Below, one piece after another: positions 1-64,000 of a stretch of 64,000 bases of DNA. The stretch spans positions 1-64,000 of the forward strand of contig NZ_LYXE01000041.1 in the NCBI RefSeq assembly GCF_002532075.1. Direction: 5' to 3'. The notes under the pieces were generated by a model. It saw only the letters and a program-made list of their open reading frames with translations, did not search any database and was not told the origin of the DNA. The first letter of the stretch is position 1, and each line of letters opens with the position of its first letter. Origin of the DNA: Candidatus Chloroploca asiatica. Lineage in GTDB: Bacteria > Chloroflexota > Chloroflexia > Chloroflexales > Chloroflexaceae. A program made the position numbers and the translations under genes.

Positions 1-96
1 TTGCTATCATCATCGTACCGCAAAGGTGTTCACATGTGTCGGTTGCCGCTGCTGGCTCTGACTTTGCATCAGCCCTGACTCCCCGCCAACTCCCCG

Positions 97-125
97 TTTA
101 CATGCTCCTGGGCAGATGTTATACT
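97..125 (+). promoter_or_regulatory. sigma70-type promoter for the sensor kinase/regulator pair
   Basis: TTTACA at 97-102 and TATACT at 120-125 are separated by 17 bp. A TG one base before the -10 makes it an extended -10. It lies 34 bp before the start codon at 160. Nothing else is recognised in bases 1-159. Confidence 0.6.
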
Positions 126-159
126 TGGACTTATAGTAATCGGCTTTGGCGATAGCAAA

Positions 160-2910
160 ATGGTCACTCCAGAGTCCACGCGTGCCTCTATGATTACACC
201 TGATCAGCCTGATGCATTGCAGCGCTGGCGTGATCGCTTGGTCAAGGTGTTGCTGCGAGCTCTCTTGGTCTTTTTTGGCCTCTACTATCTTGTCTCTTTT
301 GTCGAACTATGGGCAGCGCAACAGTTTGTCACCCTGGGCAGCAGAACGCTCTTGTTGATCCCCCTGTTTATCCTGGTGTTCGTCCCCCGCTATGGGTATC
401 GTCTCCAACTCTACATGCTCTTGAGCATCGGGTTGGGTTTGGCTCTTCTCAGTACAGTGCAGTCCGGGTTGGTCGGTATCGGACGCATCCACCTCCTTTT
501 TACCGTCATTCTGGCCAGTCTGCTCCTTGAGCCACGGCATGCTGTCCCCTTTACCGTGCTTGCGGTGACGTTTGTGGCAGGTCCCCTGGCGGGTATGGCC
601 GTTGGTCTGGTTCCAATCCCATCTGATATTCCTGTGCGTGTCGTGAGCATCGATGAATTGTTGCTCAACGCGCTTGTGGTGGTCATCTATGCGGTGCTGA
701 TTGGCAACACCATTGGCTGGTTGATCAACCGGCTTTCCCGTAGTCTGCGTGAAACAGCAACCGCACTGGCCGAGCGTGATCGCCTCAATAACCAACTCGA
801 ATTACTCGTTGAGGCGCGGACGGACGATTTGCGTCGGAGTCAGGCCCTGCTTCAGACCTTGCTTGACAATTCTCCTGCTGCGGTCTATGTCAAAAGCACT
901 GATGGACATTATCTCTTGACCAATGTCTTCACCCAACAGGCCCTCAACCTGAGCCAAGTCGAACTAGAAGGCAAGCGCGATTTCGATCTCTTTGGCAACC
1001 GGGCGCTGCCCTGGCGGATCCAGGAACAGGAAGCCATCATCCGTGGTCAGCCGATCGAACGTGAAGTTGAACATATGCAAGATGGTACACTGCATACCTA
1101 CTATGTTACCAAGTTTCCCATCTATGATGCGACCGGAGCAGTGATGGCGGTAGGCGGTATCGCCTATGATATGACCACGCGCAAACTGGCCGAAGAACGC
1201 CTAGCCGTCCAGTTGCGCGTGCAACTCGCCATTGCGCGCTGTGCCCGCCAATTGTTGCGCGCCAATGTCGATGATGCGCAGCATCAGGCCCTGCTGATGA
1301 GTGTCTTCGATGAGTTTCGTCAGGCTACTGATCTCTATCATATCGGTCTCTATGCCATGCGGACGATCAATGGCATTCCTGCCTATAAAGCTGTCTTTCA
1401 ATTGCCTGATCCAACGACGATCAATGATGGAACCCCACTGACTGAGATCAATCCAGTCTTTCTTGAGCGCTTGCTCAAAGGTGAGCCTGTTGGTGGCCCG
1501 GCAGAAAAGATCTTCATTCCTGGCTCACCGAAACATGCTTTCTGGCAACGCCGCAAGATCGCAGGCATCGCCGCGACCCTTGTTGCCGTCGAAGGGCGTC
1601 CCTGGGGTTTCGTTGCCTTTGGCTTCGCAGGACCGTATCGACCGCTTGAACCCGAAGAACTGGCCCCCTTGAGTGCGATGGCCGAGATGGTTGGGGCCTT
1701 CTTGCGTCGTCTCGAAGCCAATCGTCTGTTGCGTCGGCGCCTCGATGGTCTGGCTACCCTCAATCAGATTGCCCAGTCGCTGATGAGTTGGACCGATCTG
1801 CCGATGGCTCTGCGCACGGTTGGAAGCGCGTTGCTGCCGCTCTTTGAAGCGAACCGTCTTGCTATCTGGCTTTGTGAAGAACAGACTGAGAACCTGGTCG
1901 CACTGGCGGTCATTGGTCATCCTGATGTAATCAGCAGTGGTCAGGTTGTTCCGATGGATGCGCTCCCCCTTGCCCAGATGGTTCTGACAAGCTTCAATGG
2001 CACGGTTACGACAGAGCCTGCGTGTGCGCTACTGCTTGGCCCCGATGATGGCACGGCCCCCTCAGCGGGGACATACCTTGTGCAACCGTTGATTGCGCGT
2101 AAACGGGGTTTCGGACTCTTTGTCATCCATGCCTCTCCAGAACGCACAACTTTTGGCACGAACGAACGTGAACTCGCCCAGATTGTTGCGGGGATGCTTA
2201 GCAGCGCCATCGAAAATGCCCGCCTCTATCAAGATACGATGGTACGTACCGCACAGGAAGAACGGCGGCGTCTGGCGCGTGAACTGCACGATTCGATTAC
2301 CCAGTCGCTCTACAGCATGACGTTGCTGGCCCGTGCCTGGACAATGACGATCCACGAAGCTACAGAGGAAGATCTTACCAACTGGTTTCGCCAAATTGAG
2401 GAGATTTCACTCCAATCACTCAAAGAGATGCGCCTGCTCATCTATCAATTACGCTCTCCCCAACTCGATCAGCAGGGGCTTGCCGAAGCGTTGCGGCTCC
2501 GCCTTGAGGCGGTCGAAGAGCGCACAGGGATCAAGGTATATCTCGATGCGGATCGCTACCAACGGATGCTGTCTTCAATGATTGAGCCGCAACTGTATGC
2601 GATTGCGCAGGAGTCGTTGAATAATGCCTTACGCCACGCTGGGGCTTCGCTGCTTTCGGTGGTACTCTGCAGTGATGAAACGCAGGGTGTCTTGCTTGAG
2701 GTGAGCGATAATGGTCGCGGTTTTCTGCCCATGGCTCACTCGGCCGGGCTTGGTTTGATCACCATGCGCGAACGGGCCGAAGCGATCGGCGGTGAGTTGC
2801 ATGTGGCGAGTGCCCCTGGTCATGGCACGGTGGTGCGGGTAACGGTGCCTTCGCAGGTAGCTGGCCCTGGCGCGCAGCCTTTCGCTGAGCGCGCAGTGAT
2901 GATGAGGTGA
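160..2910 (+). CDS. membrane-anchored PAS/GAF sensor histidine kinase, NarL/LiaS (HisKA_3) type
   Basis: Sensor kinase of 916 aa, expected to autophosphorylate on His and pass phosphate to the LuxR-type regulator encoded 3 bp downstream. The first ~210 residues hold about six hydrophobic segments (roughly 28-50, 61-75, 82-100, 108-122, 128-150 and 166-190). A short coiled-coil linker leads to a PAS domain (about 225-345), and two GAF-like regions follow (about 365-520 and 535-690). The kinase core is the HisKA_3 type: RELHDS with His710, the N-box around Asn821 (NNALRHAG), the G1 box DNGRGF from Asp850, and a GLGLITMRERA G2 box. The signal is not evident; two GAF domains suggest a small intracellular ligand or redox cue besides any membrane input. 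Operon with the next gene is clear from spacing. The length is large for the family because of the stacked sensory domains. Confidence 0.9.
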   Translation: MVTPESTRASMITPDQPDALQRWRDRLVKVLLRALLVFFGLYYLVSFVELWAAQQFVTLGSRTLLLIPLFILVFVPRYGYRLQLYMLLSIGLGLALLSTVQSGLVGIGRIHLLFTVILASLLLEPRHAVPFTVLAVTFVAGPLAGMAVGLVPIPSDIPVRVVSIDELLLNALVVVIYAVLIGNTIGWLINRLSRSLRETATALAERDRLNNQLELLVEARTDDLRRSQALLQTLLDNSPAAVYVKSTDGHYLLTNVFTQQALNLSQVELEGKRDFDLFGNRALPWRIQEQEAIIRGQPIEREVEHMQDGTLHTYYVTKFPIYDATGAVMAVGGIAYDMTTRKLAEERLAVQLRVQLAIARCARQLLRANVDDAQHQALLMSVFDEFRQATDLYHIGLYAMRTINGIPAYKAVFQLPDPTTINDGTPLTEINPVFLERLLKGEPVGGPAEKIFIPGSPKHAFWQRRKIAGIAATLVAVEGRPWGFVAFGFAGPYRPLEPEELAPLSAMAEMVGAFLRRLEANRLLRRRLDGLATLNQIAQSLMSWTDLPMALRTVGSALLPLFEANRLAIWLCEEQTENLVALAVIGHPDVISSGQVVPMDALPLAQMVLTSFNGTVTTEPACALLLGPDDGTAPSAGTYLVQPLIARKRGFGLFVIHASPERTTFGTNERELAQIVAGMLSSAIENARLYQDTMVRTAQEERRRLARELHDSITQSLYSMTLLARAWTMTIHEATEEDLTNWFRQIEEISLQSLKEMRLLIYQLRSPQLDQQGLAEALRLRLEAVEERTGIKVYLDADRYQRMLSSMIEPQLYAIAQESLNNALRHAGASLLSVVLCSDETQGVLLEVSDNGRGFLPMAHSAGLGLITMRERAEAIGGELHVASAPGHGTVVRVTVPSQVAGPGAQPFAERAVMMR

Positions 2911-2913
2911 AGC

Positions 2914-3549
2914 GTGTTAAAAGTGCTGGTGGCTGATGATCATCCGATCGTGCGTCAGGGTTTGCGGCTCTTGCTCTCGGCGACGCGAGAATTTGAACTG
3001 GTTGGCGAAGCGGCCAGTGGGGCCGAAGCGATCACGCTCGCGGCCTCACTCGCGCCTGATGTGGTGATCCTTGACCTGATCATGCCCGGGATGGATGGCG
3101 TGACAGCCATTCACGGGTTGTTACAGGCTGTGCCTCACGTACGCGTTCTCATTCTGACCAGTTTTACCGATGATGAGAAGTTGCTGGCCGCATTGCAGGC
3201 AGGTGCTACCGGATGCATTATCAAAGACTCGAACCCTGATCAGTTGCTTGAGGCCATCAGAGCTGTGGCGCACGGTGAGAGTGCGCTGCATCCGCTGCTG
3301 GCGCGCCGCTTGCTCCAACACCTGCAACATCCGGCCCTGCCACCTTCAGGGCCGCTTGCCGCGCTGACTGGGCGCGAGCGTGCTGTGTTACGGTGCGTCG
3401 GGCAGGGCTTGACCAATCAGCAAATCGCCGATGAACTACATATCTCGATCCGTACCGTGCATGCCCATATTCGCAGCCTGCTCGATAAGCTCCACCTTGA
3501 ACATCGTACTCAACTCGCCCTCTTTGCCCATGATCAGCACATCAGCTAG
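2914..3549 (+). CDS. NarL/FixJ-family response regulator (receiver + LuxR HTH)
   Basis: Response regulator of 211 aa and partner of the preceding kinase. The start is GTG, 3 bp after the kinase stop, so translation is probably coupled. The receiver domain (about 1-118) has the acidic pair D8/D9, phosphoacceptor D54 in VVILDLIMPG, a conserved Thr in LTSF and a Lys in IIKDS. The LuxR/GerE HTH occupies about residues 148-205 (LTGRERAVLRCVGQG, then IADELHISIRTVHAHI). Phosphorylation should drive dimerisation and DNA binding. Target genes cannot be seen here. Confidence 0.92.
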   Translation: MLKVLVADDHPIVRQGLRLLLSATREFELVGEAASGAEAITLAASLAPDVVILDLIMPGMDGVTAIHGLLQAVPHVRVLILTSFTDDEKLLAALQAGATGCIIKDSNPDQLLEAIRAVAHGESALHPLLARRLLQHLQHPALPPSGPLAALTGRERAVLRCVGQGLTNQQIADELHISIRTVHAHIRSLLDKLHLEHRTQLALFAHDQHIS

Positions 3550-3714
3550 TGCAACCACGAACCCTCGTTGGCGTACCAGGCCAGTTAGTTGCACTTTTCT
3601 GCAATAAGCAATCATGACGTCTGCAAAGGTATCGCTATCTCCGTGCTACTATAGTACAATTAGGGCACGTGTGACCTTGAGGTTGTTTCCCATCATATGA
3701 GTGTGGAGTTTTTG

Positions 3715-3966
3715 ATGAAGCCGCGTCGCTGGTATAGCACCCCGGAGTCCCAGACATCCCGGCCACGGTATTCTGTCGAGTCTTTTCCCCCTACGATTTA
3801 CTGGCATTTCACGACACTCACATCTCGCCAGCAAGGAGGCATCATCAAGCAAGAGCAGGTCATCCTGGTTGAGCCCACTGTCCCACTGACTCGGGCTGAA
3901 CAGGCCACGCGCTGGCTTGTCAGCATCTCGGCGCTCTCACTACGTTCACGGATACGCGTGGGGTAA
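3715..3966 (+). CDS. small hypothetical protein (weakly supported)
   Basis: Possible 83-aa protein beginning MKPRRWYSTPES. I recognise no family. In favour: GGAG lies 6 bp before the ATG at 3715, and a TATAGTACAAT stretch at about 3650-3660 could be a -10. An in-frame ATG at 3697 has no ribosome site. Against: the composition is unremarkable, there is no operon partner, and the 3' side runs into dispersed repeats. Confidence 0.28.
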   Translation: MKPRRWYSTPESQTSRPRYSVESFPPTIYWHFTTLTSRQQGGIIKQEQVILVEPTVPLTRAEQATRWLVSISALSLRSRIRVG

Positions 3967-4000
3967 GTCGTCTGTAGCGCACGTTTTCTGGGGTTGTATC

Positions 4001-4270
4001 ACCCCGAGTACCACATAGCCTGCGGGCCAGTGGCGTCGCGAGCAACAGGGTGAGTGCCCGTGACAGGGCTTGAGCAAAGTCCGCGCCCACCGGTCATGCT
4101 GAGCGTAGCGAAGCATCTCTCGTAAGCGACGGAAGACCCTTCGCTGAGCTCCTAAGCAACAAACCGTGTTGTCGGCTACAGCGTGTCCTCTGTCATTCCG
4201 AACGGAACGGAGCGGAGTGAGGAATCTGCACTGATCCGCACGGAAGACCCCTCACTCCGTTCGGGGTGAC
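4001..4270. repeat. dispersed palindromic repeat cluster (TCATTCCGA/TCATGCTGA family)
   Basis: The gene-poor stretch 3967-4401 is filled by pieces of a dispersed repeat. 4001-4031 resembles the 48-bp units at 38670-38765 (GAGTACCACatagcctgcGGGCCAGT). 4092-4151 carries GGTCATGCTGAGCGTAGCG and a partly inverted mate. 4191-4270 is an imperfect inverted repeat, with arms beginning TGTCATTCCGAACGG and ending CGTTCGGGGTGAC. Related copies lie at 38779-38846 and 42884-42970. No gene is visible in the stretch. Confidence 0.7.
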
Positions 4271-4401
4271 CGTGCAGGCTACGCACCGACACTGTTTCTC
4301 TCCACACCACTGGCTCACGGGCTGTCTGAAAAGGGTGTCAGTATCGTTCGCCAGCACGTGATGCACCCTTAAAGGAACAAAAAAACGTCGTTGACAGACG
4401 C

Positions 4402-5037
4402 TTAACTTTGCTCACGGGCGAGATAATAGGTCATGCTGTGGAGCACCGCAACCGGATCGATATAGCGCACCCACACGTCATCAGGTGTCTGGAGGATAAT
4501 CGGGGCATAATTAAGAATGGCGCGCACGCCAGCTTTGATCAGCAGGTCAGCCACGCTCTGCGCGTGGGCTGCGGGAACGGAAATGATCGACAGGCGCACC
4601 TGATACTTTTCGATGATAGCGGGCATCTCGGCATAATCGCGGATCTCATTGTCGCCAACCTGCTGTCCAATCTTTGTTGGATCGGTATCAAAGAGGCCGA
4701 CAATCTGCAGACCCTGTTTCTGGAAGCCTTCGTAGCGGGCAATGGCCTGACCGAGATAGCCAGCCCCGACGAGCACGACGGGCCAGCGATGATTCAAGCC
4801 CAGGATGCGTTCGATGTGGGTAAGGAGCTTTTCCACATCGTAGCCTATCCCTTGCTTGCCAAATTCACCAAAATAGGAGAGATCCTTGCGGATCTGAGCC
4901 GCCGTTACATTAATACGCTCTCCAAGCTCCTGGGAGGAGACGGAGAGCACACCTTCATCCAGCAGATAACGAAGACTTCGCGCATAGAGCGGTAGTCGGC
5001 GGATGACAACATCAGGGGGTACATCAAGACGTTCCAC
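4402..5037 (-). CDS. rex: redox-sensing transcriptional repressor Rex
   Basis: Rex senses the NADH/NAD+ ratio and represses fermentation and respiration genes when NADH is low. The N-terminal winged helix runs from [15 protein letters not shown] through [33 protein letters not shown] Rossmann NAD(H) domain follows, with the signature [13 protein letters not shown], then a C-terminal domain-swap helix (HSMTYYLA). I place the start at the GTG at 5037 (211 aa): GGAGGA lies 5 bp upstream, and the protein then begins shortly before the HTH as Rex proteins usually do. A longer frame to an ATG at 5064 (220 aa) has no ribosome site. A 20-bp inverted repeat lies just upstream at 5074-5093. The dynamin-like gene is the next one upstream on the same strand. 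Confidence 0.95.
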
Positions 5038-5073
5038 TCCACTCCTCCGCCCACAGATTGACATTCGGCTGAT

Positions 5074-5093
5074 TTCGTGAATTGTAGCACGAA
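5074..5093. promoter_or_regulatory. inverted repeat upstream of rex, possible operator
   Basis: TTCGTG-8 bp-CACGAA is a perfect 6-bp dyad over 20 bp, between rex and the upstream gene. Known Rex sites are dyads of the TTGTGA-N-TCACAA type with similar overall span, and Rex autoregulation occurs in other bacteria. This site is only partly similar, so a Rex role is inference. Confidence 0.35.
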
Positions 5094-5116
5094 GTTTCAG
5101 GTAGTGTCAAGATTTT

Positions 5117-6883
5117 TCACCCCTCGATATCTTTGCGCAAACGGGCAAGGTGGACATCAAGATCAGTGAAGGTTTGCTGCAGTTCGCTCAACTGCCCGCG
5201 CTGCGCACGCACAAAGCGGGTAAAGGGGGCATTGCGTTCGCGGATCTGACTTATCGAGCGTTCAACCTCGCGGTTGACCTGTTGCTCGATCCCCTGGCGC
5301 AGTTTGGCCCGCATATCATCAACGCGCTCGCGCAAGGCTCTTTTGGCCTGGCGGCGTTTGGCAGGGAGCAACGCAAAGCCGCCAACCGCCATCAGCGTTG
5401 CCGCCAGAATACCGGTGAAGTCAATCCAGACTGCCGAGGCAAGCGTGACGACAACCGCGCCGAGGCCGACTGCGCCCGCTTCGGTCAACGCCGTTGCGGC
5501 AATGGACGCACGAACTTCGTCGACCAGCATGGCCGACTCTTGCTCTTTATCATAACTTGCGACCACCGCACTGGCCGTGCGTCCCACCGAGTCGAGCAAG
5601 GCCCGTCGGTTGTATTCAAAACTGCCGCCAACCGAGCCGATCAATTTATCAGTGTGCTGGCTCGAACGTCGTTTAATATACTCATCAATGCTTTGCTGGA
5701 GACGCAGGTTCTTCTCGATGATCCAGTCGATGAGCGCATGAACCTTGTTCTCGATTTCGGCATTGAGATCACCGACGACCTCCTCTTCAAACATGGCCCG
5801 AAACTTGTCGCCATTCATCAAATCAGTCAAGCGCTGAATTTTGATATGCTCATCAAAAAAGGTATCGCCACGCGTCACCAGATCCTGCAGGATCTGGTCG
5901 ATCTCGCCCAGATAGTAGCGTGCATCGTTCTGCAGATCCTCCTGGAAGAGGGTTAATTGCTGCTCGACATTCTCAATCGTCACCAGATCTTCGCGCAGGG
6001 TTGCGAGGAGGACTTCGGTTGCCCCCTGGTATTTGCGATTGAGGCGCTGGGCTACCCCGAGCGGCGAGAGTAATTTCAGCCTGACCCGGGTCTCTTCATC
6101 AAGCGTATCAACAACATACTCTTCCACCTTGCCAAAACGACTCATCTCCCAGAGGCGCTCACGCTCTTCGCCGTCGCTCTGGCGGGCGCGGATCGCCTGG
6201 CGTGCCGAGACAGGAAAGATTTCGGGGGTGACCCCAAGCAAGGCATGCGCGTTGTCACGCACAAAGCCGAGCACCTGTTCTTGTTCAGCGGGGCTTAGAA
6301 TATCAATTTTGTTCAGAAGAATGATAATCTTCTTGCCCCACTCTTTGATCAACTCCAGAAAACCGCGTTCGCTCTCGGTAAACGGACGATCAGCGGAGGT
6401 TGTAAAGAGCACGAGGTCGGCGCGAGGGATAAAATCGCGGGTCAGTTGCTCGTGATGCCGAATGACCGCATTGGTGCCCGGTGTATCCACAATGGTCAGT
6501 TGGCGCAGTACGTCGGCAGGGAAGGTCGTCACGCGCAACCCACTGGAACGCAGGTTACTTGTCACCTCATCGCCATGCTGCAAGAGTGTGATCGCATCGG
6601 TGGTCGGCGTCACCCCTTCGGGCAACAACTGGTCACCGAGCAACGCATTGAGAAAACTCGACTTGCCCGAGTTAAACTCGCCGGCGACCACAATCAGAAA
6701 GAGGCCCTCAAGATGCTCAAGCGTCTCGTTCAGCGTGCGCTGATCGGCTACATCAAGATCGGCCCCAAATGACTCAAGCGCAGCCGCCAATTGCTCCAGG
6801 ATTGAGCGTAACTCGGCCAGCAAAGCCTCCTGGCGATCGGTGATCAAGCGTTTACGTTGCAGCAAGCCATCCATAAATGTCAT
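5117..6883 (-). CDS. bacterial dynamin-like GTPase
   Basis: Large GTPase of 588 aa, probably a membrane-remodelling dynamin-like protein. The G domain has P-loop GEFNSGKS (68-75), the DTPG G3 motif at 133-136 and NKID at 191-194. A long helical region typical of dynamin stalks follows. Near the C-terminus two hydrophobic segments (about 465-505, around LGAVVVTLASAVW and ILAATLMAVGGFALLP) could form a membrane paddle. The last 80 residues are strongly coiled-coil. Start ATG 6883 has only a weak ribosome site; a second in-frame ATG lies 9 bp inside. It is the gene upstream of rex on the same strand, 79 bp apart. Bacterial relatives are often encoded as pairs; here only one copy is present. Confidence 0.85.
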   Translation of the reverse strand: MTFMDGLLQRKRLITDRQEALLAELRSILEQLAAALESFGADLDVADQRTLNETLEHLEGLFLIVVAGEFNSGKSSFLNALLGDQLLPEGVTPTTDAITLLQHGDEVTSNLRSSGLRVTTFPADVLRQLTIVDTPGTNAVIRHHEQLTRDFIPRADLVLFTTSADRPFTESERGFLELIKEWGKKIIILLNKIDILSPAEQEQVLGFVRDNAHALLGVTPEIFPVSARQAIRARQSDGEERERLWEMSRFGKVEEYVVDTLDEETRVRLKLLSPLGVAQRLNRKYQGATEVLLATLREDLVTIENVEQQLTLFQEDLQNDARYYLGEIDQILQDLVTRGDTFFDEHIKIQRLTDLMNGDKFRAMFEEEVVGDLNAEIENKVHALIDWIIEKNLRLQQSIDEYIKRRSSQHTDKLIGSVGGSFEYNRRALLDSVGRTASAVVASYDKEQESAMLVDEVRASIAATALTEAGAVGLGAVVVTLASAVWIDFTGILAATLMAVGGFALLPAKRRQAKRALRERVDDMRAKLRQGIEQQVNREVERSISQIRERNAPFTRFVRAQRGQLSELQQTFTDLDVHLARLRKDIEG

Positions 6884-6996
6884 AAACTAACGCCTTCACT
6901 CAATTCATATCTTTTATGTCACATTTGATGTAATCCAGCACACATGCAACCCATCGCAGAAGGTGCTATACTATAGAGTATCTCCTTCTCCTCTCA

Positions 6997-7037
6997 CTCT
7001 GGGGGCAGTGCCAAGGGCACTACCCCCAGAGTTTTTT
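6997..7037 (+). terminator. stem-loop with T-tract in an intergenic gap
   Basis: Arms 6997-7012 and 7016-7031 pair with one mismatch and are followed by T6 at 7032-7037 on the plus strand. No plus-strand gene precedes it. On the minus strand it lies directly behind the stop of the 7041 gene without a U-tract. It may act as a 3' stem for that gene or be a mobile palindrome. Confidence 0.45.
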
Positions 7038-7040
7038 GCG

Positions 7041-7391
7041 TTAGACTGCGCGTAACAGCGACGCAAGGCCGGCAAAAACCAGGGCCAACCCGATCAAGCC
7101 ATAGAGCACAACGGGAGCAAGTTCGCCCCAAGTGAAGGAACGTAAACGACGGGGCGAGCCTGCAGTTTCGATGCGTTGCCCACGCCAGTAAGTGACTCGT
7201 GTGGTCTCACGGGCACCGGGCAAGCGGCCCCCGGTCAACGTCCAGGCCTGCCATGCTTGCCAGAGGAGGTAGCCCCCGCCACCCCAAAAGGTCAGCACGA
7301 TAACCGGCCAGGGCAAGGTCTGGGCATTGGCCAGCACAACAATGAAACCAAGCAGCGCCACCCAGCGCCAATCAAAACGAAACTGTCGCAT
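7041..7391 (-). CDS. small membrane protein, function unknown
   Basis: Protein of 116 aa with three likely membrane segments (about 10-24, 26-48 and 90-114). They are separated by a basic, soluble loop with GARETTRVTYWRGQRIE and SPRRLRSFTWGELAP. I do not recognise the family. The ATG start at 7391 has only a poor ribosome site. It stands between the dynamin-like gene and a lone receiver gene, all on the minus strand but with gaps over 100 bp, so co-transcription is uncertain. Confidence 0.6.
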   Translation of the reverse strand: MRQFRFDWRWVALLGFIVVLANAQTLPWPVIVLTFWGGGGYLLWQAWQAWTLTGGRLPGARETTRVTYWRGQRIETAGSPRRLRSFTWGELAPVVLYGLIGLALVFAGLASLLRAV

Positions 7392-7454
7392 GCTGTCTTA
7401 CCTTTGCCATGATACGTATATCGTATCATACCATAGTGTAGACAGGCGAATCGC

Positions 7455-7486
7455 AAAAAAAAGCCCCCTGCAACACAGGCGGCTTT
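7455..7486 (-). terminator. rho-independent terminator behind the receiver gene
   Basis: On the minus strand, arms of 10 bp (7476-7485 and 7461-7470, one mismatch) with a 5-nt loop are followed by eight T residues (7455-7462 read in reverse). It lies about 35 bp behind the stop codon of the 7523 gene. Confidence 0.8.
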
Positions 7487-7522
7487 GACAAACGAACATC
7501 GACGTGAATGGAGAATGACGAC

Positions 7523-7966
7523 CTATTTCCCTGATTGGCTGCTCAAACTCAACGTGGCGAGCGATGGCCCATTCAACACCGGGTGCATGTGTTCAGGAGG
7601 CATAATCGCTTTCACAATCGGTACAAGCTCACGTAACTCAATCGGTTTGGCAACATAACGAGCTACCCCCAACTCGCGCATACGTGCACGCAACCCAGGT
7701 GTATCATACGCGGTAAGTACCAGCACCGGAATATCAGGCCGGAACGCTTGGACTACTCGTATCAGGGATAGCGCACCATTGGTGTGGGGATTCGGATCGA
7801 CAATTAAAAGATCAACATTGCCCATTGCACACGAGAGCCACGCCGCGTTTGGAGAGGGTGCAACCCAAACGCTAAAACGTTCGCCAAGCATGGTTTGTAG
7901 CCCGCGCTGGGTAATCAGCGCAGCAGCCGGGTCATCATCAACAATGTAGATCTGACGAACAGGCAT
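7523..7966 (-). CDS. single-domain response regulator receiver protein
   Basis: CheY-like receiver of 147 aa without an output domain. Acidic residues D10-D12, phosphoacceptor D57 (LLIVDPNPH), T85 (LVLTAYD) and K107 (YVAKPIE) are all present, so it should be phosphorylatable. A tail of about 25 residues, rich in Ser and Pro, follows. It has no kinase next to it. The nearest kinase on the same strand starts at 9778, 400 bp away behind a repeat. It may act by protein contact or as a phosphate sink. It has its own terminator. Confidence 0.85.
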   Translation of the reverse strand: MPVRQIYIVDDDPAAALITQRGLQTMLGERFSVWVAPSPNAAWLSCAMGNVDLLIVDPNPHTNGALSLIRVVQAFRPDIPVLVLTAYDTPGLRARMRELGVARYVAKPIELRELVPIVKAIMPPEHMHPVLNGPSLATLSLSSQSGK

Positions 7967-8263
7967 GGGTTACGCTCCTCCGCCCTACGAGGTACGGAGT
8001 AGAATACGCGAAGCGACACAATTCACCTGCCCCTATCGTAGCAGTCTCAGCCCACTCTGTGATGGGGCGACGCCGCAACTGGTAGTAGCAAAATAACAAC
8101 TCACCTGATTTGACCTGACAGGCAATCTAGAGCGTTGTAAAGCCACAACTAGCTGTGTTGGGATGGCAAAACGATTTACACTTTTGCTGTAGAGGGCGCA
8201 CTCTAATGCGTCAGCATGAGGTTAAAAGCTAAAGGGGTCAACTATTGATGTTTCAACATTATG

Positions 8264-8348
8264 CCGCAAAAGCGCAAAGGTTTTCTCGTAGTTGAGCGAA
8301 CCCTTCGCGCCTTCGCGTGAGCTTATTTGCCTGGTATTGGGCCTAGAC
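8264..8348. repeat. dispersed repeat (GCGCAAAGG...GAGCTTATTTGC family), copy 1
   Basis: About 85 bp match the repeat at 34463-34596 (GCGCAAAGGTTTT, CCCTTCGCG, CTTCGCGTGAGCTTATTTGC, CCTAGAC in the same order). A third, inverted and shorter copy is at 38878-38920. The rest of the gap 7967-8374 holds no gene or promoter that I can support. Confidence 0.7.
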
Positions 8349-8374
8349 TGCTTGTCATCAAGGTTCGGTCTGCG

Positions 8375-9778
8375 CTAGGCGTTGACTGGTAAAAAGAGCG
8401 TAAACACGGTTCCCGTGCCTATTTCGCTCTCGACCGTAATGCGCCCTCCGTGCTGAGTGACAATATGGGCGCTAATGGCAAGCCCAAGACCTGTCCCCTG
8501 GACTTTGGTGGTATAAAATGGTTCAAAAAGATGGGGGAGGTGCTCTGCGGGGATGCCTACCCCTGTATCTGCAATATAAATCCCTATCGTTGACGGTGCC
8601 TCAGGGCGTGCCTGCAGCATCTGCGTAGTCACCCGCAGTTCGCCGCCCCGTGGCATGGCGTCACATGCATTAAGAATAATATTGAGGAAGACCTGGCGGA
8701 GTTGATCGGCGTGGGCGATGGTAAGCGGCAGATCAGGCTCGAGGTTGGCAACGGCTTGAATATGCCCGTGACGCAGATGGGTCTGGACAAGTTCGAGGGT
8801 TTCGCGGAGCAACGCATTAATACTCGTTGCCGCAAGCTCGGCGCGTGTTGGCCGATAGAAGTCGCGCATACGCGTAATAATGCGTGCGATGCGCCCGAGT
8901 TCTTGCTGGGCAATCGCGAGAAAGGTGCGTTGAGGTGCATCCTCGGGCAAATCCTGCTCGACCAGGTAGAGGCTATTGCGAGCGGCATAGAGAGGGTTAT
9001 TGATTTCGTGCGCCACCGACGCCGATAACTCACCCACCGCAGCCAGTTTGGCACTCTGCAACAACTGGGCCTGGGCCGTATTCAAGCGCGCCTGGGCCTC
9101 GGCGTGTAGCGACTGGGTAAGGGCCAGGTCGCGTTGCAAGACGACGGCACGGGCACGTTGGGTCACTTCGTCAATTGCGACTGCGGTCAGATCGGCCAGG
9201 GCCTGAACAAACGGAATATCACGCGGGTGATAGAGATGGGCATGCACCCCACCATACAGCACCAGTGCGCCCATCTGGGCACTCTCGACGCGCAGCGGGG
9301 CCAGCAATGCGCTATAAGGCGGCCAGGATGGCAACCCATCCTGCAAAGCCGCGAGGTTATGCGGACTCATCCTGTCCAGCGCGAGTTCAAGTTCAGGGCC
9401 AACGAGCAACATTGCCCGCGGCGACATAATCGCCATCTCGGCGAGCCCGGGCCCACATGGGCGTCCTTCTTCGTCAGCCGACGCCCAGAGCACCAGCCGG
9501 TCGCTCTCGGGCTCACGCAAGAAGAGATGGGCGGCACTCGTTCCGGGAAAGAGATTCACCGCTTCACGGACAACCAGTTGCACGATGGCGTCTACATCGC
9601 GACTGATCAACAAGACCGCCGAAATTGAGAGGATCGCACTCAAACGGGCACTTAACTCAACAGCCCGACTCTGTTGCAGTTCCGCCTCACGCTCAACTGC
9701 CTCTGCCCGCGCCTCGGCAATCTGCAGGCGCTTCTCGAGGGATTGAACATATGCACGAATTTCTTCGAGATCGCCCAT
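8375..9778 (-). CDS. cytoplasmic GAF-domain sensor histidine kinase (HisKA type)
   Basis: Soluble histidine kinase of 467 aa. An N-terminal coiled coil (about 1-45, EEIRAYVQSLEKRLQIAEAR) leads to a GAF domain (about 55-205). A second coiled linker precedes the HisKA helix with His257 in SVAHEINNP. The ATPase domain shows LNACDAMPRGG (N-box), DTGVGIP (G1), FEPFYTTK (F-box) and GTGLGLAI (G2). I set the start at ATG 9778 because GGAG lies 8 bp upstream. The longer frame to 9976 would overlap the divergent regulator gene and adds an unrelated N-terminus. It is transcribed divergently from the OmpR-type regulator at 9882, its likely partner. Confidence 0.9.
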   Translation of the reverse strand: MGDLEEIRAYVQSLEKRLQIAEARAEAVEREAELQQSRAVELSARLSAILSISAVLLISRDVDAIVQLVVREAVNLFPGTSAAHLFLREPESDRLVLWASADEEGRPCGPGLAEMAIMSPRAMLLVGPELELALDRMSPHNLAALQDGLPSWPPYSALLAPLRVESAQMGALVLYGGVHAHLYHPRDIPFVQALADLTAVAIDEVTQRARAVVLQRDLALTQSLHAEAQARLNTAQAQLLQSAKLAAVGELSASVAHEINNPLYAARNSLYLVEQDLPEDAPQRTFLAIAQQELGRIARIITRMRDFYRPTRAELAATSINALLRETLELVQTHLRHGHIQAVANLEPDLPLTIAHADQLRQVFLNIILNACDAMPRGGELRVTTQMLQARPEAPSTIGIYIADTGVGIPAEHLPHLFEPFYTTKVQGTGLGLAISAHIVTQHGGRITVESEIGTGTVFTLFLPVNA

Positions 9779-9796
9779 GGTTATCGCTCCAACGCG

Positions 9797-9826
9797 TTGA
9801 CACTGCAAAGCGTCGCACAGTATAAT
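9797..9826 (+). promoter_or_regulatory. near-consensus sigma70 promoter of the OmpR-type regulator
   Basis: TTGACA (9797-9802) and TATAAT (9821-9826) with an 18-bp spacer, inside the 103-bp gap between the divergent kinase and regulator. On the opposite strand a TATACT (9819-9824) overlaps the same -10, so the two promoters may compete. Confidence 0.75.
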
Positions 9827-9881
9827 GCCGAAAAGATGAATCCCCCAAACTATAGTGCTTTTTGGCACGGAGTGCAAACGA

Positions 9882-10733
9882 ATGACGCAATCTGCCCATA
9901 TTCTTGTTGTTGATGATGAGCAAAACATCCGCCTGACCCTCTCGACATTGCTCAGCCGCGCCGGATATATCGTCACCGTAGCGGCGAGTGGTGAAGAGGC
10001 CGTGGCAATGTTCGAGCGTCAGCAGTTTGATCTGATGCTCGTCGATCTGCAGATGCCGGGCATCAATGGCATCCAGGTCGTCGAAGCCCTGCGACAGCGC
10101 TCAAATGATACGGTGGTCATTATCCTCACCGGCCATGGCTCGTTGGAGACAGCGATCGAAGGGTTGCATCAAGGTATTTTCGATTATATGCTCAAGACGA
10201 GTGACCCCGGACAGATCATTGAGCGTGTCAAGGCCGGGTTGAATGAACGGATGAAACGTCAGCGTCAGCATGCGCTGATCAATGCGATCGGGGCCGCTGC
10301 TCAGGAATTGACCGGGGCAATGCCAGGGGACGATACCGCTACACCGCTTGCCGCAACCACCCCGGCCCCCTCATCGCCGGCCACCCAGCCTACGCCAGTT
10401 ATGTCGACGACCAGTAGCAATGATCGCCAGGTGCTTATCGGCCAGTTGCAACTCGATACCTGGCACCAGACAGCCATGCTTGGTGGGCGCTCGCTCAATC
10501 TGACGCCAACCGAGTTTCGTCTGCTGCTCTGCCTCGCTGAGCACGCCGGACAGATGCTTTCGTATACCCAGTTGGTGCGTTGTGCCCAGGGCTACGAGGC
10601 CAATGATATGGAGGCTGGCGAGTTGATCAAGCCGCACATTCATCATCTGCGCCAGAAGATCGAACCCGATCCAAGTGCGCCACGGTATCTGCTGAATGTG
10701 CGCGGCAAAGGGTATATTTTGCAGATTGATTAA
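9882..10733 (+). CDS. OmpR-family response regulator (receiver + winged helix)
   Basis: Regulator of 283 aa. The receiver domain (1-120) has D11/D12 and phosphoacceptor D55 (LMLVDLQMPG), and the Lys of YMLKTSDP. A Thr/Pro/Ala-rich linker (about 150-180) is unusually long for the family. The C-terminal winged helix (about 185-283) shows LTPTEFRLLLCLAEHAGQMLS and the wing motif LLNVRGKGYIL. The start is ATG 9882, with GGAG 9 bp upstream and the promoter 56 bp upstream. The longer frame to 9855 lacks a ribosome site. It probably pairs with the divergent GAF kinase. Confidence 0.9.
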   Translation: MTQSAHILVVDDEQNIRLTLSTLLSRAGYIVTVAASGEEAVAMFERQQFDLMLVDLQMPGINGIQVVEALRQRSNDTVVIILTGHGSLETAIEGLHQGIFDYMLKTSDPGQIIERVKAGLNERMKRQRQHALINAIGAAAQELTGAMPGDDTATPLAATTPAPSSPATQPTPVMSTTSSNDRQVLIGQLQLDTWHQTAMLGGRSLNLTPTEFRLLLCLAEHAGQMLSYTQLVRCAQGYEANDMEAGELIKPHIHHLRQKIEPDPSAPRYLLNVRGKGYILQID

Positions 10734-10741
10734 CTCGGTTG

Positions 10742-10825
10742 CTTGACCGTTTGGAGTGCCGACTTCAGTCGGCTTCCAGGCTCAGCCGACTGAAGTCGGC
10801 ACTCCGATCACCGCAAACGGTCAAG
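10742..10825. repeat. nested palindrome with GCCGACT-TC-AGTCGGC arms, copy 1
   Basis: Outer arms 10742-10753 and 10814-10825 (12 bp) enclose inner arms holding GCCGACTTCAGTCGGC and its complement. Each inner arm is itself a hairpin, so the element can fold as one long or two short stems. The inner part recurs at 17673-17724. It lies just behind the regulator stop and could also end transcription. Confidence 0.8.
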
Positions 10826-10866
10826 CTCGTTTGAAACATGCCTAACAGCAAAAGAAGAGATGCTCA

Positions 10867-11307
10867 ATGAATGAAACACCTCATATTCCTCCACGGTTAC
10901 AGGAAATTATTGAAGACTTCCAGGCGAGTGACCGTACCGAGAAACTCGAATTAATGCTGGAGTATGCCGACCGCCTTCCTCCTTTGCCCCCGCATTTGCA
11001 AGGCCATACTGGCATGGAACAGGTGCACGAGTGTATGAGCCCGGTCTTTGTCCAGAGTGAACTGATTGACGGGCGCATCATCTTTCATATTGATGTGCCA
11101 GCCGAAGCACCAACGATTCGTGGGTATGCCTCACTGCTCACGGAAGGTTTCGAGGGCTTGACACCACAAGAGGTGCTGGAGGTACCGGGGAATTTTTTTG
11201 AGGCGATGGGCCTGCATCAAGTGCTGAGCCCCCAGCGGCTCAATGGCATTACCTCGCTGCTGGCCTATATGAAGCGTCAAGCCCTTCGCCTGCTTGCCTC
11301 TTCGTAA
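10867..11307 (+). CDS. sufE: SufE-like Fe-S cluster assembly protein
   Basis: Protein of 146 aa matching SufE, which accepts sulfane sulfur from the cysteine desulfurase SufS and passes it to the SufBCD scaffold. The conserved fold elements IIEDFQASDRTEKLELMLEYADRLPPLP and LTEGFEGLTPQEVLEVPGNFFEAMGL are present. Cys56 in HECMSPVF is at the position of the sulfur-accepting Cys. The usual flanking Gly-Cys-Gln pattern is changed here to HECMS. No other suf gene lies nearby, so it is a stand-alone gene. Confidence 0.88.
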   Translation: MNETPHIPPRLQEIIEDFQASDRTEKLELMLEYADRLPPLPPHLQGHTGMEQVHECMSPVFVQSELIDGRIIFHIDVPAEAPTIRGYASLLTEGFEGLTPQEVLEVPGNFFEAMGLHQVLSPQRLNGITSLLAYMKRQALRLLASS

Positions 11308-11321
11308 ACCCTGCGACAAGT

Positions 11322-11362
11322 GAGCGCACACAGACAACCCCTCAGGGTGCTTGTGTGCGCTC
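11322..11362. other. stem-loop behind sufE
   Basis: Perfect 11-bp arms GAGCGCACACA (11322-11332) and its complement (11352-11362) with a 19-nt loop, 15 bp after the sufE stop. There is no T-tract. It may act as a 3' end stem. Confidence 0.5.
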
Positions 11363-11370
11363 GGTGTAAC

Positions 11371-11562
11371 TTACGCTACCCGTGCATTAAGCAAGGCACG
11401 GGCCACTGTATCAAGGATTGACGCAGGCCGCGGACCAGGGGTTATACCGATCCGTCGTATCAGCACCCGGCGGTAAAGATGGATCGACTCGGGCGCAAAG
11501 TAGCAACGGCGTCGGTGCGCATGATGCGGCACATGGGGTGATGGTCGCAACTGAATAAGCAT
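11371..11562 (-). CDS. small basic hypothetical protein
   Basis: Possible protein of 63 aa (MLIQLRPSPHVPHHAHRRR..., ending ALLNARVA). No family recognised. GAGG lies 6 bp before the ATG at 11562, and codon use resembles the neighbouring genes. It is convergent with sufE and behind aspartokinase on the same strand (109 bp gap). The His/Arg-rich start and ESIHLYRRVLIRRIGI suggest a small nucleic-acid-binding protein, but that is speculation. Confidence 0.4.
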   Translation of the reverse strand: MLIQLRPSPHVPHHAHRRRCYFAPESIHLYRRVLIRRIGITPGPRPASILDTVARALLNARVA

Positions 11563-11671
11563 TGAAGACCTCGCACAGTTTGTGAGCTACTTCACAGGTT
11601 TATGATACTGCTCACGGCGCACTGCGTCAAGAGGTAATCAATGCGCAATAATTGTGCATCTGCTTTGCTTT

Positions 11672-13072
11672 TCAGAGGTCAAAGCTATGATGGATCGCAC
11701 GTACGGCAGCATCGCCATCGCTGGCAGCCACAACGAGTGAAATATTATTCTCGGTACTACCCTGGGCAATGGCAATAATATTGATGCCAACATTGCCCAG
11801 CGCACCAAAGACGCGCCCGGCAATACCTGGGGTGCCGCGCATCCCCGAGCCGACGACGGCAATGATGACGACCTGGTCGAGCACTTCGACATGTTCGACA
11901 TTGTGGCTAGACAAATCACCCGCGAGCTCGGCACGCAAGGCTGTAACCGCCGCCGCGGCCTCGGCCCGGGGCACGGCTAAACAGACGCTCTGTTCGCTCG
12001 ACGCCTGGGTGATCAGCAGCGTGTTGGCACCTACCCGCGCCACGGCCCCGAAGATCCGTGCGGCGACCCCCGTCAGCCCGAGCATGCCTGGGCCACCGAC
12101 GGTGATCAGACTGGCATCGTTGATCGCCGTGACTGCCCGGGCTGTGCCGGGCATGTCGGCCCCGTTGATGATGGTGCCTGGATGCGCCGGGTTAAAGGTG
12201 TTCCGAATGCGGATCGGGATCTTTGCTTGCACCAGCGGGCGTACCGTCTTGGGATGCAAGACATTGGCCCCATAGTAGGCCATCTCGCCCATTTCATTGT
12301 ACGAGAGGCGAGGCAGAGTACGGGCTTCGGGCACCACTTTCGGATTGGCCGTCAGGACGCCATCAACCTCTTTCCAGAACCAGACTTCCTTTGCCTCAAG
12401 CACGGCCCCCAGGATGCCACACGTATAATCGGAACCACCGCGCCCGAGCGTCGTTGGCACGCCAGCCTTGGTGGCCCCGATAAAACCGGTCACCACGGGC
12501 ACAATCTTCTGGGCCAGCATTGGTTCAAGCACAGCCCGGCTCGTCGCACGAGTCTCGTCCATCAGCGGTGACGCCGAGCCATAGTGTTCATCGGTGACAA
12601 TGAGGCGCGTCGCATCAACGGCTTCAGCAGCGAGACCAGCGCTACGCAGTGCAGCGGCAATGAGGCGGGCATTGAGGCGCTCGCCGAGCCCACTAAAGAG
12701 ATCGAGCGCCCGTGGCGTCAATTCGCCGAGCACTGCAATGCTATGCGAAAGATTGCTCAGATACGCCAGCATCGCCCGCAGTTCAGGCTCAAGGGCGGCA
12801 CACTCTTCGGGCGAAGCAAGTTCGGCGGCGGCTCGCAGATGAAGGTCGAGCAAACGTGGTGCAACTTCGCCCGTTGCCTCACCATTGCCGGCAGCTGCGG
12901 CCTTCGCCGCTGCGATCAGGGTGTCGGTAGTACGTAAATCGGGGGCGTTCATTGCCGACACCACGACCACAACCTCGTGCTCGCGGTGGCTGTCAGCGAC
13001 AATCCGGGCCACGTGGCGGATGGCATCAGCACTGCCGACCGATGTTCCGCCGAATTTCATCACAACTCGCAT
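11672..13072 (-). CDS. aspartate kinase
   Basis: Monofunctional aspartokinase of 466 aa, the first step of Lys/Thr/Met/Ile synthesis from aspartate. The start signature KFGGTSVG is at 6-13 and GRGGSDYT at 210-217. Two ACT domains close the protein (about 315-385 and 395-460, GGPGMLGLTGVAARIF and GSGMRGTPGIAGRVF), as in the ThrA/LysC class, and predict feedback control by an end-product amino acid. I use ATG 13072, with GAGG about 5 bp upstream. A longer frame to 13129 would add 19 residues absent from the family. It lies 59 bp behind the quinone oxidoreductase on the same strand; co-transcription is likely although the functions differ. Confidence 0.95.
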   Translation of the reverse strand: MRVVMKFGGTSVGSADAIRHVARIVADSHREHEVVVVVSAMNAPDLRTTDTLIAAAKAAAAGNGEATGEVAPRLLDLHLRAAAELASPEECAALEPELRAMLAYLSNLSHSIAVLGELTPRALDLFSGLGERLNARLIAAALRSAGLAAEAVDATRLIVTDEHYGSASPLMDETRATSRAVLEPMLAQKIVPVVTGFIGATKAGVPTTLGRGGSDYTCGILGAVLEAKEVWFWKEVDGVLTANPKVVPEARTLPRLSYNEMGEMAYYGANVLHPKTVRPLVQAKIPIRIRNTFNPAHPGTIINGADMPGTARAVTAINDASLITVGGPGMLGLTGVAARIFGAVARVGANTLLITQASSEQSVCLAVPRAEAAAAVTALRAELAGDLSSHNVEHVEVLDQVVIIAVVGSGMRGTPGIAGRVFGALGNVGINIIAIAQGSTENNISLVVAASDGDAAVRAIHHSFDL

Positions 13073-13131
13073 GCGTTCCTCTTGATATTTTGAAACGTAT
13101 TCGCCGCGAAGCTGCGCCGTACGGCGCACAT

Positions 13132-14100
13132 TTACGGCAAGATCAAGACCTTGCCGGTCGTCTCGCGTCCTTCAAGCGCACGGTGCGCCGCTGCGGCGTC
13201 GGCCAGCGGATAGCTACGATCAATGCGTACGTTCAGTTTGCCACTGCCGATCCAGGCAAAGATATCGCCTGCGCGCCAGGCTAATTCTTCACTGGTAGCA
13301 ATATAATGGGCCAGGGTCGGGCGCGTCAGGAAGAGCGAGCCTTTGCTGCTCAAGACCAGGGGGCTGACAGGAGGCACCGGGCCACTCGCATTGCCAAAGG
13401 TGACCATCATGCCCCGGGGCCGCAGACTGTCGAGGCTCCCTTCCCAGGTTGTCGCCCCGACCGAGTCGTAGACCACATCAACGCCCCGCCCATCGGTCAA
13501 CTCACGCACGCGCTGGGGAAAGGGCTCACTCGTATAGAAAATGACTTCGTCGGCCCCGGCACCCCGTGCAAGCGCAGCTTTGGCCTCAGTCGAGACGGTT
13601 CCGATAACCCGTGCGCCGATCGCCTTCGCCATCTGCACCAACAAGAGCCCAACCCCGCCTGCGGCTGCGTGGACAAGGCAGGTCTCACCGGACTTCAACG
13701 GATACGTGCTCGTCACCAGATAGTGCGCCGTCATACCCTGGAGCATCACCGCCGCAGCCTGGTTCAAAGCAACCTCGGCGGGCACAGCGACCAGGCGCTC
13801 GACAGGGGCCAGGGCATATTCGGCATAACCACCCGATCCCGAAGCGGTGGCGACCCGATCACCAACGGTCCAACCCGTCACCCCTGCGCCCAGCGCATCA
13901 ATCGTACCAGCAAACTCCATCCCGGGGGTAAAGGGCAAGGGCAGTTTGTAGAGCCCGGTACGATGGTAGGTGTCAATAAAATTGAGCCCGATGGCGGCCA
14001 CGTGGACGCGTACCTGACCAGGCCCAGGCTCGGGTGGAGTGATGTCAACCAGTTGCAAAACCTCGGGACCACCTGTTGCATGAACGTGAATCGCGCGCAT
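13132..14100 (-). CDS. NAD(P)H:quinone oxidoreductase, zinc-free MDR family
   Basis: Protein of 322 aa of the medium-chain dehydrogenase/reductase superfamily, quinone oxidoreductase branch. The catalytic half starts [16 protein letters not shown]. The Rossmann motif [24 protein letters not shown] lies near residue 150. It has no structural-zinc Cys cluster, as expected for this branch. The ATG at 14100 has GGAG 8 bp upstream and is preferred to the GTG at 14106. It probably reduces quinones or reactive carbonyls with NADPH; the substrate cannot be told. It is divergent from the methyltransferase gene. Confidence 0.9.
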
Positions 14101-14139
14101 AGTCACTTCTCCTCGTCACACCCTTTACTGTGCGCACCC

Positions 14140-14169
14140 TTGCGCCAGTATCAGAAATCAGCCTATACT
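14140..14169 (+). promoter_or_regulatory. promoter of the methyltransferase gene
   Basis: TTGCGC (14140-14145), an 18-bp spacer and TATACT (14164-14169). Its position shows that the methyltransferase start must be downstream, supporting the TTG at 14241. Confidence 0.5.
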
Positions 14170-14240
14170 ATAACAGGAATCGTAAATGGCTAGTGCTGTT
14201 GTCGGGCTGTCCGACACCATGTCAGGTAAGGAGTAGTACG

Positions 14241-14879
14241 TTGCGCCTGGAGAAGAACGGTCTGCCCGCAAATTACTTCAAGCGCTATGACGAAAGCGAC
14301 GACCGTGGTTTTTACCTCTACCCACGGTTGACGGCGCATATTGATGATGCTGCCTCGGCTGCGACGTCGCAACTCTTCCGCGAGTTGTTGCCACCTGGCG
14401 GTCGCATCCTTGATTTGATGAGTAGTTTTGTCAGCCATATGCCTCCTGAGATCGCGTATGACGAGGTGATTGGCCTAGGGCTGAATGAAGAAGAGATGCG
14501 CAACAATGCGCAACTCAATGCGTGTGTGATCCATGATCTCAACAAACAACCGCGCCTGCCCTTTGACGATGCCTCGTTTGATGGTGCCGTCTGTACGGTT
14601 TCCGTGCAATATCTGACGCGCCCAATTGAGGTCTTTGCCGAAGTGGGGCGGGTCTTGCGACCTGGTTCGCCCTTTATTGTGACCTTTTCCAACCGTTGTT
14701 TCCCCAGCAAAGCCGTACAGATCTGGGTCAATACAAGTGATGCTCAGCATAGCATCCTGGTGCGGCGTTATTTTGAACTGGCCAGTTGTTTTGAAGAGAT
14801 CGTCACCCTGGATCGTTCACCGCGACGCTGGCTCAGTGACCCCCTCTATGCTGTAGTTGGTGTGACCGAGCGGGCATGA
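14241..14879 (+). CDS. SAM-dependent methyltransferase-like protein (type 11)
   Basis: Class I methyltransferase-like protein of 212 aa. Recognisable parts are ILDLMSSFVSHMP (motif I region), PFDDASFDGAVCTVSVQYLTRP (motif IV) and FAEVGRVLRPGSPFIVTFSNR (motif V/VI). Motif I lacks the usual Gly-x-Gly-x-Gly, so SAM binding may be altered. The start is a TTG at 14241 with AAGGAG 7 bp upstream. The longer frame from 14130 runs through the promoter and adds an unrelated 37 residues. Substrate unknown. The CpXC gene follows 63 bp downstream with its own -10. Confidence 0.82.
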   Translation: MRLEKNGLPANYFKRYDESDDRGFYLYPRLTAHIDDAASAATSQLFRELLPPGGRILDLMSSFVSHMPPEIAYDEVIGLGLNEEEMRNNAQLNACVIHDLNKQPRLPFDDASFDGAVCTVSVQYLTRPIEVFAEVGRVLRPGSPFIVTFSNRCFPSKAVQIWVNTSDAQHSILVRRYFELASCFEEIVTLDRSPRRWLSDPLYAVVGVTERA

Positions 14880-14894
14880 GTATCCTCTGAATCC

Positions 14895-14903
14895 TGGTAT
14901 AAT
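14895..14903 (+). promoter_or_regulatory. extended -10 promoter before the CpXC gene
   Basis: TG-G-TATAAT, 40 bp before the ATG at 14943. No clear -35, as is usual for extended -10 promoters. Confidence 0.5.
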
Positions 14904-14942
14904 CAAGCCCGAAGTAAAATCGAAAAAGGATTGGAGCGCATT

Positions 14943-16244
14943 ATGCCCCCGGTTGCCCCCCAGCCTGTGCAAATTACCTGCCCAGCGTGTGGTACGTCAT
15001 TTCGCACTGGTATCTATACGTTGGTTGATGTAAGTGTACAGCCTGAATTGAAGCCGGCCCTTCTGGGGGGCCAGTTGAATGTGGCTGTCTGCCCAAAGTG
15101 TAGTACACCGAGCATGATTGGTGCTCCGCTTGTCTATCACGATGCCGCCAAGCAACTCTGCCTTGTCCATGTTCCAGCCGAGTTAAATAGCAGCCCCCAG
15201 GAACAAGAACAGTTCGTAGGTGAAGCGACCAGTTTTTTGTTGCGCGAGCTGCCCAAAGATGTGTCACGGGCGTATCTGCTTGCCCCGCGCCGCTTTTTGA
15301 CTATGCAGTCGCTCGTTGAGGCGATCTTTGAAGCCGACGGGGTGAGCCGTGAGGCGCTTGATCGGCAGCGTGCTCATATCGAGTTGATCAGTGAACTCGC
15401 GAGTGTGGTTGGTGATGAGGCCCAGTTTGCGTCAATGGTGACCCAACGGCGGGCCGATCTGACCCCCGAGTTTTTTGCAACGCTGTCGGCCTTTGTGCAG
15501 GCAACGCCCCCTGATCAGGCAGAAACACGTCAGTTGCTGATGGCGATCCAGAATCAGTTGCTTGAGACCTATGACGAAGATCCACCCGATGAGGAGGAGA
15601 TGCAAGAGGCGCTCGAGCGTCTCGTTGCCGTAGCCGATGAAGAGCTTGACCTGGCGGTGGCCGAGTTGCGCCCGGTGCTCGATTATGGCTTTTTTGAATT
15701 GCTGACGGGCCGGATTGAGGCGGCCGAACAGGCTGGTGAGCAGGCAACCGCAGCGGCGCTCACTGACCGGCGTGACCGCATTCTCGCGGCGGTCGAACAA
15801 CTCGACCGTGAAGCCGAGGCGATGTTCGAGGCCGGCAGTGTCTTGCTGCAAGAGGTGATGCAAGCCCCCGATCCCGAGGTCGCCCTCCGTGAGCGTGGTG
15901 AAGCCATTGACGAAGCCTTTATGATGGTGCTTTCGGCCAATGTTGGTGCCGCGCAGCGTGCCGGACGCGAGGATATCGAGACCTTGCTGACCCGCCTGGC
16001 CGATGTTGCGATTGATGTCATCCAGGCGCGTCTCTCGCCCGAAGAGCGTTTTATCAATGAGTTGCTGATGGCCGAGACGCCCCAGGCGGCAACGCGTCTT
16101 TTGCGTACCAATGTTAGTCGGATTACGCCTGAACTGGTCAAGCAACTCAACGAACTGGCCGACCAAGAAGAGCGACGGGCCAATAAGCCCATTGCTGAGC
16201 GCTTGCGGCAACTCGCCCGCGAGTGTGGTGCGATGCTCTTTTAA
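14943..16244 (+). CDS. CpXC-domain protein, function unknown
   Basis: Protein of 433 aa. The N-terminal CpXC domain has two zinc-ribbon pairs, C13-x2-C16 (TCPACGTSF) and C50-x2-C53 (VCPKCST), typical of a small zinc-binding domain of unknown role. The remaining ~300 residues are acidic and almost entirely helical (for example EDPPDEEEMQEALERLVAVADEELDLAV). There is no signal peptide or membrane segment, so it should be cytoplasmic. Start ATG 14943 has GGAG 7 bp upstream. The glycosyltransferase gene follows 4 bp later, so the two are co-transcribed, though no shared function is known. Confidence 0.85.
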   Translation: MPPVAPQPVQITCPACGTSFRTGIYTLVDVSVQPELKPALLGGQLNVAVCPKCSTPSMIGAPLVYHDAAKQLCLVHVPAELNSSPQEQEQFVGEATSFLLRELPKDVSRAYLLAPRRFLTMQSLVEAIFEADGVSREALDRQRAHIELISELASVVGDEAQFASMVTQRRADLTPEFFATLSAFVQATPPDQAETRQLLMAIQNQLLETYDEDPPDEEEMQEALERLVAVADEELDLAVAELRPVLDYGFFELLTGRIEAAEQAGEQATAAALTDRRDRILAAVEQLDREAEAMFEAGSVLLQEVMQAPDPEVALRERGEAIDEAFMMVLSANVGAAQRAGREDIETLLTRLADVAIDVIQARLSPEERFINELLMAETPQAATRLLRTNVSRITPELVKQLNELADQEERRANKPIAERLRQLARECGAMLF

Positions 16245-16248
16245 GCCT

Positions 16249-17334
16249 ATGCAGGCGTACCGTCTACAGCGTATCCTGGTTGTGAAACCGGATCATCTCG
16301 GTGATCTGCTGCTTGCAACGCCTGCCCTGCGCGAGTTGCGGCAGGCGTTGCCCGATGCTACCCTCGTCGGGCTTGTCGGCCCCTGGTCACGCCAGATGTG
16401 GCAGACGAACCCTGATCTCAATCAACTGATCGAGTTGCCCTTTCCTGGCTTCGAGCGCGCCAGCAAGGGGCGTAACCGCTTGCGTCCTTATCTGCTTCTG
16501 GGAAAGTATGCCGCCCTCTTGCGCCAGGGCCGCTATGATGCGGCGCTGCTCTTGCGTGATGACCACTGGTGGGGGGCTGGGTTGGTCGCGCTCGCAGGCA
16601 TTCCCCAGCGCATCGGCCACGCGCACCCCCGTTCGGTACCGTTCCTGACCACGGCCCTGCCCTATGACCCGCGTACCCACGTCACCCGTCAGGCCCTCGA
16701 GGTGGTACAGGCACTGGTGCAACCTGGACCTTCATCAACTCTTACCACTGGTCTGCCGGCCCTGCATTTTACGCCCACGGCTGATGCGCAACGCTGGGCT
16801 GATGGCTGGCTCGCCACACACCTGCACCCCGACGAGCGTATGGTGATTATCCATCCCGGCACGGGCGGTGTCATCAAACACTGGTCGGTCGCCGCGTGGG
16901 CGCAGGTTGCCAACGACTTGGCGCAACTGCCCGGGATACACCTTGTCTGTACTGGCGGCCCCGGTGAAGAGCGGTTGGTTGCCGAACTGGCGGCCCTGAT
17001 CGAGCCTGCCCCGCTGACGCTCGCCGGGGCAACGACACTCGGCGAACTGGCGGCGCTACTTGGCCGCGCGGCCCTGGTGCTCGGCGTGGACAGTGGGCCA
17101 TTGCACCTGGCGGTGAGCCAGGGCGTGCCGACAATTCACCTCTTTGGGCCAAGCGACCATCAACGCTTTGGGCCGTGGGGTGACGCCAGGCGGCAGCGCG
17201 TGCTGCGGACCGACCTCTTTTGCAGCCCGTGTGGCGTCTTTGATGCTTGTCCACGGGGCACCAGTGGCCCCGAATGTATGGAACAGATTACACCTGAGCA
17301 CGTCATTGCCGCAGCCCGACACGTGCTGGCCTGA
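16249..17334 (+). CDS. glycosyltransferase family 9 (heptosyltransferase-like)
   Basis: GT9 enzyme of 361 aa, related to ADP-heptose:LPS heptosyltransferases. The N-terminal KPDHLGDLLLATPAL contains the likely catalytic Asp15. The donor-binding half has HPGTGGVIKHWSV and GVDSGPLHLA. The C-terminal Cys cluster (LFCSPCGVFDACPRG, then CM) is typical of GT9 members. Start ATG 16249 is 4 bp behind the CpXC stop with no ribosome site, so coupling is likely. An RfaE2-like nucleotidyltransferase lies at 38085-38636. The stop codon is followed in the same frame by a DUF3095-like relic. Confidence 0.9.
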   Translation: MQAYRLQRILVVKPDHLGDLLLATPALRELRQALPDATLVGLVGPWSRQMWQTNPDLNQLIELPFPGFERASKGRNRLRPYLLLGKYAALLRQGRYDAALLLRDDHWWGAGLVALAGIPQRIGHAHPRSVPFLTTALPYDPRTHVTRQALEVVQALVQPGPSSTLTTGLPALHFTPTADAQRWADGWLATHLHPDERMVIIHPGTGGVIKHWSVAAWAQVANDLAQLPGIHLVCTGGPGEERLVAELAALIEPAPLTLAGATTLGELAALLGRAALVLGVDSGPLHLAVSQGVPTIHLFGPSDHQRFGPWGDARRQRVLRTDLFCSPCGVFDACPRGTSGPECMEQITPEHVIAAARHVLA

Positions 17335-17676
17335 ATCTACCGCTTGCGACATTGGTGGGACAGTTATCGGGCATTGGCTTTTCGTACGACTGATTACCGC
17401 AAATTCGATGGTGCGCTGCGCATGGTTATCGCTAGCACACCTGCCCAGCGCATGCAACTCGAAACCTACCTGGAAGCCCAGTATCAGCACGGTGACCTTG
17501 TCTATGGCCTCCACATTACCGACCGGGCTATTCTTACCTGTCTCGTCTTTGAACGTATGGGCCGTCAAGTCCATCTGGTTGACGGTGCCGAGGGTGGGTA
17601 TGCCCTAGCGGCCCAGGCGCTCAAGCAGCGATTGTCGGTTTCAGAGCCAATGGTTAGTAAGAATGAAATCAGGTAG
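17335..17676 (+). pseudogene. DUF3095 C-terminal remnant
   Basis: About 113 codons continue in the same frame directly after the GT9 stop. They resemble the end of DUF3095 proteins as I remember them (YRKFDGALRMVI, LVYGLHITDRAILTCLV, GRQVHLVDGAEGGYALAAQALKQ). Family members are about 370-400 aa with a cyclase-like N-terminal part, which is absent here. A TTG at 17344 is the only usable start and has no ribosome site. The stop codon TAG lies inside the palindromic repeat at 17673. The best reading is the tail left after a deletion, but expression as a 110-aa protein is not excluded. The codons look undamaged. Confidence 0.5.
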
Positions 17677-17724
17677 TGCCGACTTCAGTCGGCTTCCGGC
17701 TCAGCCGACTGAAGTCGGCACTAC
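17673..17724. repeat. palindrome with GCCGACT-TC-AGTCGGC arms, copy 2
   Basis: Perfect 22-bp arms (17673-17694 and 17703-17724) around an 8-nt loop. The core is shared with 10742-10825. It separates the DUF3095 relic from the convergent oxidoreductase gene and may terminate both. Confidence 0.8.
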
Positions 17725-17750
17725 GGTATGCCCGATGGGATGCTTCATCT

Positions 17751-18992
17751 TCATCCCTGCGTAAGCGTGGGGCGTTGCAGACGATAGGGTTCGAGTTCAG
17801 GTGGAAGCGTACCGGCCAGGGCCGCTTCGGCAAGGAAGCGCCCGAAGGGGCCAGCAAACGGCATACCGTGGCCGCAGAACCCTCCGGCAAACCAGACCCC
17901 AGGCAAGCGTTCCATTGCGCCTGCGACGGGCAGATAATCGGGGGTAAAGCCCATCAACCCGGCCCAGCGACGGACAACAGGGACACCGGCCAGCGACGGA
18001 AAAATGCGCACAAGCGCAGTATCGAGGGCTTCTTGCACCAGAGGGGTCGGCACCGGTTCACGGATGTCTACATCACGTTGCGGGGCAAGAGCGCGGCATC
18101 CGCCAAAGACGATCGTTCCATCAACGGTTTGCTGCCCATACTCGCCGGTCGGCGTGAGATCAACGCCAAAAGCCAGGTTGAGTGAGGGTGCCACCGGTGC
18201 CGTTGCGAGCGCCTGTCCACGGACGGGACGCACGATTCCGTCGAGTTCCGGCAAGAGATCCCTACTCCACGCATTGAGAGCGACCACCGCAGCACTGGCG
18301 GTCACAACGCCACGGGGTGTGGTGAGCGTGACTTGACGGGGCTGACGAGGTGAGGCTGATATGTCCAGCTTGGTAACGGGCGTCTGCCAGCAGAAGCGTG
18401 CGCCGCGACGGGCGGTCACCGCAAACAAGCCATGCACCAGACGAGCCGAATGGAGTCGCGCTGCGGCCTCGTTGTATCTGGCACCGATCAATTCATCGCC
18501 TGGTGGCAGGCCAAACAACGTGGTGATCGCCGCACGGTCAACGATGCTACTCTGAAAGCCATCAGCCTGGAGCTCGACCGCCGCTTGGGTCAAGGCCGCT
18601 AGTTGGGCAGGATTGGCGGCAAGTTCAAGGTGGCCATCGGGGCGCAAATCGCATGCGATGCCTTCTTCCTCGACAACCGAACGCAGCATCGCCAGGCCAC
18701 GTAGGGTCAATGCCCAGACCTCCTGGGCTGTTGCGCGACCGAGGCGCTGTACGGCAGCGGGGTAGGACTCGGGAGTACCGGTAATACAGAGGCCGCCATT
18801 ATTGCCCGAGGCACCTGCAGCGGGGCCAGCCTGTTCGAGCACCAGTGGAGCGACCCCGGCGCGGGTCAACCAGTACGTAGTCATTGCCCCCAGGATGCCA
18901 CCACCAATGACGACCACTTCGGCGCGGGGTGGCAACGCGTGCCCTGGTAAAGGCGCCTGGTCAAGTGTCGCATGCCAGTGTGAACGTGTCAC
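17751..18992 (-). CDS. FAD-dependent oxidoreductase, DAO/DadA family
   Basis: Protein of 413 aa with an N-terminal FAD-binding Rossmann motif, VVVIGGGILGAMTTYWLTRAG (about 26-46), then the family pattern AGASGNNGGL. Near the C-terminus WAGLMGFTPDYLPVAGA and WFAGGFCGHGMPFAG are the usual second FAD contacts. Such enzymes oxidise D-amino acids, glycine, sarcosine or polyamines; the substrate cannot be told from sequence. Start is GTG 18992 with GGAG 7 bp upstream. The gene is alone, convergent with the GT9 region and divergent from the partner-switching gene. Confidence 0.88.
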   Translation of the reverse strand: MTRSHWHATLDQAPLPGHALPPRAEVVVIGGGILGAMTTYWLTRAGVAPLVLEQAGPAAGASGNNGGLCITGTPESYPAAVQRLGRATAQEVWALTLRGLAMLRSVVEEEGIACDLRPDGHLELAANPAQLAALTQAAVELQADGFQSSIVDRAAITTLFGLPPGDELIGARYNEAAARLHSARLVHGLFAVTARRGARFCWQTPVTKLDISASPRQPRQVTLTTPRGVVTASAAVVALNAWSRDLLPELDGIVRPVRGQALATAPVAPSLNLAFGVDLTPTGEYGQQTVDGTIVFGGCRALAPQRDVDIREPVPTPLVQEALDTALVRIFPSLAGVPVVRRWAGLMGFTPDYLPVAGAMERLPGVWFAGGFCGHGMPFAGPFGRFLAEAALAGTLPPELEPYRLQRPTLTQG

Positions 18993-19074
18993 TGCGAGTC
19001 TCCTGCATAGCAGCCTTCATGCCGATAAACTCTATGATACCACCTCGTACGAAAGAGGCAAGGAGGTTTCAGTC

Positions 19075-19109
19075 TTATGCCTATGGAGCCTACGGCTCCA
19101 TAGGCATAA
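19075..19109. other. perfect 16-bp hairpin in a divergent gap
   Basis: Arms 19075-19090 and 19094-19109 (TTATGCCTATGGAGCC and its complement) with a TAC triloop. It lies on the start-codon side of both flanking genes, so it is not a simple terminator. Confidence 0.75.
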
Positions 19110-19138
19110 CCTTTAGGTCTAGCGCCCGACAAACCCTT

Positions 19139-19191
19139 GCGTGTGCTGGCGAAAACGGCCAGCGAAGCTAGCCGTTTTCGCCAGCACACGC
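19139..19191. repeat. long hairpin with CCAGC-GAA-GCTAG apex (apex-conserved family)
   Basis: Perfect 21-bp arms (19139-19159 and 19171-19191) around CAGCGAAGCTA, which folds further as AGC-GAA-GCT. The central 29 nt are nearly identical to those of 35588-35640, but the outer stems differ. It sits between divergent genes. Confidence 0.85.
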
Positions 19192-19350
19192 GAGCTTCTT
19201 AGGGGTCGCGGGCCCCACGTTCAGCCAAAGGCAACGCCACAAACCACCTGAAAAATGGTATACTCGAAACAAGAAGACAAACACGAACCCTCTTCTGATG
19301 CGCTCACAAGCGTATCCGTCCTTGGCTCGTCTTCAACCTCTGGAGCGCGT

Positions 19351-21039
19351 ATGCAACGGCAGATCCAAGTCTCTGGTACATGGTCTGGGCTGGTGACTCT
19401 GCTTACCTTCAGCGATAGTATCGAGCACGAGTTTAAGCTATCGCCTGAGGAGCGTTATTTGATGCGCCTGGTGGTTGAAGAGATTGCGAGCAATATTATC
19501 AAGTACGGGTACAGTGAAAGCCATACCGGCCCCATCCAGTTGGAATGTCGTTATCACAACGAGACACTGCAACTCATCATTCGTGACCGGGGATGCCCGT
19601 TTGATCTCCGTGAACATCCACCACCTGACTTGAATCACACCAGCGCGGCTGAGTGTGATCCTGGTGGTTTGGGTATCTTTTTTGTACGTGAACTGGTTGA
19701 CCAGATTAGTTATACCCACGATCCGCAGAGCGGATGGAATGAACTGACCGTAACGAAGGGACATCTACCCATGACCGAGAGCCTCTTGCGTGAGGTATCC
19801 TTCTTTCGCGACTTACCTCTTGATGCCTTGCGAAGCCTGGCTGAAACAATCACCTACCGTCAGCTTAAAGCAGGGGCGCTTCTCTTTGCTGAAGGCGAAG
19901 CGGGGCATGAATGCTTCATTATTCTCGAAGGCAATGTTGATGTCTTGACCTATGTTAACGGAACTGAATTGCGTCTCGACACCTTTGGGGCCGGCCATAT
20001 TGTTGGTGAAATGGCCTTGATTGATCGGAGTCCACGCTCGGCGACGGTACGGGCTATCGCTGATAGTAAGCTGATCGCTCTGGGTGAAGAAGCTTTCAAG
20101 ACGCTGCTACGGTCGAATCCTGACCTAGCGATGCAACTGTTGAGCAGTGGCTCGGCACGGGTGCGTGAGGCCAACCGGCGCATGATTGCCGGGTTAGAAC
20201 GGAAGAATGCCGAATTAATCGACGCGTATCGGCAACTTCAGGCGATGCAAACGGAACTGGTGCGCCTCAACCGTCTGGAAGAGGAATTGGCCGTTGCCCG
20301 GCGGATCCAGACCTCTTTTTTACCCAAGCATCTGCCCCAACCCGAGGGCTGGCAGTTGACGGCGATGAGCCGTGAGGCACAGGCCGTCGGTGGCGATTTC
20401 TTTGATTGCATTGAATTGCCTGATCAGTTGCTCGGTCTCGTGGTGGCAGACGCCTGTGGCAAAGGGGTTACCGCAGCCCTCTTTGTGGCGCTGACCCGCT
20501 CGTTGTTGCGGGCGGCTTCACTTTCGCCACGTGTTTTCCAATGTGCCGATCAACAAGATGCCGAAGCGATCCTGGCTGATGCACTCTGGCTGGTCAATGA
20601 CTATCTCTGTCGTGAACATAGTGATAATACGATGTTCATTACGCTCTTTTATGGGTTGCTTGATCCTCGTACCGGGATTCTGGCATATGTCAATGCTGGC
20701 CATAATCCCCCCTTGATCGTCGATGGGGCGAGCGCAACGCTTGGCGAAACTGAGCTTGGCTCGATGCCCCTCGGTATTCTGTCTGATCAGCGGTACGATG
20801 TGCAGCATGCGGTCATCAACCCTGGATGTCGTCTGGTGATGTTTAGTGATGGCATTACCGAAGCACTTGATCCGCATGGCGAGATGTTTGGTGAAGGGCA
20901 TCTGCGTCAGGTGCTGACCACAAATGCCCTTCTGGCTGCACCTGAATTGATGCAGGGTATCATTGATGCGGTTGATCTCCATATTGATGGTGCCGCTCAG
21001 TCTGATGATATTACCATCCTGGTCGTGTCGCGGATGTGA
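19351..21039 (+). CDS. anti-sigma kinase / cNMP-binding / PP2C phosphatase fusion (RsbW-RsbU-like)
   Basis: Three-domain regulator of 562 aa. Residues about 1-140 form an RsbW-type HATPase_c kinase (EEIASNIIKYGY with E43/N48, then DRGCPFD and PGGLGIFFV). Residues about 149-270 form a cyclic-nucleotide-binding domain (FAEGEAGHECFIILEG, GEMALIDRSPRSATV). After a coiled coil (about 275-318) comes a SpoIIE/RsbU PP2C phosphatase (330-562) with GGDFFD, ADACGKG, SDGITEA and DDITIL. It could both phosphorylate and dephosphorylate an anti-anti-sigma protein, and a STAS gene follows 82 bp downstream. Start ATG 19351 has GGAG 5 bp upstream and fits RsbW. An upstream in-frame ATG at 19255 overlaps a TATACT promoter-like sequence. 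Confidence 0.9.
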   Translation: MQRQIQVSGTWSGLVTLLTFSDSIEHEFKLSPEERYLMRLVVEEIASNIIKYGYSESHTGPIQLECRYHNETLQLIIRDRGCPFDLREHPPPDLNHTSAAECDPGGLGIFFVRELVDQISYTHDPQSGWNELTVTKGHLPMTESLLREVSFFRDLPLDALRSLAETITYRQLKAGALLFAEGEAGHECFIILEGNVDVLTYVNGTELRLDTFGAGHIVGEMALIDRSPRSATVRAIADSKLIALGEEAFKTLLRSNPDLAMQLLSSGSARVREANRRMIAGLERKNAELIDAYRQLQAMQTELVRLNRLEEELAVARRIQTSFLPKHLPQPEGWQLTAMSREAQAVGGDFFDCIELPDQLLGLVVADACGKGVTAALFVALTRSLLRAASLSPRVFQCADQQDAEAILADALWLVNDYLCREHSDNTMFITLFYGLLDPRTGILAYVNAGHNPPLIVDGASATLGETELGSMPLGILSDQRYDVQHAVINPGCRLVMFSDGITEALDPHGEMFGEGHLRQVLTTNALLAAPELMQGIIDAVDLHIDGAAQSDDITILVVSRM

Positions 21040-21054
21040 GGATAAGCAGAGTGA

Positions 21055-21063
21055 TGCTATAAT
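21055..21063 (+). promoter_or_regulatory. extended -10 promoter of the STAS gene
   Basis: TG-C-TATAAT lies between the fusion gene and the STAS gene, 59 bp before the start. The STAS protein may therefore also be made on its own. Confidence 0.5.
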
Positions 21064-21121
21064 AAGCCTACTCATCTCTCTCCATACCTGCTCCTGTGCG
21101 ACAGCGGTGATCAAGGCATAG

Positions 21122-21481
21122 ATGAAGAAAGGCAAAACGGTGAAGGTTGAACTGATCAATGATGTGCTTGTCGTTCAACTGCCGGCACGTCTTGATGCAG
21201 TTGGCGTTGCCTCGATTGAAGAACAACTCGCGATCGCCGTCGCCAACCATCATGGGAAAGTGCTGGCTGATATGAGCCAGGTGACCTTTGTTGCCAGTCT
21301 TGCGCTACGGATGTTGCTCACGACGTTGAAAGCAGTGCAACCTCTTGGTGGCGACGTCCGCTTGGTCGGACTCCAACCACCAATTGCCGAAATTTTTCGA
21401 AAAAGTCGTTTTGACACCTTTTTTCAGATCTATCCTGACCGCACAATCGCTCTTGCCGCGTATACAGCACCTTCGGGATGA
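21122..21481 (+). CDS. STAS-domain anti-sigma factor antagonist
   Basis: STAS protein of 119 aa, likely the anti-anti-sigma partner of the upstream fusion protein. The usual phosphorylation loop appears as DMSQVTFVASLALRML, with Ser59 as the candidate site. The common D-S-S/S-G pattern is changed to VASLALR, so the site is less canonical. It binds its anti-sigma kinase when unphosphorylated and releases the sigma factor, by family knowledge. No sigma factor gene is in the window, so the target is unknown. Confidence 0.88.
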   Translation: MKKGKTVKVELINDVLVVQLPARLDAVGVASIEEQLAIAVANHHGKVLADMSQVTFVASLALRMLLTTLKAVQPLGGDVRLVGLQPPIAEIFRKSRFDTFFQIYPDRTIALAAYTAPSG

Positions 21482-21760
21482 AAAGCTGTTGTTCAAGCCC
21501 AGACCTGGCCGATCTCCAGAAGGACAAGAAGTACATGCCACTTTATCTACGTCTATTGTTGTCCCCATGGTGGTAAGGAAAATCCAGAGCGCCCGTGTTT
21601 ATCAAGGTTATACTAGAAGTGCTACGCTCAGTTTGCATAGATATGCTGCCGCGACACATCGCTGTCAAGGGCAGTTCTTTAGAGTGTGTCTAGCAGCAGC
21701 AGACAAAGGTGAGCCAGGGTGAGTCGATTCTGTGTAATGGCATAGACCAGGAGTACAGCT

Positions 21761-23740
21761 GTGGATCGTTTTCGTAACCGCCATTTACTCCTAGCTGACC
21801 TGATCCTGATCCCTCTTGCGGTCTATACTGCATTTCTCTTACGTCTCGAACTCTTTGGGATCGGAGGGTATCGTCCGGGTTTTTTGTTTATGGTGGCGAC
21901 CGCGATGGCGCTGGTACCATTGATGCTGGCCCAGGCCAGGATCTACCAGCAATACTGGCGTTATGTGTCGGTTGATGAGATCCTGGTACTGATTCGGACA
22001 GTGACTCTGGCCGTATTGTTGCTCGGAGCCATTGTGCTGACGTTTGGAGCCCTCGTTCCAGCCCTGCGGATTCCGCGCTCGATCCCACTGATTCTCTTGC
22101 CGTTGCTCGTGGCAATGCTGGGTTCTCCCCGGCTCGCCCTGCGTGTCTGGTCAAATCAGCGCAAGCGGCGCGAGATTCCTCATTGGGACGAAGAGGCCCG
22201 GACACCGGTGCTGGTGATGGGAGCCGGTGACGGTGGGGCAATGACGGTGCGTGAGTTGCAGAGCAAACTCTTCTGGCGGATGCGGGTTGTCGGTTTTCTT
22301 GATGATGATCCGAAGAAACGAGGGGTGAGCATCCACGGGGTGAGCGTGCTTGGGGATCGCTATGCTATCCCCGAACTCGTCAAGCAATATCGGGTGCGCC
22401 AGGTGATCATTGCGATGCCAACGGCCCCCGGTAAGGCGATCCGCGAGATTGTGCAGATCTGTCAGAGTGTCGGCGTGCAGACGTTGACGGTGCCCGGATT
22501 GTCCGAGTTGCTTGACGGTAGTCTCAAGCTGAACCAGTTGCGTTCGGTCGAGATTACCGATCTTTTGCGGCGTGAGCCAGTGCAGACCGATATTGGTGCG
22601 GTGCGTGATTTGATTCGTGGTCGGCGTGTGCTGGTCACGGGTGGCGGTGGTTCGATTGGCAGTGAGTTGTGCCGTCAGATTGTCCGCTTTGGCCCGGCAG
22701 AATTGTTGATTCTCGGCCATGGCGAAAATAGTATCTTTGAGATTCATAGCGAGTTGCGTCGCACCATCGCTGCGCAGAGAGATGTGTCACCGCCAATCCT
22801 CACGCCGTTGATTGCCGATATTCGTGATACTGTCCGCCTGAACAACTTGCTCCAACATCACCAACCGCAGATTGTCTTCCACGCCGCTGCTCATAAGCAC
22901 GTGCCCCTGATGGAAGCGAATCCGATCGAGGCGATTAGCAATAATGTCCTTGGAACCCGGAATTTGCTTGAAGCAGCCGAGGCCGCAGGCGTCGAACGCT
23001 TTGTGATGATCTCGTCGGATAAGGCCGTGAATCCAACGAGCGTGATGGGGGCTACCAAGCGGATGGCCGAGATGCTGGTTCATCAGATGGGTCAGCGCAC
23101 TGGCCGTCCTTATGTTGCGGTGCGCTTTGGCAATGTGCTCGGCAGCCGAGGCAGCGTGGTGCTGACCTTCAAGCAGCAGATTGCCGCAGGTGGCCCAGTG
23201 ACGGTGACCCATCCCGAGATGCAACGCTACTTTATGACCATCCCCGAGGCTGTCCAACTTGTGTTGCAGGCCTCGGTGCTCGGTACTCAGGGCGAAGTCT
23301 TTATGCTTGATATGGGCGAGCCAGTCAAAGTGGTTGATCTGGCCCGCGATATGATCCGTCTCTCGGGCCTTGAAGAGGGGCAGGATATTGATATTGTCTT
23401 CCAGGGGATGCGCCCCGGTGAGAAGCTCTTTGAGGAGTTGTTTGCTGCCGGTGAAAAGTATCGTGCGACGACCCACGCGAAGATCTTTGTTGCAGGCACG
23501 GTGAACAACTGGGTTCCCGTTGAACTTGCCGACTCACTCGCCGTGATCGAGGGTGCGATCCACGCACACGACGAAGAGGTGTTGCTGCAGATGTTGCGCA
23601 CCCTGGTGCCTGAATATCAGCCGCCGCAACATGTGGCTCCCTTGCCTGATTTTGCACCGAGTGTGGCGAAGATCGGTGCCTCTCAGAACGGCTATCATCC
23701 TGTGCGTGAGCCCCTCGAAACGCTGACCCCGCGCTCGTGA
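21761..23740 (+). CDS. membrane nucleotide-sugar epimerase/4,6-dehydratase (CapD/WbpM family)
   Basis: Polysaccharide-biosynthesis enzyme of 659 aa. Four membrane segments occupy about residues 8-125. A first Rossmann-like domain (VLVMGAGDGGAMTVRELQ) follows near 150-260, then the catalytic extended-SDR domain with VLVTGGGGSIGSELCRQI (about 290-310), AAAHKHVPLME, SSDKAVNPTSVMGATKRMAE and FGNVLGSRGSV. This is the architecture of UDP-GlcNAc 4,6-dehydratases that make precursors of surface polysaccharides. The YxxxK pair is replaced by M-x3-K in VMGATKR, which is normal for the family. Start is GTG 21761 with GGAG 7 bp upstream. It stands alone; the 279-bp gap before it holds nothing recognisable. 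Confidence 0.9.
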   Translation: MDRFRNRHLLLADLILIPLAVYTAFLLRLELFGIGGYRPGFLFMVATAMALVPLMLAQARIYQQYWRYVSVDEILVLIRTVTLAVLLLGAIVLTFGALVPALRIPRSIPLILLPLLVAMLGSPRLALRVWSNQRKRREIPHWDEEARTPVLVMGAGDGGAMTVRELQSKLFWRMRVVGFLDDDPKKRGVSIHGVSVLGDRYAIPELVKQYRVRQVIIAMPTAPGKAIREIVQICQSVGVQTLTVPGLSELLDGSLKLNQLRSVEITDLLRREPVQTDIGAVRDLIRGRRVLVTGGGGSIGSELCRQIVRFGPAELLILGHGENSIFEIHSELRRTIAAQRDVSPPILTPLIADIRDTVRLNNLLQHHQPQIVFHAAAHKHVPLMEANPIEAISNNVLGTRNLLEAAEAAGVERFVMISSDKAVNPTSVMGATKRMAEMLVHQMGQRTGRPYVAVRFGNVLGSRGSVVLTFKQQIAAGGPVTVTHPEMQRYFMTIPEAVQLVLQASVLGTQGEVFMLDMGEPVKVVDLARDMIRLSGLEEGQDIDIVFQGMRPGEKLFEELFAAGEKYRATTHAKIFVAGTVNNWVPVELADSLAVIEGAIHAHDEEVLLQMLRTLVPEYQPPQHVAPLPDFAPSVAKIGASQNGYHPVREPLETLTPRS

Positions 23741-23770
23741 GGCTGAAATTGTCAAGAGGAAAGACGACCT

Positions 23771-23797
23771 ATCGGGGCCAGCTTTGCTGGCCCCGAT
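23771..23797. terminator. hairpin with CCAGC-TTT-GCTGG apex between convergent genes
   Basis: Perfect 12-bp GC-rich arms (23771-23782, 23786-23797) with a TTT loop, between the dehydratase gene and pgi. Both could use it as a bidirectional terminator. It belongs to the apex-conserved hairpin family. Confidence 0.7.
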
Positions 23798-23808
23798 GGT
23801 ATTGCCAC

Positions 23809-25443
23809 CTATTTTCGGGCGTCGCGATAACGACGGATGAGGTTGTTGGTTGAGCTGTCATGGTTGAGGACAGGCTCGCTGGGGGCGGTGAGTTCAGGTA
23901 CGATCTGCCCCGCCAGTACTTTGCCGAGTTCAACGCCCCATTGGTCAAAGGCATTGATGTCCCAGACAATGCTCTGGGTAAAGACGCTGTGTTCGTAGAG
24001 GGCAATGAGCGCTCCGAGAATCGCCGGAGTGAGGCGATGGGCCAGAATGGTGGTGCTCGGACGATTGCCGGGGAAGGTGCGGTGGGCGATAAGTTCGGAA
24101 GCGACACCTTCATCGGCTACGGCTTCGCTGGTCTTGCCAAAGGCCAACGCTTCGGCCTGCGCAAACATATTGGCCATCAAGAGATCGTGATGGTTTTCAA
24201 CGGGATTGAGGCTATGGCAGAACCCGATGAAATCGCACGGTACCAATTTGGTGCCCTGGTGGATCAACTGGTAAAACGAGTGTTGTCCGTTGGTACCTGG
24301 TTCGCCCCAGTAGATGGCACTCGTTTGATAATCAACCGGTGTACCGTCGAAGCGTACGCGTTTGCCGTTGCTCTCCATCGTCAATTGCTGCAAATAGGCC
24401 GGAAACCGGCGGAGATATTGATCGTAGGGAAGAACGGCCTGCGTCTCGGCCCCAAAGAAACTGGTGTACCAGAGCCCAAGCATGCCCATGATCACCGGCA
24501 TATTGCGTTCGAAGGGCACGGTGCGAAAGTGTTCGTCCATGGCCCGAAAGCCACCGAGCATCTCGTGGTAGGCCTCGGGGCCGAGGGCGAGCATCGTTGA
24601 GAGCCCGATGGCCGAAGTCATCGAGTAGCGCCCGCCGACCCAATCCCAGAAGCCGAACATGTTGGCCGGATCAATGCCAAAGGCGGTCACTTCGCGGGCA
24701 TTGGTTGAGACGGCGACAAAATGGCGGGCTACGGCAGCTTCGTCGCCGAGGTGTGCGACCAGCCATGCTCGTGCGGTGTGCGCATTGCGCATGGTCTCAA
24801 GCGTTGTAAAGGTCTTGGAGGCGACAATGCAGAGCGTCTCGGCGGGATCGAGATCGCGGACGGTCTCGATAAAATCGGTGGCATCAACATTCGAGACAAA
24901 ACGGCAGGTCAGTGAGCGCTGACTGTAGTGGCGCAGCGCCTCATAGGCCATCAACGGGCCGAGATCCGAGCCGCCAATGCCAATATTGACGATGTTCTTG
25001 ATCGGACGCCCCGTATGACCCAGCCACGCACCACTGCGCACCTGGTTGGCAAAAGCTTCCATGCGATCGAGCACGGCATAGATTTCGGAGATCACATTCT
25101 GACCGTCAACATTGACAATCGCGCCACGAGGCATGCGTAGCGCAACATGCAGGACAGCACGACCTTCGGTTGCATTGATCTTTTCACCAGCGAACATTGC
25201 ATCAATGCGGCGAGGCAGGCCAGCCGAACGCACGAGCGCCATCAACAACGCGATAGTCTCTTCGCTGATGCGATGCTTGCTATAGTCAAGATAGAGACCG
25301 GCCGCTTCAGCGGTGAAACGTCGGCCTCGTCCGGGATCTGCGGCAAACAATTCACGCAAATGCACCTGTTGGAACGCCCGGGCGTGTGACTGCAGGGCCT
25401 GCCACTCCGGGCGGCTGGATGGATGGGTTGTCATTTCGCTCAT
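23809..25443 (-). CDS. pgi: glucose-6-phosphate isomerase
   Basis: Interconverts glucose-6-phosphate and fructose-6-phosphate in glycolysis and gluconeogenesis. Length 544 aa is typical of the large PGI family. Motifs seen: [18 protein letters not shown] (about 153-170), [30 protein letters not shown] with the catalytic Glu, and [13 protein letters not shown] with the conserved Lys. Start ATG 25443 has AGGAGG 5 bp upstream. It is divergent from the LLM oxidoreductase with a 79-bp gap holding an AT-rich TATATTATAATA block usable as a -10 in both directions. Confidence 0.96.
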
Positions 25444-25522
25444 TCATGCCTCCTGGCAATGGGCGGACTTTGATAGGGCCAGTATATTATAATAGAGAAT
25501 ACAAAGGTTAGAGGAGGAAGCA

Positions 25523-26494
25523 ATGACTATTCGTTTTGGTACATTTGTACCGCAAGGATGGCGACTGGACTTGATGGAGATTGCCGATCCCATCGAGAAG
25601 TATGAAGCAATGACGCAGGTCGCCCGTGTCGTTGATGGCATGCCCGCCTATGATTCAATCTGGATCTATGACCATTTTCACACGGTACCTCGGATTGAGC
25701 AAGAGGCGGTTTTTGAGGCATGGACAATCACCGCAGCGCTGGCCCGTGATACGCAGCGGGTCAAGGTCGGTCAGATGGTCACCTGTATTGGGTATCGCAA
25801 CCCGGCCCTGGCAGCCAAAATTGCCTCGACCGTGGATGTCCTGAGCCACGGGCGGCTCTATTGTGGGATTGGCGCGGGTTGGTACGAGCACGAGTGGCGT
25901 GCGTATGGCTATGGTTTCCCCGAAACACGCGACCGCATGCGGGCCTTCCGCGAGGCCACGCAGATTATGGTCAAGATGTGGACGGAGGAGACACCAACCT
26001 TCGAGGGCGAGTATTTCCATATTCGTGGGGCGATCAACGAGCCGCGCGGAATCCAGAAGCCCTATCCGTCCCTCTGGATCGGGGGTGGCGGCGAACAGGT
26101 GACGCTCAAACTGGTGGCGCAGTACGGCAATGCCTGCAATGTGATGGGCGACCCTGCCACGCTCCAACAGAAGTTTGCTATTTTGCGCGGCCATTGTGAG
26201 CAGGTTGGCCGGAACTATGACGACATTATTCGTTCTTCAAATGCCAATATCGTCTTTGTGCGGCCCGGTGATGATCTCGAACAGGCTACCGCCGCGGTGC
26301 GCGCAACCTATAACTGGAGCCTCGACGATCTGATGCGCAATTCGATTGTCGGTACACCCGAACAGGTTGCCGAGCGCCTGCAAGTGCTTGCCGATGCTGG
26401 CGTGAACTATTTCATTACCTACTTCCCCCGGATCGCGTATGATCACACGCCCCTGCACATCTTTGCCGAAGAGGTGATTCCTCACGTGAGTTAA
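25523..26494 (+). CDS. LLM-class flavin/F420-dependent oxidoreductase
   Basis: Luciferase-like monooxygenase fold protein of 323 aa. It starts with the beta-strand IRFGTFVPQGW and has SIWIYDHFHT, VKVGQMVTCIGYRNPALAAKIASTVDVLSHGRL and GIGAGWYEHEWRAYGYGFPE. These are typical of F420- or FMN-dependent LLM oxidoreductases. The cofactor and substrate are not determined by sequence alone. AGAGGAGG lies just before the ATG. It ends 6 bp before a 27-bp palindrome. Confidence 0.9.
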   Translation: MTIRFGTFVPQGWRLDLMEIADPIEKYEAMTQVARVVDGMPAYDSIWIYDHFHTVPRIEQEAVFEAWTITAALARDTQRVKVGQMVTCIGYRNPALAAKIASTVDVLSHGRLYCGIGAGWYEHEWRAYGYGFPETRDRMRAFREATQIMVKMWTEETPTFEGEYFHIRGAINEPRGIQKPYPSLWIGGGGEQVTLKLVAQYGNACNVMGDPATLQQKFAILRGHCEQVGRNYDDIIRSSNANIVFVRPGDDLEQATAAVRATYNWSLDDLMRNSIVGTPEQVAERLQVLADAGVNYFITYFPRIAYDHTPLHIFAEEVIPHVS

Positions 26495-26500
26495 GGGTAT

Positions 26501-26557
26501 GCTTGTTGGGTACGCAAAAAAGCCAGCCATGCTGGCTTTTTTGCGTACCCAACAAGC
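26501..26557. repeat. 27-bp perfect palindrome with CCAGC-CAT-GCTGG apex
   Basis: Arms 26501-26527 and 26531-26557 are fully complementary around a CAT triloop. The arm includes A6/T6, so RNA from either strand ends with a U-rich 3' arm and can act as a terminator. The outer arm CAACAAGC, followed by AAGGGTAGGGCGA, is repeated at 26762-26782, so the 26558-26761 segment is framed by direct repeats. Confidence 0.85.
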
Positions 26558-26597
26558 AAGGGTAGGGCGATTGCATCATACGAAATCGGATACAACG

Positions 26598-26740
26598 GGG
26601 CACCCGCAAGGGGTGCCCGTACCGGGCCGGGGGCGGGCCCGGTGTAGGGGCACCCCTTGCGGGTGCCCTTGCGGGTGCCTTGGCGGGTGCCCTTGCGGGT
26701 GCCCTTGCGGGTGCCCTTGCGGGTGCCTTGGCGGGGTGCA
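26598..26740. repeat. GGGGCACCCGCAAGGGGTGCCC palindromes and 12-bp tandem repeat array
   Basis: 26598-26656 holds inverted GGGCACC/GGTGCCC units around a GC-rich centre. 26657-26740 is seven tandem 12-bp units of the type TTGCGGGTGCCC (variants end in CCT or begin TGG). It is intergenic and lies between the LLM gene and the LacI-type regulator. There are no spacers, so it is not CRISPR. Confidence 0.85.
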
Positions 26741-26783
26741 TGCACGGAAGATGCAATCGCCCAACAAGCAAGGGTAGGGCGAC

Positions 26784-26812
26784 TTGACAATGATCGCTGA
26801 GCTCGTTATAAT
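26784..26812 (+). promoter_or_regulatory. consensus sigma70 promoter of the LacI-type gene
   Basis: TTGACA (26784-26789), a 17-bp spacer, TATAAT (26807-26812): an exact match to the bacterial housekeeping consensus. The expected transcription start near 26819 falls inside the operator-like dyad that follows. Confidence 0.85.
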
Positions 26813-26816
26813 CTAG

Positions 26817-26828
26817 TTAATCGGTTAA
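26817..26828. promoter_or_regulatory. LacI-family operator-like dyad
   Basis: TTAATCGGTTAA, symmetric in 10 of 12 positions around a central CG as LacI-family sites are. It covers the predicted transcription start, so binding would block the promoter. Autorepression is inferred. Confidence 0.6.
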
Positions 26829-26839
26829 GTGCTCGGTCA

Positions 26840-27871
26840 ATGGTGAGGCGAAGGCGGCGCAATGTGGCGACGATGAAGGATGTAGCTGAGCGGGCAGGCG
26901 TTTCGACGGCAACGGTTTCGTACGTGCTCAACGGTACGGGATCGGTGACGGCGGCAACCCGGCAACGGGTGTTGCAGGTGGTCGCTGAACTTGAGTATCA
27001 GCCAAATCATGCTGCCCGTAGTATGCGTTCACGCTCGCGAACCCTCGGCCTGATTTTACCCTACGGGACTGCCGGGTTGAGTACGCCAACCCTGGCAGAA
27101 CTAGTCGCAGGCTTGACTGAGGCTGCCGCGAACCACGGCTATTACCTCTTGCTCGCGGGTGATCCTGTTCAGTCTGAGCGCCTTGTTGCCACCAGTTTAG
27201 CGCGAACCGGGCGGGTGGATGGCTTTGTCTTGCTTGACCTGCGGGTTGATGACGAGCGGAGCGCTCACCTTACCGCTGCGGGCATTCTTCATGTTGGCGT
27301 TGGTGCGCCTGCCTTGGGCAATGCTTGCCCAGGCTTGAGCTTCGATCTCACCGGTGGGGCGTTGATCGCAACGCGCTCTCTGCGTACCCTGGGGCACCGC
27401 CGCATTGCCTTGATCAATCTGCCTTCTGAGCTGACCGATAGCGACCTCTTGTACCAGGGCTTTGCCAAAGCTCTGACTGAAACTGGTGAGGAGGTGGCTC
27501 CCTCATTGATTGTCGAGGCGGGGACGAGTCAAGATGATGGCCTGGCCGCGATGCAAGAGCTGCTAGCGCAACCTGAAGGGCCAACCGCAGTGCTGGCCGC
27601 AAGCGATGAACTTGCGTTTGGGGCAATGCACGCGCTGCGTGATGCCGGGATCGAGGTGGGTCGCGATGTCGCCTTGATCGGGTGTGGTGATGTTCCGCTC
27701 GCCGCCCATACGCATCCACCCCTGACGACGCTCCGTGCCCCTCGCCGCGCCCTCGGTGCGGCGCTTGCTCATACGTTGATCGCCCTAGTAGAACAGCAAC
27801 CCCTGCCATCGTTTACGCCCCTGCCGCTACAGTTGATTGTCCGTAAGACAACCTGCCCGTTACCTGAGTGA
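26840..27871 (+). CDS. LacI-family transcriptional regulator
   Basis: Protein of up to 343 aa. The N-terminal HTH reads MKDVAERAGVSTATVSYVLNG with hinge YQPNHAARSMRSRSR. A periplasmic-binding-protein-like sensor domain follows, with LGLILPYGTAGLSTP, TRSLRTLGHRRIALI and AVLAASDELAFGAMHAL. The ligand is probably a sugar, since a sugar ABC ATPase gene follows 66 bp downstream. The ATG at 26840 has no ribosome site. A GTG at 26864, with AAGG 9 bp upstream, would give the common family start M-A-T-M-K-D and may be the true one. The promoter and operator-like site directly upstream point to autorepression. Confidence 0.93.
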   Translation: MVRRRRRNVATMKDVAERAGVSTATVSYVLNGTGSVTAATRQRVLQVVAELEYQPNHAARSMRSRSRTLGLILPYGTAGLSTPTLAELVAGLTEAAANHGYYLLLAGDPVQSERLVATSLARTGRVDGFVLLDLRVDDERSAHLTAAGILHVGVGAPALGNACPGLSFDLTGGALIATRSLRTLGHRRIALINLPSELTDSDLLYQGFAKALTETGEEVAPSLIVEAGTSQDDGLAAMQELLAQPEGPTAVLAASDELAFGAMHALRDAGIEVGRDVALIGCGDVPLAAHTHPPLTTLRAPRRALGAALAHTLIALVEQQPLPSFTPLPLQLIVRKTTCPLPE

Positions 27872-27937
27872 GCGCTCGCTGATGATCCTCACGATAGTCG
27901 CTGAGGAGTTGATATTTTCTTGCCTGAGGAGGATACT

Positions 27938-29044
27938 ATGGCTGGTATTAAGTTCGAGAAGGTCTGGAAGCGCTTTGGTGAGGTCTCGGTGCTCAAGGAT
28001 CTCAATATTGACATTAATGACGGCGAGTTTCTGGTGCTCGTTGGGCCATCGGGCTGTGGTAAATCAACCGCGTTGCGCTGCCTCGCCGGTCTCGAAGAGA
28101 TTACTGATGGCAATATCTGGATTGGCGACCGCGTCGTCAATGATGTGCCCCCCAAAGATCGCGATATCGCGATGGTCTTCCAGAGCTACGCGCTCTATCC
28201 CCATATGAGCGTCTATGACAATATGGCCTTTGGCTTGAAGCTGCGCAAATTGCCCAAGACTGAAATTGACACTCGGGTCAAAGAGGCCGCCGAGATGCTC
28301 TCGATTGGGCACTTGCTCGACCGCAAGCCCAAGGCGCTCTCGGGTGGTCAGCGCCAACGTGTCGCGCTCGGACGAGCGATTGTGCGTGACCCGTCGGTCT
28401 TCTTGATGGACGAGCCGCTCTCGAACCTCGACGCCAAGTTGCGGGTGCAGACCCGCGCTGAGATCAGCCGTCTCCATCAGCGCCTCAAGACAACCTTTAT
28501 CTATGTGACTCACGATCAGACCGAGGCGTTGACGATGGGGACGCGCATTGCCGTGATGCGTGATGGCATTCTGCAGCAGCTCGACACCCCTCAGAATCTC
28601 TATGATAGCCCAGCCAATATGTTTGTGGCAGGCTTCATTGGCAGCCCTTCGATGAACTTCTTTGAGGCCAAACTCGACCGGGTACAGGGCGGTCTGGCTG
28701 TCGTGGTCGGCAAGGAGTTTGTTGTCCCTGTGCCCTCTAGTGCAACCGAGCAACTTGGGACACACGTTGGCAAGAATATCTACTTCGGCATTCGGCCCGA
28801 GGATATCCACGATGCGCACTATGTGCCGCGTGGCGTGGATGAGAGTGCGCGCCTGATGACGATGGTCAATGTCATTGAACCTCTTGGTTCGGAAGTCTAT
28901 GCCTATATCGAAAATAGCGGCAAAGAGTTTGTTGGGCGCCTCGATCCGCGTACCGGAGCCCGGACTGGTCAGCAGGTCGAGATCGTCGTGGATATGAATA
29001 AGATGCACGTCTTTGACCGCGAGACCGAAAAGGCGCTCGTCTAA
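27938..29044 (+). CDS. sugar ABC transporter ATP-binding protein (UgpC/MsmX/MalK type)
   Basis: ATPase of 368 aa that energises carbohydrate-uptake ABC transporters of the CUT1 type. Walker A is GPSGCGKST (36-44), the signature LSGGQRQRVALGRAI, Walker B VFLMDEPLSNLDA, and the switch His is in YVTHDQTEAL. The C-terminal OB-fold regulatory region (about 245-368) is present (YFGIRPEDIHDA, GSEVYAYIE). AGGAGG precedes the ATG at 27938. No permease or binding-protein gene is in the window, so this is a shared, MsmX-like ATPase serving distant transporters. The preceding LacI gene suggests sugar control. Confidence 0.93.
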   Translation: MAGIKFEKVWKRFGEVSVLKDLNIDINDGEFLVLVGPSGCGKSTALRCLAGLEEITDGNIWIGDRVVNDVPPKDRDIAMVFQSYALYPHMSVYDNMAFGLKLRKLPKTEIDTRVKEAAEMLSIGHLLDRKPKALSGGQRQRVALGRAIVRDPSVFLMDEPLSNLDAKLRVQTRAEISRLHQRLKTTFIYVTHDQTEALTMGTRIAVMRDGILQQLDTPQNLYDSPANMFVAGFIGSPSMNFFEAKLDRVQGGLAVVVGKEFVVPVPSSATEQLGTHVGKNIYFGIRPEDIHDAHYVPRGVDESARLMTMVNVIEPLGSEVYAYIENSGKEFVGRLDPRTGARTGQQVEIVVDMNKMHVFDRETEKALV

Positions 29045-29084
29045 AGTAAGGGTGAAGCACCCGCCCACGCGGACGGTACAGCGT

Positions 29085-29127
29085 CGGGTTGAAGCAGGGG
29101 CGAGTGCTTCGCCCCTACTTCAACCCG
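29085..29127. terminator. hairpin between convergent ABC ATPase and argC genes
   Basis: 19-bp arms (29085-29103, 29109-29127) with one mismatch and a 5-nt loop. The right arm includes the last codons and stop of argC. Confidence 0.55.
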
Positions 29128-30116
29128 GCGGTCTCCTCAAACCCGAGCATCAAGTTCATGCACTGCACAGCCTGCCCAGAAGCCCCTTTGAGTAGATTAT
29201 CAAGCGCCGAGACGATAATCATCCGTCCCGCCTCGATCTCCACTGGCTGAAAACCGAGGACAAAATCCATCGTCTGTTGCACATGGCGCAATTCAGGGAA
29301 GTGTCCAGTAGGCAACACGGTGATGAACGGTTCGTCACGGAAGACGTTGTAGGCTTCGTGAACCATTTCGGAGGATGTGCCTGGCTTGAGGGTGACATAG
29401 ATCGTCGAGAGAATCCCGCGATAGACTGGCAACAAGTGTGGCGAGAAGATAATATGCAGCCCGGTCTCTTGTTCCATCTCGCCGAGATGGCGATGCACCC
29501 GCCCAACGTTATAGGCACTGAAGGTCTCGTGCGTTTCACCAAAATGAGTCTTGAGCGACAACGACCGTCCCGCCCCCGAAACCCCCGATTTGCTATCAAC
29601 AATGACCGTGCGATCAGCAAACAGATCGGCCTGCACGAGCGGCCACAAGGGCAAAATCGCCGTAAGTGGATAACAACCCGTGTTGGCGACCAGGCGTGCC
29701 TCGCGGATCGCTGTGCGGTGCAACTCGGGCAAGCCGTAGACGGCGGCACTGAGCAACTCGGGGGCCGGGTGCGGCTTGCCACGGCGTCGCTCATAGTCAT
29801 CGGCATCGTGGAGCCGAAAGGTATCAGAGAAATCAATCACCCGCTTGCCCGCCTCGAGTGCCTGTTGCACCAGAGGAATAAGATCGGGAGTATTATGCGG
29901 AAGACAGGTGAAGATCAGATCTACATCCTGGAGATTGGCCTCTTCGACGGCAACCAGCGGCGTATCAATCAGGGTAGGGAAGATATCAGACAGACGTTTG
30001 CCCGCTGCTGAGCGTGCCGTAGCAAAGCTAATCTCAACCTGGGGATGGCGTACCAGCAGTTTGATCAATTCGTACCCGGTGTACCCGGTTGCCCCGTAAA
30101 TACCCACACGAGCCAT
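29115..30116 (-). CDS. argC: N-acetyl-gamma-glutamyl-phosphate reductase
   Basis: NADPH-dependent reductase of arginine biosynthesis, converting N-acetylglutamyl phosphate to the semialdehyde. Length 333 aa is standard for the long ArgC type. The N-terminal dinucleotide motif VGIYGATGYTGYELI is clear, and the catalytic Cys148 lies in VANTGCYPLTA. A conserved His region, SAYNVGRVHRHLGEMEQ, also fits. No other arg gene is nearby. A minus-strand TATAAT at 30215-30220 preceded by TG is a likely promoter 100 bp upstream. Confidence 0.95.
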   Translation of the reverse strand: MARVGIYGATGYTGYELIKLLVRHPQVEISFATARSAAGKRLSDIFPTLIDTPLVAVEEANLQDVDLIFTCLPHNTPDLIPLVQQALEAGKRVIDFSDTFRLHDADDYERRRGKPHPAPELLSAAVYGLPELHRTAIREARLVANTGCYPLTAILPLWPLVQADLFADRTVIVDSKSGVSGAGRSLSLKTHFGETHETFSAYNVGRVHRHLGEMEQETGLHIIFSPHLLPVYRGILSTIYVTLKPGTSSEMVHEAYNVFRDEPFITVLPTGHFPELRHVQQTMDFVLGFQPVEIEAGRMIIVSALDNLLKGASGQAVQCMNLMLGFEETAGLK

Positions 30117-30309
30117 AACTTTTTCCTCTGCTTTAGGGCTACCGCCCTCAAAACCCCGTGGCTGTGCTGCCCTTTTGCGCTAGCACCAGCCCGCTCTTAC
30201 GCCACGCACGGGGCATTATACCAAGAAGCCACCACTGATGTATCAATCTCAGGTATACTGAAAATGCGTCAAAGACCGGAAACCCCTAGCAAAGAGTGTG
30301 GAGGAGCGT

Positions 30310-31758
30310 ATGCCAACACGAGTGCTTATTCTTTCGGCAAGTGTTGGATCAGGTCATAAGGCAGCGGCCGCAGCGATTGAACAAGCTTTCCAGCGTTACC
30401 CTGAGTTTGAGGTGATCAATCAGGATGCGCTGCTACATACGTCCCGCATCTATCAGGTGGCCGCGACTGATGCCTATTTTGCCCTGGTCAAAGAGAATCC
30501 CTGGTCGGTTGGGTGGCTCTATGATTATAATGACGAACCTTTCAAGAACGAACGCGGACTCTCCCGCGTGCTCAATATGCTCAACGGTCAGCCTCTGGTC
30601 AAACTGATCGAAGATTACCATCCCAATATTATTATCTGCACCCACTTTATGCCCGCCGGCATTGCGGCGCAACTCTTGCTCGAAGAGCGGATCAATTCAC
30701 GCCTCGGCATTGTCACCACCGATTATGATTTTCAGGGAATGTGGCTCAGTCGTAGCTTCAATCACTATTTTGTTGCCCTTGACGAGGCGCGGGCTTTGCT
30801 GGCATCGTTTGGCGTTGACGACGAACGCATTACCGTCTCGGGTATTCCGGTTACGTCACTGTTATCGGAACCGTTTGATTGCAACGGGGTCTATGAGCGC
30901 TACAATCTCCAGGCGGATCTTCCGGTCTTGCTTGTTTCAGCGGGTGCCCTCGGTGGTGGGCCAGCCCTCGAGATTGTCGAGCAGATTATGGGCATGAAAA
31001 CACCCGTACAGACGATTGTGGTGTGTGGACGCAATCAGCCATTGCGTCAGGCTGTTACGACGATGACGGCAGCCAAGGCTGAACACTTTCGTGTGCTTGG
31101 CTTTACCAACGAAATGCCGGATCTGATGCGCGCCGCGACGCTTTTTGTGGGCAAGCCTGGCGGCTTGAGCACGGCAGAGTGTATGGCGGCAGGCTTGCCG
31201 ATGGTCGTCATTGACCCGATCCCCGGGCAGGAAGAACGCAATAGCGATCATCTGCTCGAGAACGGGGCCGCCATCCGTTGTCGCGATCTACCGGTGTTAG
31301 GCTTCAAGATCGATCAGGTGCTGCAAGAGCCTGGTCGCCTCGAAGGTCTGCGGGCTGGAACCCAACGCCTGGCGCGTCCTGATGCCGCCCGCGTGGTGAT
31401 TGAGACGCTGCTCAACGATACCACAAGCCCCTATGTCTTTGACCGTGAACAGCGCCGGCGCATTATTGCGGTGTCACGCGGCAAAACCGAGCCAGAACTG
31501 GTGGTGCCGCCGCCCCCTGATACCGTGATTCTTTATGATGATGAGACCGGGGTGCTGCTCGGCACGATTACGCCTACTCAGATGAAGTTTCTCGATACCT
31601 ATCTCGTTGAAGAACATTCGGATGACGAGACCTATTATCTCGATGAGCCAACCCTCGATTATTTGATCGAGCAGCATCCCGATCCTGAGCTGTTAACGGT
31701 CTTGCGCTCGATCCTGCGTACGCGTACCCACGTTGAAATACGCTTTGTCTTGCCATAA
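30310..31758 (+). CDS. MGDG synthase/UgtP-like diacylglycerol glycosyltransferase with C-terminal extension
   Basis: GT28-type glycosyltransferase of 482 aa. The N-terminal MGDG_synth region begins VLILSASVGSGHKAAAAAIEQAF and includes HFMPAGIAAQLL. The donor half contains VVCGRNQ, FTNEMPDLMRAATLFVGKPGGLSTAECMAAGLPMV and PGQEERN. Family members make mono- or diglycosyldiacylglycerols; in green phototrophs MGDG is a chlorosome-envelope lipid, which makes this product attractive but unproved. The last ~85 residues (from about 400, VILYDDETGVLLGTIT to VEIRFVLP) go beyond the family and form an acidic extra domain. Start ATG 30310 has GGAGG 5 bp upstream. The Nudix gene follows 12 bp later, so they form an operon. 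Confidence 0.88.
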   Translation: MPTRVLILSASVGSGHKAAAAAIEQAFQRYPEFEVINQDALLHTSRIYQVAATDAYFALVKENPWSVGWLYDYNDEPFKNERGLSRVLNMLNGQPLVKLIEDYHPNIIICTHFMPAGIAAQLLLEERINSRLGIVTTDYDFQGMWLSRSFNHYFVALDEARALLASFGVDDERITVSGIPVTSLLSEPFDCNGVYERYNLQADLPVLLVSAGALGGGPALEIVEQIMGMKTPVQTIVVCGRNQPLRQAVTTMTAAKAEHFRVLGFTNEMPDLMRAATLFVGKPGGLSTAECMAAGLPMVVIDPIPGQEERNSDHLLENGAAIRCRDLPVLGFKIDQVLQEPGRLEGLRAGTQRLARPDAARVVIETLLNDTTSPYVFDREQRRRIIAVSRGKTEPELVVPPPPDTVILYDDETGVLLGTITPTQMKFLDTYLVEEHSDDETYYLDEPTLDYLIEQHPDPELLTVLRSILRTRTHVEIRFVLP

Positions 31759-31770
31759 CAAAGGAGCTCT

Positions 31771-32304
31771 ATGGAAACCTGGGTTGAACAGCGCGAGGCC
31801 TTTCAAGGCCCGGTCTTTACCGTGGTGACGGGTGAGGCCGTGCTCGATGATGGGCAACGGGCACGTCGTGATGTGGTGCGCCATCGGGGTGGGGTCGGGG
31901 TTGTGCCAGTGCTAGACGGGCAGGTGTTGCTCGTGCGTCAGTTCCGCATCGCCGTTGAGCGCGAGACCATCGAGATTCCTGCTGGTCTGCGCGAACCTGG
32001 TGAGACGTTGGAGGCGTGCGCTGCCCGCGAACTCGCCGAAGAGGTCGGGTACGCGGCCGAACGGCTTATCCCTCTGCTGAATTATTGCACGTCCCCGGGC
32101 TTTACTGATGAGACCACGGCCATCTTTCTGGCGCTCGATCTGTATCCCGTTGCGGCAACCCCCGATTGGGATGAACGCATTCATCAGGTTGCGCTGCCCC
32201 TCGCAACCCTGCCCGAGGCACTCACCAATGGTACATTTGAGGATGGCAAAACCTTGATCGGGCTCTATGCTGCGCTGGCATGGCTTGAACGGCACGCCCA
32301 CTGA
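31771..32304 (+). CDS. Nudix hydrolase, ADP-ribose pyrophosphatase type
   Basis: Protein of 177 aa with a perfect Nudix box: Gly72, Glu78, Arg86-Glu87, Glu90-Glu91, Gly93 (GLREPGE and RELAEEVGY). The N-terminal strand pattern, VVRHRGGVGVVPVLDGQVLLVRQFR, is that of ADP-ribose/ADP-sugar pyrophosphatases. It would hydrolyse ADP-ribose or a sugar nucleotide to AMP and sugar phosphate. It follows the glycolipid synthase gene in the same operon, and AAGGAG precedes its ATG. A short hairpin overlaps the stop (32301-32323). Confidence 0.92.
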   Translation: METWVEQREAFQGPVFTVVTGEAVLDDGQRARRDVVRHRGGVGVVPVLDGQVLLVRQFRIAVERETIEIPAGLREPGETLEACAARELAEEVGYAAERLIPLLNYCTSPGFTDETTAIFLALDLYPVAATPDWDERIHQVALPLATLPEALTNGTFEDGKTLIGLYAALAWLERHAH

Positions 32305-32344
32305 GGGGTGAATCCCCTCTCAGGGTATGCTACAATGCCTGTCT

Positions 32345-34372
32345 ATGTCAGTGCTAAGCAAAACTACCCCTATTCTAATTGTGACCTTCGTTGTGTTAGG
32401 TTTTGCGGCATGCGTGCCTCAGTTGACGTCACCACGTCTGGCGGCTGAGCCACCCGGTGTGGTTGCCCCGTCGCCAACAGCTGAAACGATGGCCCCTTTT
32501 GATGCGGTGGTGCCTCTGGCGACGGTAGCCCCGATCTCCCCCGATCCTGACGTGCCCCTCAGCCTGTCTGCACCGATGTTGCAACGGTTGCATCAGTGGG
32601 GCAGTGGCGTGCCGCTGGATCTGGCACTTGGATCCGATGGCACAACGCTCTTTGTGGCGACTGCGCTGCATCTGCAACAACACGACGCAGGGTTGCTCGG
32701 GCGCATTGGCTGGCAACATGCCCTCGCGGTACCGCCGAGTGGCCTTGCCGTTGCGCCTTCGGGGGCGCTGCTGGCCCTTGCCCTTGGCAGTGACGTTGAA
32801 TTGCGCCGCCTGCACGATGGGACGGTGCTTGCGACCCTCGCGCATCGGGCCAGAGTGACTGATCTTGTGTTTGCTCCGGGGGGTGATCGCCTGGCCGTCG
32901 CACTTGCAACCGGCTCGCTTGTGATCTGGCAAGTAGAGCAACGGGTGCCCTTATCTGAATTGCGCCCGTCAGAAGGCAATGACATAAGTGGACTAACGGC
33001 GAATTTCACCAGCGTGGCCTTCAATCACGACGGTACCTATGTAGCTGCCGGTGATGCCAATGGCACGGTGACGGTCTGGCAGTTGCCTGTATCTACGCCT
33101 GTCCGTCAATTCTCCCTTGGCCTGCGCGAGGTCACCGATCTCGCCTTTACCCCCGACGGTACAACGCTCGCGGTGGCTTCCGCAGGATCGCGCAGTGAAC
33201 CAGGTTCAGTCCAGATCTGGGATGTGGTCAGTGGCTATGCCCGAGCCTATCTGACGATCATGAGTGAGACAGCGCAGCTTGCGCCGGTCACCCGGATAGC
33301 CTTTGCTTCTGATGGTCGGTCAGTGCTCGCTGGCACAACCAGCGGCGAAGTCGTACGTTGGGCGTGGCCCTCTGGACAACGCGAACGGGTGATCCAGGCG
33401 CACCGTGGGGCGCTCAGTGCCCTGGTGACGGTTCCCGGAGGGGGCTTCTTTACGGCGGGCCGCGACGGTGCGCTCAAACGCTGGAATGCCGATGGGCTGC
33501 CTCTTGATACTCTGGAAGGGGTACCTGCCGTTACCGCCGTTGCGATGACGACAAGCAATCGTCAGGTTATTACTGGTGGCGAAGACGGTAGCCTTATGCT
33601 CTGGACCCAGGAAGGTCAGTTGCGTGAGACAACCTGGGAACATCGAGGCAAAATCCACGCCCTGGCGGTGAGCCCTGACGAACGCATGCTGGCTTCAGCG
33701 GGTGCTGATGGCAGCATCCTCCTCTGGAGTCTGCCTGAAGGTACGCTGCTAACCCGACTGGCGGGACACAAAGGCCGGGTGCTTGGACTTGCCTTTGCGC
33801 AGGATGGTACCTTGCTCGCCTCGGCGGGGTTGGATGGCACGATTCGCCTCTGGCGCATACCCGAGGGCGAAGCCGTACGTAGATTGACGGTCATCGAGGA
33901 TGGCGGCCTGAATGCCACTGCCGTCCTCGGTGTTGCCTTTGCCCACCAGGGCGAAGTTGTCATTGGCACAGCCTACGATGGGTCGGTACGCCTCTTCCAG
34001 ACAAGTGCTGGAGGTGCGCCGACCGTCTTGCGTACTGCCCATGGTGGCTGGTTGATCGCGCTTGCCAATGGGGCGCACGACGAACTTGCCGCCCTTGATG
34101 ATACCGGACGCCTGTGGGTCTGGGATAAGGCTGGCACCTTGCTTGGACGGGGAGCACTCGCTGATGCAACGGCACTCGCAGCGACGGCAACAGGGCACCT
34201 GTTGACCGTCGGGCCAACAGGCGGGCTCAGCCTGTGGCAGGTTGAGGCTAATGGGCTAACCGAGCTTGCTAGTAGCCCCTGCAATGGCGATAACCTTGCC
34301 GTCACTGCTGACGATACGCTGGCTGTTGTTGGCTCACGCCGCGGATTTGTTGAGATCTGGGCCTTGCCGTAA
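32345..34372 (+). CDS. WD40-repeat lipoprotein
   Basis: Exported lipoprotein of 675 aa. Residues 1-22 are a lipoprotein signal ending VLGFAAC, with the Cys as lipidation site. A Pro/Ser/Thr linker (to about residue 70) follows. The rest is about 14 WD40-like blades, for example FTSVAFNHDGTYVAAGDANGTV, HALAVSPDERMLASAGADGS and LGLAFAQDGTLLASAGLDGTI, enough for two seven-bladed propellers. It should sit on the outer face of the membrane as a protein-interaction platform. ATG 32345 fits the signal peptide. The frame from 32327 runs through a TACAAT promoter-like sequence (32331-32336). Confidence 0.88.
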   Translation: MSVLSKTTPILIVTFVVLGFAACVPQLTSPRLAAEPPGVVAPSPTAETMAPFDAVVPLATVAPISPDPDVPLSLSAPMLQRLHQWGSGVPLDLALGSDGTTLFVATALHLQQHDAGLLGRIGWQHALAVPPSGLAVAPSGALLALALGSDVELRRLHDGTVLATLAHRARVTDLVFAPGGDRLAVALATGSLVIWQVEQRVPLSELRPSEGNDISGLTANFTSVAFNHDGTYVAAGDANGTVTVWQLPVSTPVRQFSLGLREVTDLAFTPDGTTLAVASAGSRSEPGSVQIWDVVSGYARAYLTIMSETAQLAPVTRIAFASDGRSVLAGTTSGEVVRWAWPSGQRERVIQAHRGALSALVTVPGGGFFTAGRDGALKRWNADGLPLDTLEGVPAVTAVAMTTSNRQVITGGEDGSLMLWTQEGQLRETTWEHRGKIHALAVSPDERMLASAGADGSILLWSLPEGTLLTRLAGHKGRVLGLAFAQDGTLLASAGLDGTIRLWRIPEGEAVRRLTVIEDGGLNATAVLGVAFAHQGEVVIGTAYDGSVRLFQTSAGGAPTVLRTAHGGWLIALANGAHDELAALDDTGRLWVWDKAGTLLGRGALADATALAATATGHLLTVGPTGGLSLWQVEANGLTELASSPCNGDNLAVTADDTLAVVGSRRGFVEIWALP

Positions 34373-34405
34373 GCGTAAACGCCTCGCGGCGGGAGCAAGA
34401 AAATG

Positions 34406-34461
34406 GTTGGTTCTGGCGAACAAGGCCCGCTTTGCTGGGCCTCGTTCGCCAGAACCAACCG
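34406..34461. terminator. 24-bp-arm hairpin with CCCGC-TTT-GCTGG apex
   Basis: Arms 34406-34429 and 34438-34461 pair with a single mismatch. It lies 33 bp after the WD40 gene stop, between convergent genes. Member of the apex-conserved family. Confidence 0.75.
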
Positions 34462-34462
34462 C

Positions 34463-34596
34463 CCCTAGACGCAATACCTTGCAAATAAGGCGGCTCTTTT
34501 GACGCAAAGGCGCAAAGGCGCAAAGGTTTTTGCGTAGGTGAGCTTCACCCTTCGCGTCTTCGCGTGAGCTTATTTGCAAAGTATTGCCCCTAGACG
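34463..34596. repeat. dispersed repeat (GCGCAAAGG/CTTATTTGC family), full inverted copy
   Basis: Arms GCAATACCTTGCAAATAAG (34472-34490) and its near complement (34569-34587) enclose three GCGCAAAGG-like units. CCCCTAGAC occurs as a direct repeat at 34463-34471 and 34587-34595. Related copies: 8264-8348 and 38878-38920. Its end overlaps the rarD stop codon. Confidence 0.75.
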
Positions 34597-35501
34597 CTAC
34601 TGGTATGCTGTGCCGGGGTCATCGTCTGGCGTCGCCTGCTCGTGATAATGCCCTCGATCGAATAGATCGCCAGGGCAATCCAGACTAGCACAAAGCCAAA
34701 CAAGCGCTGCGTGCTGAGATACTCACCATAGACAAAGACCCCGAGCAGGAACTGGAGCGTCGGCGCAATATATTGCAAGAGCCCGAGCGTGGTCAGGGTC
34801 ACGAGGCGTGCCCCTGCGGCAAAGAGCAAGAGAGGCACCGCTGTCACCACACCCGATGAGATCAGCAGGGTTGTCGTAAAGAGATCCGCATGGCCGAGCG
34901 TACCACCAGTGCTGCGCTCGACAAAACCCAGGAAGACCAAGGCTGGGAGTGCCATCACCAGCGTTTCGAGGGTAAAGCCCTGGATCGAAGCGAGCGGGGC
35001 CGTTTTACGTAACAGGCCGTAGAGCCCGAACGATCCAGCCAGACTAAGGGCAATCCAGGGGAGCGAACCATAGGTGAGCGTCAGGTAGAGCACCCCGGCA
35101 AGCGCGAGCGCAATGCCAAGGCCCTGCCCGATCCGCAAACGCTCGCGTAGTACGACAACCCCAAGAAAGACATTGACCAGCGGATTGATAAAATAGCCCA
35201 GGCTGGTCTCAACTACATGATCGGCGTTGACCGCCCAGATATAGAGGCCCCAGTTGAAGGAGAGGAGGCTCGCTGACAGCACAAAGACAAGCATCGTACG
35301 TGGCTGGCGCAACGCCTGGAAGAGCCACCCCCAGTTTGTGCGGAACGCAAAGAACCCGACGATGAGCGCAGCAACCATTGCCCAGACAACCCGATTCGCC
35401 AGAATCTCAAGCGCTGGTACGTCATGCAAGGCTTTCCAGAAGATGGGCAGTAAGCCCCACGAAACATACGCCCCGATTGCGTAGAGTACACCTTTATTCA
35501 C
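34590..35501 (-). CDS. rarD: RarD/EamA-family transporter
   Basis: Integral membrane protein of 303 aa with about ten hydrophobic segments, matching RarD of the drug/metabolite transporter superfamily. Diagnostic stretches are GVLYAIGAYVSWGLLPIFWKAL, SFNWGLYIWAVNADHVVETSLGYFINPLVNVFLG and LGLLQYIAPTLQFLLGVFVYGE. The transported substrate of RarD proteins is not established. Start is GTG 35501 with only a weak AGG upstream. It is divergent from the DUF190-CBS gene, with an apex-family hairpin in the 217-bp gap. Confidence 0.92.
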   Translation of the reverse strand: MNKGVLYAIGAYVSWGLLPIFWKALHDVPALEILANRVVWAMVAALIVGFFAFRTNWGWLFQALRQPRTMLVFVLSASLLSFNWGLYIWAVNADHVVETSLGYFINPLVNVFLGVVVLRERLRIGQGLGIALALAGVLYLTLTYGSLPWIALSLAGSFGLYGLLRKTAPLASIQGFTLETLVMALPALVFLGFVERSTGGTLGHADLFTTTLLISSGVVTAVPLLLFAAGARLVTLTTLGLLQYIAPTLQFLLGVFVYGEYLSTQRLFGFVLVWIALAIYSIEGIITSRRRQTMTPAQHTSSV

Positions 35502-35587
35502 GAGTGCTTGCCTGTTGTGAGCACGGAAAACAGGCCTGTATCATACCACAAGATGGGCAACATTATTTGACTAGACAAATGAATCTC

Positions 35588-35640
35588 GCATGTGCGAGGG
35601 AAAATAGCCAGCGAAGCTAGCCATTTTCCCTCGCACATGC
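35588..35640. repeat. long hairpin with CCAGC-GAA-GCTAG apex, second near-identical core
   Basis: 18-bp perfect outer arms (35588-35605, 35623-35640). The core GCCAGCGAAGCTAGCC is identical to that at 19139-19191. It lies in a divergent promoter region like the first copy. Confidence 0.85.
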
Positions 35641-35668
35641 ATAGATTATGGCCCCCTCGCCGCCGCCA

Positions 35669-35698
35669 TTGCCCTGCCCCCACACTTTGCGCTATAAT
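35669..35698 (+). promoter_or_regulatory. promoter of the DUF190-CBS gene
   Basis: TTGCCC (35669-35674), an 18-bp spacer and TATAAT (35693-35698), 20 bp before the start codon. Confidence 0.55.
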
Positions 35699-35718
35699 CA
35701 CGACAGGAGGAACGCGTG

Positions 35719-36990
35719 ATGGCGCTTGAGGCAAGTGTTCAGCGGGTGCGCATCTATCTTAGCCAGAGCGATCAGTGGCAAGGCGGCCCACTCTATCTGG
35801 CGATTCTCGAGCGGCTCCGCAGTGCTGGGGCGACCGGGGCCACGGCGCTGACGGGGTTGGCCGGGTTTGGACCGGGGCAGCGCGGTCGTCTCGCTATGCT
35901 CAATGAGTCGGGATACGATCTACCGGTCATCATCGAATGGTTAGATCGCCCCGAGCGGGTTGCCCGCATCTTGCCGCTGCTCGACGATCTCTGTGGTGAG
36001 GCCATGGTGACGAGTGAGCCCGTGCCGGTCTATCGCGCCACGTTGCGTGCGCGGGGGCCGTTCAGCGCCGATCGCTCGGTTGGCGATCTGATGCAAACCG
36101 AATCGCCTACCGTCACCAGTGCTACCCCGTTACTTGAGGCGCTGCGCCATTTTGTCACCGATAAACTTGCGGTTTTGCCTGTGGTTGATGCGACGGGTCT
36201 GCTCGTGGGCACCCTGACCAGCCAGGAGGTAGCCTGGCGCTCACCGCTACGTATGCCTATCTGGATGCTTACCAAGTTGACCTCTGCTGAACGTGAACCA
36301 CTCGTGCAACTGTTGAATGGCCTCACAGTCGGCGGCATCATGACGACTGAACCACGGTATGTCGTGGAGACGATCACGATCCCGCAGGCGCTGACCACGA
36401 TGATCGAATGGGGCCTGCGCCAGGTGCCTGTCGTGGATCGCCACCGCCGGCTCGTCGGTCTGCTTGGTGAAGACGATATCTTGCGTGAAGCTGTGATGCA
36501 AGCAGAGAACAGTGCTGATGAACCCGCAGTGCGTGAGGCTGAACCGCCACCTCCGGTGAGCCTGGTGATGCAGACGGTCTTTCACGCGGTGACCATAACA
36601 CAACCGCTCAACCGGGTCCTGGCGCAACTGTTGGCAACGCCTCTTCAGCCGCTCTTTGTCCTTGATCCTGAGCGTCGTCTCGTTGGTTTGCTCACCCTTG
36701 CCTCAGTCTTGAAGGGGTTGGCTGGCGAAGAACGAACGAAATTGCTGACCGCCCTTCAGCAACCCGAGCCACCAGAGGCGGCCAGTTTGCCGGGGCGCGA
36801 TCGTCCCCTTGCCGAACTGCTGGAGCCACCGCCTCCTTCACTTGTCCCCGATACGAACTTGATCGACGCGGCCCATCGTCTGATCGAGCTTCAGGCGACC
36901 CAATTGCCTGTCGTGAATGGCGAACAGACATTATTGGGTATAATAGCGCCTGGTGGACTCGTTCGAGCTCTTTTGCAACAGAGTGAATAA
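35719..36990 (+). CDS. DUF190 domain protein with four CBS motifs
   Basis: Cytoplasmic protein of 423 aa. Residues about 5-105 are a DUF190 domain (VRIYLSQSDQWQGGPLYLAILERLRSAGATGATALTG, PVIIEWLDRPERVARILPLL), a PII-like fold. Four CBS motifs follow as two Bateman pairs: about 115-170, 215-270 (GGIMTTEPRYVVE, LRQVPVVDRHRRLVGLL), 285-345 and 365-423. CBS pairs bind adenine nucleotides, so the protein is probably an energy sensor. DUF190 genes often neighbour fluoride channel (crcB) genes, but none is here. AGGAGG lies 8 bp before ATG 35719; a GTG at 35716 is also possible. The epimerase gene follows 12 bp later. Confidence 0.85.
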   Translation: MALEASVQRVRIYLSQSDQWQGGPLYLAILERLRSAGATGATALTGLAGFGPGQRGRLAMLNESGYDLPVIIEWLDRPERVARILPLLDDLCGEAMVTSEPVPVYRATLRARGPFSADRSVGDLMQTESPTVTSATPLLEALRHFVTDKLAVLPVVDATGLLVGTLTSQEVAWRSPLRMPIWMLTKLTSAEREPLVQLLNGLTVGGIMTTEPRYVVETITIPQALTTMIEWGLRQVPVVDRHRRLVGLLGEDDILREAVMQAENSADEPAVREAEPPPPVSLVMQTVFHAVTITQPLNRVLAQLLATPLQPLFVLDPERRLVGLLTLASVLKGLAGEERTKLLTALQQPEPPEAASLPGRDRPLAELLEPPPPSLVPDTNLIDAAHRLIELQATQLPVVNGEQTLLGIIAPGGLVRALLQQSE

Positions 36991-37002
36991 GGTACTTTGA
37001 AT

Positions 37003-38043
37003 ATGAGTAAAACGGTTTTGATTACTGGTGGGGCCGGGTTTTTAGGCATCAACCTGGCCCGCTACTTGCTTGAGCGTGGCTATGCTGTCCGTTCGCTTGA
37101 TATTGCCCCCTTCGACTACCCCGAACGTGATCGCGTCGAAGTGCATACCGGCGATATTCGTGATAAGGCCACGGTTGAACGGGCTATGGCGGGGGTTGAT
37201 CTCGTTGTCCATACTGCTGCGGCCCTCCCTCTCTACAAACCCGCGGATATCTTTTCGACCGATATTGACGGCACGCGCAATGTCATCCAGACGGCGCTGA
37301 CCCAGAATGTTGAGCGGTTTATCCACATCTCAACCACAGCCGTCTATGGCATTCCCGATCATCACCCCCTGCTCGAAAGCGATCCGATGGATGGGGTCGG
37401 GCCGTATGGCGAAGCCAAGGTCAAAGCCGAGCAGATCTGTCTCAGTTATCGTGAACAAGGCATGTGTGTCCCGATTCTGCGGCCCAAATCATTTATTGGC
37501 CCCGAGCGCCTCGGCATCTTTGCGATGCTCTACGATTGGGCCAAAGACGGCAAAAACTTCCCGCTGCCGGGCAATGGCAAGAATCGTTATCAACTACTTG
37601 ATGTTGAAGACCTGTGCGAAGCAATCTATCGCTGCGCAACGCTTGAGCGCGAACAGGTCAATGACACCTTCAATATTGGTGCCAAAGTCTTTACAACGAT
37701 CAAAGAGGACTTTCAGGCCGTTCTGGATGCTGCCGGCTTTGGCAAAAAGATTATCACCTTCCCGGCGGCCCCGATGACGGCAGCCCTGGTCGTGCTCGAA
37801 CGCCTCAAGCTTTCGCCGGTCTACAAATGGGCCTATGGCACGGTCACCGAAGATTCTTTTGTTTCGGTGGAGAAAGCCGCCCGCATCCTCGGGTTTGAAC
37901 CAAAATACTCCAACAAGGATGCGTTGGTGCGCAACTATCGCTGGTACATCGACCACCTCAGCGATTTCCAGAATGCCACCGGCGTTTCGCACCGTGTCCC
38001 CTGGAACCAGGGGATTCTCAAGGTGGTGAAGGTCTTCTTTTAA
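37003..38043 (+). CDS. NAD-dependent epimerase/dehydratase (extended SDR)
   Basis: Protein of 346 aa. NAD-binding motif GGAGFLG at 9-15, active-site Ser110/Thr111 region (HISTTAVYG) and Y135-x3-K139 (YGEAKVK). The acceptor-side sequence RPKSFIGPERLGIF and a DVEDLCEAI motif are typical of nucleotide-sugar epimerases and related dehydratases. The substrate is unknown; a hydrophobic or steroid-like substrate is also possible, as in some 3-beta-HSD relatives. ATG 37003 is used, with AAGG 10 bp upstream. It probably shares a transcript with the DUF190-CBS gene. A strong terminator starts 2 bp after its stop. Confidence 0.9.
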   Translation: MSKTVLITGGAGFLGINLARYLLERGYAVRSLDIAPFDYPERDRVEVHTGDIRDKATVERAMAGVDLVVHTAAALPLYKPADIFSTDIDGTRNVIQTALTQNVERFIHISTTAVYGIPDHHPLLESDPMDGVGPYGEAKVKAEQICLSYREQGMCVPILRPKSFIGPERLGIFAMLYDWAKDGKNFPLPGNGKNRYQLLDVEDLCEAIYRCATLEREQVNDTFNIGAKVFTTIKEDFQAVLDAAGFGKKIITFPAAPMTAALVVLERLKLSPVYKWAYGTVTEDSFVSVEKAARILGFEPKYSNKDALVRNYRWYIDHLSDFQNATGVSHRVPWNQGILKVVKVFF

Positions 38044-38044
38044 C

Positions 38045-38111
38045 CCTGATGGTAGACACGCAAGATGCCAACTGCGCTGGCATCTTACGTGTCTACCATC
38101 AGGTTTTTTTT
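38045..38111 (+). terminator. intrinsic terminator with CCAAC-TGC-GCTGG apex, overlapping the convergent gene
   Basis: Arms of 16 bp (38045-38060, 38088-38103), one mismatch, then 9 bp (38062-38070, 38078-38086), followed by T8. The last four residues and stop of the convergent RfaE2-like gene (ends 38085) are encoded in the right half. Confidence 0.88.
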
Positions 38112-38636
38112 GGAGGCTTCGTCGTGAGTCACGGGATCACGCCCATAGACGGTCACGATCCGCTCGATCAACGTGGTCGTACTCCGACCGGTACTATACG
38201 GCAGCAGTTGCACCTCACCACCATAGCTGAGCACCAGTCTTGCCTCGGGCAAGCGGCTCAGATCTGGTGAAAGATCGGGCGTGCTGGCATAATCGCCCCC
38301 TTTGACATAGAGATCGGGGCGCAACGCAGCCACCACGCGCTCGGCAGTCAACTCGGCAAAGACGGTCACATAGTCGACCGGGCGCAAGGCATTCAACAGC
38401 AACGCCCGATCCGCCTCAGGAATCAGCGGACGTTGCGCCCCTTTGAGCGACCGGCTCGACGCATCCGAGTTGAGGGCGACAATCAACCGATCCCCAAGCG
38501 CACGTGCCCGCGTCAGATACTCCACATGGCCCGCATGCAGCAGATCAAAGATCCCGTTGGTCAACACGACACGCAAACCCTGCGCTTCGCAGCGAGCGCG
38601 TTCCTTAACCAGGGTCTCCAACGTACAAATCGTCAT
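38085..38636 (-). CDS. RfaE2-like nucleotidyltransferase (heptose-phosphate adenylyltransferase domain)
   Basis: Protein of 183 aa with the cytidylyltransferase fold: LTNGIFDLLHAGHVEYL, with H34-A-G-H37, and the second motif DYVTVFAELTAERVVAALRPDLYVKGGDY. It matches the C-terminal half of HldE (RfaE domain II), which makes ADP-D-glycero-beta-D-manno-heptose. The N-terminal kinase half is absent and no gmhA, gmhB or hldD lies nearby. A heptosyltransferase-like GT9 occurs at 16249-17334. The last residues (SKKNLMVDT) come from the terminator hairpin, so the natural C-terminus was probably extended or replaced by that element. Confidence 0.88.
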   Translation of the reverse strand: MTICTLETLVKERARCEAQGLRVVLTNGIFDLLHAGHVEYLTRARALGDRLIVALNSDASSRSLKGAQRPLIPEADRALLLNALRPVDYVTVFAELTAERVVAALRPDLYVKGGDYASTPDLSPDLSRLPEARLVLSYGGEVQLLPYSTGRSTTTLIERIVTVYGRDPVTHDEASKKNLMVDT

Positions 38637-38669
38637 TGGTGTATGCCTTTTATACCAATTACTATTGAT

Positions 38670-38846
38670 GATGCCGCTTGCTTGTCATTCCGAGCACCAC
38701 GTGGCCCACGGGCCAGTGATGCCGCTTGCTTGTCATTCCGAGTACCACGTGGCCCATGGGCCAGTGATGCCGCTTGCTTGTCATTCCGAGCGGAGCGAGG
38801 AATCTGAGCGGGTCGCGCAAGACCCCTCGCTCTGCTCGGGGTGACA
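38670..38846. repeat. 48-bp tandem repeat joined to a TCATTCCGAGC palindrome
   Basis: Two full 48-bp units (38670-38717, 38718-38765; GATGCCGCTTGCTTGTCATT start, GGCCAGT end) and the first 26 bases of a third run directly into an imperfect inverted repeat (38779-38846). That repeat is related to 4191-4270. Intergenic, no gene. Confidence 0.85.
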
Positions 38847-38877
38847 ATGCAGGATGTTCAGCCGAAGAGCAGACCTT

Positions 38878-38920
38878 GCGCCTCTGCGCCTTTGCGTCAA
38901 CCTTATGTGCAACGTATTGG
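38878..38920. repeat. dispersed repeat (GCGCAAAGG/CTTATTTGC family), short inverted copy
   Basis: CCTTGCGCCTCTGCGCCTTT, then GCGTCAACCTTATGTGCAAC and GTATTGG, match the complement of 34472-34530 with a gap of about 10 bp. Confidence 0.6.
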
Positions 38921-38927
38921 ATCTGGA

Positions 38928-39305
38928 TCAGCGATAAGGCGAACTCAAGACACCAAGCAAACTCATCGCTACTGCCACCACCAGCGTACATACGTAGAGA
39001 ATCACCACCACTGAGCCACCCGAAGGCGCACCGACGAGCAGGGCAGAGCCAAGGAACACCGTCGTCAACGGAAAAGTCTGGGTGTGCGCCAGCCAGAGCC
39101 CGCGGCGCCAGTTGCCCCGGCGCACCCGTTCGCCGGCAAAGCGACCAATGGTTGTTCCTGCTGCGGCAATCAGGGTCCAGAGAAACGCCGCAGTAAAGAG
39201 ATTCCAGGCTTGCTCGGCACCCGCCCAGAGAAATGCACTCCCCCCGATTCCGCCAAGCAGCGCACTCACCCCAAGCGGAATCAAAAAAGCCGGTGAGACC
39301 TTCAC
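38928..39305 (-). CDS. small integral membrane protein, function unknown
   Basis: Protein of 125 aa with four probable membrane helices (about 6-26, 32-52, 75-93 and 98-117). A basic cytoplasmic loop, GERVRRGNWRRG, lies between the second and third. No family recognised. The start is GTG 39305, overlapping the stop of the upstream gene by four bases (GTGA), so the two are translationally coupled. Confidence 0.65.
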   Translation of the reverse strand: MKVSPAFLIPLGVSALLGGIGGSAFLWAGAEQAWNLFTAAFLWTLIAAAGTTIGRFAGERVRRGNWRRGLWLAHTQTFPLTTVFLGSALLVGAPSGGSVVVILYVCTLVVAVAMSLLGVLSSPYR

Positions 39306-39631
39306 ACAGACCTCGCTTGCTCGGCCACAAGTTGGGCATATGTTTCCTGGGTAATGAATTCACCACCCTCAATTGATCGGCTTCGTTCGTTGCGTTTCCG
39401 ATCAAAAGTAAGTTCCGCATACATCAACCGAAAACAGCGCGCATCCATGATCTCTTTGCGTAAATGGTAGCCTTCGACGCTCTCGTTGTCATCGTAGAGC
39501 ACCGTGAGATCATTGTAGCGATGCACGCGCACATGCACCGGTGCGCCACAACGACTGCACTGCACATAGAGGTGCAGCGCAGGATCTTCTTGTTGAGCCT
39601 GACCGCCAAACAAACGTCGGAAGAAGTTCAT
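39302..39631 (-). CDS. small CxxC protein, function unknown
   Basis: Soluble protein of 109 aa. An N-terminal MNFFRRLFGG basic stretch leads to a possible zinc-knuckle C-x2-C (VQCSRCGAPVHVRVHRYNDL). A third Cys occurs in DARCFRLMY. Only one clear CxxC is present, so stable zinc binding may need a dimer. The ATG at 39631 has AGAGGA 9 bp upstream; the longer frame to 39676 runs into a hairpin. It forms a coupled pair with the following membrane protein, which suggests a joint function. Confidence 0.7.
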   Translation of the reverse strand: MNFFRRLFGGQAQQEDPALHLYVQCSRCGAPVHVRVHRYNDLTVLYDDNESVEGYHLRKEIMDARCFRLMYAELTFDRKRNERSRSIEGGEFITQETYAQLVAEQARSV

Positions 39632-39641
39632 ACAGAAAATT

Positions 39642-39796
39642 CCTCTTGTTGCTCTGGTTCCCAACCAGAACAACAAGGATTGCTGGGGCTACGCCCCAAA
39701 ACCTGGTTTCTTTGGCTGGAAAAAAGCCAGCTACGCTGACTTTTTTCCAGCCAAAGAAAGATTCCTGGAGGCCGCAGGCCCCCAAAGCTCCAGCCC
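39642..39796. repeat. array of four hairpins, one with CCAGC-TAC-GCTGA apex
   Basis: Within 155 bp: an imperfect stem at 39645-39677 (CTTGTTG...CAACAAG); TGGGGC-TAC-GCCCCA at about 39683-39697; 25-bp arms 39707-39731 and 39735-39759 (one mismatch, TAC loop); and GGAGGCC-GCA-GGCCCCC at about 39767-39783. No gene. It separates two minus-strand genes. Confidence 0.7.
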
Positions 39797-39813
39797 CCAT
39801 CACCGAAGCAACG

Positions 39814-41892
39814 TTATGAGACAGGTCGGACATAGACAATATTTGAATGAAACGTGCTCTGTCCAGCGAGATCAGCCAGGGCATCGGGGGTGGTCCAGTT
39901 GATGTTGCGCTGGTGGCGCGAGAATTTTGCCCAGGGGCCTTTGGGGGCCACAGCCACGCCAGGTGGCACATCGTCGGTAACGCGGGCACGCAGTTCACAC
40001 CAACCCCGCTGGTTTTCTACAATCACATACGCACCATCACTAATCTGACGTTGCGCCGCATCAGATGGATGTATTTCAATGAATGGTTCGCCCTCTTTGG
40101 CTCGCAAGCTAGGTTGATTCGCCAGACTCGACGAGACAAAGTGGTGCGATGCTCCCGAAATGAGGATCAGCCCATCGGTGGCCCCATGCGCCCTTGCCGC
40201 GACATACTCGTCCGGTTCTTCATAGTTGGGCAAGGGGTCAAGCCCACGCGCTTCCATCAGACTCGAGGCGAGTTCGACTTTGCCTGAAGGCGTCGGAAAA
40301 CGCAGATCCCCAAAGGGGATGTCAGTTGCCTCGGTGAAGTGCAGGGGTACCGTCCCCTCTTGTTGCAGGCGTTCGAGGGTAATGCCGGTGAGATAGGGGT
40401 TCGTCGCCCGCGAAGCTTCAAGCACCCCGGCAAGCGCCTCTTCGGCACTCTCGTGCAGCCAGGGTTCGGTATAGCCCATTGCCTGGGCGAGCAGACGACT
40501 CACGTCCCAGTTGCTCTTGCACTCGCCGGGGGGCACAACGGCGGCATGATTGTATTGCAGGTACCGATGCCCATAGGCCCGATGGAGATCCGTATGCTCA
40601 AGCTGAGTTGTGGCCGGCAAGACGAGATCGGCATAGTCGGCGGTATCGGTCATAAATTGCTCGTGTACAACCGTAAAGAGATCTTCGCGCTGCAGACCCT
40701 CGACGATCAGGCCCGCATTGGGCGACGATGCCACGGGATTGGCACAGTAGACAAAGAGTGACTTCACCGGAGGGTCGGTCGCTTCGCCAGTCAGGGCTGC
40801 CCCAAGGCGATTCATATTGATCACCCGCGGCACCGGTGGGCACGCGCTGCGATGGGTCAGCGCCTCGGCATCCCAGGTGGCATAGCCGCCAGTTGAATAT
40901 GCTAGGCCCCCACCCCGTACACCGTACTGCCCAACCAGCGCAGGCAAACAGAGCAAGGCACGAAAAATCTGGCCCCCATTTTGATGCCGCTGCACACCGT
41001 CGGCGGTCTTGAGCAGCGCTGGTTTCGTCGTCGCATAACGGCGGGCCAGGTTGACAATGGTTTCGGCAGGTATGCCCGTGATAGCGGCAACGTGATCAGG
41101 CGGATACGCACTGGCTCGTTCGCGCAGTTCACGCCAGCCGTGGCTATGCGCCTCAAGCCAGGCCTCATCGTGCAAACCCTCGGCAAAGATGACCTGCATC
41201 AACCCGAGGGCCAGCGCCCCATCAGTCGCGGGACGGGGCTGCAGATGTTCATCCGCCGAGCGTGCCGTCAGCGTACGGCGCGGATCGATGACGACCACAT
41301 AGGTACCGGCTTTCTGCGCCTCGCGGAGAAAGGGCATAAAATGTGGCCCGGTACTCGCGGGATTGTGCCCCCAGATCAAGACCAGCTTGCTCTGGCGCAC
41401 ATCGGCATAATCGGCACTATGGCGTGCCCCGAGGGTTGCCATCACGGCTGCGTGGGCCGCCGCCGAACAGATCGCCCGCTCGAGCCCACTTGCCCCCATC
41501 CGCCCCCAGAGGCGTGCATCCATCATCACCGTCTGCACCAGGCCCAGGGTTCCACTATACGAATAGGGCAGGATTGCCGCTGCTCCGTACTGAGCAATAA
41601 TTGCTTGCCAGCGGACCGCAATAGTGGCAAGCGCCTCGTCCCAACTGATCCGTTGCCACTGACCTGCACCCTTTGGCCCCACCCGCCGCAACGGATAGAG
41701 CAGGCGCTCATCACTTGTCACCCGTTCAAGATAAGGGCGCACCTTGGCGCAGAGCCAGCCGCGGGTCACCGGATGCTCTGGATCAGCATAAAACCGAACG
41801 GCCCGTCCATCCTCTACCTCGGTAATCGTTGCGCACGTATCGGGACAATCGTGGGGACATGCCCCCCTGAAGCGTACCGGCTCATCCGTCAT
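39814..41892 (-). CDS. molybdopterin oxidoreductase, DMSO-reductase superfamily
   Basis: Catalytic-subunit-type protein of 692 aa. The N-terminal [4Fe-4S] ligands are C12, C16, C20 and C48 (CPHDCPDTC, then GWLCAK). The molybdopterin domains follow (YSYSGTLGLVQ, KLVLIWGHNPASTGPH, LVLPATTQLEHTD), and the C-terminal dinucleotide-binding domain has EGEPFIEIHPSDAAQR. It has no Tat signal, so it should be cytoplasmic. No Fe-S or membrane-anchor subunit gene is adjacent, so it is orphaned. The substrate is unknown; relatives are annotated as formate dehydrogenase- or thiosulfate reductase-like. GAGGAG lies 7 bp before ATG 41892; ATG 41895 is an equal alternative. Confidence 0.9.
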   Translation of the reverse strand: MTDEPVRFRGACPHDCPDTCATITEVEDGRAVRFYADPEHPVTRGWLCAKVRPYLERVTSDERLLYPLRRVGPKGAGQWQRISWDEALATIAVRWQAIIAQYGAAAILPYSYSGTLGLVQTVMMDARLWGRMGASGLERAICSAAAHAAVMATLGARHSADYADVRQSKLVLIWGHNPASTGPHFMPFLREAQKAGTYVVVIDPRRTLTARSADEHLQPRPATDGALALGLMQVIFAEGLHDEAWLEAHSHGWRELRERASAYPPDHVAAITGIPAETIVNLARRYATTKPALLKTADGVQRHQNGGQIFRALLCLPALVGQYGVRGGGLAYSTGGYATWDAEALTHRSACPPVPRVINMNRLGAALTGEATDPPVKSLFVYCANPVASSPNAGLIVEGLQREDLFTVVHEQFMTDTADYADLVLPATTQLEHTDLHRAYGHRYLQYNHAAVVPPGECKSNWDVSRLLAQAMGYTEPWLHESAEEALAGVLEASRATNPYLTGITLERLQQEGTVPLHFTEATDIPFGDLRFPTPSGKVELASSLMEARGLDPLPNYEEPDEYVAARAHGATDGLILISGASHHFVSSSLANQPSLRAKEGEPFIEIHPSDAAQRQISDGAYVIVENQRGWCELRARVTDDVPPGVAVAPKGPWAKFSRHQRNINWTTPDALADLAGQSTFHSNIVYVRPVS

Positions 41893-41923
41893 CATCTTGC
41901 TCCTCACCGCCCTCAACGCTACC

Positions 41924-41964
41924 GTCGAGGAGCAAGGTTAGCTATGCTAACCTTGCTCCTCGAC
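41924..41964. repeat. 19-bp perfect hairpin with TTAGC-TAT-GCTAA apex
   Basis: Arms 41924-41942 and 41946-41964, TAT triloop. It lies between two minus-strand genes. It matches the apex family with the outer pair changed from CC/GG to TT/AA in a compensated way. Confidence 0.8.
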
Positions 41965-41974
41965 AAAACAACAA

Positions 41975-42391
41975 CTATCCATGGGAACGGTCATCCCCAA
42001 CAATGAATTGTGGTACAACCGTATCATCAAGATCGAGCAGACGGGTTGCGATCCAGGCAATGGTAAAAGTTGGAATCGGCTGAGTAAAGGGAATAAGCGC
42101 CTCAAGCGCCGCCTTATTGCGCAAGCCACGCAGCCCGAGGCGATCGAGGGTAAGCCAGCTAATCGGCGCAGCAAAAATATCGAGCGCAAAATCGAGCAGA
42201 TCTAACAAAATGACCAGTGAGAGCGGAACATACTGGAGGGTCGTAAAAAAGCCCGCGTGGTATGGCACACGCAGCGCCTTGATCTGGCGCCACATCAAGG
42301 CCAACCCGACCACCGCGATGATCAGGGCAACACCCATCGCAACCAGGATCCAGAAAAAAATAGTACTAAGGTTTTCTAACATTGTCATCAT
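41975..42391 (-). CDS. membrane protein, function unknown
   Basis: Protein of 138 aa with an N-terminal membrane helix (about 8-32, FFWILVAMGVALIIAVVGLALMW). A further hydrophobic stretch lies at about 47-75 (FTTLQYVPLSLVILLDLLDFALDIFAAPISW), followed by an amphipathic tail. No family recognised. ATG 42391 or 42388; no ribosome site is seen. It is 48 bp behind another small membrane protein gene on the same strand, possibly a pair. Confidence 0.6.
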   Translation of the reverse strand: MMTMLENLSTIFFWILVAMGVALIIAVVGLALMWRQIKALRVPYHAGFFTTLQYVPLSLVILLDLLDFALDIFAAPISWLTLDRLGLRGLRNKAALEALIPFTQPIPTFTIAWIATRLLDLDDTVVPQFIVGDDRSHG

Positions 42392-42439
42392 CTAGCGCAA
42401 CTTCATGCAGTTGGTACTTCCAACGAACAACATACCCTC

Positions 42440-42826
42440 TTATGTTGACGTTCGTTCGGAGAGGTTAGTTGCGCTCGCCTGCCAAGCGTCATTGCCCCTG
42501 GTAGACACGTCATCGTGGTGCTTGCTTGCATAGTGCCAGATCACGAGGGCAAGCAGCGGCAGCAGCAGGGCGACCAGCAGGGTTGAGAATTCCAGCACTG
42601 CCCCAAAAGGCGGCTGGGCCGCATTCAAGAAATCAAAGGGCCTCACGAAAGGGGCTGTCACCGTATACAACACCATGATCGCCGGATTATCGGGGCGTGC
42701 TGCAAGCGCACGCGCTACCAACCGGGCGAGCAACAGCATTTCGCATGCTCCTGCAATGAGCAGCACGCTGAAAACGATCGGATTTGCGCTTAATCGGTGG
42801 ATCTTTTTGGCTCGTTTTTGCGTCAT
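42440..42826 (-). CDS. YggT-like membrane protein
   Basis: Protein of 128 aa with two membrane spans (about 15-38 and 78-98). LLLARLVARALAARPDNPAIMVLYTVTAPFVRPF resembles the YggT family, whose members are small membrane proteins sometimes tied to cell division or osmotic regulation. The match is moderate. The tail after residue 100 is polar (HHDDVSTRGNDAW). A stem with a 3-nt bulge overlaps its 3' end (42422-42456). Confidence 0.6.
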   Translation of the reverse strand: MTQKRAKKIHRLSANPIVFSVLLIAGACEMLLLARLVARALAARPDNPAIMVLYTVTAPFVRPFDFLNAAQPPFGAVLEFSTLLVALLLPLLALVIWHYASKHHDDVSTRGNDAWQASATNLSERTST

Positions 42827-42883
42827 GGTATAGTAGTATTACAATAAGGGCTGGCATGTGCGAGCATCAGGATGTCATCCCTA

Positions 42884-42970
42884 TGTCAACCTGAGCAGAG
42901 GCGCAGCCGGAGCGAAGGGGCGCTCGTGTGCATCAGAACTCGAAATGCTTCGCTGCGTTCAGCATGACAG
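42884..42970. repeat. dispersed palindrome, TCATGCTGA family
   Basis: Imperfect inverted repeat beginning TGTCAACCTGAGC and ending GCGTTCAGCATGACA, related to 4092-4151 and 4191-4270. No gene in 42827-43026. Confidence 0.65.
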
Positions 42971-43026
42971 ATTTCGTTGTCGTAGTGGGACAGGTGTACA
43001 ATAAGAGACATGGGGTTGGCTGCCAA

Positions 43027-43299
43027 TCATGATTGACGACGGCCATCGTTCCAATCGCCCCAATCGCGCTCTTCAGCAGCACGGATTGCCCGACGCTTGG
43101 CAGCGCGACGTGACAGGGGTATAACATCATTCAGGACAGCATAGAGGGCTGTTTCCTGGTCGGGATGATCCTCAATCAAGCTTGCGATCAGCGTCATATC
43201 GACGCCACGGGCCTGTAACAAGGCGGCAATCCGGTGAGCTTCATCTTGATCTTCATCCACCAGAGCCATGATTAATTGGGTTTCGAGTGGTATTGTCAT
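43027..43299 (-). CDS. small acidic/basic hypothetical protein
   Basis: Protein of 90 aa. Residues 1-50 are acidic and helical (ALVDEDQDEAHRIAALLQARGVD). Residues 60-90 are basic (SRRAAKRRAIRAAEERDWGDW). No family recognised. It starts 6 bp behind the methionine aminopeptidase stop with no ribosome site, so it is probably coupled to map. Confidence 0.6.
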   Translation of the reverse strand: MTIPLETQLIMALVDEDQDEAHRIAALLQARGVDMTLIASLIEDHPDQETALYAVLNDVIPLSRRAAKRRAIRAAEERDWGDWNDGRRQS

Positions 43300-43305
43300 G
43301 TTTAT

Positions 43306-44088
43306 TTATGCAGTTAATAAAAGCGGCCCTTGATCCGTAATAGCAAGGGTATGTTCAAACTGAGCCGAACGCTTGCCATCAGCAGTGCGTACGGTCCAGC
43401 CATCACGTTCAAGCTTTGTCTCGGCAACGCCGGCATTGACCATTGGCTCGATAGTAAAGACCATCCCGGTCATAATTTTACGACCTGTTCCAGGTTCACC
43501 ATAATGCAGGATTGTGGGATCTTCGTGGAGGTTTCGTCCCAGACCATGGCCAGTATATTCACGCACGACACTGAATCCGTTGCCCTCGGCATAACGCTGA
43601 ATGACCGCGCCAATATCACCAAGCGTTTTGCCAGGATGCGCTTGCTCAATCCCAAGTTCGAGGCAATAACGGGCGGTATCCAGCAAGCGCTGAGTCGCTT
43701 CATCAATTTCGCCGACCGGGAAGGTCTCGCAGGCATCGCCGATCCACCCGTTGAGGCGCAGGCCAATATCAATGCCGATAATATCGCCCTGACGGAGGCG
43801 AATCTTCTTGCTGGGGATACCATGGCAAATAACGTCATTGACCGAAGCACAGATCGTACCCGGAAACGGTGGCGTTGCAGGCCAACCGCGGCGACGTTGG
43901 GGTACATACCCTTTATAAACTGGCTCGGCTCCACGCGACCGGATAAAATCCTCGGCAATGGCATCCAGTTCCAGCGTGGTGATCCCCGGCCTAATCTGAG
44001 TGCGCAGGAGTTCGAAGGTTTCACGCACAAGTTGCCCTGACTCGCGTAGCAACTCGATCTGACGCGCACTCTTCAATGTGATGGCCAT
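43306..44088 (-). CDS. map: methionine aminopeptidase, type I
   Basis: Removes the initiator Met from new proteins in the cytoplasm. Length 260 aa is typical of type Ia. All five metal ligands are present: D107 (IGIDIG), D118 (GDACETF), H181 (GHGLGRNLHE), E214 (FTIEPM) and E245 (QFEHT). His89 of the active site is also kept. It is divergent from the LysM lipoprotein gene; the gap has TATACT-type -10 candidates on both strands. A small gene of unknown function follows in the operon. Confidence 0.97.
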   Translation of the reverse strand: MAITLKSARQIELLRESGQLVRETFELLRTQIRPGITTLELDAIAEDFIRSRGAEPVYKGYVPQRRRGWPATPPFPGTICASVNDVICHGIPSKKIRLRQGDIIGIDIGLRLNGWIGDACETFPVGEIDEATQRLLDTARYCLELGIEQAHPGKTLGDIGAVIQRYAEGNGFSVVREYTGHGLGRNLHEDPTILHYGEPGTGRKIMTGMVFTIEPMVNAGVAETKLERDGWTVRTADGKRSAQFEHTLAITDQGPLLLTA

Positions 44089-44166
44089 GTCATACCTTGA
44101 CTAGACAGATTATGTTACTTCATCAGCTATAGTATACCCGATTCTTTCGAGTGAGTGAGGAGCCCA

Positions 44167-44583
44167 GTGTATCTTTTCCAACAACCCCTGACCCGTGTGC
44201 TAGGTGCAAGTTTGTTGCTGCTGATTCTGGTGGCGTGTGTACCCGAACCACCACAAAGTGTTTTGCCGACCTTGCCAGCGGTGCTCGATATTACACCGGC
44301 ACCTACCCTTGATATTGATGCGACCGCAACCGCTTTTGCGTTGATTACGCTCCCAAGCCCAACTCCGGCCGCTCTCTATACGATTCAGCCTGGTGATACG
44401 CTTAGTGACCTGGCCCTCCGTTTCAATACAACCATTGACGAACTCTCGGTTGCCAATGGTATCACTGACCCCAACGCGCTCCAACCTGGTCAGACGCTGA
44501 TCATCCCGTCGCTTTTGCGTACGCCTGTTACTGAAGGGGGAAGACCCTTACTCACCCCAACCCCGACGTTGTCTACGCCATGA
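44167..44583 (+). CDS. LysM-domain lipoprotein
   Basis: Exported lipoprotein of 138 aa. The signal peptide VYLFQQPLTRVLGASLLLLILVAC ends in a lipobox with the Cys for lipidation. A Pro/Thr-rich linker leads to one LysM domain (about 70-117, YTIQPGDTLSDLALRFNTTIDELSVANG), which binds peptidoglycan or related glycans. A Pro/Thr tail ends the protein. I prefer the GTG at 44167 because GAGGAG lies 4 bp before it; GTG 44155 adds four residues. Confidence 0.85.
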   Translation: MYLFQQPLTRVLGASLLLLILVACVPEPPQSVLPTLPAVLDITPAPTLDIDATATAFALITLPSPTPAALYTIQPGDTLSDLALRFNTTIDELSVANGITDPNALQPGQTLIIPSLLRTPVTEGGRPLLTPTPTLSTP

Positions 44584-44630
44584 AGCGCGAAGACTGCGCG
44601 GGTCGGGAGCGCGAGCGGCTTGGTCGCGGG

Positions 44631-44703
44631 AGACCTGCCAGGTGTGCGCCGCACGAACCCTGGACGTACCGGAGAATCGTCCCGGCGCACACCTGGCAGG
44701 TCT
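44631..44703. repeat. 20-bp perfect inverted repeat, AGACCTGCCAGGT type
   Basis: Arms 44631-44650 and 44684-44703 with a 33-nt loop between convergent LysM and tadC genes. The arm start AGACCT..CAGGT is shared with 63471-63528. May end both transcripts. Confidence 0.75.
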
Positions 44704-44722
44704 GACGTCCGCCGACCGCTTC

Positions 44723-45514
44723 TCAGATAGTGCTAAAAAGGCTCCCTCCGGCAGTCATGACAAACAGCAGATTGGCAAGAATGCCCACAACAAGGCTGAT
44801 GGCAACCATCAAGAGCAGATACATGGTGCGGCGACGGATCATGCGCTTGAATTCGCCCTGCAAGATCAATTCGAGGGTCTCTTGATGGGCGGCAAGCACA
44901 GTCTCTACCCGTGCTCCTTCGGCCTCGGCCTGGGCAAGCGCATCGGCTACGTCGCAGAGTTCGCGGCACCCTCGTTCGCGTGCGGTAAGACTCAGGGCGG
45001 CAAAAGGCCGTAGACGCTGATCAGCCCCTGTTTCAAGGGCGTCACTTACCAGGGTTTGCATCACGGCCAGACGCGGATGTGGTCGTCGGGTGTACCGCCG
45101 CATGATTTCAATCGGTGCTTCAAAGCTGCCCAGCGCAACCCGTACAAAGCTGATAAAGCCCGGCGTGAGACGACGTAATGCAGCGGCCTGCCGTTCGTGC
45201 CGCAGTTGCGGTAGGCGCGGCAAGACAAAGCCTAGCGCGAGATATGCCGCGAGTGCAGCGCACACCAGCAAGTTCGCCTGGTTCCCCCTCACACCGCTCC
45301 CCAGGGTTGCCCCCAAGAGCAGTGCGGCCAGGCTGAGGCCAGCAAGTTGCCCGGCCAGCAACCGCCCTGTCGCCGTCAACGGTGCGTTGCTGAAGGTGAA
45401 GGAACGGCGGGACAAACTTTGGCCACCAATGGTGAGTCCGAGAAGGCTGAAGAGTCCACCCGCGAGCGCCATAGTATAGAATGGCGCTCCAGGAGCGAGG
45501 AAAAGATCAGGCAT
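44723..45514 (-). CDS. tadC: TadC-like inner membrane platform protein
   Basis: Type II/IV secretion F-domain protein of 263 aa, last gene of the Tad run. Membrane segments lie at about 12-30, 52-70, 78-96 and 232-255. The F domain lies between (RRLTPGFISFVRVALGSFEAPIEIM, DALAQAEAEGARVETVLAAHQETLELILQ). With TadB it forms the platform on which the CpaF motor assembles pilin. GAGAGG lies 5 bp before ATG 45514. A 20-bp palindrome follows the stop. Confidence 0.88.
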   Translation of the reverse strand: MPDLFLAPGAPFYTMALAGGLFSLLGLTIGGQSLSRRSFTFSNAPLTATGRLLAGQLAGLSLAALLLGATLGSGVRGNQANLLVCAALAAYLALGFVLPRLPQLRHERQAAALRRLTPGFISFVRVALGSFEAPIEIMRRYTRRPHPRLAVMQTLVSDALETGADQRLRPFAALSLTARERGCRELCDVADALAQAEAEGARVETVLAAHQETLELILQGEFKRMIRRRTMYLLLMVAISLVVGILANLLFVMTAGGSLFSTI

Positions 45515-45569
45515 AGGGGCCTCTCTATTCTTTCAAGAAGGTTGATGTTCTCCGCTACGTGAGCTGAAC

Positions 45570-46526
45570 CTAATAGTCGGCATCCTCAACCTGGGCGAGT
45601 GCGAAGCCTCCGAGGACGGGCAAGATCAGGGCCAGGCCAACGATCGGGGCGACAAGCATGCCCAGCGGCGTGGTGTAAGCGACAATAACCCGTTCCCATT
45701 GTGTCCATGCCAGATAGAGCGCCATGGTTACGCCGGCGAGGCCGACGGCCACCCCGCTATACCGCATCTGGGCAAGTTCAGTGCGTGCTTCGTCGCGTCG
45801 GCGATCCGACGCTTGCAGCGCGGCATAGGCTGCTTCGCAGCGCCGCGCCAGCACATCCTGTGGTTGCCCGACCGAGGCCCCTAGATGGTTGAGCAGGTTG
45901 GCATGGCGGCGTGAGGGCGTCTGATCAGCGAGCGCAATCACCACCTGTTGTGCGGTGGCAATGCCTCCTCCTTCCAAGGGCATCCCCTGGCGCGAAATCA
46001 GGTAGCTCCATTCGCTCTGCAAGGGGCCGGAACCAAGATCGACGGTCACCCGCTCCAGCGCAGGACGTAAACCAGTTCCTGCTTTGAGCAGCGCACTCAG
46101 ACGCCCAACAGCAGCGGTTAATTGCTGATCGAGTTTATGTATATAACGCTGTTGAGCGACCAACACCATTCCCCACACGAGCACAGCAGTCAGTGGGAGC
46201 CCCAGCAAGAGCGCGAGACTCAGCGGGGCAAAAAGGACCAAGCCGATGCTGAGCATGATCGCTAGCGCAAGGCCAGTTGTGACGAGTTGCGTTGGCGTGA
46301 TCACCACGGGTGCCCAGAGCAAAGCAAGATCAGGACGCATATGCTCAGGCATCGTGGCAAGCCTGTGCCGCTGCCGTTTTGTTTGCACGGTGACCGTGAG
46401 CCTGATCAGGGCAGGACGTACAAGGGTGGCAAGGATCAGCAACGTCAGCAAGCCGGTCACAGGCATGACGGCGTGGATCAGCCACGCGGTTTCGGGATGG
46501 GTAATCGCAACAAGAAGTGATATCAT
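45570..46526 (-). CDS. tadB: TadB-like inner membrane platform protein
   Basis: Protein of 318 aa and partner of TadC. Membrane segments lie at about 19-40, 85-130, 255-275 and 290-310. The cytoplasmic F domain carries LDQQLTAAVGRLSALLKAGTGLRPALERV and RRCEAAYAALQASDRRRDEARTELAQMRYSG. The ATG at 46526 lies 14 bp after the preceding stop; a TTG at 46544 would overlap that gene. It is part of the co-directional Tad operon. Confidence 0.87.
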   Translation of the reverse strand: MISLLVAITHPETAWLIHAVMPVTGLLTLLILATLVRPALIRLTVTVQTKRQRHRLATMPEHMRPDLALLWAPVVITPTQLVTTGLALAIMLSIGLVLFAPLSLALLLGLPLTAVLVWGMVLVAQQRYIHKLDQQLTAAVGRLSALLKAGTGLRPALERVTVDLGSGPLQSEWSYLISRQGMPLEGGGIATAQQVVIALADQTPSRRHANLLNHLGASVGQPQDVLARRCEAAYAALQASDRRRDEARTELAQMRYSGVAVGLAGVTMALYLAWTQWERVIVAYTTPLGMLVAPIVGLALILPVLGGFALAQVEDADY

Positions 46527-46540
46527 TGTCGTATCCCTGG

Positions 46541-48520
46541 TCAAGTAGTTAAAGCTTCAAGCGCAGCCTGCACCGGGCCGAGCGCGTCTCCACCAATCTC
46601 ACCGGCGGCGTGTAGGATGGTGAGTGCGTCACGCCGCGTTGCGAGCGTCTCAACGGCCACGCTCTTCGACAGAGCCATCGGGTCGCACTGGATCAACAAG
46701 TCAACCGCATCACGGGCACGACCTTGCGTCAGGGCCAACCGGGCCTCGGCGATCTGAGACCGGGCCAGGTAGTCACGGTCTTCACCAGCAGCAATCATGC
46801 GCTCAAGGTGCTCCCACCCCCCCGAGGGGCTGTGGGCTGCGACGATCGCGAGATCCGCCATGACTTCGCCATAGGCGGCGCGTGCGTCAGGCCAACGACG
46901 CGAACCAAGCGCCGCCTGAATAGTGGACTCGGCCTGACGCGACTGGGTCGCCATCGTGCTGGCAGTCTCAAGATCGAGTTCAAGGACGCGCTGAGCCGCA
47001 GTGACAAGCCGTTGATCACGGCGATCGCTCCAGGCTCGCCGCAAGATTGCCAGCGCCTGCGTTGCATCGCCCGAGCGCGTGACGGCACTTGCCCGCGCAA
47101 TGGCTTCACTGACCGCAGTATGGGTTGTCGCGGCGGCACGTACATCGGCCCGCAATTGCAAGAGCTCAAACCGGCGCTGCAAGGCCTCTGGGGTTTGCCC
47201 CTCTGTTTGCCAGACCAGACGATCACCCTGGGCGACTGCCTCGACGTGCCATGTCACCTCGCCTTCAGTATGTTTCACGCGTGCCAGCGGGACAAACCGG
47301 GGGCGTAAACGCTCTCCCTGCGCCTCGACACCATCAAGGAGCAGGATTTCGTCAATGTAGCGCCGTCCGCTCACCTTCTCAAGGTGGATCACGACCTGAA
47401 AGTTATCGCACGTATCTTCGAGCGCATGCTCACGTCGCCCTTCGTAGATATAGGAGCCTGGCATGGCAGCACAATCGGCAAAACGGCTTACTGCACGCGC
47501 TGCCGAGCGGGCGTGGATGGTGGTCACAACGGCATGGCCGCTGACGGCAACGGCGAGAATCGCCCCCGCTTCATCGGCACGCGTCTCGCCAGGTGCGACC
47601 AGCGAGGGTGTCTGGCGCAAGACTTCACGCGCTGCGCGCCCAAAGGCACCCCGTTCGACGGCGGTCTGCACCAGTTCGCGCGTCCACGCCCGATGACGAA
47701 CGTTGATCTCCAGTGTATTGTCCTCAATTGTGATGACATGCGGCTCGCCCGGCCACGAGTTGACCAGGGCTTCGAGTAGCGCCGTTTTGCCACACCCGGT
47801 CTCGCCCGCAATGATGAAGGAACAGCCCGCCCGCACAAGTAGGCGCAAGAGATCCCTCACGACCTGATCGCACGCCCGCCGACGCAGCAGATCATCGAGC
47901 ACCCAGGCATAGCGTCGCCCGCGACGAATGCAGATCAGGCCAGTCCCATCGGGTGTACACGGCGGAATGGTGACATGCATCCGTGTTCCATGCGCAAGCG
48001 GCAGCGTGTCTTGTGGGCGCGAACGGTCGAGCGGTACATTCAAGCGCGCCGCTAGAAGCATCGCCCGATCCAGGGCTTGACGTGGATCCTGGAACCGCTC
48101 GGCAACCAGACTAAAATCGGCGCCTTCTTCCTGCACCATAATCAGATCACCAATGATCTTTACCTCCTGAATGCGCTCATCATCCAGGTATGGCTGGGCC
48201 GGCCCCCAGCCGAGCGCCTCTTGAAAGAGCCGTAAGAGTGAGTGTTCATCAGTTGGCAAATGGCGCAATGGGCCATACCCTGCCTCGACCTGATGCCCAA
48301 TCTCGGCACGCAAGACGCGTAACACTTCTGGATCGCGTACCGATGCGGGGGCCACCGGGTCAAGCAAGGTGGCACTCATGCGATCGCGCAGCGACTCGCG
48401 CACCGCCTGAAGCGTCAGGGCATCCAGGCCACTCGCCTGAGCTTGCCCCGACGTAACGGGACTCAAGTTGGTCAGGCCACCATCTTCAATCACGGTCAAT
48501 GGACGATGTGAGGTAAGCAT
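46541..48520 (-). CDS. CpaF/TadA-type secretion ATPase with helical C-terminal extension
   Basis: Second secretion ATPase of the locus, 659 aa. The ATPase core has Walker A GETGCGKT at 239-246, an acidic ITIEDN motif and TTIHARSAARAVSRF. The Walker B region reads LVAPGETRADEAGAIL, differing from the usual I-V-G-E-V-R-G-G-E but keeping the Glu. After about residue 445 there are some 210 extra residues, Ala-rich and helical (AILRRAWSDRRDQRL, WPDARAAYGEVMADLAIVAA, RSQIAEARLALTQGRARDAVDLL). They look like degenerate TPR units and are not usual in CpaF. AAGGAG lies 7 bp before the ATG. It sits between the CpaE-like and TadB genes. Confidence 0.88.
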   Translation of the reverse strand: MLTSHRPLTVIEDGGLTNLSPVTSGQAQASGLDALTLQAVRESLRDRMSATLLDPVAPASVRDPEVLRVLRAEIGHQVEAGYGPLRHLPTDEHSLLRLFQEALGWGPAQPYLDDERIQEVKIIGDLIMVQEEGADFSLVAERFQDPRQALDRAMLLAARLNVPLDRSRPQDTLPLAHGTRMHVTIPPCTPDGTGLICIRRGRRYAWVLDDLLRRRACDQVVRDLLRLLVRAGCSFIIAGETGCGKTALLEALVNSWPGEPHVITIEDNTLEINVRHRAWTRELVQTAVERGAFGRAAREVLRQTPSLVAPGETRADEAGAILAVAVSGHAVVTTIHARSAARAVSRFADCAAMPGSYIYEGRREHALEDTCDNFQVVIHLEKVSGRRYIDEILLLDGVEAQGERLRPRFVPLARVKHTEGEVTWHVEAVAQGDRLVWQTEGQTPEALQRRFELLQLRADVRAAATTHTAVSEAIARASAVTRSGDATQALAILRRAWSDRRDQRLVTAAQRVLELDLETASTMATQSRQAESTIQAALGSRRWPDARAAYGEVMADLAIVAAHSPSGGWEHLERMIAAGEDRDYLARSQIAEARLALTQGRARDAVDLLIQCDPMALSKSVAVETLATRRDALTILHAAGEIGGDALGPVQAALEALTT

Positions 48521-48531
48521 GTGCTCTCTCC

Positions 48532-49800
48532 TTACGCGACAGCCGGTGTAGGCACCGCCAGCGTCCGATCACCGCGGAGGCGGGCATGCATCCGCGCCCA
48601 GAAACTCGAACGTGGCATCGGGAGCGTTGGTTGCAGCCCGAGACGGACACAGAGTGTATCGGCGACACGGTGAACGGCTCCAGCAAAAGCTGAGTGTGGC
48701 CCAAGATCGAGCATCGAGATATAGCCGTCATGCTCGTCGGCAAGACTGGCTAGCCGTGGCGCTCGCGGCAAGGTACCCAGTGGACGTACCTGTGGGTAAC
48801 GACGCTGAAAGAGCGCTGCAACATCAGGGACAGTTGCCGTCACCCCACGCTCAGGTTCGATAAAGAGCAACGTACACCGTTCGAGACTATCTGGGGCATG
48901 GTCACGCAAATGGTCGAGCAGGTGGCCTACACCCATTCGCTCGCGTGCGCCGGGAGGCGTCGGCAAGATAACAGTGCCTCCCGATTGCAGCACATGCGTG
49001 GCATACGGACGTCGTAGGTAATCTGGAGGCGTATCCACAATGATCAGATCATAGCCACTCAGGGCTGCTGTTCCGTGATAAAAGCCTTGCCAATCAGGCA
49101 GACGCACATCATTTTCGGCACGCGCAACAGCATGCGAGCCGATCAGAAAATCAATGGCACCCCACCCCTCCGCCGTGCCACGCGTATGCTCAGGTTGGTA
49201 AATGAACGGCTCGATACCCGTCGGATTCCAGTGCGCTGGTCCCCGCTGAATCAGATGCAGATACGATGGCGCACTAGACGGCACGCGAAATGCTGGTACA
49301 AGACCCGGATTCGAGATGTCACTATCCCAAACCAGCACCTGCAGGCCACGCCGCCGTAAGCCTTCGGCAAGGACACAGGTCGCGAAAGTTTTGCCAATGC
49401 CGCCTTTGGCTGCACCAACCGCAATGACGGCACTGCTGCGGAGGCCCGTACCAGGGCGGAGGCCGAGTTGCTCGCCCAGCCAGGTGGCGACAACCGCAGG
49501 ATCGCGTTCGGCAAGGGCAGGCAATCCGGCTCCCTGGGCCTCATTCAGGGCGGCCCGTGCAGTACCGGGAAAGTTGACGAAGACCCGTACCCCTGTTCGC
49601 CGTGCGAGTGTGGCGGTGCGCCACAACTCGGCGAGCGGTGCTGCGCGTGTATCATCAAGGTACAGCGCGTCGGGGGGGCGTGTTCCTTCGATCAAGCGAT
49701 TTACCTGGTCGAGTTGCGATGGTGCCAGCACCGCAAGATCGCGAAATTGTTCGATGTGCGTTGCAAGCCCATCCATTGCCGTAAAAATGATCAATTCCAT
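48532..49800 (-). CDS. cpaE: CpaE/TadZ-like pilus-locus ATPase (MinD/ParA fold)
   Basis: Protein of 422 aa with a receiver-like N-terminal part (about 1-115) and a MinD/ParA domain carrying the deviant Walker A KGGIGKT at 132-138. Other motifs are WDSDISNPGLVPAF and LIIVDTPPDYL. CpaE/TadZ proteins position the Tad apparatus in the cell. The N-terminal part lacks the usual phosphoacceptor surroundings, so it is likely a pseudo-receiver. ATG 49800 is used with GGAG 8 bp upstream; the longer frame to 49875 overlaps the upstream gene's end and has no family support. Confidence 0.87.
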   Translation of the reverse strand: MELIIFTAMDGLATHIEQFRDLAVLAPSQLDQVNRLIEGTRPPDALYLDDTRAAPLAELWRTATLARRTGVRVFVNFPGTARAALNEAQGAGLPALAERDPAVVATWLGEQLGLRPGTGLRSSAVIAVGAAKGGIGKTFATCVLAEGLRRRGLQVLVWDSDISNPGLVPAFRVPSSAPSYLHLIQRGPAHWNPTGIEPFIYQPEHTRGTAEGWGAIDFLIGSHAVARAENDVRLPDWQGFYHGTAALSGYDLIIVDTPPDYLRRPYATHVLQSGGTVILPTPPGARERMGVGHLLDHLRDHAPDSLERCTLLFIEPERGVTATVPDVAALFQRRYPQVRPLGTLPRAPRLASLADEHDGYISMLDLGPHSAFAGAVHRVADTLCVRLGLQPTLPMPRSSFWARMHARLRGDRTLAVPTPAVA

Positions 49801-49853
49801 CGAGGTCTCTCCTCTTAGACGGTATCGGCGTGGCCGGAACGACCGCGCCCTTC

Positions 49854-51116
49854 TCAGAAACGGCCAAGCCCCCACGCCGCATTGACATTCCCAGTCTGCA
49901 CGAGACGCTCGTAGTACTGGTCATAGCTAAAGAGCGTATTGGTCGGAAAAACATCCCCACTCTGTCCTTGCGCTCCCTGACGCAAAACCTCTTCAATCGA
50001 GAGGACGGCACGCCGTCCACGGGCTGTCTGTCCAATGGTGACGACAATCAGATTGACCGTATCAGACGTAATCAAACCACGGACAATCTGCGCTGCCGCT
50101 TGACCGCCACCACCTGCTTCGGCGGCGAGACCAAGCATTGCCATCCGTTCGAGATTGCGCAAGGCTCCCTGTACCCCGCCGGCGTGGATCGTTCCGACGC
50201 CGGGGTGTCCAGTGGCCGCCGCCTGGAGCATCGCCATCGCTTCGCCGCCGCGCACCTCACCCACAATGATGTAGTTCGGTTTCTGGCGCAACGCAAAGGT
50301 TACGGCACGCGTGAAACCACCCTCTTCTGCCGGGGCCTCAAGATGGAGACTGTTGGGCGAACGGGGAAGTTCGCCCCCGTCTTCGACAAAGACGAGCCGC
50401 ATCCGTTGCCCAACGGCCTGCGTCAGCGCTGCCGTCAAGGTTGTCTTGCCACTCCCCGTTGGGCCTGCGACAAGCAACGATGCGCCTGAAGCGAGTCCTG
50501 CAAGCAAGAGCTCTGAAGCCTCACGCGAAATGATGTGGGCCTGCACAAGATCATCAAGCGTTCGCCAGCGCTCAGGCAAGAGCCTGATCGAGAGACTCCG
50601 GCCCATCCGTGAGACAGGTGGCCCGGTGATGGCATAGCGGAGCAGGTCGGCCACGCCCTGCGCCATAGGCGGCCAGTCGAGCACATAGGGCAAAACCTTC
50701 ATATCGCGCAACAACAACTGATGCTGCGTCCAGGTGATCCAGTCGGGATGTGCTGTGACCCCGGTGCAGACCATCGCACCACGTTGCACCACATAGAAGG
50801 GCTCTTCGGGCGGCCCGTTGTACAAAATATCCGAGACCTGATGTTCGGGATCACGCCAGATCTCCAGCGGGCCGTACCAGTTGATATGAACCCAGTCGTC
50901 GCTCCCCAACGCTAAGCCGACCCCAAGGCGCGCAAAGGCTTCTTCAGGCGGTAGATCCCAGCAGTCACGGAAGCGTCCACTTCGCACAAGCATCTGCAAC
51001 TCTTCGGTGATCGCTGCATAATCAGGTCTGATGCGCAGCGCCCTCTTTCGTTCCTCGTTGCTCTGCCCTGCACATGCCGCCAGTTCGGTCTCGACCAGAT
51101 CGCACTCGGTATGCAT
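49854..51116 (-). CDS. cpaF: CpaF/TadA-type secretion ATPase
   Basis: Canonical motor ATPase of the Tad run, 420 aa. Walker A GPTGSGKTT is at 218-226, Walker B YIIVGEVRGGEAMAML follows, and the His-box TGHPGVGTIHAGG is present. The N-terminal ~150 residues include LGVGLALGSDDWVHINWYGPLEIW, which is poorly conserved. AAGG lies 5 bp before ATG 51116. It powers pilin polymerisation or protein export at the membrane with TadB/TadC. Why the locus has two such ATPases is unclear. Confidence 0.9.
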   Translation of the reverse strand: MHTECDLVETELAACAGQSNEERKRALRIRPDYAAITEELQMLVRSGRFRDCWDLPPEEAFARLGVGLALGSDDWVHINWYGPLEIWRDPEHQVSDILYNGPPEEPFYVVQRGAMVCTGVTAHPDWITWTQHQLLLRDMKVLPYVLDWPPMAQGVADLLRYAITGPPVSRMGRSLSIRLLPERWRTLDDLVQAHIISREASELLLAGLASGASLLVAGPTGSGKTTLTAALTQAVGQRMRLVFVEDGGELPRSPNSLHLEAPAEEGGFTRAVTFALRQKPNYIIVGEVRGGEAMAMLQAAATGHPGVGTIHAGGVQGALRNLERMAMLGLAAEAGGGGQAAAQIVRGLITSDTVNLIVVTIGQTARGRRAVLSIEEVLRQGAQGQSGDVFPTNTLFSYDQYYERLVQTGNVNAAWGLGRF

Positions 51117-51236
51117 ATAAACCTTCTCTCTCTGCACTAGGGAGGCGCTCAGGCAGGGCTTGACCTGGCTGAATACCTCACGGCGCGCCCCTATTCAAGG
51201 CCGCAGGCCTCGCTTGCATCTCTTCGGCTTCCCGTC

Positions 51237-52133
51237 TCAAGGCTGCTCACTTCCAGGCACAGGACTATTGGCCCCAGGAAGGGATGTATGCGTTCCGGGG
51301 AGCTCGTTCGCGTCAACGTCAGCGGCCTCTCCTTCAGGCGCAGGTGCAAGCAAGGCCGGTAGGGTGACCTGTCCGATATCGAGCCGGTCGAATGCACTCA
51401 GGACTTCTGACGTGCTGCCGTAACGCTCGCCCCACATTGGCAACCCAGCCGCCTGCAACGCCCAGATGGTATGGGCCTGATAGGGTGTCATCTCAAGATA
51501 AGCAGTAGTTCCTTCGATCCAGAGCACGCGCACCGAACTGAGCAGGCGGCACGCATACGGGCGTGGTGTCCCGAGTTCGCCCTGGCTGACCGTCACTCTG
51601 CTTGGTGCTTCGCCTGCCGCCGCTGCAATTGCCTCATCACAAAGCGCCGGATCGCCCGACGGATCGCTAAAACCAAGATTGACCCGATCACGGTAGTTCA
51701 CTGGCCCGAGCGCTGCGACGCTGAAGGGGACTGGCACCATATTGACCGTCAATTGCTCGCCATTCGGATAGACAGGTTGATCCGGTGGTGCAGCCATAAG
51801 CATCCCTGGTTGCACGAGATCATTGACGCCAAGGTTGCGTGCCGCATACTGTCCAATCACAAGACTCGCGTCGGTTATGCCCGCCAGGGGCACCGGACGA
51901 TGCAGAGGTACCTCAACCATGCCCAAGTCTTCGGCCACAAGCTGTTGACCAAAGGGCACTTCATGGATCAAGACTACGACCTGTTCGGTTCGTTGGCTCT
52001 CGAGATATCCCATCACCGCAAAAGCGATCGCTGCGATCAAGCCTGCCGCAAGCATCAGAACTGGCAAAGGACTCGCCTTCTTCCGTGTCAGGGCCTGCCC
52101 TAAAGAGGGCGCGTTGGGTGTCATGGTCGTCAT
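51237..52133 (-). CDS. RcpC/CpaB-like pilus assembly protein (SAF domain)
   Basis: Protein of 298 aa with one N-terminal membrane anchor (about 22-43, LPVLMLAAGLIAAIAFAVMGYL). An SAF domain follows (VVVLIHEVPFGQQLVAEDLGMVEVPLHRPVP, QYAARNLGVNDLVQPGML). In diderms CpaB/RcpC works with the outer-membrane secretin. No secretin gene is present here, which fits a single-membrane envelope. The C-terminus is Pro/Ala/Glu-rich. AAGGAG lies 8 bp before ATG 52133. Confidence 0.82.
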   Translation of the reverse strand: MTTMTPNAPSLGQALTRKKASPLPVLMLAAGLIAAIAFAVMGYLESQRTEQVVVLIHEVPFGQQLVAEDLGMVEVPLHRPVPLAGITDASLVIGQYAARNLGVNDLVQPGMLMAAPPDQPVYPNGEQLTVNMVPVPFSVAALGPVNYRDRVNLGFSDPSGDPALCDEAIAAAAGEAPSRVTVSQGELGTPRPYACRLLSSVRVLWIEGTTAYLEMTPYQAHTIWALQAAGLPMWGERYGSTSEVLSAFDRLDIGQVTLPALLAPAPEGEAADVDANELPGTHTSLPGANSPVPGSEQP

Positions 52134-52160
52134 GGTGTTCGCTCCTTTCCAAAAAAGAGT

Positions 52161-52850
52161 TCAATAGATAAGCGGGGTCACAGGCTCTAGTCGATCCGCT
52201 GCGATAATCAGGGGTGTGTAGGTGCCCCACCCGACCAACCCCTTCATAGTCGGGCGAACCTCGGCACAGATCAGGGGCGTGGTTTCAGTTGGGACATTCA
52301 CCCCATTGCTGTAGGTGCAACTCCCTCCTGCGGGCAAGACGGTCCAGCGTACTTGGGCGGTGACGCTTGCCGGTGAAGCAACGAGCCCCCTGACACTCGT
52401 GAGGTTAGTGCGAAAGAGTTCGGCAGCAACCCCAAGAATGGCGGCACAGGCTGTCCCCTGGGCCTGGGCGACGGTTACGGACTGGCAGGCCGCGCCTCCC
52501 CGTAGTTCGATCTCGCCCCGGGCAAAGGCGGCATAGTCGAGTTGCTGTACTGCCGAGCGCGTCGCTTGCTGCAGGGCATCTTCGACCATAGCGACTTCAA
52601 GCCAGCGCTCCGCCACTTCGATCACCAACAGGGTAAAGAGCACCAGGAAGGGCAGGATGATCACTGCCAACGGGATGATCTGCCCCGCTTCCCTCGCCGA
52701 ACGTAGCCCCCCGAGCCGTCGCCGCCATTGCCATTGCGGTGCGGTGCCACGCAATGAACGCTGGGGCTTGCTTTGAAGTGGCGTTGTCTCACGTTTGCTG
52801 GAGGCAACCTGTGAGGCTTGTTCAAAGGTGGTTGGTTGCGCTTGCTTCAT
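52161..52850 (-). CDS. TadE/TadG-like pseudopilin protein
   Basis: Protein of 229 aa. A polar basic N-terminus of about 50 residues precedes AGQIIPLAVIILPFLVLFTLLVIEVAERWLEVAMVEDALQQATRSAVQQLDY, the hydrophobic TadE/TadG-type helix. Four Cys residues occur in the exported part (GGAACQS, GTACAAIL, GGSCTY, PLICAEV), so disulfides are possible. AGGAGG lies 6 bp before ATG 52850; the longer frame to 52904 would overlap the TadE gene. It should be a minor pilus component. Confidence 0.83.
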   Translation of the reverse strand: MKQAQPTTFEQASQVASSKRETTPLQSKPQRSLRGTAPQWQWRRRLGGLRSAREAGQIIPLAVIILPFLVLFTLLVIEVAERWLEVAMVEDALQQATRSAVQQLDYAAFARGEIELRGGAACQSVTVAQAQGTACAAILGVAAELFRTNLTSVRGLVASPASVTAQVRWTVLPAGGSCTYSNGVNVPTETTPLICAEVRPTMKGLVGWGTYTPLIIAADRLEPVTPLIY

Positions 52851-52860
52851 GTGAACCCTC

Positions 52861-53265
52861 CTATTGCTGATCACGCTCGGCAGCGCGCACAGCTTCAGAC
52901 TCAAGGGTGAATTCGTTGAAAAAGGGGGCTACCGGCGCCCAGTACGCTCCCTGATAGGCAATGTTGACGGTGATCGGGTCGTAACGTCGGCACGGTGTCC
53001 GCAGACATTCGATCCGTACCTCCGCCGCATCGGCCCGTGTTCCCACGCCCGCATTGAGCACCGCTGCCGCCGCATCATAGGCCGTTGCCGAGGCCCCGCC
53101 CGCTAGCGCAGCCTGATGCGCTGCTGCACGTGCGGCCTGGTTGACGGTGTAGCCTGCCAACAGGATCTGCCCGATGCAGACCAGCCACAAAACGAGGGCG
53201 AGAAAGATGCCTATCACCAGCATAAATTCGACAATCGCCTGTCCACGTTCACGTCTGACTATCAT
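52861..53265 (-). CDS. tadE: TadE-like pseudopilin
   Basis: Protein of 134 aa starting MIVRRERGQAIVEFMLVIGIFLALVLWLV, the typical TadE N-terminus with a Glu after the cleavage-like Gly-Gln-Ala and a single membrane helix. The rest is exported and carries a CLRTPCRRY Cys pair. AAGGAGG lies 6 bp before the ATG. It is 10 bp upstream of the TadG-like gene and 30 bp downstream of the giant surface protein gene. Confidence 0.87.
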   Translation of the reverse strand: MIVRRERGQAIVEFMLVIGIFLALVLWLVCIGQILLAGYTVNQAARAAAHQAALAGGASATAYDAAAAVLNAGVGTRADAAEVRIECLRTPCRRYDPITVNIAYQGAYWAPVAPFFNEFTLESEAVRAAERDQQ

Positions 53266-53295
53266 TTCGTTCCTCCTTGCGGTGTTCCGCTGTTG

Positions 53296-56200
53296 TTATG
53301 GTGTCGTTGGTGCGCCACCTGGACGATGGCCCGGGCCAACGACACTCCGTGGGACAACCAGCGTGATCCCGAACGTCTCGGGGTAGATCTGGCGCACCTC
53401 GGGAATGCTGGTGATCCTGATCGGGTTTAGCGTCCAGTCGCCCAAGGGTGCGCCAGGGTAGAGGTTGACAACCCAGACTTCTACTTCGATCGCAACGGTA
53501 AGCCGTACCTCCTCCATCGGGTCAAGCGTAAAGAGATATACATCCGACCGCATCGTTGGCAGTGGGGTGCCCGCCGGTCCTCGATGGGTCCAGTAGACAT
53601 GGCCCTGACTCTGCATCTCGTTTTCGGTCAGAGGGGCTGTTGGCAAGACGGCATTGATTGGCCCGCCGACCGTGGTTGCCCCGGGATAGATGTAGGTGCA
53701 ACCGGCAAGCGCCGTCTGCGCGAGCGTGCTGCTTCCCACCCGACACCCAACCCTCCCGGCCGCATCAGCGTCGCTACGCGCATCAATGGTGCGTCCGTTG
53801 ACCTGGTAATTCACCACGCTCCAGCCTACGACGCGTCCGTAATAGGCATATGGCAACAATGGGTCGAGGCCACTGAAGGGGTCATTGACCCGTAATTCGG
53901 TCAGGCGCGGCGTGAAATCGAGCACTTCCCCGGCTGGCCACGTGATCCGGGTTCCCTCAGAGAGGTAGACAGCATCGTTCGGGTCACTCCCGCCATGGTT
54001 TGGGTCAAACTCTGAGTGCATGGCGAGCCGTACCACTCCTGTGCCATCAATGCCCGTAGGAGGAGCAACAATATCAGTTGCATCGGCGGCACTGTTGTCA
54101 ATCGTTTCATCACCAGGGGTTGTCGTTGCAATCCTCGCCGCCAGCCCAACGATAGCCCCTGGCTGCTCGCGCACACGTACCGTCAGGTAGAGATCGCCGC
54201 TCGCGTGTGCGACAAGTGTCCCGTAGTCAAAGACGAGCATTGGTGCGCCGCTGGCATCAGTCGTCCTCACGTAGCCCCCAAGGGGAGCCCCTGTTGCGTC
54301 ACTCACCTGTTCCAGTTCGGCATTGCTTGGCAGCATAATCCTCAGACTCGTCCCCGCAGCCGGGCGCGTCAGGTGAGCCGGATGCCGTAACGCCGGCGGT
54401 AATGTCAGACTCGCTGTGTTATTGCCGTATGTCACCCGGAACCTGACAAAGCTCAGCCAACCAGCCGGCCCGGCAGCGGGCAGACTCTTGTTGACGGCCT
54501 GTACCCGCACCCAGACATTCGGGCGCGTGACGTCGACCTGATCGCTGGCACGGTTATTCGCCAGGGTGCTGCTGCGCTCGGGCGTTATGCCAGCAATGGT
54601 TCCGCGGGCTGTCAATGTATTGGCGGCATACGTCGCCGCATCCAGGGGCGTCGCTGGAAGTTGCACGGGCACAACGACGCTCCCCGCTGCATTGGCATTG
54701 ATCTCACCAAGATTGCATTGCACCCGCGGTTCCCCATTGAGCGGTGCTATACTCTGGCAGTTGCCAGTGAGGTTGCCTACCCGCGTTTCGGCATCAAGTG
54801 TGACCGTTAGCACACTGCCCCAGCTGATCCCAGGGCCACTATTGCGATAGCTGAGGTTGATTGTTCCGGTCTCGCCAACTGGCAAGGGACGGGGATTGAT
54901 CTGCAGGCTCAGACCTAAATCGGGGTACTGCACCAGCGTTGTGGTGGTCGCCTGATTATTGCCGAGACGATCCCCTTCGTCGGTTGTGCTAATGTGAGCC
55001 TCATTGACCAGTGCATTAGCTTCGCTTGGTAGCGCTCTGACCTGAAAACGGATCGTGCCATGCCCGCCAGGGGCAAGCGAGAGCAAGGCACATTCGATGG
55101 CCGTCCCAAGATAATGGCAGATATTGCCAGGGTTCTGCTCGAAGGCCACAAAAGCGACGTTTGCAGGCAACTGATCGGTGATCCCAAGATTGCGGGCAAC
55201 TGTGCTCCCACTATTGTGATAGTCGAGCTGATAGGTAAATGTTTCGCCAGCCAGTACGTGGGTTGGTGCTGTTTTGCTCAGACCAAGCTCGGGACGCAAC
55301 AATTCGGTGGTGTAGCGCGCCTCGTTATTTGCAGTTGTCACCTCGTAGCTCGTCGTACTAATCGTGGCCTGGTTTTCGACCGGCCAACGCACCGCATCCG
55401 GCGGACTAAAAGTTGTTGCGGCTCGCACCGTCAAACGGATGCTGCCCGTCGCACCTGCATGGAGTGCCCCAATACTCCAGCGCAAGTCATTCCCGTTGAC
55501 CGTTGTCGGCGCGGGCTGCGCCGCAACATAGGTGAGGCCAGGCGGGAGCAAATCGCGCATCTCGACACCTGCCGCTACGCTGCTTCCCTGATTGCCATAG
55601 GCCAGGGTATACTCAAAACTCACCCCGGCACGCACGCTGGGTGGCCCCTGTTTGGTGACCCAGAGATCGGCCTCACTCACAAGGCCCAGATCAAGATCGT
55701 TGCGCGTCTCATGCGGCTGCAGCCTGATCCACCCCGTTGCATACCCCGTACTGGCATTGGCATCACTGTCACGGTTACGGTCACTGCCCTGCCTCAAAAG
55801 AGTTGGTGCAAAGGGCAGGTTGCTAAAACGCACCTGATAAAGACCTGGAGGAAGATCGGTGAACGCAAACGCACCATTCCCCCCGGTAGTGACTGGATCA
55901 ACCAGCCGCGGCAGCGTCGCCCCAAGCGTCGCCTCTTCAAGTGCTACCGTCACCCCGGCAACTCCCGTTGCCCCATCATCTTGCAGGCCGTTGCGATTCG
56001 TATCAAGCCAGACCCAATCCCCAATCCGTCCCGTTGGCGGCTGTCGCGTGAGTCCAAGATCAAAAGTGCGTTCATCAGCACGATTCCATGGTGGACGGAT
56101 GGCATATGGACTCAGATCTTCATTGGGATACGCAAACTCGATGATGCCAAGCGCTGGATCAACATTGCTGCGAATCGTATCGTCAGCTACCGCATGAGGC

Positions 56201-58110
56201 AGCGTGAAATGATATCCCGCCTGCGCCAGCGTCGCCCGTGTCCACTGACCCGGACTCCCACCGCTGGCAGTGATCCGGATGCCAAAGTTGGTATTGGGCG
56301 GAACGGCAAATAGGTAACGCCCCTGGCTATCAGTCACCGCACGGGCTGTCGAGCTCATCACCGGAGCCGATCGAGGGATGCCCTGAAAGAGTTCGAGCGC
56401 AACATTCGCCATCGCTGGTTCACCTGTCTGACGAATCCCATCGCCATTCAGGTCATCCCAGACCCGCCCACCAATTAACGCGTAGTTGCACAAGACCTCG
56501 AGGTCGCCCAGGTTCGAGGCTTTCGACGCCGACGCGGTCTCGCCGGCAATCACCGGGGCACGGCCTGAAATCGCGCTACTCGTCACCGCTCCACTGGCCT
56601 GCTCGTAGACCCGCACCTCCTGGGCATTGCGTCCACGCAACGCCGTAATCCCCAGCGTGGTCCCAATGTTCTCAACCGAAGTCTGGCTATTCAGGACACT
56701 CGCCAGCGCCCCCATATGGTTTTCGCTATGGGCAGGGATTGGGTCAGTTGCCATACCCTGATAATCGTTATCTTCGTAGGCTTCACCTGATTGGAAAACC
56801 CACTGCCACGAGCTATTCAGGCGGTAGGTGAGGGTGTCGCCCTGCGCAATTGAGCTGTAATGAAAGTCTGGCGTCTGGGCATTGCCATTGAAGCTCTGAT
56901 CGCCGGTGCGATCACGGAGGCCAAGGATCATCAGTGGGCGGCCCTGGGCCGGTGAGCCTGTTGACGGTGCTTCGTTGAGAAACTCGATCGCCGTCAACAT
57001 GGGCTGCGCATAGAAAACACTATTATCAAAGCGCGGTAACGCTTGCAAGTCTTCACGCCAGGGGTTCCAACTGCGGGTCAGACCAGGCCACTGGCTATAC
57101 ACCTCTTCAAAGAGCGTCCCCGCATGGCGCTGACTAATGCCTTGGATCAGCGTATTGCCAAGATCCTGGTGCAACGCGAGCGCCCAGGGTCCTACGCCCA
57201 AATGTTGCGCAAGCACATAGATCCGTGGCGGCACCTGAAAATAGTCGCCACTCGCTGTCGCTGCACCACCACCACGCGCAGCACTATCGGTAAGCCCAAC
57301 CACGAGATGAGGCGCATTACGATCCGAGGAAAAAGGCCAGAACGCAATTGCAAACGGCCACAGATCAGCCTGAACAGCCGGATCAGACGAAATGACACTC
57401 AGATCGATGGGAAGTGAACCGCTATAGCGCGGCAACCCCAGCCTTGTCAGATCAAAGCGTTCGATCCGTTTCGGTCCAAGGTTGACGACATAGAGCGTAC
57501 GCCCATCGGGGCTAATCGTGATATCACCAAGGCTGGTTGTGCCCACACCGGCAATCGCTTGCTCATCGGTATAATTCGGCGGAATTGACGTGGGGCGATT
57601 GACGCCGCTTGCCCCGGGGGCCGTAATATGCCCCTCGAGGTGCCACCCGGTCGGCGTGCGGGTCAGCACATAGATCGCCCCGGGACCGCCAGGCCCATAC
57701 GGGGTTAGGCGTTTGGTATAGGCAGCGGCAAAAATGCGTTCACGCCCACTTACCGCGCCATCATCATACGCCAGACCATAGATAGCCCCCAGATCACCAA
57801 TGGTGGCAAGGATCGCACCTGCCGAATTCATTGTTAAGCCCTGGACTGCGGGGAGGTTCCGAGCCGCGGCGGCTTCGGTCGTTGAGCCGGGAGGCAAATA
57901 CATCGTATTGGCATAGCGGCTGGTAATAAATTGATCTGGCTGTTGCAAACAGCCAACCGCGCTCCCAAAAGCCCCCGCAGGGGTCACATGGGCCTCGGCA
58001 GAAGCTGGCCGCAAAACCAGACCAGCCGTAGGGAACAGGGGAAGCAGAAAAAAGAGGAGCAAGGTTCCACGAAAAACCAACTGAAGCAAAAACGCTTGAT
58101 AGTAACGCAT
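53296..58110 (-). CDS. giant secreted SdrD_B/DUF11 surface protein, first gene of the Tad run
   Basis: Exported protein of 1604 aa. The signal peptide (about 1-40, FRGTLLLFFLLPLFPTAGLVL) ends at ASA-EA. Residues about 50-530 resemble a beta-propeller-like region (DGRTLYVVNLGPKRIERFDL, GDITIS). Two SdrD_B/Cna-B-like domains follow near 543 (GGRVWDDLNGDGIRQTGEPA) and 695 (GDWVWLDTNRNGLQDDG). Then come DUF11-type repeats near 814, 940 and 1063, and a further strand-rich region from 1198. No LPXTG motif or C-terminal membrane anchor is seen. AGAGGA lies 4 bp before ATG 58110; the frame from 58158 gives no signal peptide at its start. It is the promoter-proximal gene, so an adhesive or pilus-associated structural role is likely. 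Confidence 0.87.
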   Translation of the reverse strand: MRYYQAFLLQLVFRGTLLLFFLLPLFPTAGLVLRPASAEAHVTPAGAFGSAVGCLQQPDQFITSRYANTMYLPPGSTTEAAAARNLPAVQGLTMNSAGAILATIGDLGAIYGLAYDDGAVSGRERIFAAAYTKRLTPYGPGGPGAIYVLTRTPTGWHLEGHITAPGASGVNRPTSIPPNYTDEQAIAGVGTTSLGDITISPDGRTLYVVNLGPKRIERFDLTRLGLPRYSGSLPIDLSVISSDPAVQADLWPFAIAFWPFSSDRNAPHLVVGLTDSAARGGGAATASGDYFQVPPRIYVLAQHLGVGPWALALHQDLGNTLIQGISQRHAGTLFEEVYSQWPGLTRSWNPWREDLQALPRFDNSVFYAQPMLTAIEFLNEAPSTGSPAQGRPLMILGLRDRTGDQSFNGNAQTPDFHYSSIAQGDTLTYRLNSSWQWVFQSGEAYEDNDYQGMATDPIPAHSENHMGALASVLNSQTSVENIGTTLGITALRGRNAQEVRVYEQASGAVTSSAISGRAPVIAGETASASKASNLGDLEVLCNYALIGGRVWDDLNGDGIRQTGEPAMANVALELFQGIPRSAPVMSSTARAVTDSQGRYLFAVPPNTNFGIRITASGGSPGQWTRATLAQAGYHFTLPHAVADDTIRSNVDPALGIIEFAYPNEDLSPYAIRPPWNRADERTFDLGLTRQPPTGRIGDWVWLDTNRNGLQDDGATGVAGVTVALEEATLGATLPRLVDPVTTGGNGAFAFTDLPPGLYQVRFSNLPFAPTLLRQGSDRNRDSDANASTGYATGWIRLQPHETRNDLDLGLVSEADLWVTKQGPPSVRAGVSFEYTLAYGNQGSSVAAGVEMRDLLPPGLTYVAAQPAPTTVNGNDLRWSIGALHAGATGSIRLTVRAATTFSPPDAVRWPVENQATISTTSYEVTTANNEARYTTELLRPELGLSKTAPTHVLAGETFTYQLDYHNSGSTVARNLGITDQLPANVAFVAFEQNPGNICHYLGTAIECALLSLAPGGHGTIRFQVRALPSEANALVNEAHISTTDEGDRLGNNQATTTTLVQYPDLGLSLQINPRPLPVGETGTINLSYRNSGPGISWGSVLTVTLDAETRVGNLTGNCQSIAPLNGEPRVQCNLGEINANAAGSVVVPVQLPATPLDAATYAANTLTARGTIAGITPERSSTLANNRASDQVDVTRPNVWVRVQAVNKSLPAAGPAGWLSFVRFRVTYGNNTASLTLPPALRHPAHLTRPAAGTSLRIMLPSNAELEQVSDATGAPLGGYVRTTDASGAPMLVFDYGTLVAHASGDLYLTVRVREQPGAIVGLAARIATTTPGDETIDNSAADATDIVAPPTGIDGTGVVRLAMHSEFDPNHGGSDPNDAVYLSEGTRITWPAGEVLDFTPRLTELRVNDPFSGLDPLLPYAYYGRVVGWSVVNYQVNGRTIDARSDADAAGRVGCRVGSSTLAQTALAGCTYIYPGATTVGGPINAVLPTAPLTENEMQSQGHVYWTHRGPAGTPLPTMRSDVYLFTLDPMEEVRLTVAIEVEVWVVNLYPGAPLGDWTLNPIRITSIPEVRQIYPETFGITLVVPRSVVGPGHRPGGAPTTP

Positions 58111-58190
58111 ATATTCCTCTGGCTCGCTTGGGCAAATGTCCTGACTTATAGACCGCACAAGCCCGCCAGAAGATGCGCTCTCAAGATAAA

Positions 58191-58246
58191 GTCAAAAAAG
58201 ACGCAGGCCACTTGCTGATTAGCAAGTGGCCTGCGTCTTTTTTGAC
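58191..58246 (-). terminator. 26-bp perfect terminator of tRNA-Pro
   Basis: Arms 58191-58216 and 58221-58246 are fully complementary with a 4-nt loop. Each arm includes A6 or T6, so it works in both directions. It touches the encoded CCA end of the tRNA and lies 81 bp before the giant gene. Confidence 0.9.
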
Positions 58247-58323
58247 TGGTCGGGGCGACTGGATTTGAACCAGCGACCTCCTGAACCCCATTCAGGTGCG
58301 CTACCGGTCTGCGCTACGCCCCG
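58247..58323 (-). tRNA. tRNA-Pro (anticodon GGG)
   Basis: A 77-nt cloverleaf on the minus strand. The 7-bp acceptor stem is CGGGGCG/CGCCCCG with discriminator A and encoded CCA. The anticodon arm is CCTGA-ATGGGGT-TCAGG, with GGG at 58287-58289, and the T-arm holds GGTTCAAATCC. It reads CCC and CCU proline codons. Confidence 0.96.
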
Positions 58324-58505
58324 TTCAATCTGGTTGATTATAGCGCGTTCATGCGGTTCAGTCAAATTATTGGAAAGGTCGGAAGATCTGCTGAGCCAAC
58401 GACCATGCGGCCCGCCAACGTTCCGGAAGCTTGTGCGGAATGGATGGAGTGTGCTCAGTGGCACAACTGAGAGGTTTACGACCTCATTATGATTGCACTG
58501 CTTCA

Positions 58506-58514
58506 TGGTATAAT
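58506..58514 (+). promoter_or_regulatory. extended -10 promoter of the protease operon
   Basis: TG-G-TATAAT, 79 bp before the protease start. No convincing -35. The 58324-58592 gap holds nothing else recognised. Confidence 0.5.
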
Positions 58515-58592
58515 ATACTAAAAGTTATACATTTATGCTGCTGTTTTTATACAAACTTTTAACTTTTATTTTGTTCTCAAGGGGCGCGGACT

Positions 58593-61500
58593 ATGTTAAA
58601 GCATTCTGTATCTCTTTTGAGCCTACTGGTTATCAGCATGCTGGCGCTCACGTTTATCCCAGGCTATGCTTTTTCCACGCATACCCACGCAGAACCCTCA
58701 GTCGTTGCTGCCGCCCTAGACGCGCATGTGACCAAGGCGAAGGCTCACGCTGACGATGGCCCGGCTCGTTATATCGTGCTCCTCGCCGACCCACCACTCG
58801 CAACCTATGCAGGTGGCATTGCAGGTATCCCTGCAACAAATCCCCGCGTTGCAGGTACCAGCCAACTCGATCCTCAGTCGGTGACAAGTCAGCGCTATCG
58901 CGCTTATTTGGCGCTCCAGCGCCAGCAGGTGATTGTGGCGGCTGAACAGGTTCTCGGTGACGAAATCATAGTTGAACAGGTCTTCACTACGGCCTTCAAT
59001 GGATTTGTCAGTGTGTTGAGTCACGAGCAGGCAACCCAACTTGCTGCCCTTCCGGGGGTTGTGCAAGTGACCCGTGAAGCCTATCGTCAACTGCATACAA
59101 ATATTGGCCCGTCAATTATTGGGGCAAGTCAGCTTGATACACGCCCGGCGATCTTCCGGGCTGATCTCACTGGCACCAACGAGGTTCCCCCGGTCTCCTC
59201 TGAGGCAACGGGCAGCGCGACGTTTCATTATGATGCGATCAGCAAGTTGCTTCGTTTTACAATTAGCAGCCGTGGCGTCACCATCAGCGGGCCAGGGGCA
59301 CATATCCATCAGGCAGCGGCGGATGCGAACGGCCCGGCTGTCGTTGATCTTGCGCCTTATCAGCTTGTTAATGGTCAGTTCCTCGGTAGCGTTATCCTGA
59401 GCCAGGCGGTCGAGGATGCGCTCTTTGCGGGCGAACTTTACGTCAATCTGCACGAGGCACCTGATTTTCTCACCGGCAAGATCCGCGGTCAGATCCTGCC
59501 CAACCGTGGGGAAGGGGTACTCGTTGGGGTGATTGACACTGGCATTGATCCTTTCAATCCAGCTTTTGCCGCAACTGGGGCTGATGGTTATACCCATACC
59601 AATCCGTTTGGTGAAGGAGTTTATAAGGGGGTCTGCGCCGACGCTGAGAGTCCAGCCTATCACGATGGCTTTCGCTGCAATGACAAGCTTGTTGGAGCAT
59701 ATACCTTCCCTGCGACGAGCGAGAGTCCTGACCCTATGTGGCGTGCAAGTCCATTCGATGACTATGGTCATGGCTCGCATACCGCCAGTACAGCCGTCGG
59801 TAACGTATTACATAACGTGCAGGCAGAAGGATCCACGTTTGATAAGATCGGCGGCGTAGCTCCTCACGCGAACCTGATTATCTACGATGGCTGTAGTATA
59901 TATGAGGGTTGTCCAACGTCAGCCCTTGTTGGCGCCATCGATCAAGCGACACAGGATGGCGTTACGGTGATCAACTATTCAATTGGGGGCTATTCGAGTG
60001 ACCCATGGGTAGAACCTGATGCGGTTGCCTTCCGCAATGCCCTCGAAGCAGGCATCCTCGCTTCCGTTTCGGCTGGAAACAGTGGCCCGTACACAGGTAC
60101 CATTGGGGCACCTTCAAATGCACCGTGGGTGATGAGCATAGCGGCCACAACAAAAGCTGATCTGACAGCCGAATTTAGCTCACGCGGGCCTGATACGACG
60201 GTCCCAGATGTGCTCAAGCCTGATGTGGCTGCGCCAGGGGTTGATATTATCGCCGCAGTGACGGTTAATGCGATGGGCGAGCCTCGGTTTGCGGTTAGTA
60301 GCGGCACCTCGATGGCCGCCCCGCACAATGCGGGGGCTGCTGCCCTGCTCCGCCAACGCTATCCGTCATGGACTCCATCAGAAGTGCGCTCGGCCTTGAT
60401 GACGACGGCCGAGCATACCTCTGATGACCCCTTTGAGGTTGGCGCAGGACGGATCAATGTCGGGCGCGCAATGCGCGCTGGATTTGTGCTCGATGAGACT
60501 GCCGCCAATTTTGCGGCAGCTGACCCGACCCTGGACGGCAATGTGACAACGCTCAATCTCCCGAGCCTCACCAATCGTAACTGCTTTGGGGAATGTGTCT
60601 GGATTCGTACACTCAAGAGTACCTTGCCAGTAACGACAACGTGGACCCCAGCCTTCACGGGCACTACCGGGTTAGCTGTAACGGTCTCGCCAGCAACGAT
60701 CACGCTTGCCCCAGGGGCAACCCAGACCATCACGATTACAGCAAGTGGGAGCGAGCTACCTGTTGAGGCTGGCGGGACAGAGGCAAGAGGCTACCTCACC
60801 TTCACACCTGCAATAGCCGTACTGTCAGCAACAGGTGATCTCCCGCGTGCAAGCTTTCCGCTTGCTATTGAAATGCGCAATAGCAATCTTCCTGCAACCA
60901 TCAATATCCGCACGAATGCTCTGACACAGACGATTGAACTTGATACTACAGCAATAGCTATCACCGATCTTCAACATGCGGTCTATGGAATGGTGCAGTC
61001 GGATCGGCAACGCATCAGGCTTTCATATTACAGCCGTATGTACACGAAGGTGCTTACTCCGTCGCTCGACCGTACGATGGGCATTATTGTTGAAACTGCC
61101 AATTCAACAGCACTTGACGTCGATATTTTTGTTGGGTTTGACAACAATAATGACGGCATTCTTGAAAGTAAAGAAGTCCTATGCGTTGGCTTCACCTACT
61201 CGGCTGAAGAAACGTGCGACTTGTTCGGCCTGCCTCATCTGCGCGACAAGTATGGGTTGGCAGAAGATGCAAACCTCCTGATCATCGTTTGGCTCTGGGC
61301 AAGTTCAGATACGGCCGTAGAGACCGTTGATCTCTATACGGCCGTTGTGCCAACAACGCCAATCGATCTTGGCAACCTGACCATCACCGGGCCACAAAAC
61401 CAACCCGCAGGCGAACCTTTCAAACTCAGGGTTGGCTGGTCACTCCCCGACGATAGTATGCTGCGTGAGCGCTTCTACGGGGCTTTTACGCTCGGCAGTG

Positions 61501-61664
61501 CGCCTGGTGCCACAACGAGCCAGAACCTGGGCCTGACACGCATCAATATACATTATGTTCCTCACATTGCCTATCTCCCGTTCCTTGCCTCACCGTTCCC
61601 CTCTTTTGAGAACCAGGTTGTGGATGTGGTACACTTGCTACCAGCAAGTGACAGAAGGAAGTAA
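58593..61664 (+). CDS. secreted subtilisin-like (S8) serine protease with CHRD insertion
   Basis: Exported protease of 1023 aa. Signal peptide (1-28), then an I9-type inhibitor propeptide (about 58-165, ARYIVLLADPPLATY, FNGFVSVLSHEQATQLAALPGVVQV). A CHRD domain lies at about 187-305 (FRADLTGTNEVPPVSSEATGSATF, GAHIHQAA, GKIRGQILP). The S8 domain follows with Asp315 (GVIDTGID), His393 (GHGSHTAS) and Ser573 (SGTSMAAPH), plus the oxyanion Asn in SAGNSGP. The C-terminal ~370 residues are strand-rich and may aid substrate or surface binding. A CHRD domain between propeptide and protease is an uncommon arrangement. Start ATG 58593 has AAGGGG 8 bp upstream. The hydrolase gene starts 1 bp after the stop. 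Confidence 0.93.
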   Translation: MLKHSVSLLSLLVISMLALTFIPGYAFSTHTHAEPSVVAAALDAHVTKAKAHADDGPARYIVLLADPPLATYAGGIAGIPATNPRVAGTSQLDPQSVTSQRYRAYLALQRQQVIVAAEQVLGDEIIVEQVFTTAFNGFVSVLSHEQATQLAALPGVVQVTREAYRQLHTNIGPSIIGASQLDTRPAIFRADLTGTNEVPPVSSEATGSATFHYDAISKLLRFTISSRGVTISGPGAHIHQAAADANGPAVVDLAPYQLVNGQFLGSVILSQAVEDALFAGELYVNLHEAPDFLTGKIRGQILPNRGEGVLVGVIDTGIDPFNPAFAATGADGYTHTNPFGEGVYKGVCADAESPAYHDGFRCNDKLVGAYTFPATSESPDPMWRASPFDDYGHGSHTASTAVGNVLHNVQAEGSTFDKIGGVAPHANLIIYDGCSIYEGCPTSALVGAIDQATQDGVTVINYSIGGYSSDPWVEPDAVAFRNALEAGILASVSAGNSGPYTGTIGAPSNAPWVMSIAATTKADLTAEFSSRGPDTTVPDVLKPDVAAPGVDIIAAVTVNAMGEPRFAVSSGTSMAAPHNAGAAALLRQRYPSWTPSEVRSALMTTAEHTSDDPFEVGAGRINVGRAMRAGFVLDETAANFAAADPTLDGNVTTLNLPSLTNRNCFGECVWIRTLKSTLPVTTTWTPAFTGTTGLAVTVSPATITLAPGATQTITITASGSELPVEAGGTEARGYLTFTPAIAVLSATGDLPRASFPLAIEMRNSNLPATINIRTNALTQTIELDTTAIAITDLQHAVYGMVQSDRQRIRLSYYSRMYTKVLTPSLDRTMGIIVETANSTALDVDIFVGFDNNNDGILESKEVLCVGFTYSAEETCDLFGLPHLRDKYGLAEDANLLIIVWLWASSDTAVETVDLYTAVVPTTPIDLGNLTITGPQNQPAGEPFKLRVGWSLPDDSMLRERFYGAFTLGSAPGATTSQNLGLTRINIHYVPHIAYLPFLASPFPSFENQVVDVVHLLPASDRRK

Positions 61665-61665
61665 C

Positions 61666-62517
61666 GTGAACAAACTACAGCACAACTATCTCGAGATCAA
61701 TGGCATCAAGATGCACTATGTGACCGCAGGTCAAGGACCGCTGGTTCTGTTCCTGCACGGCTTCCCTGAGTTCTGGTATTCGTGGCGGCATCAACTGGCG
61801 GCCCTCGCCGATCAGTTTACCGTTGTCGCTCCTGATCAGCGTGGCTATCATCAGACCGATAAACCGTCCTGGGGCTATGAAATTGATGTGCTGGTAGCTG
61901 ATGTCGTTGCGTTGATCGAGGCCCTTGGTCATCAGCAGGCGCTGCTCGTCGGCCACGATTGGGGTGGTGCTGTGGCTTGGGCCACGGCGATGAACTATCC
62001 CCATCGCGTCCGTCGTCTGGCGATCCTCAATACGCCCCATCCCGTGGCTTTTGCCAAAGAACTGCGTACCAATCGGCAACAACAACAGCGTAGCCTCTAT
62101 ATGGGCCTCTTTAGCCTCCCCTTCTTGCCTGAACTGCTGCTCAAGGCAGGGGACTATGCGTTGATCGACTTGGCGCTTACCTCGGCTACACGCCCCGATG
62201 CGTTCAGCGAAGATGATCTCGATGCCTATAAAGATGCGCTTAGTGTCCCTGGGGCGTTGACCGCAGCGCTGAATTGGTACCGCGCTGCTGCCCGTGGCGG
62301 GATGCAAGGGCTGACTGGCGGCAAGGTGCGACGCTGTGAGGTGCCTACATGCCTCATCTGGGGCGAAGATGATCCCTATCTTGGGGTGGAACTTATTGAA
62401 GCAACACGCCCCTATGTGACCGACCTGATGGTGCATCGCTTGCCTGGCGCTGGTCACTGGGTCCAACAAGAGGCGCCCGAAGAGGTGAATCGACTGCTGG
62501 GACAGTTCTTCACATGA
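61666..62517 (+). CDS. alpha/beta-hydrolase, epoxide hydrolase type
   Basis: Protein of 283 aa. Oxyanion-hole motif HGFPEFWYSW (31-40), nucleophile Asp98 in GHDWGG, charge-relay Asp in WGEDDPYLG and His264 in GAGHWVQ. An Asp rather than Ser nucleophile points to epoxide hydrolases or the related dehalogenases. Epoxide hydrolase is favoured by HGFPE and the cap sequence. I use GTG 61666, with AAGGA 6 bp upstream and 1 bp after the protease stop. The frame to 61555 overlaps the protease. It has no signal peptide, so it is cytoplasmic, although its operon partner is secreted. Confidence 0.92.
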   Translation: MNKLQHNYLEINGIKMHYVTAGQGPLVLFLHGFPEFWYSWRHQLAALADQFTVVAPDQRGYHQTDKPSWGYEIDVLVADVVALIEALGHQQALLVGHDWGGAVAWATAMNYPHRVRRLAILNTPHPVAFAKELRTNRQQQQRSLYMGLFSLPFLPELLLKAGDYALIDLALTSATRPDAFSEDDLDAYKDALSVPGALTAALNWYRAAARGGMQGLTGGKVRRCEVPTCLIWGEDDPYLGVELIEATRPYVTDLMVHRLPGAGHWVQQEAPEEVNRLLGQFFT

Positions 62518-63434
62518 TCCGCTTACGCAATAACCCTGTCTTGAACCGTGAGCTCCGCGGGCGGATACGGGGGAATCGCCCCTTGATCATTCTGGTGGTC
62601 TATCTGACGCTGATTGCCAGCGTGACGTTGCTTGTCTATGCCGCCGCGTCGGATTCTTTTAGCGGTGCCTTCAATGATCCCGAGGCCGGGCGACGCATTG
62701 GCAAGGCGATCTTCTTGACGGTGATGACGGCGAGCCTTATTCAGGTCTGTGTGATCACTCCCTCACTGACCGCCGGGGCTATCTCAGGTGAAAAAGAACG
62801 CCAGACCTACGATCTGTTGATTACCACGCTGCTCTCACCCTTGCAGATCGCCCTTGGCAAACTCGTCTCAGCCCTGGCGTTTGCGATGCTGCTCATCGCG
62901 GCGGCGTTGCCTATGGCCGGGCTCTCCTTTCTCTTTGGTGGCGTCACCGGCACCGAATTTGTCATTGGGGTGCTTGGGTTGATCGTCACCGCCATCTGTT
63001 ATGCCACGATTGGACTCTTCTGGTCGACGGTGATGCGGACAACGCTCTCAGCAACCGTGGTGGCACAGGGAACAATCATTGGTGTACAACTCCTCTTGCC
63101 CTTTCTGCTGGTAGTCACTACAATCCTGACGAATCGGTTCAGTGATCATGTCCTCTATATCTATGGGGTTGGTCTGTTGGTCAGTTTCCATCCCTTCATG
63201 GCCCTCGGTGTCACCGCTGGGTTGCTCGCCGAGGGTGAGAGTCCTCTCTGGTTTACGGTGCCTTCGACGCAAGGCGATCTGCCGCTTCCTTCACCATGGA
63301 TCCCCTATGTCTTCTTCTCGCTCGCCTTGACGATCTTTTTCCTTGTGCTGACACTGCGTATGCTCAAGCCAGTCCAGTACAATCTGGCGCGTGCCAGATC
63401 TAAAAAGCAGGGCTCAGCGTCCGACGCCGCGTAA
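62514..63434 (+). CDS. ABC-2-type transporter permease
   Basis: Integral membrane protein of 306 aa. Six membrane segments are evident (about 25-45, 65-85, 110-132, 142-165, 178-205 and 270-290), as in ABC-2 permeases. Near the N-terminus PVLNRELRGRIRGNRPLIILVVYL and the conserved TAGAISGEKERQTYDLLITTLLSP are diagnostic. It overlaps the hydrolase gene by ATGA, so the two are coupled. No ABC ATPase gene follows in the window, so its partner is missing. What it exports is unknown. Confidence 0.88.
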   Translation: MIRLRNNPVLNRELRGRIRGNRPLIILVVYLTLIASVTLLVYAAASDSFSGAFNDPEAGRRIGKAIFLTVMTASLIQVCVITPSLTAGAISGEKERQTYDLLITTLLSPLQIALGKLVSALAFAMLLIAAALPMAGLSFLFGGVTGTEFVIGVLGLIVTAICYATIGLFWSTVMRTTLSATVVAQGTIIGVQLLLPFLLVVTTILTNRFSDHVLYIYGVGLLVSFHPFMALGVTAGLLAEGESPLWFTVPSTQGDLPLPSPWIPYVFFSLALTIFFLVLTLRMLKPVQYNLARARSKKQGSASDAA

Positions 63435-63470
63435 ACGGGGATGGAGCTTCCGTTATATGCGCAACGGGCT

Positions 63471-63528
63471 AGACCTCACAGGTCTTGATGATGGCGTCCC
63501 AATGCCGACGAGCAGACCTGTGAGGTCT
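63471..63528. repeat. palindrome with AGACCTcacAGGTCT arms
   Basis: 15-bp arms 63471-63485 and 63514-63528, each itself a short palindrome. The arm type is shared with 44631-44703. It lies 36 bp after the permease stop and may terminate the operon. No other gene is visible in 63435-63682. Confidence 0.75.
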
Positions 63529-63682
63529 TATTTGAAAAGTGATGCAATCGCCATGGCGTAGGCGTACGCAAGACTCGACAGCCTGAAGGCTGCATGATAT
63601 GATAATAAGTACTTACACTTCGAAAGGTTGCAAGCGGTATCTGTAGGCGTGATTTGCAATAGGGTTGGCAAGGAGCGAACGG

Positions 63683-63970
63683 ATGCAGCTCGACCTGACC
63701 AGCAAGCGAGCCAGAAAACTGATGCGTGAGCACGGACTGACGATCGAAGAGATTCAGCAAATTGTGGCATCGGCTCGCATTAACCTTGCTACGTTTGACC
63801 CCGAATATCGTACGAATGTCACGCAAATTGCCGAAGAACTCGCGAAGAGTCGCCCGACGATCTATGGCTGGGCGGATCGTGCTCTGGCCGCAACGGTGTA
63901 TTCACTCCGCAATATTCGTACCGGACGCCCCCCCAAAGAGCGTGAGCGCACGAATGGCAATGAAACGTAG
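63683..63970 (+). CDS. small helix-turn-helix protein
   Basis: Protein of 95 aa. Residues about 45-75 form a helix-turn-helix (NVTQIAEELAKSRPTIYGWADRAL), like those that begin some transposases or Fis-type regulators. An acidic/basic helix precedes it (LTSKRARKLMREHGLTIEEIQQIVASARI), and the tail is basic (RTGRPPKERERTNGN). No catalytic transposase residues follow. ATG 63683 has AAGGAG 7 bp upstream; the TTG at 63665 lacks this. It could be a small regulator or the N-terminal relic of a transposase; the frame ends before the window edge. Confidence 0.65.
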   Translation: MQLDLTSKRARKLMREHGLTIEEIQQIVASARINLATFDPEYRTNVTQIAEELAKSRPTIYGWADRALAATVYSLRNIRTGRPPKERERTNGNET

Positions 63971-63987
63971 GCATGACTGGTCATGCC
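63970..63987 (+). terminator. short hairpin at the window edge
   Basis: GGCATGAC-TG-GTCATGCC, overlapping the last base of the HTH gene stop. No clear T-run is visible before the window ends. Confidence 0.4.
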
Positions 63988-64000
63988 TTGGTTCGCCCAA

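Follow-up and report, generated by a model that had tools for sequence, protein, structure and literature searches.

Tad pili have been described as driven by one bifunctional ATPase, and the reversal of that motor is an open question (PMC11300603, PMC12019362). The locus described here raises the question of what two such motors do in one Tad operon. The window, that is, the whole 64,000-nucleotide stretch of Candidatus Chloroploca asiatica DNA that we analysed, is contig C40 of a 5.84 Mb genome, and it carries a compact operon, all of it on the minus strand, with the gene order 1620-aa secreted protein–TadE–TadG-like–CpaB–A1–CpaE–A2–TadB–TadC. Here A1 denotes the ATPase at 49854-51116 and A2 that at 46541-48520; as the original prediction held, both are CpaF-type ATPases, confirmed as minus-strand open reading frames of the T2SSE family. 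We propose, with a probability of about 0.5, that the operon encodes a diverged, vertically inherited Tad-like machine (a type IVc pilus or secretion system) in which A2 is the primary motor and A1 an accessory or opposing one. The parts are of known kinds; their combination and the extended motor are new, and in the literature searched (subscription papers lay outside its scope) there was no description of two TadA motors in one locus.

A2 (46541..48520, 659 aa) is a TadA/CpaF-like ATPase with a helical C-terminal extension, as judged from its reading frame, Pfam, an AlphaFold2 model and a structural match. A1 (49854..51116), assigned from its reading frame, Pfam, alignment and tree, is a second ATPase of this type with a short pore loop and no extension; it is 420 aa long counted from an ATG, and an alternative GTG start is possible 21 nt upstream. 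Between the motors lies a CpaE/TadZ-like ParA-type ATPase (48532..49875; AAA_31, 1.7e-9), which also matched this genome's canonical TadZ in a profile comparison (E 4.6e-8). The TadB-like platform protein (45570..46544), whose start overlaps the A2 stop codon, and the TadC-like platform protein (44723..45514) were assigned by position and by weak profile matches, to canonical TadB (E 3.2e-4) and UpsF for the former and to canonical TadC (E 5.9e-4) for the latter, and both assignments are weakly supported. On the other side of A1 are a CpaB/RcpC-like protein with a SAF domain (51237..52133), found by profile searches; a TadG-like protein with one transmembrane segment (52161..52904), recognised from its sequence, which has orthologues in most full loci and whose true start is perhaps internal; and a TadE pseudopilin with a GQAIVEF-type leader (52861..53265; TadE profile, 6.4e-6). 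CpaE/TadZ, TadB, TadC, TadE and CpaB all stand beside the motors. Neither a Flp pilin nor a prepilin peptidase was found within the locus, the genome having one Flp over cut-off (C89) and one peptidase (C62), and TadV is absent from the locus. The conserved first gene of the operon (53296..58158) encodes the large secreted protein of 1620 aa, with SdrD_B and DUF11 repeats identified by profiles, which from its sequence is probably the operon's exported substrate or its tip adhesin. Its N terminus resembles a signal peptide, an apparent beta-propeller region (seen by eye) precedes the repeats, and a PilY1-like role as tip adhesin is possible. Directly upstream of this gene a tRNA-like sequence (58253-58330, minus strand) was read by eye.

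Both ATPases exceeded the curated PF00437 (T2SSE) cut-off of 24.9 bits, A1 with 102.3 and A2 with 80.5 bits, and neither reached the 373-bit cut-off of the NCBIfam TadA family TIGR03819 (A2, 110.4 bits; A1, 109 bits); as that model is narrow, this failure speaks only against the narrow TadA label. The same genome encodes two further, clearly canonical TadA proteins that scored 226-229 bits with PF00437. One is an orphan without TadB or TadC (contig C30); the other (466 aa; contig C199, locus L084) belongs to an ordinary single-motor Tad locus, RcpC-TadZ-TadA-TadB-TadC, and falls outside the A1 and A2 clades. A1 had been called canonical, a description that does not hold, since its 102 bits compare with 226-229 for this true TadA pair; it also formed a clade of its own, apart from 25 canonical Chloroflexota TadA rows.

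The careful tree, built from 76 rows, resolved A1 (support 97/72) and A2 (100/100) as separate clades and placed both together opposite canonical TadA, VirB11, TrbB and actinobacterial TadA, with 100/95 support for the branch between. The sister relation of A1 and A2 could be a product of long branches; it was absent from an earlier quick tree that used remote outgroups. The position of A2 near GspE in the first quick tree, which had very long outgroup branches, was treated as long-branch attraction and superseded by the careful tree. In topology tests, constraining A2 to TadA was rejected (AU p 0.006) and constraining A1 to TadA was weakly rejected (AU p 0.039). Together, the tree and the AU test rule out A2 as a recent duplicate of canonical CpaF; the extended form is instead an old paralogue. 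In the genome's two nearest relatives, both Candidatus Chloroploca (L085, L109), A2 was 97-98% identical to that of the window, and among viral contigs there was no relative of A2. A deep relative (G063, locus L215) has A1-CpaE-A2-TadB-TadC in the same order at about 30% identity, with an A2 of 880 aa, and this shared order argues that the two-motor arrangement is old.

When 61 genomes (the window's own and 60 relatives) were searched, A1 or A2 was found in 35 and both in 33 of these; in the two genomes with one gene only, that gene sits on a short contig in G023 and at the end of a contig in G048. In 30 genomes a single contig holds the pair at a distance of 1.3-1.9 kb, the usual spacer being one CpaE gene. 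By this distribution A1 and A2 are co-inherited, and conservation of the two-motor locus in filamentous photosynthetic Chloroflexota, across three families of their order, goes far beyond chance. The original prediction had raised the possibility that the extended form always goes with Tad loci in Chloroflexota. This proved too broad, as a profile of the extension matched 28 of 400 Chloroflexota genomes, and every one of the 28 belongs to the order of the window; a panphylum distribution was not seen among these 400, and most of the phylum genomes with a match have canonical TadA-type matches only.

To compare catalytic residues we aligned 20 A1, 22 A2 and 25 canonical Chloroflexota TadA rows, with reference residues taken from the CpaF structures (PMC11300603, PMC12019362). 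Equivalents of CpaF K287, T288, R223, R347, E357, R359 and H382 occurred without exception in the A1 and A2 rows; that of E312 (Asp box) was present in all A2 and in 18 of 20 A1, the two Herpetosiphonaceae A1 having Gln. Walker A reads GETGCGKT in A2 (residues 239-246; 47783..47806, minus strand), its Lys and Thr being invariant in the 22 A2 rows, and GPTGSGKT in A1 by alignment (50442..50465, minus strand). The Walker B region of A2 (GETRADE, residues 311-317; 47570..47590, minus strand) does differ, as had been stated, from the GEVRGGE of A1, and other A2 orthologues carry GEIRGNE or GETRGAE, but no catalytic meaning attaches to the change, because the equivalents of CpaF E357 and R359 (numbering of PMC11300603) are kept in all rows of both motors; this retained Glu and Arg rule out a loss of function at Walker B. 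Judged by sequence, both ATPases look catalytically intact. The NTD arginine R217 of CpaF, invariant in 25 of 25 canonical TadA, is missing from all A1 and A2 rows; D215, equally invariant in TadA, is missing from all of these rows except one A1. The His box of both motors is one residue shorter than that of TadA. Between the Asp-box Glu and the Walker B Glu lies the stretch with the platform-contacting pore loop (PMC12019362); its length is 49 residues for TadA, while A2 rows range over 46-54, mostly 46-47, and A1 rows over 41-45, mostly 42.

The extra helical half ascribed to A2, put at about 210 residues, was borne out as about 219 C-terminal residues (441-659; 46544..47200, minus strand), conserved throughout A2 and predicted as ordered helices. 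The predicted structure of A2 (AlphaFold2, 35 orthologues) had a mean pLDDT of 86, and near 90 in the extension, which when folded alone gave an all-helical model of ten helices with a mean pLDDT of 92; a disordered extension is ruled out by this confident predicted fold. For the core, the best solved relative was CpaF (9e24_A; Z 29.0, rmsd 5.9 over 384). A Foldseek search with the extension gave no match at E<=0.001, an absence that does not show a new fold. Its last approximately 79 residues superpose on LGN-type TPR domains at about 2 Å (Z about 10), perhaps reflecting just a common helical-repeat arrangement, and we describe it as a predicted TPR-like solenoid. Its assignment to a true TPR family by sequence found no support, no Pfam TPR model scoring over cut-off (best TPR_12, E 0.29, 11.8 bits). 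Conservation is lower in the extension than in the core (median identity with the window's A2 of 45%, versus 75-81% for NTD2 and CTD), but the extension keeps near-invariant Trp497, Trp543 and Trp569.

Evidence on which motor is primary came from three genomes (L116-L118) in which CpaB abuts CpaE, followed by A2, with no A1 between. L116 and L118 have TadB next; the contig of L117 breaks off within A2. An A1 orthologue was found nowhere else in these draft assemblies of unstated completeness, and in two of the three A2 was the sole PF00437 protein found. Because A2 and CpaE of the A1-less genomes nest among those of two-motor genomes (A2 tree, 100/96; CpaE tree, support 85), we concluded that A1 was lost, probably in one event. 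A1 also evolves faster than A2 (median 1.53 times; faster in 120 of 120 genome pairs), the pairwise distances of the two being correlated at 0.98. A2 stands directly before tadB-tadC, the place that TadA holds in the single-motor locus L084 of this genome, and A1 is an inserted extra gene between CpaB and CpaE. Taken together, the loss of A1, the rate difference and the gene order make A2 the likely platform-coupled motor and A1 an accessory. The labels of the original prediction look reversed: A2, which occupies the TadA position and survives alone, looks like the ordinary motor, and A1, being dispensable, the extra one.

Starting from the established anatomy, ancestry, co-inheritance, retained catalytic residues, predicted folded extension and A1-only loss, we infer how the motors share the work, a docking role for the extension and the likely substrate, as follows. 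A2 would couple to the TadB-TadC platform in the TadA/CpaF position and would power assembly of a TadE/TadG-type filament, which probably carries or exports the 1620-aa protein; the C-terminal solenoid of A2 probably docks a partner, be it A1, CpaE or a regulator. A1, the faster-evolving second ATPase, may work the same platform as an accessory or opposing (retraction-type) motor that can be lost with the machine retained. That A1 opposes A2 is suggested by analogy with the PilB/PilT pattern. Caulobacter CpaF alone performs both extension and retraction (PMC11300603), so that a second motor is not mechanistically required.

Among known systems, the Caulobacter CpaF/TadA motor of Tad (type IVc) pili (8rjf, 8rkd, 9e24) shares with A1 and A2 the N-terminal helical region, NTD2 and RecA-like CTD, together with Walker A, the Asp box, Walker B, the His box and the R347 and R223 equivalents, and its locus shares the neighbours CpaB, CpaE, TadB, TadC and TadE. 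In contrast to Caulobacter, the present locus has two motors, the helical domain on A2 and the short pore loop of A1, motors that lack R217 and nearly always D215 and have the shorter His box, and neither Flp nor TadV. The PilB/PilT(/PilU) motors of type IVa pili likewise comprise two paralogues at one platform, one of them dispensable, whereas A1 and A2 are TadA-type putative motors of a lineage apart from TadA and VirB11/TrbB. The FlaI/ArlI and archaeal GspE2 ATPases (4ii7, 2oap) share the overall fold (Z about 24-25), but are single-motor and show nothing like the C-terminal extension within the range aligned. The canonical Tad locus of the same genome (C199, L084) shares the RcpC-TadZ-TadA-TadB-TadC order and differs by its single canonical TadA.

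Several other arrangements of the two motors have to be weighed against this one. A1 and A2 might co-assemble into one mixed motor, or A1 might regulate A2 rather than drive the platform, as their strict co-inheritance and adjacency, the shared loss of R217 and almost always of Asp215, and their place on one side of a well-supported branch would suggest; the retention of A2 alone in three genomes and of separate Walker A, Walker B and Arg-finger residues in each protein speak against it, and we consider it unlikely. A plain exchange of roles, A1 being the assembly motor and the extended A2 a retraction or accessory motor, is improbable. It gains from the lack of extra domains in A1, which keeps GEVRGGE and most catalytic residues, and from a counterpoint to the A1 losses, namely that A2 is frameshifted and A1 intact in C. 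aurantiacus J-10-fl and in one other Chloroflexus; A2, however, persists without A1, fills the TadA slot and evolves more slowly, and the Asp-box Glu has been lost in two A1 orthologues. Slightly more doubtful still is a division by cargo, in which one motor polymerises TadE/TadG-type pilins and the other exports the 1620-aa protein: that protein is a conserved operon member, but each locus has a single TadB-TadC pair, and the A1-less loci L116 and L117 have kept the large protein. A recent CpaF duplication devoid of functional meaning would fit the TadA-like fold and profile of both proteins, but is scarcely credible given their deep separate clades, the rejection of A2 with TadA and congruent descent in three families.

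Natural broken alleles of A2 were also observed. In J-10-fl (G029, L074) a run of T near codon 134 of A2 has lost one base (TTTT to TTT), the remainder of the gene being open. G033 (L075) carries an 11-bp tandem duplication at about codon 437, which breaks A2 very nearly at the junction of its ATPase core and its extension. A2 is intact in G272, which we take to be C. aggregans DSM 9485. A second operon copy in Oscillochloris sp. ZM17-4 (L073/L110) has an A2 truncated after about residue 358 and a partial TadB match. J-10-fl is reported to glide about 100 times more slowly than C. aggregans, and the gliding machinery of Chloroflexales was still unidentified in 2024 (PMC11434263); the only pilus genes of Chloroflexales are reportedly of the Tad type, and their pili have been proposed for motility (PMC7332563). 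The pairing of the J-10-fl frameshift with slow gliding is anecdotal, a lead and no evidence, as it concerns a single strain with a single indel, which lies in a base run and may be a sequencing error. It is quite unlikely, in our view, that the two-motor machine, with A2 for assembly and A1 as dispensable opposing or accessory motor, is the gliding engine and that the A2 frameshift explains slow J-10-fl. The locus does supply named candidates for Chloroflexales surface motility, and its natural series (A1 lost, A2 frameshifted, both intact) in a conserved two-motor locus is a direct comparison system for motor reversal.

Two further kinds of TadA relative were observed. A 1006-1036-aa paralogue of the L215-type A2 occurs at L219:6356-9376 (minus strand; contig C191 of the window's genome) and L220:1033-4143 (minus strand), preceded by CpaE and followed by a kinase-like gene, and without Walker A, Walker B, His box or TadB/TadC; since it is conserved in two Chloroploca species, it is likely, from its sequence, to be a dead-ATPase scaffold. 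Concatenated TadA motors, for which the literature search returned no paper, are encoded by single reading frames at L228:7025-9370, L229:201-2576, L231:5709-9266 and L233:5718-8255 (all minus strand) and L230:537-3032 (plus strand). Four of them (781, 792, 831 and 846 aa) contain two TadA domains in tandem and one (1185 aa) contains three, and every domain has Walker A, Walker B and a His box. A comparison of the domains within a chain, made for L228, L230 and L231, gave 58-68% identity, so these are no assembly duplicates; the source of L233 is a near-complete single-contig Chloroflexota genome.
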